From Draconibacterium sp. (GTDB lineage: Bacteria; Bacteroidota; Bacteroidia; Bacteroidales; Prolixibacteraceae): a stretch of DNA of 41,183 nt. Within the stretch, counting starts at the first letter, position 1; every line of letters begins with the position of its first letter. Below the pieces are notes generated by a model. It was not told the origin of the DNA. It saw only the letters and a program-made list of their open reading frames with translations, and did no database searches. The position numbers were made by a program, and so were the translations under genes. Location of the stretch: contig WOYV01000095.1 in NCBI GenBank assembly GCA_011620585.1, positions 1 to 41,183 on the forward strand, written 5' to 3'. Positions 1 through 41,183 of the stretch are shown here, in pieces.

Positions 1-222
1 GTTGTGGAGCAGTCTCTATCAAATAAAATTCATTTAAGGGTGTTCGTTGGAGGGGGGTTGAGTTTTCGGCTGACGTTTTATCGAGAGAATGGCCTCCTTT
101 GGTCGAGAGCTTATTCAAAGCAAAACCTTAGAGAAAGCGGGAAGCTCCGACGATTGGAGGAGATCACCCGCTTGAACTTAGGTTTTGAGATAGTTAAACT
201 CCACAAGAATTTAAAGTGTTCC
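1..222. other. Non-coding stretch at left edge
   Basis: No gene is convincing here. An open frame from position 4 to 345 on the plus strand has low-complexity composition and no recognisable domain, and it runs into the 3' end of the oppositely oriented beta-propeller gene, so I do not call it. No tRNA or strong hairpin was seen. Confidence 0.5.
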
Positions 223-1323
223 CTATTTAAGTTTACAAAGCATCAGTACCGGGTTACCGCTTGCTGCTATTTTCTCCTGCAAACGTGCAAAATGTCTTTC
301 TTTCTTATTCGAGATTTTATGTCCGCCTATTTTGTAGGCCGATAGAGGAATTACCAGTTCGTTTTTGGAAGTAAGAAAAAGAGGCCTTTCCCAAATCCCG
401 CCGTCGATGTCATTCACACCAATCCCTAAATACCTGGTTTCGCTTGTCTTTTTATTCAAAATAGCAGTAGTCGAATACGAGCCAACCCAGTATGTCAGGT
501 AGATATAATCCTGGTTCTCGAGGTATTTCCGAACAATAACATGCTCTGATTCGCGAAGAAACTTTATGGTTTCCAATTCATCCATATCTTTTGCTTTTTC
601 TAAAACATCGGCAAAAGTAGGAAGCTCGCCGCCCGACAACATTACCACCGGTTCGGCATTTTTATTTTCAAGAGCATATACCTTATCACTTAAAGTCGAG
701 AAAAAATGAACCTGGTTTTTACCCGCATCCTGCACCGAAGTGTACATCATCCGTTGAACCCGATCAGGTAAATTTTCCGCTGATCTACTGCTGTTACCTG
801 CTTTTTCAAAAATTTCTCCTTCTTTCAATTCATTCAGAATATAAAACTGATTGCGGTCTTCGAAGAAACAAGATCCCGAACTGGCGCCTTTTACAAGTTG
901 TTTGATGTATTTGCCATCTTTTGCCACTTCATGAATACCGTTTCCGGCTAAAATAGCATAGCCGTTTTTATATTCGATAATATCCAGCGGGGTTTGAATT
1001 TCCTTATTTTTTTTGCCCGCAAGTTCAATTATAAACGCACCATTTTTATTCAATCGCAAAAAACTGCTGCTACCCGACTGTCGATGTTTAATTAACCAGT
1101 CGTCGCCAATTTTCTTTACCGCTTCCACTTCACCCAATGAAATACCTGCTTCGTTCAGCTTCAATTCAATATATTCCACCGAAGAAACAAAACCGGAAAT
1201 CGGAATAACATCGGTTGATTGTTTCAAGCTGATTTCCAAAGGCCCTTTGTGACCTGTTTCTGCCTGATTACACGCCAACAAGACTGTAAGCAAGGCAAGA
1301 GCTAAAAATTTGATTTTCCGCAT
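223..1323 (-). CDS. 6-bladed beta-propeller lipoprotein
   Basis: Predicted surface or periplasmic lipoprotein of 366 residues. The N-terminus is a lipoprotein signal: MRKIKF, a hydrophobic stretch, then the lipobox LLAC with the lipidated Cys at about residue 18. The rest is made of short beta-rich repeats with no catalytic motif. It resembles the Bacteroidetes '6-bladed beta-propeller' family (DUF5128/BF2992-like) in length, lipobox and the repeated 'hydrophobic-x-G-D/N' blade starts. Members are often encoded near glycan or SusCD loci, but the substrate is unknown. It is transcribed away from the small secreted protein gene at 1520; the 196 bases between the two starts must hold both promoters. 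The family call is from pattern recognition and is moderately sure; no function is inferred. Confidence 0.65.
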   Translation of the reverse strand: MRKIKFLALALLTVLLACNQAETGHKGPLEISLKQSTDVIPISGFVSSVEYIELKLNEAGISLGEVEAVKKIGDDWLIKHRQSGSSSFLRLNKNGAFIIELAGKKNKEIQTPLDIIEYKNGYAILAGNGIHEVAKDGKYIKQLVKGASSGSCFFEDRNQFYILNELKEGEIFEKAGNSSRSAENLPDRVQRMMYTSVQDAGKNQVHFFSTLSDKVYALENKNAEPVVMLSGGELPTFADVLEKAKDMDELETIKFLRESEHVIVRKYLENQDYIYLTYWVGSYSTTAILNKKTSETRYLGIGVNDIDGGIWERPLFLTSKNELVIPLSAYKIGGHKISNKKERHFARLQEKIAASGNPVLMLCKLK

Positions 1324-1519
1324 AAATTATTCTGAACTTGTAATAAAAAAGAAAATCAGGGAATTCAAAAATCGTGCCCTGATTTTGGGCCACAAGATAC
1401 GCAAACAAGTTGCAGGGCATATAAAAACCGTTCGATTAATTTGGAAATGTGCCCGAAGGATTTCAATTTTGAAGTGCGTGAGAAAACGCGAAACTTTTAT
1501 ATCAATAAAACAGGGTAAA

Positions 1520-1897
1520 ATGAAAAAACTGATCATCTTCACTTTTATGCTGGCAATTGTAGCCGGTAGTTTTAATGCCTCGGCAAAGGTTCGCCACAAA
1601 GATATTGTTGGCGACTGGAAATATGAAGTTCCTACAGCCCCCTATGGTTTTGAAAAAGGAACTCTTTCGTTTTCTGAAAAAGACGGCAAACTTGCCGGAA
1701 TGCTGATACTGATCGACGGATCGAAAATGCAGCTTGAAGGGGTAATTCTTGAAAAAGTAACACTCAGCTTTAGTGTGTATATCGAGGGCGGTTATGTAAC
1801 CGTTACTTCCACCGTTGACGGAGAATCGCTTTCCGGTATGGTTAAATCACCCGTAGGTGACATGAAACTCACCGCTAAAAAAGAAAAAAAAGCATAG
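1520..1897 (+). CDS. Small secreted protein, lipocalin-like beta fold, unknown function
   Basis: A 125-residue exported protein. I start it at the ATG at 1520 because the translation then begins MKKLIIFTFMLAIVAG with cleavage expected after FNASA. The open frame extends upstream to 1310, but that part is basic, low in complexity and lacks export character. The mature part begins DIVGDWKYEVPTAPYGFEKG and alternates beta strands with Gly and charged turns (FSEKDGKLAG, IDGSKMQLEG), as in small lipocalin-like or META-like beta barrels. It ends in a lysine-rich tail. There is no lipobox Cys. Its neighbours are a divergent lipoprotein gene and a convergent GH105 gene, with a shared terminator at 1904. 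I recognise the general type from Bacteroidetes genomes but know no function. Confidence 0.6.
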   Translation: MKKLIIFTFMLAIVAGSFNASAKVRHKDIVGDWKYEVPTAPYGFEKGTLSFSEKDGKLAGMLILIDGSKMQLEGVILEKVTLSFSVYIEGGYVTVTSTVDGESLSGMVKSPVGDMKLTAKKEKKA

Positions 1898-1903
1898 CAA
1901 AAG

Positions 1904-1930
1904 AAAAGGCTCCATAAAGGAGCCTTTTTT
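1904..1930. terminator. Bidirectional intrinsic terminator
   Basis: Stem AAAAGGCTCC (1904-1913), loop ATAAA, then GGAGCCTTTT (1919-1928) continuing into a T run. The A-rich left flank makes it work on both strands. It lies between the 3' ends of the convergent genes ending at 1897 (plus) and 1929 (minus). Confidence 0.85.
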
Positions 1931-3041
1931 ATTGTTTTAATTTTAATTTTATTACTTCGCTGCCTGCCAGTAAAAATGCACCGGTACCGAATACTTCCCA
2001 GCTTTCGTTGCTAAAGTTCTTCCTGGGATCGGCCCCAATGGGCTGACACCAACCTACCCTGTCATCTTTCTGTATCAATCCGTTTAAACCGATCCAGGCT
2101 TTTTTCACCACTGGCAAATAGGTTTCACTGTCAAGTATTCCATTATTGATTCCCCAGGCCAACGCGTAGGTATAAAAACCCGAACCACTGGCTTCGCCAC
2201 CTGGGTACGAGTCGGGATCGAGCAAGCTCGCGCGCCACAATCCATCTTCCTGCTGCAGTTCAACAATACGTGCCGCCATTTCCTTGTAGTTCTGAATATA
2301 AAAATCCCGATTCGGATAGTCCTGTGGTAGTTCTTTTAAGATCCGGACCAGTCCACCTATAACCCAGGCATTTCCGCGCGACCAGAATATTTTTTCACCG
2401 TTGGCTTCTTTCTTCGGATCCTGATTATCAGCTGTCCAAACATAACTTAAATCGCGTGCATACAAATGATTGTCTTCGTCCCAAAGCAGATCGTAGCATT
2501 CTTTCCAGAGCTTGTCTGTCATTTCGAGGTAGTCATCTTCTTTCAAAGTCACACCCAATTTTACATAAGCAGCCGGCGCCATAAAAAGGGCATCGCACCA
2601 CCACCACGTAATTTTCTGAATTCCTTCTGCCTGGAACGGAGTTTCCTTGAATTTCACCATGGTTTCGGCAAATGGCCCGATCATTTTTTTATCCCTGGTT
2701 AAACGATACATGTCGATGTAGGTCTGGCAGATAACATGATCGTCGGCATGTTTCAACCGGGGGCCTGGTTTCCATTCGTTGGCTTCTCCCATTTCAATCA
2801 GCGCATCCCACACTTTTGGCGAACCTGTTGTTTCGTAGGCTGCGAATACACCGGCATAAAAAGCACCGTTGGTCCAGTCGTACAACTGATGTTTCGGGTG
2901 TTTTAACTGCCAGTTCAGCGCTTTCAGCATGGTTTTTTTTATCTGCTTGTCGGCAAAAAGCTTTTTTTCGTTTTTATTGCCCGCAATAGCCATCGAAACA
3001 AGCAGCAACATCGCTACAAATGCGAATATAATTTTCTTCAT
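1929..3041 (-). CDS. Glycoside hydrolase family 88/105, unsaturated uronyl hydrolase
   Basis: A 370-residue secreted enzyme of the YteR/RhiN type (GH105). The family removes the unsaturated galacturonyl residue left at the non-reducing end of oligosaccharides by pectate or rhamnogalacturonan lyases. The signal peptide is MKKIIFAFVAMLLLVSMAIA. Family hallmarks are YDWTNGAFYAGVFAAYE near residue 60, the KHADDHVICQTYIDMYRL segment with the catalytic-type aspartate, TWWWCDALFMAPAAY, WSRGNAWVIGGLVRIL, and the C-terminal GSGFYTYALAWGINNG. These follow an (alpha/alpha)6 barrel, and the length is normal for the family. No SusCD pair or lyase gene is next to it. The product (5-keto-4-deoxyuronate) would enter catabolism near the KdgK and Eda steps encoded at 28.5-30.5 kb, but a physical link is not shown. 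Confidence 0.85.
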   Translation of the reverse strand: MKKIIFAFVAMLLLVSMAIAGNKNEKKLFADKQIKKTMLKALNWQLKHPKHQLYDWTNGAFYAGVFAAYETTGSPKVWDALIEMGEANEWKPGPRLKHADDHVICQTYIDMYRLTRDKKMIGPFAETMVKFKETPFQAEGIQKITWWWCDALFMAPAAYVKLGVTLKEDDYLEMTDKLWKECYDLLWDEDNHLYARDLSYVWTADNQDPKKEANGEKIFWSRGNAWVIGGLVRILKELPQDYPNRDFYIQNYKEMAARIVELQQEDGLWRASLLDPDSYPGGEASGSGFYTYALAWGINNGILDSETYLPVVKKAWIGLNGLIQKDDRVGWCQPIGADPRKNFSNESWEVFGTGAFLLAGSEVIKLKLKQ

Positions 3042-3201
3042 TGGTTTATCAGTTTTTTAACAAAAATAGCCATCCTGCTGAAGTATGCAAATTTTGTTTC
3101 GTAAACCGAAGCATCTTCGCTATCAACGAGGCCAGCGGTTTGCCTGCCTGTCGGCACGCGTTCTGCCGAAAATTAACAATGCAATTCCACTGGTAAGAAA
3201 A

Positions 3202-3283
3202 GATGCCAATCGGAATCGGCATCACACTCAGGACCGGCGGATTCCGATCCGCCGTTTAAAAGATGCGGTTCGGAAACCGCATC
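3202..3283. repeat. REP-like palindromes upstream of RAYT gene
   Basis: Three hairpins in 82 bases. An imperfect one at 3202-3223 (GATGCC...GGCATC); one at 3236-3253 (GGCGGAT, loop TCCG, ATCCGCC); and a perfect 9-bp stem at 3262-3283 (GATGCGGTT, loop CGGA, AACCGCATC) followed by ACCC. The last two form a pair: a GGCGG-type palindrome, a short A/T-rich spacer, then a GATGC-type palindrome. The same pair occurs inside and downstream of the transposase gene with different but still complementary stems. Confidence 0.85.
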
Positions 3284-3325
3284 ACCCATTATTTTTTATA
3301 AATTGCAGGATCAAGCCAAACACTT

Positions 3326-4027
3326 ATGCAAAAGAAAGAATTCTACAAACACAATCTGCCCCATTTTCAGCAACCCGGACAAGCGTATTTTGTAACCTGG
3401 AGTTTAAAAGGTGCAGTGCCCAATAAAGCTTTGAAACGATATACCGATAAACTGGAAATCTTGAAATCGCAGATGAATGCGGCGGTTTCCGAACCGCCGA
3501 CAAGAAAAGATGCTGATCGGAATCAGCATCACCCGGAATTCAAGACGAGCTTCACCGAAACCGAAAAACTTCGAAAAGAATTTTATACCCTCCGTAAAAA
3601 ATACATCAAAGCTTACGATGATTTGCAGGATGCTGAAAGAAATCCAAAAATAGATTTATTGAAACCTGAAAATCTTTCAGTTATGATTCATACTTTGATG
3701 TTTTGGGAAGGAAAAACGATACAAAATCAAGCCTTTTGTATTATGCCAAATCATGTTCACTGGGTGTTTGAGGTGTTCGAAAAAGATGAAAACGGAAACC
3801 CTGTTTATTTGCAGGATATTTTATATTCGGTAAAACGTTTTTCTGCAAGCCATATTAATAAATTGGAAAACCGGCAAGGGCCGCTTTGGCAAAAAGAGAG
3901 TTTCGACACAACCATCCGCGATGAAAAACACTTGTATTACGCCATAGAATATACGCTGAATAATCCGGTGAATGCCAGATTCGTGAGTGATTGGCGGCAT
4001 TGGCCAGGTAGTTGGAGTGCTGAATAA
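3326..4027 (+). CDS. REP-associated tyrosine transposase (RAYT), Y1/IS200-like
   Basis: A 233-residue HUH-type nuclease of the Y1_Tnp family, the class that mobilises or processes REP palindromes as single-stranded DNA. The N-terminal strand AYFVTWSLKGAVP is typical. The metal-binding HUH motif is IMPNHVHWVFE with HVH at residues 143-145. The C-terminal helix YYAIEYTLNNPVNARFVSDW contains the family's nucleophile position, probably Tyr209. Residues 51-70 or so are encoded by an in-frame REP pair (see the repeat at 3481) and have no counterpart expected in the family. The gene stands alone, with REP pairs on both sides and no IS200 ends, so it is a domesticated single-copy RAYT rather than an insertion sequence. 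Start MQKKEFYKHNLPHF fits family N-termini. Confidence 0.9.
   Translation: MQKKEFYKHNLPHFQQPGQAYFVTWSLKGAVPNKALKRYTDKLEILKSQMNAAVSEPPTRKDADRNQHHPEFKTSFTETEKLRKEFYTLRKKYIKAYDDLQDAERNPKIDLLKPENLSVMIHTLMFWEGKTIQNQAFCIMPNHVHWVFEVFEKDENGNPVYLQDILYSVKRFSASHINKLENRQGPLWQKESFDTTIRDEKHLYYAIEYTLNNPVNARFVSDWRHWPGSWSAE
3481..3533. repeat. REP-like palindrome pair inside the RAYT coding sequence
   Basis: GGCGGTT, loop TCCG, AACCGCC (3481-3498), then a 10-base spacer, then GATGCTGAT, loop CGGA, ATCAGCATC (3509-3530) followed by ACC. Both stems are perfect. This is the same pair organisation as at 3236-3283, but stem bases differ in a compensated way. The reading frame stays open through it. Confidence 0.85.
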
Positions 4028-4250
4028 ATCGTGGATCGGAGTCCCCGGGTCCCACGGGTACGGCGATGGGTGTGGCAAATTCCCCGGGTGCGGCGAATTC
4101 CAATTCGCCGTTTATAAATGATTCCGATCAGAATCGACATCACCCACGTGCCCTTGACTTTTCGAACCGACTTAACTTTAACTTTAAATTAAAAGCCGAA
4201 CAGGTGCCCCGCTTTAAATTTATAACTATACTTGTCACAAATTAATTGAA
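4028..4250. other. Intergenic region before the histidine leader
   Basis: Holds the downstream REP pair and, just before it, two related CCCCGGGT-containing segments around 4045 and 4082. The last 100 bases are AT-rich and must contain the his promoter. TATACTTG at 4227-4234 is close to the Bacteroidetes -7 consensus TAnnTTTG, but no TTTG lies at the usual distance upstream, so I do not call the promoter firmly. Confidence 0.4.
4092..4145. repeat. REP-like palindrome pair downstream of RAYT gene
   Basis: GGCGAAT, loop TCCA, ATTCGCC (4092-4109), then a short A/T spacer, then a weaker hairpin (GATTC 4120-4124 and GAATC 4131-4135) ending in ACATCACCC. It has the same order as the other pairs: the GGCG-type first and the GATG/CATCACC type second. 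The second stem is more degenerate than the other copies. Confidence 0.7.
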
Positions 4251-4313
4251 ATGATAAACAGACTTGCACATCACGGCCATCATGGTATTAACCAACCAAC
4301 AGGTAGGCTGTAA
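4251..4313 (+). CDS. hisL: Histidine operon leader peptide
   Basis: A 20-codon open frame reading MINRLAHHGHHGINQPTGRL, then TAA. It has four His codons (4269-4274 and 4278-4283) in a short peptide 310 bases upstream of hisG, followed 27 bases later by a strong intrinsic terminator. This is the classical arrangement of translation-coupled attenuation: low charged tRNA-His stalls the ribosome in the His run. The last codons (GGTAGGCT, 4302-4309) can pair with the left half of the terminator stem (see the terminator entry). The role is inferred from design and position. The symbol is used by analogy with enteric hisL; the sequence itself is not homologous as far as I can see. Confidence 0.85.
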   Translation: MINRLAHHGHHGINQPTGRL

Positions 4314-4340
4314 TTGTATTGTCTGATTATAAGATATTCG

Positions 4341-4371
4341 AAAGGCTTGCCGGAAATGGCAGGCCTTTTTT
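4341..4371 (+). terminator. Attenuator terminator of the his operon
   Basis: Stem AAAGGCTTGCC (4341-4351), loop GGAAAT, GGCAGGCCTTT (4358-4368), continuing into T residues; 11 pairs with one G-U. The left arm segment 4344-4351 can alternatively pair with 4302-4309 in the end of the leader peptide frame (eight pairs, three of them wobble). A ribosome finishing the peptide would cover 4302-4309 and allow termination; a ribosome stalled at the His codons would leave it free as antiterminator. Confidence 0.85.
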
Positions 4372-4454
4372 ATTATTTAGCGTTCTTTGCAAATTTTAAT
4401 AAATACCCCCTATTTCGGAGATGGCCCGGTCCAGCCGTGCCACTTTCCTCAATG

Positions 4455-4525
4455 TCCTCCTAAATTAGAGGGACAGTTTGAGCCGGAAGCTCTGCCTGAC
4501 GGAGCTGAAAGTGAAAACAGGGGGT
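4455..4525. repeat. Structured intergenic sequence before hisG
   Basis: Contains TGTCCTCC...GAGGGACA and a GCTC...GAGC hairpin, ending AAAACAGGGGGTTAAA. The G/C composition and shape resemble the small dispersed palindromic elements common between Bacteroidetes genes, and it shows no coding character. It sits between the attenuator and the hisG start and would be part of the readthrough transcript. Confidence 0.4.
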
Positions 4526-4560
4526 TAAAGAAGATTATTATACTGTAACCAAATAAAATA

Positions 4561-5421
4561 ATGGAAAACAAAATTAAAATCGCGATTCAAACAAAAGGAA
4601 GGCTCAACGAAGATTCGATGGGGCTGATTAACGAAGCCGGCATTGGACTGAGCCTTGGAAAAAGAACCCTGGTTTCGGAAGCCAAAAACTTTCCGATGGA
4701 TGCGCTCTTTCTCCGCGACGACGACATCCCCCAAACCGTGGCCGATGGCGTGGCCGACATTGGAATTGTTGGGGAAAACGAAATGGCAGAGAAAGGCGAG
4801 AATGTAATTATTGCCAAACGATTGGGCTTTAGCAAATGCCGGCTGTCGCTGGCCATTCCAAAATCGCTCGATTACCCGGGGCTTTCGTTTTTCGATGGTA
4901 AAAAAATTGCCACATCTTACCCGCTAATTCTCAAGAAATTTCTAAAAGAAAATAATATTGAAGCCGAAATTCACGTGATTACCGGTTCGGTGGAAATTGC
5001 ACCCGGAATCGGCCTCGCCGATGCTATTTTCGATATCGTAAGTTCGGGTTCAACTCTGGTTAGCAACCGTTTGAAAGAAGTGGAAGTGGTGATGAAATCG
5101 GAAGCAGTGCTGATCGCCAACCCGAAACTTTCGCCCCAAAAACAGGAAATTCTGGATGAACTTATCTTCCGCATCGAATCGGTGCAACGTGCAGAAGGGA
5201 AAAAGTATATCTTGCTAAATATTCCGAACGAAAAAGTGGAAGAGATCACTCAACTGCTTCCCGGAATGAAAGCGCCTACACTGGTCCCGCTGGCAAAACC
5301 GGGCTGGAGTTCAATGCATTCGGTAATCTCGGAAGACGATTTTTGGGAAGTAATTGGCAAACTGAAAAAAGCAGGCGCCGAAGGTATTTTGGTGGTCCCG
5401 ATTGAAAAAATGATATTTTGA
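4561..5421 (+). CDS. hisG: ATP phosphoribosyltransferase (long form)
   Basis: First committed step of histidine synthesis: condensation of ATP with PRPP, in the cytoplasm. At 286 residues it is the long form, with a catalytic part starting IKIAIQTKGRLNEDSMGLI and a C-terminal ACT-like regulatory domain from about residue 215 (KYILLNIPNEKVEEITQLLPGMKAPT). This domain gives histidine feedback inhibition in the family and removes the need for HisZ. The PRPP-binding loop is visible as GLADAIFDIVSSGSTL near 160. The start ATG at 4561 gives the family N-terminus. First structural gene after the attenuator; the EamA gene follows after 16 bases. Confidence 0.95.
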   Translation: MENKIKIAIQTKGRLNEDSMGLINEAGIGLSLGKRTLVSEAKNFPMDALFLRDDDIPQTVADGVADIGIVGENEMAEKGENVIIAKRLGFSKCRLSLAIPKSLDYPGLSFFDGKKIATSYPLILKKFLKENNIEAEIHVITGSVEIAPGIGLADAIFDIVSSGSTLVSNRLKEVEVVMKSEAVLIANPKLSPQKQEILDELIFRIESVQRAEGKKYILLNIPNEKVEEITQLLPGMKAPTLVPLAKPGWSSMHSVISEDDFWEVIGKLKKAGAEGILVVPIEKMIF

Positions 5422-5437
5422 TAAACTCAATCCAACC

Positions 5438-6322
5438 GTGACAAAAAGACAATACATACTATTTGCGCCGCCAGCGCTGATTTGGGGATCGACCTGGGTT
5501 GCCATTAAATTTCAGCCGCGAACGGTTGGCCCGCTTGCGGTCTCCTATCGTTTTATTCTGGCCAGACTGCTGCTTGCCTTGTCTTGCTACTTCAGCGGGA
5601 AAAATATGAAGTTTAGGTTACGCGAACATTCCCTGATGTTTTTACTGGGTTTGAGTCTTTTCGGGATTAATTACTGGTTTGTGTACCAAACCGAAACCAT
5701 GCTCACCAGTGGAGTTGTGGCTGTTGTTTTTTCGATGATCATTTTCTTTACTATTTTCTTTAATGCCGTTCTGTTAAAAAGAAAAGCCGATCTCATTTTG
5801 GCTGCCATCCTGGGAGTTGGCGGGACCGCGCTGCTTTTAAAAAACGAGTGGGGTAGTTTCAATTTTGGGGGGAAGAATTTTATTGTTTTTATGTTTGGTT
5901 TGGGAGGCCTGATTTCCGCTTTGCTCGGAAATATTTTATCAGCTCACAATCAACGAAAAAAAATACCTGTTTTGCAGGCCAGTGCTTTTGGCATGTTAAA
6001 CGGTGTTTTCTCGATGTTCCTGGTCGTTCTGGTCCTGCAAAAACCCTTCATTTTTGATACCGCTGTCACTTATCCGGTCTCCTTAATTTATCCCGCACTG
6101 TTTGGATCGATTGTGGCTTTCCCGGGTTACCAGAAACTGCGGGGAGAAATTGGGCCCGACCGTTCGGTTTACGTTACCATCATTACACCGGTAATTGCCC
6201 TGATAATCTCAACAATTCACGAAGGATATTACTGGGATGTTTTTGCGTTTCTTGGGCTGATCCTCTTGTTCACCGGCAATTTTCCAGCAATACGGTTTAA
6301 TACAAAAAAAGCTTTGGCATGA
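5438..6322 (+). CDS. EamA/DMT-family permease inside the his operon
   Basis: A 294-residue inner-membrane protein with about ten hydrophobic segments in two similar halves, the drug/metabolite transporter (EamA) fold. Family marks are APPALIWGSTWVAIKF at the N-terminus and the second-half start GGLISALLGNILSAHN. The start is GTG at 5438, because the next in-frame ATG would cut off the first two membrane segments. It begins 16 bases after hisG and overlaps hisD by four bases (ATGA at 6319), so it is translationally coupled to histidine genes. Family members export or import amino acids and other small metabolites. A role in histidine or pathway-intermediate export is only inferred from position. 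Confidence 0.85.
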   Translation: MTKRQYILFAPPALIWGSTWVAIKFQPRTVGPLAVSYRFILARLLLALSCYFSGKNMKFRLREHSLMFLLGLSLFGINYWFVYQTETMLTSGVVAVVFSMIIFFTIFFNAVLLKRKADLILAAILGVGGTALLLKNEWGSFNFGGKNFIVFMFGLGGLISALLGNILSAHNQRKKIPVLQASAFGMLNGVFSMFLVVLVLQKPFIFDTAVTYPVSLIYPALFGSIVAFPGYQKLRGEIGPDRSVYVTIITPVIALIISTIHEGYYWDVFAFLGLILLFTGNFPAIRFNTKKALA

Positions 6323-7599
6323 AAACATATATCAATCCGCCCAAAAAAACATGGGCTGAAATACTAAAAAGACCCTTGTTCGACGTTTCCGAACTTTATG
6401 GGAAAGTGCAGGAAATTTTGAATGAAATCCGTCGAAACGGTGACAGTGCGCTACGTACTTTCACTTCAAAATTTGATGGAATTGAAATCGATGATTTTAT
6501 GGTTGGCGAAACCGAAATTTCTGAAGCTGAAAAACTGGTTGATGCCGACCTGAAAAATGCTATCGAAATAGCCCGAAAAAACATCGAAACTTTTCACTCA
6601 GCCCAAAAACCTGTGCTCCAAAAAATTGAAACAACACCGGGTGTGGTTTGCTGGCAGAAGGCCGTTCCGATCGAAAAAGTTGGATTGTATATTCCGGGCG
6701 GGACAGCTCCCCTTTTCAGTACCGTTTTAATGCTCGCAATTCCGGCCCAAATCGCCGGGTGCAGCAAAATTGTGTTGTGTTCGCCGCCAAATAAAGAAGG
6801 GAAAATCCATCCCGCAATTTTGTATGCTGCCAAAGTAGCTGGTGTAACACAAATTTACAAACTGGGTGGGGTACAAGCCATTGGAGCCATGGCTTACGGT
6901 ACCGAAACCGTTCCAAAAACCGACAAAATTTTTGGTCCCGGAAACCAATATGTAATGGCTGCCAAACAATTGGTCAGCATGAACGATGTTTCGATTGATA
7001 TGCCCGCCGGGCCTTCTGAAGTGCTGGTAGTTGCCGACGCGACTTCGACACCTGCTTTTGTTGCTTCCGATTTGTTGTCGCAGGCCGAACACGGCGCCGA
7101 CAGCCAGGTAGTGCTGGTAGCCGACTCGCAACTTACCATCGAAAAGGTCCTGGCCGAAATTGAAATACAGTTGGCCAAGCTGCCAAGGATGCAACTGGCT
7201 TCGAAAGCGCTTTCGAACAGTGTTTTAATTGCGCTTTCCGATCAACAACAAAAAATCGATCTGATAAACAAATACGCACCTGAACACCTGATAATTAGCA
7301 CTAAAAACTATACCGATCTGTCAGAAGAAATAATCAATGCAGGTTCGGTTTTTCTGGGCGAATTTACACCCGAAAGTGCAGGCGATTATGCTTCGGGTAC
7401 CAATCACACGCTCCCCACCAACGGCTGGTCGCGTTCGTACAGCGGAGTTAATCTCGATAGTTTTCTCAAAAAAATTACATTTCAGGAAATAAGCGCTGAA
7501 GGATTGAAGAACATTGGCCCGGCCATTGAAAAGATGGCAGATGCCGAAGAACTGGAAGCACACAAAAATGCAGTAACTTTGCGGTTGAAAAATTTATAA
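6319..7599 (+). CDS. hisD: Histidinol dehydrogenase
   Basis: Oxidises histidinol to histidine in two NAD-dependent steps, the last reactions of the pathway. The 426-residue length is normal. Key family segments are VGLYIPGGTAPLFSTVLML, NAD/substrate region KIFGPGNQYVMAAKQLV, DMPAGPSEVLVVAD, SQAEHGADSQVVLVA (zinc-ligand region), APEHLII with the catalytic Glu-His, and AGDYASGTNHTLPT near the C-terminus. The start overlaps the stop of the EamA gene as ATGA. The 90 bases to hisC carry a dispersed palindromic element. Confidence 0.97.
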   Translation: MKTYINPPKKTWAEILKRPLFDVSELYGKVQEILNEIRRNGDSALRTFTSKFDGIEIDDFMVGETEISEAEKLVDADLKNAIEIARKNIETFHSAQKPVLQKIETTPGVVCWQKAVPIEKVGLYIPGGTAPLFSTVLMLAIPAQIAGCSKIVLCSPPNKEGKIHPAILYAAKVAGVTQIYKLGGVQAIGAMAYGTETVPKTDKIFGPGNQYVMAAKQLVSMNDVSIDMPAGPSEVLVVADATSTPAFVASDLLSQAEHGADSQVVLVADSQLTIEKVLAEIEIQLAKLPRMQLASKALSNSVLIALSDQQQKIDLINKYAPEHLIISTKNYTDLSEEIINAGSVFLGEFTPESAGDYASGTNHTLPTNGWSRSYSGVNLDSFLKKITFQEISAEGLKNIGPAIEKMADAEELEAHKNAVTLRLKNL

Positions 7600-7604
7600 A
7601 GTTA

Positions 7605-7683
7605 AGTACGTCAACCTGAACTGGTTTCAGGTTCTCAATTTTAATCAGGTCAGATACCAAAATAAGTTCGGCATGACACATGA
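7605..7683. repeat. Dispersed palindromic element between hisD and hisC
   Basis: Contains a perfect 8-bp hairpin AACCTGAA (7613-7620), loop CTGGT, TTCAGGTT (7626-7633), preceded by GTACGTC and followed about 45 bases later by AAGTTCGGCATGACAC. This outline (hairpin with CTGAA/TTCAG, then GTTCGGCATGACA) is a common intergenic repeat in Bacteroidetes genomes. It has no coding potential. Confidence 0.6.
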
Positions 7684-7689
7684 AATACA

Positions 7690-8730
7690 ATGGAAATGAA
7701 AATTGAAAAACTTCTCAGAAAAAACATAGCAGCGTTAAAACCATACTCATCGGCACGCGACGAATACACGGGTGAAGCGAGGGTTTTTCTCGATGCCAAC
7801 GAAAACCCGTTTAACCAGCCCTATAACCGCTATCCCGATCCGTTGCAGCGCGAAGTAAAAGCGAAAGTTTCGAAACTAAAAAATATTGATCCGGGAAAAG
7901 TCTTTCTGGGCAACGGCAGCGACGAACCAATCGACTTGCTCATCCGTGCCTTTTGCGAACCGGGAACCGACAATATCGTTACCATCGACCCCACCTACGG
8001 TATGTACCAGGTGGCTGCCGAAATTTCGGGAATCGAATTACGAAAAGTACCGCTCACCCCCGATTTTGAGTTTGACCCTAAAGCGCTTCTCGAAACATGC
8101 AATGCAAAAACCAAACTTGTTTTTCTGTGTTCGCCCAATAACCCCACAGGAAATAGTCTCGGCAAAAACTCTATAGTTGATGTGCTGCAGAACTTTGGCG
8201 GCTTAGTTATAGTAGATGAAGCATACATTGATTTCGCGCCCGGAAAAACGCTGTTAAGTGATCTGGACAACTACTCCAATCTGGTAGTCTTACAAACTTT
8301 TTCGAAAGCCTGGGGAATGGCTGGAATACGGTTGGGAATGGCATTTGCTTCGCCTGAAATAATTGCCGTGTTAAACAAAATCAAATACCCGTATAATCTG
8401 AATATCCTTACCCAGCAAAAAGCACTTGAATTGCTCAACCAAAATGAACAGGTCGAAGAGTGGGTAGGACTGTTGATCGAAGAGCGCGAAAAGATGGCAA
8501 AAAAGCTGCAAAAACTTCCATTTGTAGTTCAGGTCTATCCTTCAGATGCCAATTTCCTGCTTGTGAAAATGTACGATGCAAGAGGTATTTACGAATACCT
8601 GGCAGATAATGGAATTATCGTTCGCGACCGCTCGAAGGTAAATTTATGTGATAACAGTTTACGCATTACCATTGGTTCGGAGAGCGAAAACAAAATATTG
8701 TTGAAAGCATTGAAAAACCTGATATCATAA
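7690..8730 (+). CDS. hisC: Histidinol-phosphate aminotransferase
   Basis: PLP-dependent transfer of an amino group to imidazole-acetol phosphate. The protein has 346 residues. Recognisable segments are LDANENPFNQPYNRYPDP at the N-terminus, FLGNGSDEPIDLLIRAF, CSPNNPTGNSLG, VVDEAYIDF and the Schiff-base lysine in LQTFSKAWGMAGIRLGMAFA, then RDRSKVNLCDNSLRITIGS close to the end. Start codon ATG 7690 is used; another ATG two codons later is equally possible. It lies between hisD and hisB in the usual Bacteroidetes order. Confidence 0.96.
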   Translation: MEMKIEKLLRKNIAALKPYSSARDEYTGEARVFLDANENPFNQPYNRYPDPLQREVKAKVSKLKNIDPGKVFLGNGSDEPIDLLIRAFCEPGTDNIVTIDPTYGMYQVAAEISGIELRKVPLTPDFEFDPKALLETCNAKTKLVFLCSPNNPTGNSLGKNSIVDVLQNFGGLVIVDEAYIDFAPGKTLLSDLDNYSNLVVLQTFSKAWGMAGIRLGMAFASPEIIAVLNKIKYPYNLNILTQQKALELLNQNEQVEEWVGLLIEEREKMAKKLQKLPFVVQVYPSDANFLLVKMYDARGIYEYLADNGIIVRDRSKVNLCDNSLRITIGSESENKILLKALKNLIS

Positions 8731-8823
8731 GATGAAACGAGCATAATTAAAAGTTCTTAAATACACTGGAATATGATTATGCGAGTTCCATGAGTTACCA
8801 AAAAAATGAACAATTGTAAACGA

Positions 8824-9945
8824 ATGAAAAAAGTACTATTTATCGACCGCGACGGAACGCTAAATTTTGAAACCACCGACGAACAGATCGATTCGTTTGA
8901 AAAGCTTGGTTTTCTTCCCGGTGTTTTCAGAAACATGCACCAAATAAGTAAAAATCTTGATTACGAACTGGTGATGGTTACCAATCAGGACGGACTGGGG
9001 ACCGGTTCGTTTCCTGAAGAAACATTCTGGCCCGTTCATAATTTTATTCTGAAAATGTTTGAAAACGAAGGTGTGACTTTTGATGAAATCTGTATCGACC
9101 GCAGTTTTCCGCACGAAAACCTGCCCACACGAAAACCCGGAACGGGTATGCTTACAAAATACATCGAAGGCGATTACGATCTGGCCAACAGTTTTGTGAT
9201 TGGCGACCGGTTGACAGATATTCAACTGGCTAAAAACCTGGGGGCAAAAGGAATCTTTATCAACAATGGCGACCTGGCTGATGAAATTGAAAAACAGGGT
9301 TTATCAGACACCTGCGTGCTGATCTCGGATGACTGGGATGATATCTATGCATGTGTGGCAGCCCCGCAACGTACGGCCACTGTGGTAAGGAATACAAAAG
9401 AAACCAAAATTAACGTAGAATTGAATCTCGATGGTTCGGGAGTTTGTGATATTTCGACCGGACTGCCCTTTTTTGACCACATGCTAAACCAGATAGGTCG
9501 TCATTCCGGAGTAGATCTCAGCATCCACGTGAAAGGCGACCTGGAAGTGGACGAACACCACACTATTGAAGATACAGGGTTGGCATTGGGTGAAGCTTTC
9601 AAAATAGCAGTTGGGAACAAACTCGGCATGGAACGTTACGGTTTTTGCCTTCCGATGGATGATTGTTTGGCGATGGCAGCCATCGATTTTGGGGGTCGCC
9701 CGTGGTTAATTTGGGAAGCCGATTTTAAACGTGAAAAAGTGGGCGACATGCCCACCGAAATGTTTATGCACTTTTTTAAATCGTTTTCCGATGCGGCTGC
9801 CTGCAACCTGAACATCAGGGCTGAAGGGATCAACGAACACCACAAAATAGAAGCCATTTTCAAGGGGGTTGCCAAAGCCATCAAAATGGCGATTAAGCGC
9901 GATGTTTTTAATTTTGAACTACCTTCAACTAAAGGGACGTTGTAG
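8824..9945 (+). CDS. hisB: Bifunctional histidinol-phosphatase / imidazoleglycerol-phosphate dehydratase
   Basis: Two fused enzymes. The N-terminal HAD phosphatase has the nucleophile motif [11 protein letters not shown] at its very start, [14 protein letters not shown], and the Cys/His zinc region reduced to [16 protein letters not shown]. The C-terminal half from about residue 190 is IGP dehydratase, with the metal-binding motifs [17 protein letters not shown] and [19 protein letters not shown] take the ATG at 8824 because family members begin only a few residues before the FIDRDGT motif; the ATG at 8806 would add MNNCKR. The HAD zinc loop of enteric HisB (C-x-H-x5-C-x-C) is not recognisable here, so the phosphatase may lack the structural zinc. 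The stop codon overlaps an inverted repeat. Confidence 0.95.
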
Positions 9946-10047
9946 CCCCACCTGACCTCCCCAAGGGAAAAGAGTATGAAAACTAACAGTAAAGTTAAAT
10001 AAACCCGCACCTCCTCGGTAAGTTCCCTTTTGGGGGATTAGGGGGCT
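9944..10047. repeat. Long imperfect inverted repeat between hisB and purU
   Basis: The left arm 9944-9969 (AGCCCC...CCCCAAGGGAA) is complementary to the right arm 10023-10047 (TTCCC...GGGGG...GGGGGCT), enclosing about 53 AT-rich bases. It looks like the small MITE-like or palindromic intergenic elements seen repeatedly in Bacteroidetes. The left arm begins at the hisB stop codon. Confidence 0.7.
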
Positions 10048-10052
10048 GAAAA

Positions 10053-10937
10053 ATGAAAACCATAAAACCTTTGCGAGATAAGAAAAATACAGCCGTGTTA
10101 TTGATCCACTGCCCTGACCGGCAGGGAATCCTGGCCACAGTAACCGAGTTCATGAACAAGAACAGCGGCAACATTCTTTACCTCGATCAGCATGTCGACC
10201 GGCAGGAAAAGATTTTTTATATGCGGGTTGAATGGGAACTCGATAATTTTGCCATTCCTGCTGAAAAGATCGGTGAATATTTTGACACACTGATCGGGAA
10301 ACCACTACAAATGAACTGGAGAATCTATTTTTCGGACGATGTGCCTCGGATGGCGCTCTTTGTGTCGAAAATGCCACATGCACTCTTCGATATTTTAGGC
10401 CGCTACACCTCGGGAGAATGGGACGTCGAAATCCCGATCATCATCAGTAACCACGAAACACTCAAACCCGTAGCCGAACGTTTTGGCATTCCTTTTTACT
10501 ACTTCCCTGTCACCCGCGAAAACAAGGAAGAACAGGAAGCTGCCGAAATGAAATTAATGAAAGAAAACAATATTGATTTTGTGGTGCTGGCAAGATATAT
10601 GCAGGTACTTTCGGAGAACTTTGTAAAACAGTTTCCTAACCGCATCATCAACATCCATCACTCTTTTTTACCGGCATTTGCAGGAGCCAAACCTTATCAT
10701 GCGGCTCACGAACGCGGGGTTAAAATTATAGGGGCTACAAGTCATTACGTGACATCTGAACTTGACGCAGGGCCAATTATCGGGCAGGATGTTACCCGCT
10801 GCAGTCATGTCGATACGATTCAAAATTTAATCAGAAAAGGGCGCGATCTAGAAAAAATTGTACTTTCGCAGGCAGTGTACAAACATCTCCAGCGAAAAAT
10901 CCTGGTGTATAAAAACCGGACCGTTGTTTTCAACTAA
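10053..10937 (+). CDS. purU: Formyltetrahydrofolate deformylase
   Basis: Hydrolyses 10-formyl-THF to THF and formate. The protein has 294 residues: an N-terminal ACT domain (AVLLIHCPDRQGILATVTEFM, residues 13-33) that senses glycine or methionine in known members, then a formyltransferase-fold domain. The catalytic residues are in RIINIHHSFLPAFAGAKPYH (Asn and His) and VTSELDAGPIIGQD (Asp). GART-type enzymes share the fold, but the ACT domain and length identify PurU. It sits inside the histidine operon, 5 bases past the inverted repeat. Pathway logic: HisF/HisH release AICAR, whose further use in purine synthesis consumes 10-formyl-THF, so a deformylase here could balance the one-carbon pool. 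That link is inferred. Confidence 0.93.
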   Translation: MKTIKPLRDKKNTAVLLIHCPDRQGILATVTEFMNKNSGNILYLDQHVDRQEKIFYMRVEWELDNFAIPAEKIGEYFDTLIGKPLQMNWRIYFSDDVPRMALFVSKMPHALFDILGRYTSGEWDVEIPIIISNHETLKPVAERFGIPFYYFPVTRENKEEQEAAEMKLMKENNIDFVVLARYMQVLSENFVKQFPNRIINIHHSFLPAFAGAKPYHAAHERGVKIIGATSHYVTSELDAGPIIGQDVTRCSHVDTIQNLIRKGRDLEKIVLSQAVYKHLQRKILVYKNRTVVFN

Positions 10938-11012
10938 TTTTTACCGGGTAGCGTACATTGCAACAACCAATAATCGTTTGATTAGCTTGATTAAGAAAAA
11001 AGAAAAATTACA

Positions 11013-11561
11013 ATGAAAAAACTACTGTCGATTACATTTTTAACCTTCGTTTGTATGACAACATTTGCACAACTAACCGCCGTTCCTGAAAAGGAAATTC
11101 CCAAAGATTACGGGTACATCGTAAAAATTGGTCAACAACTACCTGAAATCAGTATGGAACTGACTGATGGCGCTAAAATTACCACACAGGATTTGAAAGG
11201 GAAAGTAGTGATGCTGCAATTCACCGCCAGTTGGTGTTCGGTTTGCCGCAAAGAAATGCCCCACATCGAATCAGATATCTGGATGAAAAACAAAAACAAC
11301 AAAGATTTTGTGCTGGTAGGAGTAGATATGGATGAACCACGCGACAAAGTGACTCAATTTGCTGAAGACATGAAAATTACCTACCCTCTCGCGCTTGATC
11401 CCGGTGCTTCAATCTTCTATACTTTTGCAGCAAAAGGCGCGGGTGTAACCCGAAATGTAATCGTAGACAAAAAAGGAACAATCGTTTACATGACCCGTTT
11501 GTACAAAGAAGATGAATTTCAGGAAATGGTCAACGTAATCGACTTTTTGTTAAAACAATAG
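11013..11561 (+). CDS. TlpA/ResA-like periplasmic thioredoxin
   Basis: An exported thiol-disulfide oxidoreductase of 182 residues. A signal peptide (MKKLLSITFLTFVCMTTFAQ) is followed by a thioredoxin fold with the active site FTASWCSVCRKEMPHIESD (C-x2-C near residues 75-78). The cis-Pro side is replaced by GAGVTRNVIVDKKG, as in TlpA-family proteins. There is no lipobox. Such proteins reduce apocytochrome or other periplasmic cysteines. Its place between purU and hisH has no obvious histidine role. The CcsBA/cytochrome locus that would need an apocytochrome reductant begins only 2.5 kb downstream, but no transcriptional link is visible. Confidence 0.85.
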   Translation: MKKLLSITFLTFVCMTTFAQLTAVPEKEIPKDYGYIVKIGQQLPEISMELTDGAKITTQDLKGKVVMLQFTASWCSVCRKEMPHIESDIWMKNKNNKDFVLVGVDMDEPRDKVTQFAEDMKITYPLALDPGASIFYTFAAKGAGVTRNVIVDKKGTIVYMTRLYKEDEFQEMVNVIDFLLKQ

Positions 11562-11624
11562 TCCGCGGGTTGCACCTCTGGACCTTCCTGCGGCAGGCAG
11601 GCTTTGAACTTTGAAAACAAAGAC

Positions 11625-12224
11625 ATGAATATCGTCATTATTAAATACAATGCCGGCAACATCGAATCGGTGAACAATGCCCTCGGACGACTGGGTGTGA
11701 AGGCAGAAATTACAGCCGATCCGGAGAAGATCAGGAACGCCGACAAGGTGATTTTTCCGGGAGTTGGCGAAGCCAGTACTACGATGGCCTATTTACGAAA
11801 ACACAAACTCGACGAGCTGATCGTTTCACTAAAACAACCGGTGCTTGGCATTTGTCTGGGGCTGCAACTCATGTGTTCGCACTCGGAAGAAAACGATACC
11901 AAGTGCCTGGGTATTTTTGATGAGAAAGTGAAACGCTTTATTCCCAAACCCGGCGAAGAATACATTACAAAGGTTCCTCACATGGGATGGAACGCCATCC
12001 ACGACCTGAAAACCAATTTGATGCTGGGCATAGGCGAAAAAGAATACGTTTATTTTGTACATTCGTATTATGCCGAAAAAAGCGAGCATACCATTGCAAC
12101 CAGCGATTATATTTTACCTTTCAGTGCAGCTTTACACAAGGGCAATTTTTATGCAACCCAGTTCCACCCCGAAAAAAGCGGCGACATTGGAGCCAGAATT
12201 CTCGGGAATTTTTTGAATATTTAG
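11625..12224 (+). CDS. hisH: Imidazole glycerol phosphate synthase, glutaminase subunit
   Basis: Glutamine amidotransferase that supplies ammonia to HisF. I use the ATG at 11625, giving 199 residues and the family N-terminus MNIVIIKYNAGNIESVNNAL. The frame also opens at a TTG at 11604, which would add seven residues. Class I amidotransferase marks are the oxyanion region VIFPGVGEAS, the nucleophile Cys77 in VLGICLGLQLM, and the His/Glu pair in ATQFHPEKSGDIG. Its obligate partner HisF, and HisA, which normally follow, are not in this window; argB starts 14 bases downstream instead. Confidence 0.95.
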   Translation: MNIVIIKYNAGNIESVNNALGRLGVKAEITADPEKIRNADKVIFPGVGEASTTMAYLRKHKLDELIVSLKQPVLGICLGLQLMCSHSEENDTKCLGIFDEKVKRFIPKPGEEYITKVPHMGWNAIHDLKTNLMLGIGEKEYVYFVHSYYAEKSEHTIATSDYILPFSAALHKGNFYATQFHPEKSGDIGARILGNFLNI

Positions 12225-12238
12225 TTGAAAATTATATC

Positions 12239-13006
12239 ATGGACAGACTTACGATCATAAAAGTGGGCGGCAAAGTAGTGGAACAACCCGATGCGTTGGA
12301 TGCCCTGCTCAACCAGTTCAAGAAAATTTCGGGACACAAGCTACTGGTACACGGTGGTGGAAAAACAGCCACAGTAGTAGCCGAAAAACTTGGCCTCGAA
12401 ACTAAAATGGTCGATGGCAGACGTATTACCGATTCTGAAATGCTTGAAGTTGTGACCATGGTTTATGGGGGTTTGGTAAATAAAAAAATTGTCGCTGCAT
12501 TACAAGCTCGCGGCATGAATGCCGTAGGTTTAACCGGAGCCGATTTCAACCTGATAAAAGCGCATAAACGACCGGTAACAGACATAGATTATGGTTTTGT
12601 GGGCGATGTTGATGATGTGAACGTTTCGGAACTTTGTTTACTGATCGAAGAAAATGTGGTGCCGGTGATAGCTCCCCTAACCCACGATACGAAAGGACAG
12701 CTTCTGAACACCAATGCCGATACCATTGCTTCGGAACTTGCCACAGAGCTTTCGAACTTTTATAAGGTTTTTCTTTTCTTCTGTTTCGAAAAACGAGGGG
12801 TACTGCTCAATCCCGACGATGAAGCCAGTGTGGTTTACGACTTGAATCTCTCACAATTCAATGAATACAAAGCCGAAGGAGTTATCAGTGCCGGAATGAT
12901 CCCTAAACTCGAAAATGGCTTTCGGGCGAAAATGAAAGGTGTTCAGGAAATATTGATCACTAATCCCGAAAATATAAGCACCGGCAGAGGTACGCGTTTG
13001 GTTTAA
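12239..13006 (+). CDS. argB: Acetylglutamate kinase (amino-acid kinase family)
   Basis: Phosphorylates N-acetylglutamate (or the N-succinyl analogue used by some Bacteroidetes) in arginine synthesis. The ATG at 12239 gives 255 residues starting MDRLTIIKVGGKVVEQPD; the open frame upstream belongs to an overlap with hisH. Amino-acid kinase motifs are IIKVGGK (phosphate binding), LLVHGGGKTATVVAEKLGLETKMVDGRRITD, LTGADFNLI, NTNADTIASELA, and EGVISAGMIPKLENGF (substrate and ATP site). No other arg gene is adjacent. The pairing hisH-argB in place of hisH-hisA-hisF-hisI is unusual. I see no clear terminator after the stop. Confidence 0.9.
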   Translation: MDRLTIIKVGGKVVEQPDALDALLNQFKKISGHKLLVHGGGKTATVVAEKLGLETKMVDGRRITDSEMLEVVTMVYGGLVNKKIVAALQARGMNAVGLTGADFNLIKAHKRPVTDIDYGFVGDVDDVNVSELCLLIEENVVPVIAPLTHDTKGQLLNTNADTIASELATELSNFYKVFLFFCFEKRGVLLNPDDEASVVYDLNLSQFNEYKAEGVISAGMIPKLENGFRAKMKGVQEILITNPENISTGRGTRLV

Positions 13007-13216
13007 TTCTCATTGAAAACCAAAGCCAAATTCATTCAGAAACAATTCCCTAAATATCAACATTATTCCCGACATTTGTTCTGTTAAAAAATAATGAAAT
13101 CTATCTTTTCTTCTCTTAAAAGATTTTAGTATGTTGAGCTTGGCTTAGTTATTCAGACAGAAGACTAAACAAAAATTTTGTACAACAAGTAAATATCTTA
13201 TCGACAACGACTTACC

Positions 13217-13948
13217 ATGGCGAAAATTTTAAATTCATCTTGTGATAGTTGTTCGAAATACGGGAATGGTTGCTGTAAAACCTGTATTGCCGAGCATAAA
13301 TCGAATGTGTTTGCGCCATTAACCGACCCCGAACTTGAATTCCTGGTTGAGGAAAAAAAACAAATTATTTATAACAAAGGTGAAACAATCATCAAACAAA
13401 ACACCGCTTCAACATATGTAATTTGTATGAACGATGGTTTGGCAAAAGTTTATGTTGAAAGCGATAACGGGAAAAATGTTATTGTCCGGATTGCCAAACC
13501 CGGAGATTTTATTACCGGTGGCGGACTTTTTAACGGAAGTGTTCAGCATTTCAGTATTTCAGCCATTACTAAAGTAAAATGTTGTTTGATAGATTCGGCC
13601 AAGTTAACCCGTTTATTTGCCGAGAACTCAGATTTCGCAGTTACACTTCTCCGCAACCACATTAAGCAAGGCAACTACCTTTTAAATAAACTCGTGAACC
13701 ACACCCAAAAATATATGCCGGGAAGGGTTGCGGATACCTTGCTATATCTGAAAAACGATATTTTCAATACCGATTCATTTAATGTTCCTCTCACCCGCCA
13801 GGAACTGGCAGAAATGTCGAATATGACAAAAGAAAGTTTTGTGCGCATATTGCACCAGTTCAAAGATTCAAAAGCTATATCTATCAAAGGTGATACTATT
13901 AAAATTCTTGACGAAAGTTCACTAAAAACCATTAGCAAGAACGGATAA
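13217..13948 (+). CDS. Crp/Fnr-family regulator with cysteine-rich N-terminus
   Basis: Transcription factor of 243 residues. It has a cyclic-nucleotide-binding-type beta roll (about residues 35-150), a dimerisation helix and a C-terminal winged helix (LTRQELAEMSNMTKESFVRILHQF). The recognition helix carries E-S-F-V-R, matching the E-x3-R contact pair of CRP/FNR. The N-terminus has Cys9, Cys12, Cys19, Cys20 and Cys23, and Cys122/123 lie in the roll, a set comparable to the four [4Fe-4S] ligands of E. coli FNR. An oxygen- or redox-sensing cluster is therefore plausible but not proven. The residues of the cAMP pocket are not conserved. Two FNR-type palindromes directly follow its stop codon and precede the cytochrome genes, so it probably controls them. 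Confidence 0.88.
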   Translation: MAKILNSSCDSCSKYGNGCCKTCIAEHKSNVFAPLTDPELEFLVEEKKQIIYNKGETIIKQNTASTYVICMNDGLAKVYVESDNGKNVIVRIAKPGDFITGGGLFNGSVQHFSISAITKVKCCLIDSAKLTRLFAENSDFAVTLLRNHIKQGNYLLNKLVNHTQKYMPGRVADTLLYLKNDIFNTDSFNVPLTRQELAEMSNMTKESFVRILHQFKDSKAISIKGDTIKILDESSLKTISKNG

Positions 13949-13949
13949 G

Positions 13950-13963
13950 TTGATATATATCAA
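13950..13963. promoter_or_regulatory. FNR-type box 1 (perfect)
   Basis: TTGATATATATCAA, an exact match to the FNR consensus TTGAT-N4-ATCAA. It starts two bases after the stop codon of the Crp/Fnr gene and lies 146 bases upstream of the first cytochrome start. Confidence 0.8.
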
Positions 13964-13971
13964 TCTTTGCA

Positions 13972-13985
13972 TTGGTTATTATCAA
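13972..13985. promoter_or_regulatory. FNR-type box 2 (one mismatch)
   Basis: TTGGTTATTATCAA, matching TTGAT-N4-ATCAA except for one base. Its centre is 22 bp from the centre of box 1, two helical turns, so two dimers would sit on the same face. If TACTTTTA at 14041-14048 is the -7 element, the boxes centre near -77 and -99. Confidence 0.65.
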
Positions 13986-14095
13986 TGCCGATGTTTTTTT
14001 ATATCATGCTCACACCCCTATTTCATAAGCTTTAGGGAAGTACTTTTACAGCAAAATTAAAGAGTAACAATTTCAATTACCTAATCTAGTACGTT

Positions 14096-15148
14096 ATGAA
14101 ATACAAATCACTTTTAAAACTATTGACTCTCGGTTTTAGTTTCGTTTTCATTTTTGCATCCTGTACCAAGGAAGGCCCTATGGGACCAGCCGGAACTGAT
14201 GGATCAAACGGTAGCGATGGCCGCGATGGAGTTGATGGAAATGTTACCTGCCTGGTATGCCACTCAGGAACAAACATGGAACAAAAACAAGCCGAATTTG
14301 CCATGTCAGAACACAGTGTAGGCGCTATAGCCGTTGATTATGCCGGTGGCCGTGCTTCTTGCGCTCCCTGTCACTCACACGAGCAATTCGTACAAACCAT
14401 AACCTTAGGAAGTGTTGCCGGTGATATTACCAACCCAAGCGCATGGCAGTGCAGTACCTGCCACGGTATCCATAAATCATTTGAAGGAAAAGATTATGCT
14501 TTAAGAGTTTCTGATCCTATTACTTTACTGGTTAATGGGGAAACCACTGATTTGGGCGGAAACTCAAATTTATGTGCCACTTGTCATCAGGCTCGTACAG
14601 CAGAACCTAACACTGCCAGCCCGGGTGAGACTTTCAGAATTTCCAGTGCGCACTACGGACCCCACCATGGGCCACAAGCCAATGTTGTGGCGGGAATCGG
14701 TTTTGCTGAAATTGAAGGAAGCATTGCTTATCCTGAAGCTGGTAGTTCAATTCACCTGAACCAGGCTTCTTGTACTGGTTGTCATATGGCACCTTTCAGC
14801 AACAAACAAGGTGGGCACTCGTACATTCCTAGTTTGGATGCTTGTGTTGAATGCCACGGAGCTGATATGGACGACTACAACTACGGCGGTGTTCAAACCG
14901 AAGTGGAAGAAATGTTGGTTGAATTGCGTGACGAACTGATCACTTTGGGAGTAGTTTTCTGGGACGAAGAAGCGTTAGCATACGAACCTGTTGTTGGAAC
15001 TTACCCAATGCTCCAGGCACAAGCTTTTTACAACTGGATTGGGTTGGAAGAAGACCGCAGTTTAGGTGTACACAACCCTAAGTATGTGAAAGCTCTGCTT
15101 CGCAACACAATCGATGCTTTGAACGTAGCTGAAACAACTAATCCTTAA
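14096..15148 (+). CDS. Hexaheme c-type cytochrome lipoprotein with collagen-like stalk
   Basis: A 350-residue exported lipoprotein (lipobox FIFASC, Cys23). Right after the lipid anchor, residues 27-50 form eight Gly-X-Y triplets (GPM GPA GTD GSN GSD GRD GVD GNV), a collagen-like segment. Six CxxCH haem motifs follow, at residues 52, 89, 119, 160, 226 and 250. Histidines suited to bis-His ligation are abundant (HSH, HYGPHHGP). The last 90 residues have no haem. Lipidation plus the stalk suggests a protein held away from the membrane, probably at the outer membrane. Substrate or acceptor is unknown. It is the first gene after the tandem FNR boxes and is followed by a strong terminator, so it is probably the most expressed member. 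Confidence 0.9.
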   Translation: MKYKSLLKLLTLGFSFVFIFASCTKEGPMGPAGTDGSNGSDGRDGVDGNVTCLVCHSGTNMEQKQAEFAMSEHSVGAIAVDYAGGRASCAPCHSHEQFVQTITLGSVAGDITNPSAWQCSTCHGIHKSFEGKDYALRVSDPITLLVNGETTDLGGNSNLCATCHQARTAEPNTASPGETFRISSAHYGPHHGPQANVVAGIGFAEIEGSIAYPEAGSSIHLNQASCTGCHMAPFSNKQGGHSYIPSLDACVECHGADMDDYNYGGVQTEVEEMLVELRDELITLGVVFWDEEALAYEPVVGTYPMLQAQAFYNWIGLEEDRSLGVHNPKYVKALLRNTIDALNVAETTNP

Positions 15149-15165
15149 TCGTAAAAACATAAGTG

Positions 15166-15197
15166 AAAAAGACTTCTGTAGCAGAAGTCTTTTTTTT
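15166..15197 (+). terminator. Terminator after hexaheme lipoprotein gene
   Basis: Stem GACTTCTG (15171-15178), loop TAG, CAGAAGTC (15182-15189), then eight T; an A run precedes it. It lies 18 bases after the stop codon and before the monoheme gene, so downstream genes need readthrough or their own promoter. Confidence 0.85.
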
Positions 15198-15214
15198 CAC
15201 AAAATCAAAATACT

Positions 15215-15601
15215 ATGAAATCACTGAGAATTATTTTATCACTGGTTGTAATGGCATTGATTTTTGGTGGCTGTGCATACAATTTCATCGTGGAAGAACA
15301 AGTTATTGATCCCAGCGATCCGAATGCACCAGAGGTGTCATTTTCGGGAGAAATCGTTCCGATTTTTACTTCTAAATGTGTTTCCTGTCATACCACAGGT
15401 GCACAGCTTCCCGATCTTTCAGCCAACAAAGCATATGCTTCTTTAAATACCAGTCGTTATACAAACACTTCTTCTCCTGAAAGCAGTCTGATTTATACGC
15501 ATCCCAATCCTGGTACTTCGGAACACGATTGGGCGAAGTATTCAGATGCAGAAGCTGCAAAAGTTCTGACATGGATTACGCAGGGAGTAAAAAATAACTA
15601 A
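15215..15601 (+). CDS. Monohaem c-type cytochrome lipoprotein
   Basis: A 128-residue lipoprotein (signal MKSLRIILSLVVMALIFGGC, lipidated Cys20). A single haem site is at residues 55-59 (IFTSKCVSCH), preceded by SFSGEIVPIF, the layout of the cytochrome c domains found next to DUF5777 and planctomycete-type proteins. The end, DAEAAKVLTWITQGVKNN, is the usual last helix. A Met ligand is not evident in the 70 residues after the haem, so the sixth ligand is unclear. It is 15 bases from the DUF5777 gene and the two are probably co-translated. Confidence 0.85.
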   Translation: MKSLRIILSLVVMALIFGGCAYNFIVEEQVIDPSDPNAPEVSFSGEIVPIFTSKCVSCHTTGAQLPDLSANKAYASLNTSRYTNTSSPESSLIYTHPNPGTSEHDWAKYSDAEAAKVLTWITQGVKNN

Positions 15602-15616
15602 AAACCTAAAACGATA

Positions 15617-16516
15617 ATGATGAAAAAAATAATATTGATTCTGCTTATTTTAGGAATTGCGCTAACCAATACTTTTGCACAAGAAGAGGAAGGGTCCCAA
15701 CCGGTTTACGCTTTTAATAGCGGGATACTGATTGATGCACAAACCTCTTATATACCGGATGCCAAAACCCTGGAGTTTATCATTCAACATAAATTCGGAT
15801 CACTTGAAAACGGGAAATCTGATTTATGGGGGATCTACGCCCCCGGATCAAACATTCGCCTTGGGCTTAACTATGTCCTGGTAAAAAACCTCCAAATAGG
15901 TGCAGGCATCACTAAAAAGAACATGTACACTGACTTAAGCGCAAAATGGACCGCACTTCAGCAAACCACTAAAAATATGCCCATTTCCCTAACACTTTAC
16001 GGAAACGTGGCAATTGACGGAAGAGATGCTGAGACACTCGGGACAGGGAAAGTAGTTGATACAAAAGGAGAAACGCTTCCTACAAGCATTGGTTTCAATG
16101 AACGGTTGGCATATTTCTCTGAGTTAATAGTGAGCCGTAAATTCTGCGACTACTTTTCGTTGCAGGCGGGCGTCAGTTTTACCCATTACAATATGGTAGC
16201 CTGGGATTATGACCATGATGTAGTTGGTATCCATGTAAACGGTAAGATTAAATTCTCCCCTCAGGGCTCTCTTATCTTTAACTACGATCAACCGTTAAAG
16301 ATCGACAAGGTCTCGGAACTAACAAACTGGGACACGCATGCAAAAGAAAACGTTTCTATCGGAGTTGAGTTTTTCACCTATACACATGCTTTCCAGATTT
16401 ATGTAGGAACTGCCGATGGCATTATCCCTCAGGACATGATGATGAATAACAATAAAGACTGGACTGATAAAGGCCTTGCATTCGGGTTCACCATCACACG
16501 GCTCTGGATGTTTTAA
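15617..16516 (+). CDS. DUF5777-family beta-barrel protein
   Basis: A 299-residue outer-membrane-type protein. After the signal peptide (MMKKIILILLILGIALTNTFAQ) comes FNSGILIDAQTSYIPDAKTLEFIIQHKFG, the hallmark of the DUF5777 family. Alternating amphipathic strands follow (LGLNYVLVKNLQIGAGI, PISLTLYGNVAI, FSLQAGVSFTHYN), and the chain ends in an aromatic residue (TITRLWMF), as expected of a barrel-assembly signal. The family is usually seen beside c-type cytochromes and YceI proteins and has no proven function. Here it lies between surface-type cytochrome lipoproteins and periplasmic cytochromes, so a porin role in an outer-membrane electron conduit is a reasonable inference, not shown by sequence. 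Confidence 0.85.
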   Translation: MMKKIILILLILGIALTNTFAQEEEGSQPVYAFNSGILIDAQTSYIPDAKTLEFIIQHKFGSLENGKSDLWGIYAPGSNIRLGLNYVLVKNLQIGAGITKKNMYTDLSAKWTALQQTTKNMPISLTLYGNVAIDGRDAETLGTGKVVDTKGETLPTSIGFNERLAYFSELIVSRKFCDYFSLQAGVSFTHYNMVAWDYDHDVVGIHVNGKIKFSPQGSLIFNYDQPLKIDKVSELTNWDTHAKENVSIGVEFFTYTHAFQIYVGTADGIIPQDMMMNNNKDWTDKGLAFGFTITRLWMF

Positions 16517-16548
16517 CCAAGATACTGATAACCAGGTGACAACGAAAG

Positions 16549-16583
16549 ATGGTAATATCTCGGAACGCGATATTACCATTTTT
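16549..16583 (+). terminator. Terminator after the DUF5777 gene
   Basis: Stem ATGGTAATATC (16549-16559), nine-base loop, GATATTACCAT (16569-16579), followed by TTTT. Perfect 11-bp stem. It separates the outer-membrane part of the locus from the membrane and periplasmic part. Confidence 0.8.
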
Positions 16584-16640
16584 CTTAAAAATTAACTTCA
16601 AAGAATAAATAACAACTACCGATTTTAAAGAAACTTCGCC

Positions 16641-17579
16641 ATGAGATTTATAACTTTTGTACTTCTTTTCATTTTAATTCCGGGCCGGACTCAACCACTC
16701 GCTGCTCAAAGTTACGATGATCCTAAAAACCATACTTGCCTGCAATGTCATTCACAACAAGCCTACGCGTTTCATAACGATTTGATGGATAAACAGGAAA
16801 AAAGATTGATGAACCCGTATTATATTCTCGATACAATAGCGATCCGTAACGGGGTGCATCAAAACTTTGACTGCACCGACTGTCATTCGTTCGAGTATTC
16901 AACTTACCCGCACACTGCTACCTTAAAACTGGAACCTATGGCAACTTGCCTGGATTGCCATGGAGGCGACGAAGCCTTTGCCAAATACGAATTTGATAAA
17001 ATAGACGAAGAATTTCATAAAAGTGTGCATTACCAGGTGTATGGCGATAATTTCACCTGTTCGAAATGCCACAGCCAGCATACCTACCACCCTTCGGCCC
17101 GTAATAGCAGTAGCATTACCGAAATTGTGGAGAACAGCAACAACATGTGTTTGTCATGTCATAACGATATGCGCAAATTCGAGTTGGTTGCCGATTCAGC
17201 GATTGCAACCGTGGTCGATATCCACAGTTGGTTACCAAATCAGGAACTTCACTTCCAGCACGTGCGCTGCATCGAATGCCACACGGCAGTTGAAGACGAC
17301 CTGATGGTTTCTCACAATATCTTATCAAAAGATCATGCCGTTCGCCGTTGTGCTGAATGCCATTCGGCTAATTCGTTGTTAAAAGCTTCATTGTATAAAT
17401 ATCAAAACCTCCAGGAAAGAGCTGAAGATGGAAGTTTATTGGGGGTATTATCTCATGAGAACTATGTGATTGGTTCGCACCAGATACCAATATTAAAAAC
17501 CTTAAGCCTGATTATTTTCTTTGCGGTAATCGGCGGAATAATCGTTCACGGAATATTCAGAATAATCCTAAAAAAGTAA
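16641..17579 (+). CDS. Heptahaem c-type cytochrome with C-terminal membrane anchor
   Basis: A 312-residue exported cytochrome. Signal peptide MRFITFVLLFILIPGRTQPLAAQ is followed by seven CxxCH motifs at residues 33, 78, 103, 140, 170, 210 and 237, then a membrane helix at about 285-308 (TLSLIIFFAVIGGIIVHGIF) and a short basic tail. The haem domain is thus periplasmic and fixed to the inner membrane. Spacing resembles the NrfB/cytochrome c3-like and doubled CxxCH families, but I cannot assign a named family. It is 4 bases from the b-type cytochrome gene, and the pair probably forms a quinol-oxidising module (b-haem subunit plus anchored multihaem c subunit). Confidence 0.88.
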   Translation: MRFITFVLLFILIPGRTQPLAAQSYDDPKNHTCLQCHSQQAYAFHNDLMDKQEKRLMNPYYILDTIAIRNGVHQNFDCTDCHSFEYSTYPHTATLKLEPMATCLDCHGGDEAFAKYEFDKIDEEFHKSVHYQVYGDNFTCSKCHSQHTYHPSARNSSSITEIVENSNNMCLSCHNDMRKFELVADSAIATVVDIHSWLPNQELHFQHVRCIECHTAVEDDLMVSHNILSKDHAVRRCAECHSANSLLKASLYKYQNLQERAEDGSLLGVLSHENYVIGSHQIPILKTLSLIIFFAVIGGIIVHGIFRIILKK

Positions 17580-17583
17580 GACA

Positions 17584-18201
17584 ATGAGTTCAGAAAATAA
17601 AATCTATTTTTATCCAATATGGTTGCGCACCTGGCACGGGATCAATGCGCTTGGAATTATCATCCTGATCATCACCGGTATTACGATGAATTCAGGCATG
17701 GAAAAATCACTTATCAGTTTTAACCTGAATATAAAATTACACAACTATACTGGTGCCATAGTTTCACTAAATTACCTTTTGTTTTTTATCGGAAACCTGG
17801 TAACCAACAACAAGAAATTTTACATTGTAAAACCAAAGAATTTCCTGAAACGACCAATGAAACAAGCCTATTATTATGCATGGGGAATGTTTCACGGGAT
17901 GAAAGCCCCTTACCCGCTTTCTGAAAATAGGAAGTTCAATCCACTTCAAAAATATTTCTACATCATTATAATGTACCTTGCTGTTCCTTTGGTAATTATA
18001 AGTGGCATTGGTTTAATGTTTCCCGAAGTAATTTTTAATAAAATATACGATATCAGTGGTGTATTAATCACTGCCGTAATACATTCGGCAATGGGATTTT
18101 TTATTTCCATTTTCCTGGTTATCCATTTATATGTTGCTTCGATTGGCAAATCGCCACTCGACAACTTCAAGGGAATTCTGAATGGTTGGCACCATATTTA
18201 A
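17584..18201 (+). CDS. Cytochrome b561-like integral membrane subunit
   Basis: A 205-residue protein with four membrane helices and no signal peptide. Candidate haem b ligands are His18 (LRTWHGIN, helix 1), His53 (KLHNYTG, helix 2), His167 (VIHSAMG) and His181 (VIHLYVA). This is the pattern of the Ni/Fe-hydrogenase or thiosulfate-reductase b-type cytochromes that pass electrons between menaquinol and a periplasmic partner. The obvious partner is the heptahaem protein encoded immediately upstream. The gene after it encodes a second b-type domain fused to c haems, so the locus has two separate b modules. Confidence 0.85.
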   Translation: MSSENKIYFYPIWLRTWHGINALGIIILIITGITMNSGMEKSLISFNLNIKLHNYTGAIVSLNYLLFFIGNLVTNNKKFYIVKPKNFLKRPMKQAYYYAWGMFHGMKAPYPLSENRKFNPLQKYFYIIIMYLAVPLVIISGIGLMFPEVIFNKIYDISGVLITAVIHSAMGFFISIFLVIHLYVASIGKSPLDNFKGILNGWHHI

Positions 18202-18287
18202 TTCGATTGGGAGGAAACGAACCCGTTAGCGGAATGTCGGCTCACTGATAGCAGGCTAATTTGATACGAACCAAAAATAACCATAGC

Positions 18288-21131
18288 ATGAGCGACAGTC
18301 GTAAACTAAATAGTGACGATTACAGATTTGATCTATTCCATATTGGCGCAAAAAGAATTTTGTCTGCACTTCGTGTTGGCACTTTAACTGTATTTCTGAT
18401 ATTTAGCGCCTTAAATCTATGGTCGCAATCGAACGACGACTGTGCCATGTGCCACGACGATCCGGATTTAACGACAACAGTTAACGGACGGGAAGTTTCG
18501 CGATACATTCCGGCAAACATTCTGGAACATTCGGTACACAGTTATCTTGAGTGTGTTTCGTGCCACACTGATGCTGCGGTCGAAGATTTTCCACATCCCG
18601 AGAAATTGCAACCGGTAAATTGTGGCGAATGTCACGACGATGCGATGTCTAACTTTCTGGGGGGTATTCATGGAACTGCATTTCAAGCCAACGATAAAAA
18701 CGCACCCAACTGTGCAGAATGTCATGGTACACATGAAATATTAAGTGCAGCCGATCCCAAATCGCGCACCTACAAAATGAATATTCCGGTTCTGTGCGGC
18801 AAATGTCACCGCGAAGGGGCTCCCGTAGCCCGTTCGTACAACATTGGCGAGCACAATATTCTGGAAAACTACAGCCAGGGCATTCATGGTAAAGGATTGT
18901 TCAGTAGTGGTTTGATTGTGACTGCCACCTGTAACGATTGCCATGGAAACCACCTGATCCTGCCCCACACCAATTTAAATTCTTCGATATCTAATAAGAA
19001 TATCGCAAGTACCTGTATGAAATGCCATGCACGGATTGAAGATGTTCACGTAAAAGTGATCAATAAAGAATTGTGGGAGAAAAGTCCTGGCGCCATTCCG
19101 GCTTGTACCGACTGTCATCCACCGCACAAAGTTGAACTCAAAAATATTTTGGCAACCATTTCGGATAAAACCTGTTTAAAATGCCACGAACAGCCTGATA
19201 TTCATAAAGTTGTTGATGGAAAGAATATTTCACTGAACATCGATGTAAACGAGTTTGTTGGCTCGGCTCACCAAAATATTACCTGTGTTAAATGCCACTC
19301 GGATGTTACGGCGAACATTGCACGCCCCTGCGAAACTGCGGATAAAGTAGATTGCTCGGGCTGCCATGCCGAAGAAGCTGATATTTATTTCCAGAGCGGA
19401 CACGGGAAGGCCTATTTTGCTAAGGACGAGAACGCTCCTTATTGTACCACTTGTCATGGTTCTCACCGTGTAATTCCATCTGCCAGCGAAAACTCACCAA
19501 CCTTCCGTTCGGCTGTTCCGAAACTCTGTGGCGAATGTCACCGAAATGACGGCAAAGCAGTCCAAGGGACTAATTTGAAAGAAACCGACGCATACCGCGA
19601 TTATTCTACCAGTGTACATGGCCGAAGTCTGGAAGAAAAAGGCCTGCTCTCGGTAGCGATTTGTACCGACTGTCATACAACTCACTTCATGTTAAAAGAA
19701 GAAGACGAGCGTTCGTCGGTTAATCCTAAAAACCTTGCGAATACCTGTGGTAAGTGCCACAAAGGAATTTACGATGAGTACATTCAGAGCGAACACGGTA
19801 TTCATGATAACACCAGCAATCTGAAATTCCCTACCTGCGAAACCTGTCACACTGCGCATACTATTTCCGAAGTTCATGAAAGCAAATTCATGTCGGAAAT
19901 TACCACCCAGTGCGGTCAGTGCCACAAAGAGCTTGCAGAAACTTATCTCGAGACTTACCACGGAAAAGTATATCAGCTGGGATATTTGGAGGCAGCCCGT
20001 TGCTCGGATTGTCATGGTGCACATAATATTTACCGGATGGATAATCCAAAATCGACGATCAGTCCAAGGAATATTGTTGGTACTTGTCAGAAATGTCATA
20101 CCGATGCGAACATGAAATTCACAGGCTACCTTACCCATGCTACGCATTACGACAAGAACAACTTCCCCTGGTTGTACTACACTTTCTGGGCTATGACTGC
20201 ATTGCTGCTCAGCGTTTTTGCATTCTTTGGTCTCCATACGTTGTTATGGTTGCCACGTTCGCTGGGTGCGATGATCAAAAAAAGGAGCGAACCGCATCCG
20301 GTAGGAAAACAAATGTATATCCGCAGATTTACCAGAAAGAACCGGATCACACATGTTTTTGTGATCGTTAGTTTCATCATGCTTGCACTCACCGGAATGA
20401 TCCTTAAATTTGCATACATGGACTGGGCAAAGTTCCTGTCCGACCAGATTGGCGGCGCCAGGGTTGCCGGTATCATCCACCGAATTGCTGCACTTGTAAC
20501 CTTTGGATATTTTATTTTCCATGTAGTTTCGATGTTAAAAATCAAATTCAAAAAAGGGATTAAAGTCAGCAAGTTTATTTTTAGCAGTAACTCTCTGATG
20601 TTCAACAGAAAAGATATTAGGGATTTTTGGGCCTCAATCCGTTGGTTTATTGGCGTTGGCCCAAGGCCGGAATATGGAAGATGGACTTACTGGGAGAAAT
20701 TCGACTACTTTGCAGTGTTTTGGGGAGTTATGGTAATTGGCTCGACCGGGTTGATGTTGTGGTTCCCCGAAATTTTTACGAAGTTCTTACCGGGGTGGTT
20801 GATTAATGTAGCGCAAATTATCCACAGCGACGAAGCTTTACTGGCAGTTGGTTTTATTTTTACCATTCACTTCTTCAACACTCATTTACGTCCGGAATCG
20901 TTCCCGATGGATACGGTTATTTTCACCGGATATGTGCCGGAAGAAGAATACAAAAAAGACCGTCCGTACGAGTACGGACAATTGGTAAAATCGGGTAAGA
21001 TCAATAATGTTCGGGTTGAAAAAGAATTCAGCAAACAAAAGATGCGCACCATTAAAATTTTTGGGTTTACCGCACTCTTTGCCGGTGTTGTGATGATTGT
21101 GCTGATCATTTACTCACTTATCTTTCATTAA
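18288..21131 (+). CDS. 19-haem cytochrome c fused to a b-type membrane domain
   Basis: A very large fusion of 947 residues. I use ATG 18288; an upstream TTG at 18261 would add nine residues. A membrane or signal segment (VGTLTVFLIFSALNLWSQ) is followed by nineteen CxxCH motifs between DNA positions 18441 and 20099, then about six membrane helices from residue 625 on. His-bearing helices (RITHVFVIVSF, IIHRIAALVTFGYFIFHVVSM, IIHSDEALLAVGFIFTIHFFNTHL) show a b561-type dihaem domain. The haem part is a tandem duplication of an eight-haem module plus a three-haem partial copy (see the repeat entry). By composition it recalls Geobacter CbcL, where b and c domains are joined, but there the b part comes first and has fewer c haems. 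Role inferred: menaquinol oxidation feeding a long periplasmic haem wire. Confidence 0.88.
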   Translation: MSDSRKLNSDDYRFDLFHIGAKRILSALRVGTLTVFLIFSALNLWSQSNDDCAMCHDDPDLTTTVNGREVSRYIPANILEHSVHSYLECVSCHTDAAVEDFPHPEKLQPVNCGECHDDAMSNFLGGIHGTAFQANDKNAPNCAECHGTHEILSAADPKSRTYKMNIPVLCGKCHREGAPVARSYNIGEHNILENYSQGIHGKGLFSSGLIVTATCNDCHGNHLILPHTNLNSSISNKNIASTCMKCHARIEDVHVKVINKELWEKSPGAIPACTDCHPPHKVELKNILATISDKTCLKCHEQPDIHKVVDGKNISLNIDVNEFVGSAHQNITCVKCHSDVTANIARPCETADKVDCSGCHAEEADIYFQSGHGKAYFAKDENAPYCTTCHGSHRVIPSASENSPTFRSAVPKLCGECHRNDGKAVQGTNLKETDAYRDYSTSVHGRSLEEKGLLSVAICTDCHTTHFMLKEEDERSSVNPKNLANTCGKCHKGIYDEYIQSEHGIHDNTSNLKFPTCETCHTAHTISEVHESKFMSEITTQCGQCHKELAETYLETYHGKVYQLGYLEAARCSDCHGAHNIYRMDNPKSTISPRNIVGTCQKCHTDANMKFTGYLTHATHYDKNNFPWLYYTFWAMTALLLSVFAFFGLHTLLWLPRSLGAMIKKRSEPHPVGKQMYIRRFTRKNRITHVFVIVSFIMLALTGMILKFAYMDWAKFLSDQIGGARVAGIIHRIAALVTFGYFIFHVVSMLKIKFKKGIKVSKFIFSSNSLMFNRKDIRDFWASIRWFIGVGPRPEYGRWTYWEKFDYFAVFWGVMVIGSTGLMLWFPEIFTKFLPGWLINVAQIIHSDEALLAVGFIFTIHFFNTHLRPESFPMDTVIFTGYVPEEEYKKDRPYEYGQLVKSGKINNVRVEKEFSKQKMRTIKIFGFTALFAGVVMIVLIIYSLIFH
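18441..20099 (+). repeat. Tandem eight-haem modules within the fusion cytochrome
   Basis: Haems 1-8 start at 18441 and haems 9-16 at 19173. In both modules the first and last haem motifs lie exactly 663 bases apart, and the period is 732 bases (244 codons). Matching landmarks include NAPNCAECHGTHEIL / NAPYCTTCHGSHRVI, VLCGKCHRE / KLCGECHRN, SSISNKNIASTCMKCH / SSVNPKNLANTCGKCH. Haems 17-19 (from 19911) repeat the pattern of haems 5-7, including SPRNIVGTCQKCH. The repeats have diverged in DNA, so the duplication is old. Confidence 0.88.
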
Positions 21132-21141
21132 AACCGGTTAT

Positions 21142-21383
21142 TTTGCAAAATTCGAATTGCAAATTTTTGATAACTTTACACAAATGGGGGTCCTGCAAAG
21201 AACTGAAAGATAACTTGAAAGAAAGTTCTTTGAGTTGGGGGATAATTATTGATCGGAACATAATTTCAGAACAAAACGCCATATATAGAAGACGTATAAA
21301 TAGCTTGTGATTATTGATTAATTAGTTGATTTTTATAAACTTTCGGGTCTTAAGTTACAGGATGTTTCATTAAAAATATAATC
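21142..21383. other. Intergenic region before the NapC-type gene
   Basis: About 250 AT-rich bases with two inverted repeats: TTTGCAA (21142-21148) with TTGCAAA (21157-21163), and CAAAGAACT (21196-21204) with AGTTCTTTG (21224-21232). Neither has a clean T run. The length suggests a separate promoter for the NapC-type gene. No FNR-type box matching TTGAT-N4-ATCAA was found in it. Confidence 0.45.
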
Positions 21384-22886
21384 ATGAAATTACCTTCATC
21401 AATTAGAAACTGGATTTCGATTACCGGAGCAGTTTTAGCTGTCTTTAACCTCGCAAGCATCCTCTCGCTCTTCCTTCTGAATGTTCTATTCGGATTTGGG
21501 GGATCGTACATAGGATTGTTTATATACATGGTATTGCCAGGGTTCATGATCGTTGGTTTGCTGATGATCCCTATCGGGATGCGAATCAACCGAAAAAGAG
21601 CCCGAAAAGCTGCCAAAGAAGGGAAAGAGCTAAACTGGCCTGTTCTGGATTTCAATAATCTCCCTACCCGAAACGCTGCCACAATTTTTATTATTGGCAC
21701 GATCTTCTTACTCATCATTTCTTCTGTTGGAAGCTATGAAGCCTTTCATTACACCGAATCGGTTGAATTTTGCGGTAAACTTTGCCACCAGGTGATGGAA
21801 CCCGAATATACTACCTACCACGGTTCGTCGCACGAGCGGGTGGCTTGTGTCGAATGTCATGTTGGCTCGGGTGCAAGCTGGTATGTAAAAAGTAAACTTT
21901 CGGGTTTATACCAGGTATATTCAGTAATGGCCAAGAAATATCCGCAGCCAATCCCTACTCCAATCGCGAACCTGCGCCCTGCCAGGGAAACCTGCGAACA
22001 ATGTCACTGGCCCGAGAAATTTTACGATCGTAAAATGAAAGTGAAACATTCGTTTTTAACCGACGAAGAAAACACTGAAAGAATTACCCAGTTGCAAATG
22101 AAGACCAGTTCGAAAATGATGAACGGTAAACTCGAAAAAGGAATACATCAGCACATTAGCCCTGATGTTGTTATTGAATATAAAACCACTGATGCCAAAC
22201 GGCAGGTAATTCCCTGGGTAAGATACACCAATAAAAAAACAGGAGAAGTAAGTGTTTTCACCGATGATGAAAATATGTTGTCGCAAAACGAGCTCGATTC
22301 GCTCGAAACACGTGTAATGGATTGTCTGGACTGTCACAACCGTCCATCACACAATTACAATGTGCCGCAGAACTTTATCGATCAATCGATGAGCGAAGGA
22401 AAGATTTCTACGAGTTTACCCGCTATTAAAATGGTTGCCATGTTGGCCCTCAACCAGGAATATCCAACCCGCGACAGCGCATTTCTTGCTATCGAAACAC
22501 AAGTAAACGATTGGTACCAATCTTCGTATCCCGATATTTGGGAAAGCAATAAAGCTGAAATCGTCCAGGCGATTAGTGAAATTCAGAACGGTTATGCCAA
22601 CAATATTTTTCCTTATATGAAAGCAAGTTGGAAAGAATATCCCAACAATATCGGGCATATGGAATCAGATGGATGTTATCGTTGTCATAACGACCGGCAT
22701 GCCACTGAATCGGGAGTAGTTATTTCAAAAGACTGTACCTTGTGTCACAATATATTAGCCCAGGGACTTGGCGGAGAAATGGAATATTCCGCTAATTTCG
22801 AACCGCTTGATTTTAAACATCCGGTTGATATTGGCGAAGAATGGCGTACCGAACCTTGTTCAACTTGTCACTCGGCTTTGTATTAA
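21384..22886 (+). CDS. NapC/NirT-type heptahaem membrane cytochrome, ImcH-like
   Basis: A 500-residue inner-membrane protein. Three membrane helices (about residues 11-36, 43-66, 98-116) precede a periplasmic part with seven haem sites. The first is the unusual C-x3-C-H motif FCGKLCHQVMEPEY (Cys130, Cys134, His135); six CxxCH follow (CVECH, CEQCH, CLDCH, CYRCH, CTLCH, CSTCH). The NapC/NirT signature is ESVEFCGKLCHQVMEPEYTT and SSHERVACVECHVGSGASW. The long region between haems 3 and 4 is absent from four-haem NapC/NrfH. Seven haems plus three helices match the description of Geobacter ImcH, a menaquinol oxidase used for high-potential extracellular acceptors. Identity to ImcH itself is not established. 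No NrfA-type catalytic partner is encoded nearby. Confidence 0.88.
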   Translation: MKLPSSIRNWISITGAVLAVFNLASILSLFLLNVLFGFGGSYIGLFIYMVLPGFMIVGLLMIPIGMRINRKRARKAAKEGKELNWPVLDFNNLPTRNAATIFIIGTIFLLIISSVGSYEAFHYTESVEFCGKLCHQVMEPEYTTYHGSSHERVACVECHVGSGASWYVKSKLSGLYQVYSVMAKKYPQPIPTPIANLRPARETCEQCHWPEKFYDRKMKVKHSFLTDEENTERITQLQMKTSSKMMNGKLEKGIHQHISPDVVIEYKTTDAKRQVIPWVRYTNKKTGEVSVFTDDENMLSQNELDSLETRVMDCLDCHNRPSHNYNVPQNFIDQSMSEGKISTSLPAIKMVAMLALNQEYPTRDSAFLAIETQVNDWYQSSYPDIWESNKAEIVQAISEIQNGYANNIFPYMKASWKEYPNNIGHMESDGCYRCHNDRHATESGVVISKDCTLCHNILAQGLGGEMEYSANFEPLDFKHPVDIGEEWRTEPCSTCHSALY

Positions 22887-22943
22887 AAATTGAAAAGAAA
22901 GAAAATTTAAATTATATTCGTGTAAACTTTAAAAATTGCAATT

Positions 22944-23450
22944 ATGAACTACAGACGTATTATCTTTTTGTTTGGCTTGATTGTTTTGTTTAGTGTTGGA
23001 GCTTCTGCCCAGGACTTTAAGTACATCGGCGCTTCTAAATGTAAAATGTGCCATAACAAACCTGACAAAGGAGCACAATTTGCAAAATGGGAAGCCAGTC
23101 CACATGCCAAATCAATGGATGCTTTGAAAGGTGATGAAAAAACCAATGCAACTTGTCTGAAATGCCACTCTACCGCTGGAAGCGTAGATAAAGGCTTATT
23201 GGCAGGGATTAAAGTTGAGGAAGGCGTTTCATGCGAATCGTGCCATGGTCCGGGCAGCATGTACAAAACGGCTGCAATCATGAAAAACAAGCAAATGGCT
23301 TTATCAAAAGGGATGATCGATCCAACTGAAGAAACTTGCAAAGCATGCCATCTGGGTGAAAAACCAGCAGGTCACGTGGCCGCAAAAAAAGCCTGGAATT
23401 TTGCTGAATTTGCCAAGGAAATCGCACACGACGATCCGACAACCAATTAA
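22944..23450 (+). CDS. Tetrahaem cytochrome c554-like protein
   Basis: A small soluble periplasmic protein of 168 residues. Signal peptide MNYRRIIFLFGLIVLFSVGASAQ; haem motifs CKMCH, CLKCH, CESCH and CKACH. The order YIGASKCKMCHNKPDKGAQFAKWEASPHAKSM, then CLKCHST, GVSCESCHGPGS, and TCKACH is the cytochrome c554 pattern, in which the GVSCESCHGPGS segment is the most conserved. In other bacteria such proteins shuttle electrons in the periplasm. Placed after the NapC-type quinol oxidase, it is the natural soluble carrier. A strong terminator follows. Confidence 0.9.
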   Translation: MNYRRIIFLFGLIVLFSVGASAQDFKYIGASKCKMCHNKPDKGAQFAKWEASPHAKSMDALKGDEKTNATCLKCHSTAGSVDKGLLAGIKVEEGVSCESCHGPGSMYKTAAIMKNKQMALSKGMIDPTEETCKACHLGEKPAGHVAAKKAWNFAEFAKEIAHDDPTTN

Positions 23451-23477
23451 TTAAAATACTTTGCTTTGCATTTTAAG

Positions 23478-23513
23478 AAAATTCCTTTGTGTAAAAAACA
23501 AAGGAATTTTTTT
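23478..23513 (+). terminator. Terminator after the tetrahaem gene
   Basis: Stem AAAATTCCTTTGT (23478-23490), seven-base loop, ACAAAGGAATTTT (23498-23510), T run to 23513. Perfect 13-bp stem. It should strongly limit readthrough into ccsBA. Confidence 0.85.
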
Positions 23514-23542
23514 CGTCATTTCATTTTACTACATATAAAGTC

Positions 23543-26500
23543 ATGAAAAAATTACGCTCCTTTATCTTTTCGATGTTCTTTACCGGCATTCTGCTGACCA
23601 TTTTTGCAATTGCCATCGGCTATGCAACTTTCCTGGAGAATGACTACGGTACCATAACAGCAAAAATTCTTATTTATAATTCCAGATGGTTCGAATTACT
23701 CCTGGTTCTGCTGTCCATCAATCTGATTGGCAGTATTTTCGAGTATAAACTAATCGCAAGAAAGAAATGGACTGTACTCCTTTTTCATATCTCTTTTGTG
23801 GTAATTCTAATTGGAGCTGCCGTTACCCGCTATTACGGTTACGAAGGAAGCATGCACATCCGCGAAAACCAGTCTTCGAACAGCCTCGTTTCTGATGCTA
23901 CTTATATTATTGTGGAAGCCAGAAATGGCAATCAAACCGTGCGAACTGAAAAGGAAGTAAAATTTTCGCCCTACACAAAAAACAACTTTTCCGAATCCAT
24001 TTCAATTGCAGGTCAAAATATCAGCATTGAAAATCAAATATTTATGCCATCAGCGATGGAAAATATTGTGGTCGATCCAAACGGCGAACCCATTGTTTCA
24101 GTAATTGCGGTCAACTCTGCTTCACGTCGTCTCGATTTCAATTTAAGAACAGGCGACATGAAGTTGATCGACGGATTCTCGATGGGCTTTGGCAACAACA
24201 CGCTCACCGATATTCAATTTAAGCTTGAAGGTGGAATTTTAATTCTTGTTGCGAACGACACTCTCGCGATTAATGAAATGACCAACAACGAACCCGAGAT
24301 TTTGTCGCCTGGAATGTCCACCGAAATCAATACACAAAAGGTGTACACTTACAAGAATGTGAATTTTGCGGTAAAGCAATTCCTTATGAAGGGTTCCACT
24401 CAGCTTGTTTATCAGCAGGCCCAACGCGGAATGCCAACAGTCGATGCATTTAAAGCAATTGTATCGGGCAACGGAATAAGCAAGGAACTGGTGGTTTACG
24501 GACAAAAAGGGGAAGTAGGTGACTTCTATTCCACTAATCTGAACGGAACGGTTGTTTCGGTTTCGTATGGTTCTAAACTGATCGAACTTCCTTTTTCGAT
24601 CCAGTTAAAAGACTTTCAACTTGAACGTTACCCCGGTTCTAACAGCCCATCGAGTTACGCCAGCGAAGTGGTGTTAAAAGATGGAACAACAGAACTTCCG
24701 TTTCGTATTTTTATGAATAACATTTTGAAATACCAGGGTTATCGTTTCTTTCAATCGTCGTACGATACCGACGAGCGCGGCACCATCCTTTCGGTCAACC
24801 ACGATGCACTGGGCACCGGGATTACATATTTTGGCTACCTGGTTATGGCCATCGGAATGGTCCTTACATTATTTAATAAAAACAGTCGGTTCGTAGCGCT
24901 CATGAAAGTTTCGGGCAAACTTCGTCAACAACGTAAAAAGTTTTTTGCAGTGTTGGTTACAGGGTTGTTGCTGGCGGTTTCGGCTCAAGCACAAACCGTT
25001 GGGGATATCGATAAAAACCATGCAAAGGAATTTGAAAAACTTTTGGTTCAGGATAGAAAAGGAAGAGTGGAACCGGTTTCTACGCTGGCATCAGAAATTC
25101 TGCGAAAGGTTGCGAAGAAAACCAGTTGGGAAGGAATGTCGTCAACTGAAGTATTCCTTGATATGCAAGCCAATCCCGATAAGTGGAAAAATGTGGCTTT
25201 TATAAAAGTTGCCAATCCCGAATTAAGAAAAATACTTGGGACTACCGGTAATTTTGCCTCCTTCAACTCGATTGTGGCACCACGTGAAATGGGCGGATAC
25301 CGTCTGAGTTCGCTTGTTCAGGAGGCTTACGAAAAAAGCAGCAATCAGCGCAACAAACTCGACAAGGAAATTATGAATGTCGATGAGCGGATCAACATCC
25401 TGATGAGCGTTTTCAGAGGAGAGTTCCTAACCATTTTCCCAATTCCCGGCGACGACAACCACAAATGGGTTTCTATTAACGAAGCGAATCAACTCGACGG
25501 CCAAAGCGCCCGTTTTGCGGTAGAAACAGTTTCTTCATACTACAACGCGGTACAAAACCGCGATTGGGCAACTGCCAACATCTTACTGAATAACTTAAAA
25601 CAAAACCAGCAGCAAAACGGGTCTAAAATAATTCCGTCGGCAACAAAAGTTAAACTCGAGGTTTTATACAACGATCTGAACATTTTCGGAAAGCTGGCTA
25701 AGATTTTTATGTTTGCGGGTCTTCTTATGCTCATCCTGCAACTGATCACCATTTTCAACCCTCAAATCAAACTGTTTGCCTTTAAAAAATCAGCTATTTA
25801 TTTCGTATTCCTTTTATTTATTGCCGAAACGGCCGGACTCGGAATTCGCTGGTATATTTCTGACCATGCTCCCTGGAGCAACGGTTACGAATCGATGATA
25901 TTTATTAGCTGGGCCACTTGTTTGGGTGGGTTAATCTTTGCCAAGCGTTCAGAGATCACCTTGTCGCTCACCTCGGTACTTTCAGGTTTAACGTTGATGG
26001 TAGCCGGGATGAGTTGGATGAGCCCCGAAATTACGAACCTGGTTCCTGTTCTGAAATCGTACTGGCTCATCGTTCACGTGGCTATAATTACTGCCAGTTA
26101 TGGATTTTTGGGGATCAGCGCTCTGCTTGGGTTCCTTAACCTGATTTTAATGATTTTCAGAAACCCGAAAAATATTGACCGGATTAACCACACCATTAAA
26201 GAATTGGTAAATATTATTCAAATTGCCTTAATCATTGGTTTATTGATGGTAACGCTGGGGTCATTCCTTGGTGGCGTTTGGGCGAACGAAAGCTGGGGAC
26301 GCTATTGGGGTTGGGACCCTAAAGAAACCTGGGCGCTGGTAACAGTATTGGTTTATACCTTTATTACCCACATGCACCGCATTCCCGGAATGCGCGGAAG
26401 TTTTGCCATGAGCGCTGCCTCGGTGGTTGGTTTTAGTTCGGTGTTAATGACTTACTTTGGAGTAAACTATTATCTATCCGGGCTTCACTCTTATGCACAG

Positions 26501-26626
26501 GGCGAACCGGCACCTATTCCAACCGGAGTTTACATTGCAGTTGTGGTAGTTGCGTTGGTAGTGGTAGGAGCGTTCGTTTCGGAACGGGCCAAACCAATTG
26601 TTGACGAAGATCTTACAGAAGATTAA
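23543..26626 (+). CDS. ccsBA: Fused cytochrome c synthetase (System II, ResB-CcsA)
   Basis: Transports haem outward and attaches it to CxxCH apoproteins. At 1027 residues it is the one-chain form of System II. The N-terminal CcsB/ResB half has helices near 8-30, 48-66, 78-95 and a large periplasmic domain ending at the helix near residue 435. A second segment (FFAVLVTGLLLAVSAQAQ) begins the linker. The CcsA half from about residue 715 has many helices and the haem-handling WWD motif WANESWGRYWGWDPKETWALV, with conserved His residues such as WLIVHVAIITASYG and FITHMHRIPGM. Placement next to five multihaem genes suggests a dedicated maturase; other copies may exist elsewhere. The C-x3-C-H haem site upstream is a test of its substrate range. 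Confidence 0.95.
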   Translation: MKKLRSFIFSMFFTGILLTIFAIAIGYATFLENDYGTITAKILIYNSRWFELLLVLLSINLIGSIFEYKLIARKKWTVLLFHISFVVILIGAAVTRYYGYEGSMHIRENQSSNSLVSDATYIIVEARNGNQTVRTEKEVKFSPYTKNNFSESISIAGQNISIENQIFMPSAMENIVVDPNGEPIVSVIAVNSASRRLDFNLRTGDMKLIDGFSMGFGNNTLTDIQFKLEGGILILVANDTLAINEMTNNEPEILSPGMSTEINTQKVYTYKNVNFAVKQFLMKGSTQLVYQQAQRGMPTVDAFKAIVSGNGISKELVVYGQKGEVGDFYSTNLNGTVVSVSYGSKLIELPFSIQLKDFQLERYPGSNSPSSYASEVVLKDGTTELPFRIFMNNILKYQGYRFFQSSYDTDERGTILSVNHDALGTGITYFGYLVMAIGMVLTLFNKNSRFVALMKVSGKLRQQRKKFFAVLVTGLLLAVSAQAQTVGDIDKNHAKEFEKLLVQDRKGRVEPVSTLASEILRKVAKKTSWEGMSSTEVFLDMQANPDKWKNVAFIKVANPELRKILGTTGNFASFNSIVAPREMGGYRLSSLVQEAYEKSSNQRNKLDKEIMNVDERINILMSVFRGEFLTIFPIPGDDNHKWVSINEANQLDGQSARFAVETVSSYYNAVQNRDWATANILLNNLKQNQQQNGSKIIPSATKVKLEVLYNDLNIFGKLAKIFMFAGLLMLILQLITIFNPQIKLFAFKKSAIYFVFLLFIAETAGLGIRWYISDHAPWSNGYESMIFISWATCLGGLIFAKRSEITLSLTSVLSGLTLMVAGMSWMSPEITNLVPVLKSYWLIVHVAIITASYGFLGISALLGFLNLILMIFRNPKNIDRINHTIKELVNIIQIALIIGLLMVTLGSFLGGVWANESWGRYWGWDPKETWALVTVLVYTFITHMHRIPGMRGSFAMSAASVVGFSSVLMTYFGVNYYLSGLHSYAQGEPAPIPTGVYIAVVVVALVVVGAFVSERAKPIVDEDLTED

Positions 26627-26703
26627 ACCGTAATAACCTTACTACAAATAGGAAATTGCCAGTGGCGACACTGTTTCACAAAGTGTGTAAGTTTAAAAAT
26701 ACC

Positions 26704-26737
26704 AAGGGTTTAGCTATTTATTGCTGGACCCTTTTTT
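26704..26737 (+). terminator. Terminator after ccsBA
   Basis: Left arm AAGGGTTTAGC (26704-26714), eight-base loop, right arm GCTGGACCCTT (26723-26733), then Ts. Eleven pairs including two G-U. It ends the electron-transfer locus. Confidence 0.7.
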
Positions 26738-27047
26738 CAAATATGACTAAGAACTGATCCAGGACAATACCCCAATCTCTGATTGGCATTGACCATTTTT
26801 AAGGTTTATAATGAAGTGCAAGGCTTAACTGTCCGTCATCCTGGGAGATTTCAGGTTGGGGAAGAAAACCGTTCTCTTCCAAAAGATCGGTTCTCTCAAT
26901 TTTAGGTTTTGCTGCTTAACCTTTTCCAAAGTTCCAAACTTTGGAAAAGGTGGTGGAACCCAAAATAAACAAAAGTTTAAAAATCATTATGTTTGGCACA
27001 ACCTTTTTCTAACTTGAACCATCTTATTTCGTGAATTATGCGTACGA
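26738..27047. other. Intergenic region between convergent genes
   Basis: About 310 bases without a gene. The main feature is the near-perfect palindrome at 26920-26950. A short direct repeat of CGGTTCTCT-like sequence occurs near 26869 and 26889 around CTTCCAAAAGAT. I see no coding frame and no RNA gene. Confidence 0.5.
26920..26950. repeat. Perfect 14-bp inverted repeat
   Basis: CCTTTTCCAAAGTT, three-base centre CCA, AACTTTGGAAAAGG. The stem is perfect on both strands and there is no T run, so it is not an obvious terminator. AACTTTGGAAAAG-type palindromes are frequent between Bacteroidetes genes. It could stabilise the 3' ends of both convergent transcripts. Confidence 0.75.
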
Positions 27048-28505
27048 TTAATCGAAGTCGACAATTGGGTTATAAACCGGAACGAGTGATTTCATAACCA
27101 CCCAGCCAATAAGATAGGCAACGGCACAAATCGAGAAGATGATAAAATATCCGGCCTCTTCGCCATTAAAACCAAAAAACGACATTTGAACTCGTGCAGA
27201 ATAATCAAATAACACCCCCGATCCCTTATTTATAATAACAGAACCTAAACCTCCGGCCAAGCCTCCAATTCCTGTAATTGTAGCAATGGCACTTTTCGGG
27301 AACATATCGCCAACCGTTGAAAAAATATTGGCCGACCATGCCTGGTGTGCGGCTGCTGCAATACCGATAATGATAATAGGGAACCAATAAGACAAGCGCC
27401 CCAAAGGTTGTGCAGCCAAAGCCAGTAATGGGAAGAAAGCAAAAATAAGCATCGATTTCATTCTTCCGGCGTAGGGGTGCATTCCCTTTTTATCAACGAA
27501 ATAGCTGGGTAGCCATCCGCCAATTATCGAAAGAAGTGTAATGGCATAAAGTACAAAGATTCCAATCTGGGCTTTCGGATCCGATGATTCGAGGCCATAA
27601 ACCGAACTCAAATATGCTGGGGTCCAGAAAAGATAAAACCACCAAACACCATCGGTCATAAATTTTCCGAAGGCAAAGGCCCACGTTTGTCTATAGCCAA
27701 AGGCTTTTATTAATCCCAATTTCTTAGTACCCTTATTATTGTCAGTATCGCTTTTTACATCATCGTTATCCTGCAGGATATAATCCAGTTCAGCTTTGTT
27801 CACCTTAGGATGTAAGGTGGGTTTATTGTAACTAAACTGCCACCACCCCATCCAAATAAAACCAAGGGCACCAATAATAATAAAAGAAGTTTCCCAACCA
27901 TAGTACTTGGCAATTAACGGGATGGTAATTGGAGCAGCCAGTGCCCCAACTGTAGAACCTGCATTGAAAATACTTGTAGCATAGGCACGATCTTTTTTCG
28001 GAAAATATTCGGCTGTAGTTTTAATGGCCGCCGGAAAATTACCAGCCTCGCCTAAAGCCAGTACAAAACGAGCAATTACAAATAAGGTAACACTTACGTT
28101 CAACACCCTACCCACATTATCAACTGTACCTATCAATTCGCGGGCCTCCGCAAACCCAACCAACCAATGACCGGTTAGCACTCCCGATGTGGCAATACCA
28201 CAAAATGCATGTAAAATGGCTCCAAAAGACCAAACGCCAATGGCCCATAAAAATCCCTTTTTTGTATCGAGCCAATCAACAAAGCGACCGGCAAAAAGCA
28301 AGCTTATTGCATAAAAAAGTGAAAATAAGGAAGTAATAGTTCCATAATCACTATTTGTCCAGTGAAACTCTGGTGCAATAAAGTCTTTCCATGTTAAGGA
28401 AAGTACCTGACGGTCCATGTAATTAACGGTGGTTGCCATAAACAACATGGCAACAATTACCCATCGGTAATTGGTCATTCGTTCTTTGATTGTCGTATTC
28501 GTCAT
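27048..28505 (-). CDS. exuT: MFS hexuronate transporter, ExuT-like
   Basis: A 485-residue inner-membrane symporter with twelve predicted helices, of the ACS (anion:cation symporter) family. Marks are MTNYRWVIVAMLFMATTVNYMDRQVLSLTWKDF at the N-terminus, FVIARFVLALGEAGNFPAAIKTTAEYFPKKDRA, typical of ExuT, and an extended loop of about 35 residues between helices 2 and 4 (GIATSGVLTGHWLVGFAEARELIGTV) often seen in the Bacteroidetes form. Known relatives import glucuronate and galacturonate. It is the last gene of a minus-strand uronate cluster, 46 bases after the aldolase gene, which supports the substrate assignment. Confidence 0.9.
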   Translation of the reverse strand: MTNTTIKERMTNYRWVIVAMLFMATTVNYMDRQVLSLTWKDFIAPEFHWTNSDYGTITSLFSLFYAISLLFAGRFVDWLDTKKGFLWAIGVWSFGAILHAFCGIATSGVLTGHWLVGFAEARELIGTVDNVGRVLNVSVTLFVIARFVLALGEAGNFPAAIKTTAEYFPKKDRAYATSIFNAGSTVGALAAPITIPLIAKYYGWETSFIIIGALGFIWMGWWQFSYNKPTLHPKVNKAELDYILQDNDDVKSDTDNNKGTKKLGLIKAFGYRQTWAFAFGKFMTDGVWWFYLFWTPAYLSSVYGLESSDPKAQIGIFVLYAITLLSIIGGWLPSYFVDKKGMHPYAGRMKSMLIFAFFPLLALAAQPLGRLSYWFPIIIIGIAAAAHQAWSANIFSTVGDMFPKSAIATITGIGGLAGGLGSVIINKGSGVLFDYSARVQMSFFGFNGEEAGYFIIFSICAVAYLIGWVVMKSLVPVYNPIVDFD

Positions 28506-28551
28506 TGATTAGTTTTAAATGATTATTTTTTTCGCGATTTATTTCATTTTT

Positions 28552-29223
28552 TCAGCTTCTTATTTTTTGAATTATGGACAGTGTCTCAGCGCATTTCGAC
28601 GAAATGAACTCAAAATTCCCAGAGTCGAGTACTTCCTTCGGGAACAGTTGCGATCCCAATCCTACACAAGTCGCTCCGGCCACGAACCATTGCTTCAGGT
28701 TGTCTTCATCGGGAGTAACTCCGCCGGTTGGCATAATACTCGTCCAGGGCATCGGGCCTTTTACAGCTTTTATAAAATCAGGCCCGCCTACCTGCGATGC
28801 CGGGAAGATCTTTACAACTTCAGCGCCCAGTTCGTGCGCCCTACCGATTTCGCTTACCGAACCGCAACCCGGGCTCCATAATATTTTTCGCTTGTTGCAT
28901 ACTCGGGCCGTACCTTCGTCGATGAGCGGAGAAACCACAAAATTGGCGCCCAATGCGATATACATGGCGGCTGTGCCTTCATCCACGACCGATCCCACGC
29001 CCATTATCATTTCAGGAAATTCGTTGATGGCCCAGCGATTAAGTTCAGCAAAAACCAGCGTTGCAAAATCGCCCCGGTTGGTAAATTCAAACAAACGAAC
29101 ACCTCCATCATAACAGGCTTTTACTACCTTTTTGCATATTTTCACATCCTTGTGGTAAAATACCGGGACCATCCCGGTTTCCTGCATTTTTAATGCTACC
29201 TGTATTCTTGTAAATCGAGCCAT
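28552..29223 (-). CDS. eda: KDPG / 4-hydroxy-2-oxoglutarate aldolase
   Basis: Splits 2-keto-3-deoxy-6-phosphogluconate into pyruvate and glyceraldehyde 3-phosphate. The protein has 223 residues with a TIM-barrel class I aldolase fold. The catalytic Glu is Glu46 (VRLFEFTNRGD) and the Schiff-base lysine is Lys138 (AEVVKIFPASQVGG); the phosphate-binding PTGGV is present (SIMPTGGVTPD). It is separated from kdgK by 229 bases, which hold palindromes, so it may be transcribed with exuT from its own promoter. Confidence 0.94.
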   Translation of the reverse strand: MARFTRIQVALKMQETGMVPVFYHKDVKICKKVVKACYDGGVRLFEFTNRGDFATLVFAELNRWAINEFPEMIMGVGSVVDEGTAAMYIALGANFVVSPLIDEGTARVCNKRKILWSPGCGSVSEIGRAHELGAEVVKIFPASQVGGPDFIKAVKGPMPWTSIMPTGGVTPDEDNLKQWFVAGATCVGLGSQLFPKEVLDSGNFEFISSKCAETLSIIQKIRS

Positions 29224-29289
29224 TTCAGTTTTATTTCTTAATTCAGTTAACTTTCCTTCTCAACTTGCCTGTCACCAGATAACGTTTGT

Positions 29290-29335
29290 CCCCCGAAAGA
29301 AGGGGAACAAGATTTTTTGCTTTAAGCAAAAAATC
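29290..29335. repeat. Palindromes between kdgK and eda
   Basis: Two neighbouring hairpins: TCCCC...GGGGA around 29290-29306, and a perfect 12-bp one, GATTTTTTGCTT (29311-29322), T, AAGCAAAAAATC (29324-29335). They could end the kdgK transcript or be a dispersed intergenic element. Confidence 0.6.
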
Positions 29336-29452
29336 AGGCGGTGATTTCCAGTACCCAATTTTTTAGAATGGTTTTCAAACAAATTCATCTTTCCGGCGCA
29401 AACAACTATGCTTTTTCAAACTTCATTCTTAATTCGCCGTTTTTAATTGAAC

Positions 29453-30490
29453 TCACCGGGCTACCCGGCCGGAGGTATCGCCAGCCATTAGTTTTTCGAC
29501 CTCATCAACACTAACCTGGTTGAAATCGCCCGGTATAGTATGTTTCAAACAGGAAGCGGCCACTGCGAAATTTAATGCCTTCTGGTCGTCATTTTTATAG
29601 GTTAATAGTCCGTAAATCAGTCCTCCCATAAACGAGTCGCCCCCGCCTACCCGGTCAACAATGTGCGTGATTTGATACGTGCGCGATTCAAAGAGTTTCG
29701 ATCCGTCCCAAAGTACTCCTGCCCAACTGTTATGGTTCGCATTTAGCGAACCCCGCAGCGTGGTAATCACTTTCTTTACCCGAGGGAAGCGGGCCATAAT
29801 TTGTTTCGAAACCGATTCGTAGGCAGCGCCATCCACGTGTCCGCCAGTAACATCTACTCCTTCGGGATGTATCCCAAGCACCATTGCCGCATCTTCTTCG
29901 TTGCCTAAAACAATGTCGGTTCCGGCAACCAGTTCAGGCATTACTTCACCTGCCTTTTTTCCGTATTTCCAAAGATTTTTTCTATAGTTGAGATCACACG
30001 AAACAGTCACTCCAAGTTTGTTTGCCTTTAAAATTCCTTCCAGACAAACATCGGCGGCACCCTGCGAAATGGCCGGTGTTATACCCGTCCAGTGAAACCA
30101 TGTTGCTCCTTCAAATACTTTATCCCAATCTATCATTCCGGGTTTGATCCCGGAAATGGAAGAATGAGTACGGTCGTACACCACTTTACTGCCACGGCTT
30201 ACAGCTCCGGTTTCGAGGAAATAAATTCCCAGGCGTTCGCCACCGTTTATAATTTTATCAGTGCCTACACCATATTTCCTGAGATCCATCCGGCAGGCCC
30301 GCGCAATATCGTTATCCGGAATTCGGGTTACAAAATCGACCGGAATGCCATAATTGGCCAGCGAAACGGCAACATTCGCCTCGCCCCCCCCAAATGTAGC
30401 TTCATATGCGGTTGCCTGCGAAAACCGAAGGTATCCCGGGGTTGCCAGGCGTAACATGATCTCGCCGAAAGTGATAACTTTATTGTTCAT
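29453..30490 (-). CDS. kdgK: 2-dehydro-3-deoxygluconokinase (PfkB family)
   Basis: Phosphorylates KDG to KDPG using ATP, the step before Eda. The protein has 345 residues. PfkB marks are MNNKVITFGEIMLRLATPG and ATFGGGEANVAVSLANYG near the N-terminus, and the catalytic-base motif DRVGGGDSFMGGLIYGL near residue 290. The cluster context (UxaC, UxaE, Eda) selects KDG over other sugar substrates. It is 81 bases downstream of uxaC. Confidence 0.93.
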   Translation of the reverse strand: MNNKVITFGEIMLRLATPGYLRFSQATAYEATFGGGEANVAVSLANYGIPVDFVTRIPDNDIARACRMDLRKYGVGTDKIINGGERLGIYFLETGAVSRGSKVVYDRTHSSISGIKPGMIDWDKVFEGATWFHWTGITPAISQGAADVCLEGILKANKLGVTVSCDLNYRKNLWKYGKKAGEVMPELVAGTDIVLGNEEDAAMVLGIHPEGVDVTGGHVDGAAYESVSKQIMARFPRVKKVITTLRGSLNANHNSWAGVLWDGSKLFESRTYQITHIVDRVGGGDSFMGGLIYGLLTYKNDDQKALNFAVAASCLKHTIPGDFNQVSVDEVEKLMAGDTSGRVAR

Positions 30491-30571
30491 GCCCCAGATT
30501 CATTTATTGGTCGATCGAAAACAGTGTGCAAAGTCAAATAAGAACCCTATCGCAGACTGACTTCGAATATA

Positions 30572-31972
30572 CTAAAACTTAAAATACTCTTTTGCGTTGT
30601 TAAAACAGATGTTCTCCACCATCGTTCCCAGTAAGTCCATTTCGTTTGGAATTTCACCATTTTCGACATCGTTCCCCAACAGATTGCAGAGCGTTCGGCG
30701 GAAATATTCGTGCCGGGTGTACGAAAGGAAACTACGTGAATCGGTGAGCATTCCCACAAAACGGCTCAGCAAACCCTGGTTCGAAAGCGCATTCATTTGT
30801 CGTTCCATACCATCTTTCTGATCGAGGAACCACCACCCCGAACCAAACTGCATTTTTCCCGGTACCGAACCATCCTGAAAATTTCCGATCATGGTTGCAA
30901 TCAATTCATTATCTCCCGGGTTGAGGTTATACAAAATGGTTTTGCTGAGTTGGTTTTCCATATCCAGCCGATTGAGTAGTTTCGACAGCGGCCGGGCAAT
31001 TTCAAAATCACCGATCGAATCGAAGCCGGTATCAGGCCCCAGTGTGTTAAACAAACGGGTGTTATTATTACGCAAAGCGCCAATGTGGAATTGCTGGGTC
31101 CAGCCCCGCGAGTGGTCCATAATTCCAAATTCGTACAACATAGCCGATTGGAATTTCCGAACCTCCCCAATATTCAGATCGCTACCCTGGCGGATTTTTG
31201 CAAAAATATTTTCGATTTCTGTTTCTGAATATTCTTCAGCAATTACTGTTTCCAAACCGTGATCACTCAACCGGCAACCGTTGTCATGAAAAAACTGGTG
31301 ACGATTATCCAAGGCATCCATCAATGCCGAAAATGAATGAATATTTATGCCTGCTGCTGCTTCGAGTTTATCGATGTATTGATTGTAAGTTTTGGCATTT
31401 TCTACCCCCATTGCTTTGTCGGGACGCCAGGCCGGTAACACCCTGGTCTCAAAACCATCCGCTTTTATCATCCGGTGATATTCGAGCGGGTCGACCGGGT
31501 CGTCGGTAGTACAAATGGTATGTACGTTGGCCTTTTTTATGATTCCGCGACAGGACAATTCCGGCGTTTGTAATTTTTCATTACAGGCTTCCCAAATTTC
31601 ATCAGCAGTAGATGGACCCAGTAATTTTTCGACGCCAAAGAAACGTCTTAATTCGAGGTGGGTCCAGTGATACAGCGGATTTCGGAGTGTGTACGGAACA
31701 GTTTCTGCCCACTTCTCAAATTTCTCGCGGTCGCTGGCATTGCCGGTTATGTAGTGCTCATTAACGCCGTTGGCGCGCATGGCCCTCCACTTGTAATGAT
31801 CGCCATGTAACCAGATTTCGGTGATATTGTTGAACTGCCGGTCTTCGGCAATCTCTTTTGGATTGATGTGACAGTGGTAGTCGAAAATCGGCATTTTTGC
31901 CGCGTGATTGTGGTATAATTCCTTTGCCACATCGGTTTGCAAAAGAAAATCCTTGTCCATAAATGGGTTCAT
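30572..31972 (-). CDS. uxaC: Glucuronate / galacturonate isomerase
   Basis: Converts glucuronate to fructuronate and galacturonate to tagaturonate. It has 466 residues, the normal length. The family start [17 protein letters not shown] leads to the metal site motif [17 protein letters not shown], then [32 protein letters not shown] and a C-terminal [25 protein letters not shown]. It belongs to the amidohydrolase-like barrel superfamily. The gene is 46 bases downstream of uxaE, and the two probably form one transcript. Confidence 0.97.
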
Positions 31973-32018
31973 ATTCTGTTATTTAGCTGGAAGCTCGAAA
32001 TCAACTCCCACAATTTAG

Positions 32019-33266
32019 TTACAAATCGAAAAGTCGTTTTAAATGACGTTCATAAATATTTTCTTCCACACAAGCACCCACAACATCAGCATATTTTTCG
32101 AGTAATCCGGTGTAACGCTCCCCCATTTCGGCAGCAACCTTGTAACCTACATGAATAAGCTGACGGAAATTGGGGTTGTAATCCGGATGTCCGGGAATGT
32201 GGCGCAAGGTGTTTCCAAATTTCTCGCCCGGCCAGCTTTCCACTTCCTCAGCCGAAGGTAGTTTGCTGTCGTCGATATCGATCACATCGGCATAAGGCGC
32301 ACACAGTTCTTCTTTGCGTGCCAGCGCTTTGGTGTAAATTTCTTTGGCAACTACCAGACCTTCATCACCTGAAATGGCCAGCCCGATCACTTCTTCGAGC
32401 CAGGTAGTTCCGGCGGTTTTTACATGAATACCTTTATCGTGTTTTTTGATAATTTCGGCCATTATCGGGTAAATCGTGAATTTATCGGAACCCGAGTGCA
32501 CACTGAGCTTCAGATCGGCTGGAAGCCCGAATTGTTTAACCGCATAATCAATCACCAGCACATCCTGTTCAAATTCCCTGGCGAATTGTTCCACATCGCC
32601 CACATAATCAACGCCTTTATTAAAACGTCCGGTGAATTTGGGGGCAATTGTTTGTGCCGGAATCTTTTCATCGGCAATCATTTTCAGGATAAAAAAGATG
32701 TCGACCGGCGTTTGCGGTGTTTCCACTTCATCCATCGAAACTTCGGTTACAAAATTGCCTTTGCCTTTTATTTCTTCTATATATTGATAGATTTTCCCGG
32801 CTTCTTTAATGGCAGCCAGGTATTTTCCTGCAACTTCTTCAAGTAAAGTATCGGTAATTACAATCGGTTCTTCGATTCCGGGAATTACTACCTTATCACC
32901 CAGTGAAGCGCAAGAAGCTTTAAAAGCAGCGACATTGGCATCCGGGCTTTCGTTACCGATGTACATGGCCACATCGAGCGTAAAAAAATTACAATATTCG
33001 ATAAAACGATCCACGTTGCTAAGGTTGATATGGTCGGCATCCACAAAATAAGGGCCTTCCCATCCCTGATTTTTCACCGCATTGTCGGCTTCGATCCGGG
33101 TTCCTTCCGGTTCTGAATGTACAATATTATGCTCGCGGTTCGATTTATTCCAAACCGGCGTTACCTCCACGCCTTCTGCGGTGGCCATAATCAATGCACT
33201 TAATTGTGCTTCGCCCTGGCGATTGAAGCGGTCGCCCACCCCAAAACTGTATTTCCCTAATTCCAT
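32019..33266 (-). CDS. uxaE: Tagaturonate epimerase
   Basis: Interconverts tagaturonate and fructuronate at C3, joining the galacturonate branch to the glucuronate branch without UxaB/UxaA. The 415-residue protein begins MELGKYSFGVGDRFNRQGEAQLSAL and contains VTPVWNKSNREHNIVHSEP, YFVDADHINLSNVDRFI, and LKLSVHSGSDKFTIYP, which I recognise from the UxaE family first described in Thermotoga. It is the promoter-proximal gene of the cluster. With this enzyme the cell still needs fructuronate reductase (UxuB) and mannonate dehydratase (UxuA), which are not in the window. Confidence 0.87.
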   Translation of the reverse strand: MELGKYSFGVGDRFNRQGEAQLSALIMATAEGVEVTPVWNKSNREHNIVHSEPEGTRIEADNAVKNQGWEGPYFVDADHINLSNVDRFIEYCNFFTLDVAMYIGNESPDANVAAFKASCASLGDKVVIPGIEEPIVITDTLLEEVAGKYLAAIKEAGKIYQYIEEIKGKGNFVTEVSMDEVETPQTPVDIFFILKMIADEKIPAQTIAPKFTGRFNKGVDYVGDVEQFAREFEQDVLVIDYAVKQFGLPADLKLSVHSGSDKFTIYPIMAEIIKKHDKGIHVKTAGTTWLEEVIGLAISGDEGLVVAKEIYTKALARKEELCAPYADVIDIDDSKLPSAEEVESWPGEKFGNTLRHIPGHPDYNPNFRQLIHVGYKVAAEMGERYTGLLEKYADVVGACVEENIYERHLKRLFDL

Positions 33267-33322
33267 TTTGTTTGATTCGTATTGTTATTTCTTCCGTTTG
33301 TTTTGATTTCCGTGTACGCTCA

Positions 33323-33354
33323 CGAAAATAGAATTATATTTTGAACTTGACAAA
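33323..33354 (-). promoter_or_regulatory. Candidate Bacteroidetes promoter for uxaE
   Basis: Read on the minus strand: TTTG at 33354-33351, 20 bases, then TATTTTCG at 33330-33323. This fits the -33 TTTG / -7 TAnnTTTG consensus with one mismatch and correct spacing. The start of transcription would fall near 33316, about 50 bases before the uxaE ATG. Confidence 0.55.
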
Positions 33355-33586
33355 AACAATAGAAGTTAAATCCGACATGCAGATTTTTTTATATATCTAA
33401 TATTACCGCCAAGTGTAAAAAGACAGAAACGAACAGACAATTCGTTACTAAAAAAACAATCGTAAATAAACAGCCAACGCACAAAACAGCACAACAACCT
33501 GTTGATAATTTTCTGAATTTATTAATGTTTTCTGATTGCTTTTTGTTTATTTTTGACAAACATTTCAAGACAAAATATTCAAGAAT
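33355..33586. other. Divergent intergenic region between uxaE and R-M operon
   Basis: Markedly AT-rich on the R-M side. It contains TATTTTTG at 33548-33555, an exact -7 type element for the R-M operon, though no clear -33 TTTG sits at the right distance. The palindrome at 33575-33588 covers the start codon of the regulator. No gene is seen. Confidence 0.5.
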
Positions 33587-33588
33587 AT
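33575..33588. promoter_or_regulatory. Candidate operator at the regulator start codon
   Basis: ATATTC AA GAATAT, a perfect palindrome that overlaps the ATG of the HTH gene (33587). Controller proteins of R-M systems bind palindromes near their own promoter, so this is a candidate autoregulatory site, though it could be chance in such AT-rich DNA. Confidence 0.4.
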
Positions 33589-33913
33589 GAAAGAAACATT
33601 TTGCGAATACATTCATAAACTTAGGTGTCAAAACGGGATGACTTTAACAAAACTTGCGGCTGCTTTGGACATTGACCAATCTACACTTTCAAAAATTGAA
33701 AATGGCAAAAGAAAAATTCCCGTTGAAATACTTCCTAAACTATCTTCCGTTTTTAATATTGATTTGAAAAATTTGGAACATGAATATTTTAGTGAAATAA
33801 TTGCTGAAATAATTTATCCACAAGATGAACCGAATCAACTGTTAAAAGCTGCGGAAGAAAAAGCAAAATACATGAGAATTAAAAACCAACAGCAAGGAAC
33901 AATAAACTTTTAG
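33587..33913 (+). CDS. XRE-type HTH regulator, probable R-M controller protein
   Basis: A 108-residue DNA-binding protein. The N-terminal helix-turn-helix MTLTKLAAALDIDQSTLSKIENGKRKIP (residues 18-45) is a textbook Xre/Cro motif. The C-terminal 45 residues are charged and probably helical. It starts an operon whose next genes, 2 and 3 bases apart, encode a cytosine methyltransferase and an endonuclease, the arrangement of controller (C) proteins that delay endonuclease expression after entry into a new host. It is somewhat longer than classical C proteins (about 80 residues). Base composition is clearly AT-richer than the uronate genes beside it. Confidence 0.85.
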   Translation: MKETFCEYIHKLRCQNGMTLTKLAAALDIDQSTLSKIENGKRKIPVEILPKLSSVFNIDLKNLEHEYFSEIIAEIIYPQDEPNQLLKAAEEKAKYMRIKNQQQGTINF

Positions 33914-33915
33914 CC

Positions 33916-35133
33916 ATGATAAAATATTCAACAATTCGAGAAAAACTAAAAGTTGAAAGCTTAAATGGGAATGCTGAAGATTTAGCATATTTTACTCATT
34001 ATCTGCATAATCACAAGAATGGTATATCTCAGTCTTATGAAAAACGAGCTAAAGATTACTACCAAACCATAAAGGAAGAATTAAACATTGTTTCAGAACA
34101 AGAATTACAAGCAATGCTTCCAATAAAATGGGACATTCCTTTTCCAGCCCCCGAACAATCTGAATTTACATTTATTGACCTTTTTGCTGGAATAGGAGGT
34201 TTTAGAATTGCTTTACAAGAGCTTGGGGGCAATTGCGTTTTTTCTTCAGAATTTAACTATCATGCTCAAAGAGCGTATGAATTGAATTTTGGGGAAGTTC
34301 CTTTCGGAGATATTACAAAACTAAATACAGACATAGTCCCCAAACATGATATTCTTTGTGCTGGATTTCCTTGTCAACCTTTTAGTATTTCTGGAAAAAT
34401 GAAAGGATTTGAGGACACGAGAGGAACTCTAATTTACCACGTTTTTGAAATAATTGAAAAACATCAACCTAAAGTAGTTTTCCTTGAGAACGTAAAGCAC
34501 TTAGTTTATCACGATAAAAAAAGAACTTTAGCCACTATTGTACAACATTTAGAAGAAATGGGGTATGTCGTTTCAAAAAAAGTATTGAATGCTTCTGATT
34601 TTGGTGTTCCACAAAACAGAGAAAGAATTATTATAATTGGTCACAAAGAAAAACGATTTGATTTTTCCAAAATCAAAAAAGTATCTAAACCCATATTAAA
34701 AGATTTTTTGGACAATGAAAATGAGTTTGAATTCTTAAATGAACCTTTCACAATTTTGGAAGAGCAAAAAACGCAAGTATCAGGTTTAATTTTTGCAGGT
34801 TATAGAAATAAAACAATTCGTAAGGCTGGTGTGAGACCAGGAACTGAACACTTATCAAGAGTACACAAACAACCGAATAGAATTTATTCAACCGAAGGAG
34901 TTCATCCTGCATTGCCTTCGCAAGAATCTTCTGGGCGTTTTTGGATATGGCATGATGGAGAAGTAAGAAAATTAACTATCCAAGAATGTTATAGAATAAT
35001 GGGGTTTCCTCATAAATTTGAATTAATAAATAATAAATCGGAGCTATATAAACAAATCGGAAATTCAGTTGCCATACCAATGATTAAAGCTGTAGCAGAA
35101 CAAGTTAAAATCCAACTTTTAAAATTGAAATAA
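33916..35133 (+). CDS. DNA (cytosine-5) methyltransferase
   Basis: A 405-residue type II m5C methyltransferase. Residues 1-82 form an extra helical N-terminal part. Motif I is FTFIDLFAGIGGFR (about 85-97), motif IV is AGFPCQPFSISG with catalytic Cys153, motif VI is VVFLENVKHL, motif VIII is PQNRERIIIIG and motif X is LYKQIGNSVAIPMIKAV. The target-recognition region lies between VIII and X (about 245-350). The partner endonuclease is SacI-like, so a GAGCTC-type target is possible but not readable from the sequence. AT-rich composition suggests horizontal transfer with its partner genes. Confidence 0.95.
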   Translation: MIKYSTIREKLKVESLNGNAEDLAYFTHYLHNHKNGISQSYEKRAKDYYQTIKEELNIVSEQELQAMLPIKWDIPFPAPEQSEFTFIDLFAGIGGFRIALQELGGNCVFSSEFNYHAQRAYELNFGEVPFGDITKLNTDIVPKHDILCAGFPCQPFSISGKMKGFEDTRGTLIYHVFEIIEKHQPKVVFLENVKHLVYHDKKRTLATIVQHLEEMGYVVSKKVLNASDFGVPQNRERIIIIGHKEKRFDFSKIKKVSKPILKDFLDNENEFEFLNEPFTILEEQKTQVSGLIFAGYRNKTIRKAGVRPGTEHLSRVHKQPNRIYSTEGVHPALPSQESSGRFWIWHDGEVRKLTIQECYRIMGFPHKFELINNKSELYKQIGNSVAIPMIKAVAEQVKIQLLKLK

Positions 35134-35136
35134 TAA

Positions 35137-36237
35137 ATGGAACCAACCAAATTTCTTAAAAAAATCTACAAAGAATCAATGCAAATTGTTGGTTCGGATG
35201 ATAAAATAAAAACGGATTTAAATAAAAATATTGCAAATCAACTTAGTGAGATTCTAAATCGGTCAGAATCGGCAAAAGCTGTTATAACTGTTATTCTGAC
35301 AAGTGCTGTATACAAGATTCTTAATCCAAATCAGGATATAAGAAATCATCAAACAAGTATTCCTAATGGATATTCAGGAAGAACATTTGACTCAAAATAC
35401 GTAACTCCTTTTCTAAAAAGTGTGAAATTTCCAGCAATGGCTGAAAGCGGTTGGCTAACTCGTTCATTGGAGCAAAAAGTTCCTTATGATAAAAACTATT
35501 CTGGAGCAATCCGCCCAGAATCATTAAAAAAAGCATTCTTAACAACAATTGATTTCATAGAAAAAGGCAAAAACATCGACAAAGTTTTAAGTTTTCTTTT
35601 TCAAGGTCTAATAATTCAAAGAAACGCACAGCAAATTGATTTAGCCAAACCTCATAATTTACAAATAGCAACAATTATTGACTTATTAACAAAGCACTTT
35701 GATTCAAAGTATTCAGCTGAAGGAGCTTCAAGACTTCCAGTTTTAGCTTTATATGCAGCTTATCAATGTCTTGTAAATGAAACAAAAAGATTTGAAGGCA
35801 AAGTATTATTACCCATGGAGAGTCATACATCTGCTGATTCGCGTAGTGGTCGAATTGGTGATATAGACATTGTTGACGAAAAAGACAGGTCTTTTGAAGC
35901 CGTGGAAGTAAAACATGATATTTCAATTACAACTCAATTAGTAAAAGATGCATTTGAAAAATTCAAAACAACTCAAGTAAACCGATATTATTTACTTTCA
36001 ACAGCAAATATTGACCCTGCTCAAAAAGTGGAAATTGACAAGGAAATTGAACGGATTAAAAACATTCATGGCTGTCATGTTATTACAAATGGTTTAATTC
36101 CATCTCTGAAATATTATTTAAGACTACTCTCTGACACTTCTGAATTTATAGAGAATTATGTGAATTTGATTGAGATTGATACCGCATTAAAATTTGAACA
36201 TAAAACTCAGTGGAATAATATTATATCTCAAATGTAG
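35137..36237 (+). CDS. Type II restriction endonuclease, SacI-like
   Basis: A 366-residue protein encoded 3 bases after the methyltransferase. The segments IPNGYSGRTFDSKYVTPFL and PAMAESGWLTRSLEQ are ones I associate with the SacI endonuclease family. A PD-(D/E)XK-type core is visible near residues 241-259: GDIDIVDEKD, then FEAVEVKHD, giving Asp242 or Asp244 with Glu257-x-Lys259. No other domains. If the family assignment is right it cuts within GAGCTC. The endonuclease role is secure from position; the exact family is moderately sure. No R gene frameshift is present, so the system may be active. Confidence 0.8.
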   Translation: MEPTKFLKKIYKESMQIVGSDDKIKTDLNKNIANQLSEILNRSESAKAVITVILTSAVYKILNPNQDIRNHQTSIPNGYSGRTFDSKYVTPFLKSVKFPAMAESGWLTRSLEQKVPYDKNYSGAIRPESLKKAFLTTIDFIEKGKNIDKVLSFLFQGLIIQRNAQQIDLAKPHNLQIATIIDLLTKHFDSKYSAEGASRLPVLALYAAYQCLVNETKRFEGKVLLPMESHTSADSRSGRIGDIDIVDEKDRSFEAVEVKHDISITTQLVKDAFEKFKTTQVNRYYLLSTANIDPAQKVEIDKEIERIKNIHGCHVITNGLIPSLKYYLRLLSDTSEFIENYVNLIEIDTALKFEHKTQWNNIISQM

Positions 36238-36495
36238 CCATCGCATTTTGTGGCACATTTGCAATTCGCACATGCCAATGCTAACCAAAAATTGCAAAAG
36301 AGCCACCAAAGCCAGCCCACGTGCAGACAGAAAAAGTATAGCGAATTGAAAGGGAAAATGGCTGAAATAAATCAACACCAGGCGGTAACAAAGTTCTACT
36401 ATCTTTTTTAACAGAATAGTTTCATCGCGTGTGTGCCCTTGAAAAAATTAACTTTGAATTTTCAAATAGATGGACAAGCATAAAATATCGATTAT
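36238..36495. other. Right boundary of the R-M insert
   Basis: About 260 bases without a gene. The first 120 bases have several short inverted repeats (TGTG/CACA around 36253, GCAATT...AATTGC, GCAAT/ATTGC around 36270-36298). Base composition changes here from AT-rich to the genome-like composition of the beta-galactosidase remnant. No att site could be defined. Confidence 0.4.
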
Positions 36496-37275
36496 ATGAA
36501 ATGCATTTTCATTCTGTTTACGCTGATTTTTGTTTCGGCGCCGATTTTTAATTTTGCCCAAAAGCCGACTGGGAAAACCCGGCTATGTTCGATTTAAACA
36601 AGGAAAAGCCACACGCTACGCTGATGCCTTTCCGAAGCGTGGAAGAAGCGCTGACCCAAAAACGCGATGAATCTGTATTTTACAAAAGCCTGAACGGAAC
36701 CTGGAAATTTAACTGGGTGCCCCAACCAGCCGACCGGCCCGTTGATTTCTTCGAACCCGGTTTCGATGTTTCGGGCTGGAACGATATTCCGGTACCTTCC
36801 AATTGGGAAACTCAAGGTTATGGAAATGCTATTTATGTAAACCACCAGTACGAATTTGCCGATTACAGGACGCCGGTTTCAAAAGAGATCGAATTCAGCG
36901 GACGTATTTATCCATCCAACCCCGGGCAGGTTCCGCACGACTACAACCCTGTGGGATCGTACCGGCGCTCGTTTACTGTGCCGGAAAGCTGGAATGACCG
37001 CCGTGTGTTTATTCAGTATTGATGCATGGTTTGAACGCGGACCTGACGAACTTCCCGACCTGCCACGTTTTGGGGTACGCTGGGAGATGCCCGTAAATTT
37101 CGACAATTTGAAATACTATGGCCGCGGGCCCCATGAAAACTATGCCGGCCGTAATCGCAGCGCTTTTGTTGGTATTTATGAGAGCAAGGTAGCCGACCAG
37201 TATTTTAACTATGTTCGCCCACAGGAAAACGGGTACAAAACCGATGTCCGGTTTATGCTGAAACCCGTTTTCTGA
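36496..37275 (+). pseudogene. Decayed GH2 beta-galactosidase (internal deletion and frameshift)
   Basis: Remains of a beta-galactosidase of about 1000 residues. The signal peptide is in one frame (MKCIFILFTLIFVSAP from 36496). The body then continues in another frame (DWENPAMFDLNKEKPHATLMPF), so a frameshift lies near 36565. The N-terminal sugar-binding domain follows (WKFNWVPQPADRPVDFFEP, VPSNWETQGYGNAIYVN, VGSYRRSFTVPESW). It breaks at about 37010-37022, where a new frame carries the far C-terminal small-chain domain (DAWFERGPDELPDLPRFGVRWEMP, YYGRGPHENYAGRNRSAFVG). The whole catalytic barrel is missing, roughly 700 codons. The end (MLKPVF) is also short of the usual C-terminus. It cannot be active. 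Confidence 0.9.
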
Positions 37276-37321
37276 AAACCACCCTCGTCAGAATTAAGAG
37301 GCGGGTTGAAGATAAAAAACC

Positions 37322-37353
37322 AGGGGCCGTCTTTTTCGAAACGGCCCCTTTGT
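37322..37353 (+). terminator. Terminator after the beta-galactosidase remnant
   Basis: Stem AGGGGCCGT (37322-37330), ten-base loop, ACGGCCCCT (37341-37349), then TTTG. Perfect 9-bp GC-rich stem, though the T run is short. It is probably the original terminator of the degraded gene. Confidence 0.7.
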
Positions 37354-37396
37354 CATTCTGTCCCGACAGCAATTGGGATCTTTCAGAATCATTTCC

Positions 37397-37426
37397 GGCA
37401 GAAAGCAGAATCCGGAACTTTCTGCC
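37397..37426. repeat. Inverted repeat downstream of hsp20
   Basis: GGCAGAAAG (37397-37405), 12 bases, CTTTCTGCC (37418-37426). Perfect 9-bp arms. It sits just past the 3' end of the minus-strand hsp20 gene next to a GTCATTCTG-type dispersed element (37352). No T run in the minus direction, so a terminator role is uncertain. Confidence 0.5.
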
Positions 37427-37458
37427 AAACTAAGACAACTTATAAGACAGCTTTTTTC

Positions 37459-37941
37459 TTACGAAATTTTAATTTCTTTTGACGGTTTTGGTTTCACTTC
37501 CTCGCGTTTTGGCAGTATCACGTGCAAAATACCGTTATCGTATTTAGCCGCTATTTTTTCGGCATTGACAACCGTTTCGGGCACGGTAAACGAGCGCTGG
37601 AACGACTGGTAGCTAAACTCGCGGCGGGTAACCACATCACCGTTTTTTTCCTCTTTCTCGTCCTTTTTTTCCGACGAAATAGTCAGACGTCCGTTGTCGT
37701 AATTCAGTTTAAAATCCTTCTTATCCATTCCCGGTGCTGCCACATCAATTTTATATTCATTCTCGTTTTCCAGAACATTTACTGCGGGCAGACTTGAGTT
37801 GATGCCGGCAAAATTCCGGGAATTCCAATCCATCAGGTTTCCTTCAAAAAAATTGTCGAACAGAGAAGGAAACGATGAATAATCGCTGCTAAATAATCTT
37901 GGTAGTGCCATAATTAAATCCTCCATTTTTTTGTTTGACAT
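37459..37941 (-). CDS. Small heat shock protein, Hsp20 / alpha-crystallin family
   Basis: A 160-residue ATP-independent chaperone. The N-terminal arm has Phe and Ser clusters (LPRLFSSDYSSFPSLFDNFFEG). The alpha-crystallin domain spans about residues 48-150 (LPAVNVLENENEYKIDVAAPGMDKKDFKLNYDNGRLTIS...). FQRSFTVPETVV and AAKYDNGILHVILPKRE are the strands near its end. The C-terminal extension is short and ends with IKIS, an I-x-I motif used for oligomer assembly. A later Met (MALPRLF) is an alternative start. The upstream 343-base gap is shared with the integrase gene. I see no CIRCE element. Confidence 0.93.
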   Translation of the reverse strand: MSNKKMEDLIMALPRLFSSDYSSFPSLFDNFFEGNLMDWNSRNFAGINSSLPAVNVLENENEYKIDVAAPGMDKKDFKLNYDNGRLTISSEKKDEKEEKNGDVVTRREFSYQSFQRSFTVPETVVNAEKIAAKYDNGILHVILPKREEVKPKPSKEIKIS

Positions 37942-38284
37942 TTAATCGTTTTCACGCTTTTAAGTTTACAAAGCCAGTGCCACTTTTGGCTTAAAAAGAG
38001 CATTAAAATGTATTTTCCTGTAATTCAGAAAAATAGAAAAACCGGCATATCTCAGAAGCTAACCGGCTGTGAAATAATGACATAAATCGAATTCCGGCAA
38101 ATGAATTTTTGACATTTTTAGCGAAATTATGTCAGAAACTGTATTCAGAACCAAGCAGAGCGCTGATTGGGAATGACAAGCAAAACAACAGCGGAAGCTT
38201 TTCGCGGCTTTTGTAAAACATATAGCCCCTGGTTTCTGGTTCACTTTTTATGTGTATTTTAGTACTGAATTAAAACAAGACTAA
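37942..38284. other. Intergenic region between hsp20 and recombinase
   Basis: 343 bases between divergent genes. It contains two ACCGGC copies near 38040 and 38061 and an 8-bp inverted repeat TGACATAA (38078-38085) with TTATGTCA (38127-38134). No coding frame is convincing. It must hold the promoters of both genes, and is the most likely place for a recombinase-related site, but nothing can be assigned. Confidence 0.45.
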
Positions 38285-39421
38285 TTGACAACCCTGCCAA
38301 GGATAAAGCTCGATAAAGGCGACTATAAACAGCAAGAAGTTGTATTTATCCGTTTTACATATAATCTAAAACTGATGGATATTTTGCGTGCAAATACCGG
38401 GGCCAAATGGAGCCGCTCGATGCATTGCTGGGTTATCAATGAAAGCGAGTTTAATTTGGGTGACTTTTTCCAGTTGTTCAGAGACCTGGCCTACATCGAT
38501 TATAAGGAGCTTTTGCTTGTCAGAAAGGCAGAAACAGTAAATAGTATAAAACGCGATTTTTCTTACCGGAAAGGAATAGAACTTCCAAAAAAATACAACG
38601 AATTGTTAAGGCAAAAGCGCTACAGCGAAAGTACCATTCGTACGTATACCGCTTATTTCAAAGACTTTATGCATTACTTTCGAAATTTGGAGCTTGAACA
38701 AATTACCGGGGAGCAAATAAACACGTATATTCTTGAATTGATCCAAAAGGATCATATTTCAGGCAGCCAGCAAAATCAAAGGATAAACGCTATAAAATTT
38801 TATTACGAAAAAGTGTTGGGTGGCGAGCGACGGTTGTTTTCGATCGAACGGCCACGAAAATCAAGATCGTTGCCCAAGGTTTTAAGCAAAGAAGAAATTC
38901 AAAAAATTATTTTACAATGCCATAATTTAAAACATCAATGCATTTTATCGTTAATATATTCGGCAGGTTTGCGAAGAAGCGAACTGATTAATCTGAAATT
39001 GAGCGATATTCATTCCGACAGGGGGCTGATTCGGATTGAATCGGCGAAAGGACAAAAAGACAGGTATTCGCTGCTTTCTGTGTCGTTGTTAAAGTTGCTG
39101 AGGGTTTACTATAAAAAATACCGCCCTCAACGTTGGTTATTCGAAGGTTCTACTCCCGGGCAAATGTATAGTGGAGGAAGCATTGGCAGGATACTGGCCG
39201 AGGCAGCGTATGGGGCGGGAATTCGAAAGCGGGTAACACCGCACATGTTGCGGCACTCGTTTGCGACACATTTGCTGGAGCAGGGAACCGATTTGCGCTA
39301 TATCCAGGAATTATTGGGCCATGGCTCATCGAAAACGACGGAGATTTACACTCATGTTTCGAAGCGGCATATTGAAGGGATTAAAAATCCGCTGGATGAC
39401 ATTTTTAATAACTCAACATAA
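38285..39421 (+). CDS. Tyrosine recombinase, XerC/D-like with N-terminal extension
   Basis: A 378-residue site-specific recombinase. The catalytic set is complete: Arg230 (YSAGLRRSEL), Lys255 (ESAKGQKDR), His320-x2-Arg323 (TPHMLRHSFATH), His346 (LLGHGSSK), and nucleophile Tyr355 (TEIYTHVS). An N-terminal SAM-like core-binding domain is at about 100-185 (YSESTIRTYTAYFKDFMHYF). Before it lies an 85-residue extension with a WSRSMHCWVI segment. The start at TTG 38285 is taken because it keeps this extension whole; the next ATG at about 38375 would cut it. Databases often name this type 'integron integrase', but the extra helix insert specific to IntI is absent. It sits in front of the ABC-3C genes in an AT-rich accessory region. 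Confidence 0.85.
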   Translation: MTTLPRIKLDKGDYKQQEVVFIRFTYNLKLMDILRANTGAKWSRSMHCWVINESEFNLGDFFQLFRDLAYIDYKELLLVRKAETVNSIKRDFSYRKGIELPKKYNELLRQKRYSESTIRTYTAYFKDFMHYFRNLELEQITGEQINTYILELIQKDHISGSQQNQRINAIKFYYEKVLGGERRLFSIERPRKSRSLPKVLSKEEIQKIILQCHNLKHQCILSLIYSAGLRRSELINLKLSDIHSDRGLIRIESAKGQKDRYSLLSVSLLKLLRVYYKKYRPQRWLFEGSTPGQMYSGGSIGRILAEAAYGAGIRKRVTPHMLRHSFATHLLEQGTDLRYIQELLGHGSSKTTEIYTHVSKRHIEGIKNPLDDIFNNST

Positions 39422-39546
39422 TAAGTATTGTTACCCCTCCATTTTGGGGGGTATAACAACACATCAAAAAAACGAGATAAACGATATAACAACACAAGTG
39501 ATGTTACACATACGTTACCAACAAGGCAAAAACATAAATCATACAT
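39422..39546. other. Spacer between recombinase and ABC-3C genes
   Basis: 125 bases with an imperfect hairpin TTGTTA-CCCCTCC...GGGGGG-TATAACAA (39426-39459) directly after the recombinase stop, then several AACAAC/GTTAC motifs (39479-39521). It might be a terminator or a remnant of a recombination site. No attC site with clear paired core and inverse core could be drawn. Confidence 0.4.
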
Positions 39547-40737
39547 ATGAGCATAATTGATACAGATTTTTCCGCTAAAGAACCATCACTTGGTTATTTC
39601 TATCAAATAAAATATGCATTATTGCTATTGTTGACAAATGCTCGTGACCTTGATAATCCTAAAGTGCGAATAGAAAACTTGGATGATGTTGAAATAGAAG
39701 ATGTTAATTCAGTCCATTTATATCAAACAAAGCTGCATATTAAGAGTAAAGCCAATTTAACAGATTCAAGTGTTGATTTTTGGAAAACTTTACGAGTTTG
39801 GTCTGAGAACATTATCAATAAATTAATCGATGTTGAGAACACTGTATTTAGTCTAATCACAACTGAAAATGTACCTAAAACTAGTTTGTTATATCATTTC
39901 ATTGAAAATAATTATTCTGATGAAGATTTAAATGAAATTATTGAAAAACTTGACCTTATTACCGTTAACTCCTCTAATGCAACAAACACGAAAGCCTATG
40001 AGGCATTTCAAAAATTATCCTTTGAAATCAAGAAAAAACTTGTTCGAAATATTCGTATAGTGGATAATTCAATAAGCATTGATGAAATAGATTCTAAAAT
40101 CAAAAAACAACTTATATTATCCTCATATCCTGACCATTTGGATGCATTCCTAGAAATTTTAGATGGTTGGTGGCTCAAAAAGTCGATTGAGAATTTAACT
40201 CTACGAATAGACTTTATAAGTGCGGACGAACTTCAACTTAAGATTGCAAATATTAGAGATTCTTTTAATTCAGATAACTTACCCAACCACTTTCCAGAAC
40301 CTTTAGAAATAACAGATGAAGATGTCTCTTTACTTAAAGAAAAGAAGTTCTTAAAACAACTGGAAATAATTAAAATAACTACTAATTCCAGAGCTGTAAA
40401 ACGTGCTATAAGTGATTTCAGAAGAGCATTTGAACAAAGGTCAAAATGGCTAAGACTACATTTGTTAAACCCTGAGGAAGAAGAAGAATATGATAAGAAA
40501 CTTCAAGATTATTGGCGAAATATTTTTGAAATCATGTGTGATGAAGCTGAAGATAAAGAACAGGAGGAATTAATTGCATTAGGGAAAACTTTCTATTTGG
40601 AACAATTTGCTAAAACTTGTCCACAGATAAAGATTAGAGATAAATTCAACGAAGACTATTTAACACGCGGTAGCTATCAAATGCTTTCTGACACAAAGAA
40701 AGTAGGCTGGCATCCCAAATTTAAGGACGAAATATGA
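39547..40737 (+). CDS. ABC-three-component (ABC-3C) system protein, effector/CTD component
   Basis: A 396-residue protein. The N-terminal 90 residues have the pattern of restriction-endonuclease-like DUF4297-type domains: SLGYFYQIKYALLLLL, then IENLDDVEIED (Glu43, Asp47, Glu49) and LYQTKLH (Gln60-x-Lys62), the acid-acid-QxK variant of PD-(D/E)XK, followed by SVDFWKTLRVW. The C-terminal part ends in RGSYQMLSDTKKVGWHPKF, which I recognise from C-terminal domains of ABC-3C proteins. The next gene overlaps by four bases (ATGA) and is an ABC-3C middle component, which makes the system assignment good. Known work predicts these as three-gene conflict systems with an SMC-like ATPase. Whether the nuclease core is active is unknown. 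AT-rich. Confidence 0.75.
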   Translation: MSIIDTDFSAKEPSLGYFYQIKYALLLLLTNARDLDNPKVRIENLDDVEIEDVNSVHLYQTKLHIKSKANLTDSSVDFWKTLRVWSENIINKLIDVENTVFSLITTENVPKTSLLYHFIENNYSDEDLNEIIEKLDLITVNSSNATNTKAYEAFQKLSFEIKKKLVRNIRIVDNSISIDEIDSKIKKQLILSSYPDHLDAFLEILDGWWLKKSIENLTLRIDFISADELQLKIANIRDSFNSDNLPNHFPEPLEITDEDVSLLKEKKFLKQLEIIKITTNSRAVKRAISDFRRAFEQRSKWLRLHLLNPEEEEEYDKKLQDYWRNIFEIMCDEAEDKEQEELIALGKTFYLEQFAKTCPQIKIRDKFNEDYLTRGSYQMLSDTKKVGWHPKFKDEI

Positions 40738-41183
40738 AAACATCTTGGATAGAAAGAAATACAATTGTAGCAAATCTTTTTAATCCTGCTTTTTGTGGTG
40801 AAATAATTAGAATTGTTGCTAATAGTTATAATAAACATACTAATAGTAAATTTCCATTTGCTTTTACTTTCATTGTTTTACCACTGCTACTGCATAATGA
40901 AACAAGAAATAGAATGCCAAGAACAGTACGGACTTATTTTTTTGTTTGGGTTGAGGAAAATGATAATTTATTCTTTGATTTTTCTAAAAGGACTAAAAGT
41001 ATGGTAAAGTACACTAAAGAAGCTTTATCCTTTTTGATAGCCTACAATAAAATTGAAATTACTGAGCAAGGTGAAATTTCAACAAGTGATGAGAAAAATA
41101 AGAAAATTAATAAAGATGAATATCTGGAATACAATGAGATTCTTAAAAAAGCTGAAATGTTAGGTAAGTGGCTAGCTACAACA
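40734..41183 (+). CDS. ABC-3C middle component, truncated by window end
   Basis: Open from ATG 40734 to the last base, 150 codons without a stop, so the 3' end lies outside. It overlaps the upstream stop as ATGA. Segments typical of the 'three component ABC system middle component' are NLFNPAFCGEIIRIVANSY, FTFIVLPLLLHNETRNRMPRTVRTYFFVWVEEN, and FSKRTKSMVKYTKEALSFLIAYNKIEI. The last residues (EMLGKWLAT) match the region shortly before the usual C-terminus, so only a few tens of residues should be missing. In known systems the next gene encodes the SMC/ABC-type ATPase (DUF3732-like), which should begin just beyond this window. Confidence 0.82.
   Translation, partial: MKTSWIERNTIVANLFNPAFCGEIIRIVANSYNKHTNSKFPFAFTFIVLPLLLHNETRNRMPRTVRTYFFVWVEENDNLFFDFSKRTKSMVKYTKEALSFLIAYNKIEITEQGEISTSDEKNKKINKDEYLEYNEILKKAEMLGKWLATT

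Follow-up and report, generated by a model that had tools for sequence, protein, structure and literature searches.

A conserved Bacteroidota operon that may pass electrons from menaquinol to an extracellular acceptor

A locus in the genome of Draconibacterium sp. raises the question of where a set of adjacent cytochromes might deliver electrons from menaquinol, and how these might cross the outer membrane. The locus occupies positions 14,096 to 23,450 of a 41,183-nucleotide stretch (GCA_011620585.1, contig WOYV01000095.1, positions 1 to 41,183), the whole of which is called the window here. All of its ORFs were confirmed in place on a single strand, and the genes described below lie on the plus strand throughout. 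The initial annotation had assigned 44 c-type haem sites to this region, together with a DUF5777 barrel and two modules of b type. All three assignments were borne out: counting motifs per ORF gave 43 CXXCH and one CX3CH, Pfam placed PF01292 at 17,584 to 18,201 and, just under its cut-off, in the C-terminal part of the ORF at 18,261 to 21,131, and the barrel matched PF19089 with an E-value of 1.3e-69.

We consider it probable that the operon encodes a respiratory branch under anaerobic control, by which electrons from menaquinol reach an extracellular acceptor. In the mechanism that we propose, CbcBA-like, CbcL-like, and ImcH-like modules would act as 3 alternative menaquinol oxidases. The periplasm would be crossed by a soluble carrier, a tetrahaem protein here and a monohaem one in many relatives. 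A monohaem lipoprotein and a 12-stranded DUF5777 barrel would then carry electrons through the outer membrane, and a surface-tethered, OcwA-type hexahaem lipoprotein would hand them to the acceptor. Electron export is the best-supported reading; within it, we infer the outward direction, the anaerobic induction, the surface location of the hexahaem protein, the contacts between the parts, the acceptor, and the redox ranges. The earlier claim of electron export is partly supported: it gains from features of EET oxidases, the link to OcwA, T9SS signals in relatives, an FNR-type box, and conservation, while an MtrCAB-like mechanism does not fit the predicted 12-strand barrel and its monohaem partner. 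The system is built of recognizable modules, and the outer-membrane crossing step is its most novel part.

Extent, control, and conservation of the operon

The unit extends beyond the cytochrome genes, as a Crp/Fnr-family regulator, an FNR-type palindrome, and a ResB-CcsB gene go with the operon. The regulator gene (13,217 to 13,948; Pfam cNMP_binding and HTH_Crp_2) was found upstream of the core in 21/21 loci of one set, and was absent or reversed in several named loci. FNR regulators have cluster-binding cysteines; among 64 aligned sequences of this regulator, Cys123 was present in all, Cys20 in 57, Cys23 in 60, and Cys70 in 58. The protein may be an FNR-like sensor of O2 or redox state. Against the NCBIfam models, it scored 63.4 bits for CRP (cut-off 266) and 39.9 bits for Fnr (cut-off 228), both far under the cut-offs, and the low Fnr score was counted against the export reading.

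The palindrome TTGATATATATCAA (13,950 to 13,963, no strand assigned) lies 133 bp upstream of the start codon of the hexahaem gene and is the sole perfect copy of TTGAT-N4-ATCAA, the FNR operator consensus, within the window. The shorter pattern TTGA-N6-TCAA occurred at most 350 bp upstream of 81 of the 90 hexahaem genes, compared with a background of 0.029 per 350 bp, and the palindrome was perfect in 30 of the 90. These boxes point to anaerobic induction. On the other side of the core, the ResB-CcsB fusion for cytochrome c maturation (23,543 to 26,626; PF01578 4.3e-40, PF05140 2.7e-24) was present downstream in 19 of the 21 loci of one set.

Core gene order was kept in 21/21 loci of one set and for 59 of the 67 barrels of named loci in which the whole core could be judged, skipping unlabelled ORFs below 100 aa. 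Away from the barrels, CXXCH was rare: in 18 fetched loci, 197 genes were located more than 3 genes from a DUF5777 barrel, and just 2 of them contained the motif, so the clustering of haem genes is not due to chance. The genes for the CbcL-like and ImcH-like proteins were missing from 27 and 10, respectively, of the 51 loci of at least 15 kb, some of them possibly cut by locus ends, which indicates that neither is essential to the core and was counted against the export reading.

The hexahaem family is widespread: within the host's bacterial family, 97 of the 140 genomes have it. The named loci include ones from Draconibacterium, Maribellus, Mariniphaga, Sunxiuqinia, and Mangrovibacterium, and as some of the hosts are named strains, direct testing is feasible. 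Carriers of the gene set are marine and sediment Bacteroidota, a group known for polysaccharide breakdown. If the export reading is correct, extracellular respiration would be an ordinary trait in a common family of this phylum. In a deep-sea enrichment on chitin and iron oxide, EET was ascribed to Desulfobacterota, even though the enriched lineages included Bacteroidota (PMC13374861), and Prolixibacter strains are described as corroding iron via nitrite (PMC8368055). Both the Desulfobacterota attribution and the nitrite corrosion were counted against the export reading.

Quinol-oxidizing modules and the soluble carrier

The inner-membrane part of the system is not generic, but fits the published features of known EET quinol oxidases. 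The gene at 16,641 to 17,579 encodes a CbcA-like heptahaem cytochrome with 7 CXXCH motifs, a PF09699 match (4.7e-09; 36.2 bits, cut-off 20.6), a C-terminal membrane helix at residues 284 to 302, and 7 non-motif histidines in its c part that are invariant in 74/74 sequences. It is followed by a gene for a CbcB-like cytochrome b of the b561/PhsC type (17,584 to 18,201; PF01292 3.3e-24, 86.1 bits, cut-off 30.1), which lacks a haem c motif and in which His18, 53, 167, 181, and 203 were conserved in 72/72 sequences. CbcB is described as a PF01292 protein and CbcA as a membrane-bound heptahaem cytochrome with PF09699 (PMC7726332), and the pair encoded here has both features.

The next gene (18,261 to 21,131) encodes 19 CXXCH motifs fused to a membrane cytochrome b, and resembles CbcL. 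In CbcL, MtrH, and MtoC, an N-terminal part with 3 to 23 c haems is described as preceding a membrane domain of b type, with 6 transmembrane helices in the C-terminal half. Here too, the haem motifs precede an FdnI/b561-like domain (TIGR01583 1.6e-10, under the curated cut-off; PF01292 6.3e-07, at 29.8 bits just below the cut-off of 30.1). Up to residue 629, 19 non-motif histidines were invariant in 26/26 sequences, and a crude hydropathy scan gave 5 separate hydrophobic segments beyond residue 630. The CbcL of Geobacter sulfurreducens, in comparison, has 9 c haems.

The ImcH-like protein (21,384 to 22,886) belongs to the NapC/NirT family of quinol dehydrogenases (PF03264 2.6e-09). It is a heptahaem protein of 500 aa, with 3 N-terminal transmembrane helices by hydropathy (17–35, 43–61, and 98–116), 6 CXXCH motifs, and one CX3CH (CGKLCH at residue 130). 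All the features published for ImcH are present: a length of 495 to 519 aa, 3 N-terminal transmembrane helices, one CX3CH beside them, and 6 CX2CH (PMC6295460). Homologs from other bacteria are described as 31.5% to 49% identical to Geobacter ImcH.

Compared by published features, the 3 modules match ImcH, CbcL, and CbcBA, the EET quinol oxidases of Geobacter sulfurreducens, and oxidases of these types are described as among the best EET markers (PMC12977616). As in Geobacter, their redox ranges may differ. Unlike in G. sulfurreducens, all 3 are encoded within one operon together with an outer-membrane module; if the reading holds, 3 Geobacter-type quinol oxidases would be placed in a single operon.

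The last cytochrome gene of the locus (22,944 to 23,450) encodes a soluble tetrahaem cytochrome of the c554 type (4 CXXCH, PF13435 1.1e-11) with an N-terminal hydrophobic segment, which is likely to be the periplasmic carrier. The gene was missing from 22 of the 23 loci that hold a soluble monohaem carrier.

The hexahaem lipoprotein as a candidate reductase

The first gene of the locus, cyt6 (14,096 to 15,148), encodes a hexahaem lipoprotein with 6 CXXCH motifs, a collagen-like spacer, and the OcwA/NrfA fold. We regard it as a candidate terminal reductase that may lie at the cell surface. Its nearest solved chain was OcwA (PDB 6i5b), both by profile (E 1.1e-14, rank 1 of 36) and by fold (Foldseek rank 1, E 3.0e-05), although with a TMq of 0.48 the match is remote. 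OcwA is a cell-surface terminal reductase of the Gram-positive bacterium Thermincola potens, where it reduces iron. It has 9 haems, 2 of them five-coordinate, and an HH pair situated over haem 5, which is open. The hexahaem protein shares with it C-terminal helices, a D-x-S-x-GVHN motif, and an HH pair (H190 in 50/50 and H191 in 39/50 aligned sequences). It differs in having 6 haems rather than 9, and in being a diderm lipoprotein with a collagen-like spacer, encoded beside an outer-membrane barrel. Gram-negative nonahaem relatives of OcwA have already been noted (PMC7829351). The initial statement that no known terminal reductase is present was too strong, since cyt6, as a member of the NrfA fold family closest to OcwA, could itself be the terminal reductase. 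If the export reading is correct, it would link the OcwA type of surface reductase, in diderms, with a defined outer-membrane module.

The same kinship raises the alternative that the hexahaem protein is a respiratory enzyme reducing a soluble acceptor, such as nitrite, hydroxylamine, or another small oxidant, with the barrel doing no more than letting substrate or product pass. It falls within the NrfA/ONR/OcwA fold family, its HH pair recalls that of OcwA, and OcwA reduces both nitrite and hydroxylamine, so by analogy a soluble acceptor is conceivable. However, OcwA turns over nitrite with a kcat of 1 per minute. The catalytic haem of NrfA nitrite reductase has a CXXCK motif in most members, whereas CXXCK is absent from cyt6: all 6 motifs are CXXCH, and no CXXC is followed by another residue. 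Among its non-motif histidines, 5 were conserved in 50/50 aligned sequences and H126 in 45/50, so that, judged by sequence, all 6 haems could be bis-His. A second lipoprotein cytochrome and 3 EET-type quinol oxidases would also be superfluous for a periplasmic enzyme, and T9SS sorting domains, which are surface signals, were found in both of the longer relatives tested (2/2; 8 to 9 haems; 7 loci have such relatives). We therefore judge this alternative unlikely. In the genome, no full-length NrfA was found, and the one PF00384 match lies outside the operon; both were counted in favor of the export reading.

For export of the hexahaem protein to the surface, its N-terminus gives a mixed picture. 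Among 50 aligned sequences, the lipobox Cys23 and Lys25 (+3) were invariant, Glu26 (+4) was present in at least 90%, and Gly at +5 was invariant, giving C-X-K-E-G. The surface lipoprotein export signal (LES) of Capnocytophaga is C-X-K-(D/E)2-X after the lipid cysteine (PMC5080379). The agreement with this Bacteroidetes signal is partial, and was counted against the export reading.

The outer-membrane crossing step

Downstream of cyt6 lie the genes for a monohaem lipoprotein, cyt1 (15,215 to 15,601; 1 CXXCH), and the DUF5777 outer-membrane beta-barrel (15,617 to 16,516), which has no haem motif and scored 234.7 bits against a curated cut-off of 23.1. The cyt1 gene was directly upstream of the barrel gene in 79 of 80 named cases. 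Its lipobox Cys20 was invariant in 31 sequences, no LES-type export signal follows the lipid cysteine, and the protein is probably attached to the outer membrane on its periplasmic side.

AlphaFold2 modelled the barrel with 12 strands (pLDDT 86.3, pTM 0.81). In Foldseek, OmpG was the top match by E-value (3.0e-07, TMq 0.41), while KdgM gave the best target coverage (TMt 0.75) and NanC was also among the matches. KdgM and NanC are small porins with a solute function. The barrel could be a channel through which a metal or a small redox shuttle passes (flavin, soluble quinone, Fe, or Cu), and which the cytochromes would supply by reducing this cargo, either in the periplasm or on the cell surface. 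Besides the small, porin-like fold, YceI-domain genes speak for this, adjoining paralogous DUF5777 barrels in 14 of 18 loci. It leaves unexplained, however, the surface-type features of the hexahaem protein and the linkage of DUF5777 to several unrelated redox proteins, as 15 of the 18 loci have a monohaem, Rieske, or cupredoxin gene next to the paralogous barrel. We hold such a channel to be rather improbable.

For electron export, the operon was compared with MtrCAB/Pcc systems. An inner-membrane oxidase, a periplasmic carrier, an outer-membrane barrel, and a candidate surface multihaem lipoprotein are likewise encoded in one cluster. However, the surface candidate is of the OcwA rather than the MtrC type, and a gene for a multihaem plug is absent, whereas the MtrCAB barrel, described as having 26 strands (PMC8406198), encloses a multihaem cytochrome. 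With 12 predicted strands, the DUF5777 barrel should not accommodate a multihaem protein. An MtrCAB-like porin-cytochrome mechanism does not fit this barrel model and its monohaem partner, and the model suggests a crossing step without a known mechanism.

Cyc2, in which an N-terminal monohaem domain bearing the motif AXPXFAR[Q/K][T/Y] is fused to a porin of 16 strands, also combines one haem with a small barrel. Here, 2 separate genes and 12 predicted strands are found instead. In 5 loci (L182 to L186), a fused single-CXXCH barrel-like protein of about 400 to 420 aa takes the place of cyt1 and DUF5777 beside a cyt6 relative; the Cyc2 motif was absent from the 6 fused relatives inspected. As Cyc2 iron oxidases have this architecture, these proteins favor a chain running inward, in which the quinone pool is fed from outside by Fe(II), Fe(0), or a partner cell. 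Relatives of CbcL are also described from Fe(II) oxidizers as well as Fe(III) reducers, and the 2 COX1 genes in the genome are possible sinks. On the other hand, ImcH homologs are reported from Fe(III) reducers only, the description of OcwA is that of a terminal reductase, the FNR-type palindrome points to anaerobic induction, and the named hosts belong to organoheterotrophic genera. An inward chain is thus very unlikely.

For outward transfer, we tentatively consider a third kind of outer-membrane conduit, with neither a multihaem wire nor a large haem-filled pore, in which DUF5777 would serve as a general redox-docking barrel; we think this less probable than not. The 12-stranded barrel would be clamped between a periplasmic one-cofactor redox protein and an outer-side redox protein. 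These partners would vary among Bacteroidota: monohaem and OcwA-type hexahaem proteins here, Rieske proteins or surface cupredoxins in paralogous loci. The gap within the barrel might be bridged by His58 and His257, invariant in 23/23 sequences, or by a bound cofactor. If electron export is the correct reading, a sharp physical question follows, namely how electrons pass a membrane via a pore that has no room for a haem wire.

Relatives of cyt6 also occur next to other cytochrome-barrel sets. By inspection, such a set adjoined a cyt6 relative in 9/9 fetched loci outside the family, where the relatives were of similar length (341 to 410 aa, 5 to 6 haems). In L187, L188, and L196, a cyt6 relative adjoins a 14-haem protein and a barrel-like ORF of 423 to 458 aa, and in L137 and L144, the cyt6-cyt1-barrel trio is duplicated as one unit.

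Gene content and conservation of the operon

The operon (13217-26626) lies on one strand and encodes a Crp/Fnr-family regulator, a hexahaem lipoprotein (14096-15148), a monohaem lipoprotein (15215-15601), a DUF5777 barrel (15617-16516), a membrane-anchored heptahaem protein (16641-17579), a cytochrome b (17584-18201), a 19-haem protein fused to cytochrome b (CbcL-like; 18261-21131), a NapC/NirT-family heptahaem protein (ImcH-like; 21384-22886), a soluble tetrahaem protein (22944-23450) and, at its end, a ResB-CcsB maturation protein. The 44 haem sites of the initial annotation proved exact, as a motif count returned 43 CXXCH and one CX3CH. The genome comprises 3.94 Mb in 132 contigs and is 99.7% complete; script-derived ORFs come from a simple longest-ORF caller.

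Among 140 Prolixibacteraceae genomes, 115 encode a DUF5777 protein of any type, and 97 encode the hexahaem protein or a longer five-haem variant (E <= 1e-20). The initial annotation had suggested looking for the gene set in other genomes, where the core order, hexahaem-monohaem-barrel followed by heptahaem-cytochrome b, was indeed kept: in 21 of 21 loci of one set, and in 59 of 67 judgeable cases of a 79-locus set drawn from the best 80 of 180 confirmed stretches. In this selection of the best 80 of 180, the monohaem gene is immediately 5' of the barrel in 79 of 80 cases, and the hexahaem-monohaem-barrel trio is present in 74 of 77. Downstream, the misses correspond to an inserted ImcH-like gene (L134, L147, L148), to first copies of duplications (L102, L137, L144) or to absent parts (L100, L109, L150). 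In L137 and L144, the trio is duplicated in tandem, as a unit, inside the operon.

The closest named barrels (70-77% identity) belong to Draconibacterium, Maribellus and one unassigned Prolixibacteraceae MAG, which makes Prolixibacteraceae the probable family of the host. In the locus of Draconibacterium orientale FH5T (L112), the CbcL-like gene is a 181-aa remnant and the tetrahaem protein is down to three motifs, with the core genes kept. The barrel gave 46 pattern matches in IMG/VR, of which none was confirmed, and the ImcH-like protein had no match on plasmids. No description of this gene set was found in the titles and abstract openings of the literature matches listed, and the term DUF5777 was absent from the literature searched. 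The extracellular electron transfer pathways named for a Prolixibacteraceae MAG in PMC10504345 may include this operon.

The hexahaem lipoprotein and its relatives

A profile of 50 hexahaem orthologues was compared with 177,635 PDB sequences and ranked OcwA first (E 1.1e-14), followed by NrfA and octahaem nitrite reductases. The underlying alignment (A3) holds the window's sequence and 49 of 70 listed from the 79-locus set, leaving out most long five-haem variants (about 443-461 aa) and near-copies; those of the barrel (A2) and the monohaem lipoprotein (A4) hold the window's sequence with 62 of 81 and 30 of 77 listed, respectively. The AlphaFold2 model of the hexahaem protein (pLDDT 82.7, pTM 0.80) also retrieved OcwA first with Foldseek, as a remote match (E 3.0e-05, TMq 0.48). 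In our reading of the alignment, haems 3-6 presumably correspond to NrfA haems 2-5, and haem 2 to what we take to be the active-site haem (OcwA haem 5, NrfA haem 1). A motif scan detected no CXXCK in the window's protein, and its reading as an NrfA enzyme was rejected on this ground.

Published work presents OcwA as a terminal reductase of the cell surface that has no relation to MtrC; two of its haems are open, each below an HH pair, and it reduces nitrite slowly (PMC6703420). Such a pair is shared by the hexahaem protein (H190 in 50 of 50 aligned sequences, H191 in 39 of 50), so that it may carry a substrate-binding haem. The alternative, that all six haems are bis-His and the protein is a pure wire, draws on its six motifs and six further conserved histidines; we downgraded it, because OcwA has enough histidines and two open haems nonetheless. 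As OcwA has been reported to cluster with nonahaems of Gram-negative bacteria (PMC7829351), its type is not new to diderms.

At the N-terminus, a lipobox is followed by X-K-E-G-P and a collagen-like stretch, in only partial agreement with the Bacteroidetes lipoprotein export signal C-X-K-(D/E)2-X (as given in PMC5080379), which is absent from the monohaem lipoprotein.

A search of the phylum matched 103 of 395 genomes at E <= 0.001, with many matches spanning only the collagen-like N-terminus, and by our count 66 genomes among the matches listed at E <= 1e-20. Outside the family, we selected 16 loci from 16 genomes. Nine of these encode relatives comparable in length (341-410 aa) with 5-6 haems, each of which adjoins a candidate outer-membrane conduit (9/9). 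In L181, this conduit consists of DUF5777 and a monohaem protein; in L182-L186, of a single fused protein of about 400-420 aa, barrel-like and with one haem; and in L187, L188 and L196, of a barrel-like ORF (423-458 aa) together with a 14-haem and a 6-8 haem protein. Inspection was the basis for taking the ORFs of L182-L188 and L196 as barrels, and the four scanned among them belonged to no Pfam family. That the hexahaem type persists when the conduit beside it changes is good evidence for its action at an outer-membrane electron conduit. The remaining seven loci encode the domain within a larger protein of 521-915 aa with 8-9 haems, and both of the two such proteins scanned carry T9SS sorting domains.

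Fused single-CXXCH barrel-like proteins adjoining OcwA-type relatives are encoded at L182:10537-11733, L183:7726-8949, L185:10278-11543 and L186:11614-12870. None of these four contains the Cyc2 motif; those of L182 and L183 had no match in Pfam, nor did those of L182, L183 and L185 in NCBIfam.

The DUF5777 barrel

The barrel was modelled by AlphaFold2 with 12 strands (pLDDT 86.3, pTM 0.81). Ranked by E-value, the first Foldseek match was OmpG (3.0e-07, TMq 0.41); by target coverage, these were KdgM (TMt 0.75), VhGalP (0.69) and NanC (0.63), all of which have 12 strands. With the usual barrel formula, we calculated a backbone radius of ~11 Å for 12 strands versus ~24 Å for 26, so a folded cytochrome domain should be too big for the interior of the modelled barrel. 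An MtrAB-like sheath was rejected on the basis of the 12-strand model. Membership of the barrel and monohaem protein in Cyc2 was likewise rejected: Cyc2 has 16 strands, with a haem plug thought to sit at the periplasmic mouth (PMC8406198), whereas 12 are predicted here.

Near paralogous DUF5777 barrels (within three genes, same strand), a gene for a c-type cytochrome (9), a Rieske protein or a cupredoxin was found in 15 of 18 loci, and a YceI gene in 14 of 18, in three of them alone; Rieske, cupredoxin and YceI are cluster labels for which one member per cluster was tested. Only 2 of 197 genes farther from the barrel in these 18 loci contain CXXCH. DUF5777 therefore appears, by its gene neighbourhoods, to be linked to one-cofactor redox proteins. 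All 23 sequences compared, the most distant at 22% identity, retain His58 and His257 of the barrel; five histidines are invariant among 20 orthologues, and only two across paralogues. A histidine chain through the pore was also considered, and our reading of strand parity in the 12-strand model gave nothing obvious. L054:7795-10659 encodes side by side a cupredoxin with T9SS sorting, a DUF5777 barrel and a Rieske protein, possibly a version of this outer-membrane arrangement that does without haem.

Candidate quinol oxidases, regulation and function

The 500-aa ImcH-like protein fits every published ImcH feature, i.e. length, three N-terminal helices, CX3CH and six CX2CH (PMC6295460), and the heptahaem/cytochrome b pair agrees with the description of CbcA/CbcB (PMC7726332; haem number also PMC10470525). 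The 19-haem fusion has the architecture given for CbcL (PMC6295460, PMC9129911); its b-domain scores under curated cut-offs, and a crude scan found five hydrophobic segments, not six. In Geobacter, ImcH is reported to work above -0.1 V, CbcL at low potential and CbcBA near -0.2 V (PMC12307469); by analogy, the three oxidases of the window could cover similar ranges. Single modules were already known in the phylum, since a 2018 survey lists five CbcL homologs and one ImcH homolog in Bacteroidetes (PMC6295460). By our count, invariant extra histidines in the c parts equal the haems in number (7 for 7, 19 for 19), which fits bis-His electron-transfer haems.

On a quick 51-locus tree with three long end branches, the CbcL-like gene requires 8 gain/loss changes and the ImcH-like gene 9, some absences of which may be locus ends. 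These 51 loci, taken from the 79-locus set (best 80 of 180), are at least 15 kb long and contain the barrel, heptahaem and cytochrome b genes; labelled by any match in the locus, 22 have only a monohaem soluble carrier, 26 only a tetrahaem one, 1 both and 2 neither. The swap between carriers is of little statistical weight, because the tree needs just 2 changes.

Upstream, TTGATATATATCAA is located 133 bp 5' of the hexahaem start. Of 90 hexahaem genes, 81 are preceded by a TTGA-N6-TCAA palindrome at no more than 350 bp, where the background expectation is 0.029 per 350 bp, and 30 of 90 show the full consensus; this sample includes genomes present in both locus sets, and among named genomes only, the palindrome precedes 60 of 69. 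The regulator adjoining it has conserved cysteines but falls well short of the NCBIfam cut-off for Fnr. Anaerobic FNR-type control of the operon is thus putative.

The genome search for terminal reductases covered PF00384 and PF02335. The genome has two COX1 genes and a single PF00384 match, and PF02335, whose sole match above cut-off is partial and lies in a 792-aa frame, detected no full-length NrfA; among the anaerobic branches of its host, this operon may therefore be a main one. Its most likely function, which we consider probable, is electron export to an acceptor outside the cell.

Other cytochrome loci were observed in the same genome. Tandem genes on contig C41 (L177:8732-12861) encode 20-haem (531 aa) and 34-haem (851 aa) cytochromes, and contig C98 (L179:8946-10475) encodes an odd 510-aa fusion of a tetrahaem NapC/NrfH-type domain to a formylglycine-generating-enzyme-like domain. 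On contig C80 (L180:6190-12046), an 11-haem protein with a cytochrome b domain is encoded near the only PF00384 (molybdopterin) match, on the opposite strand.
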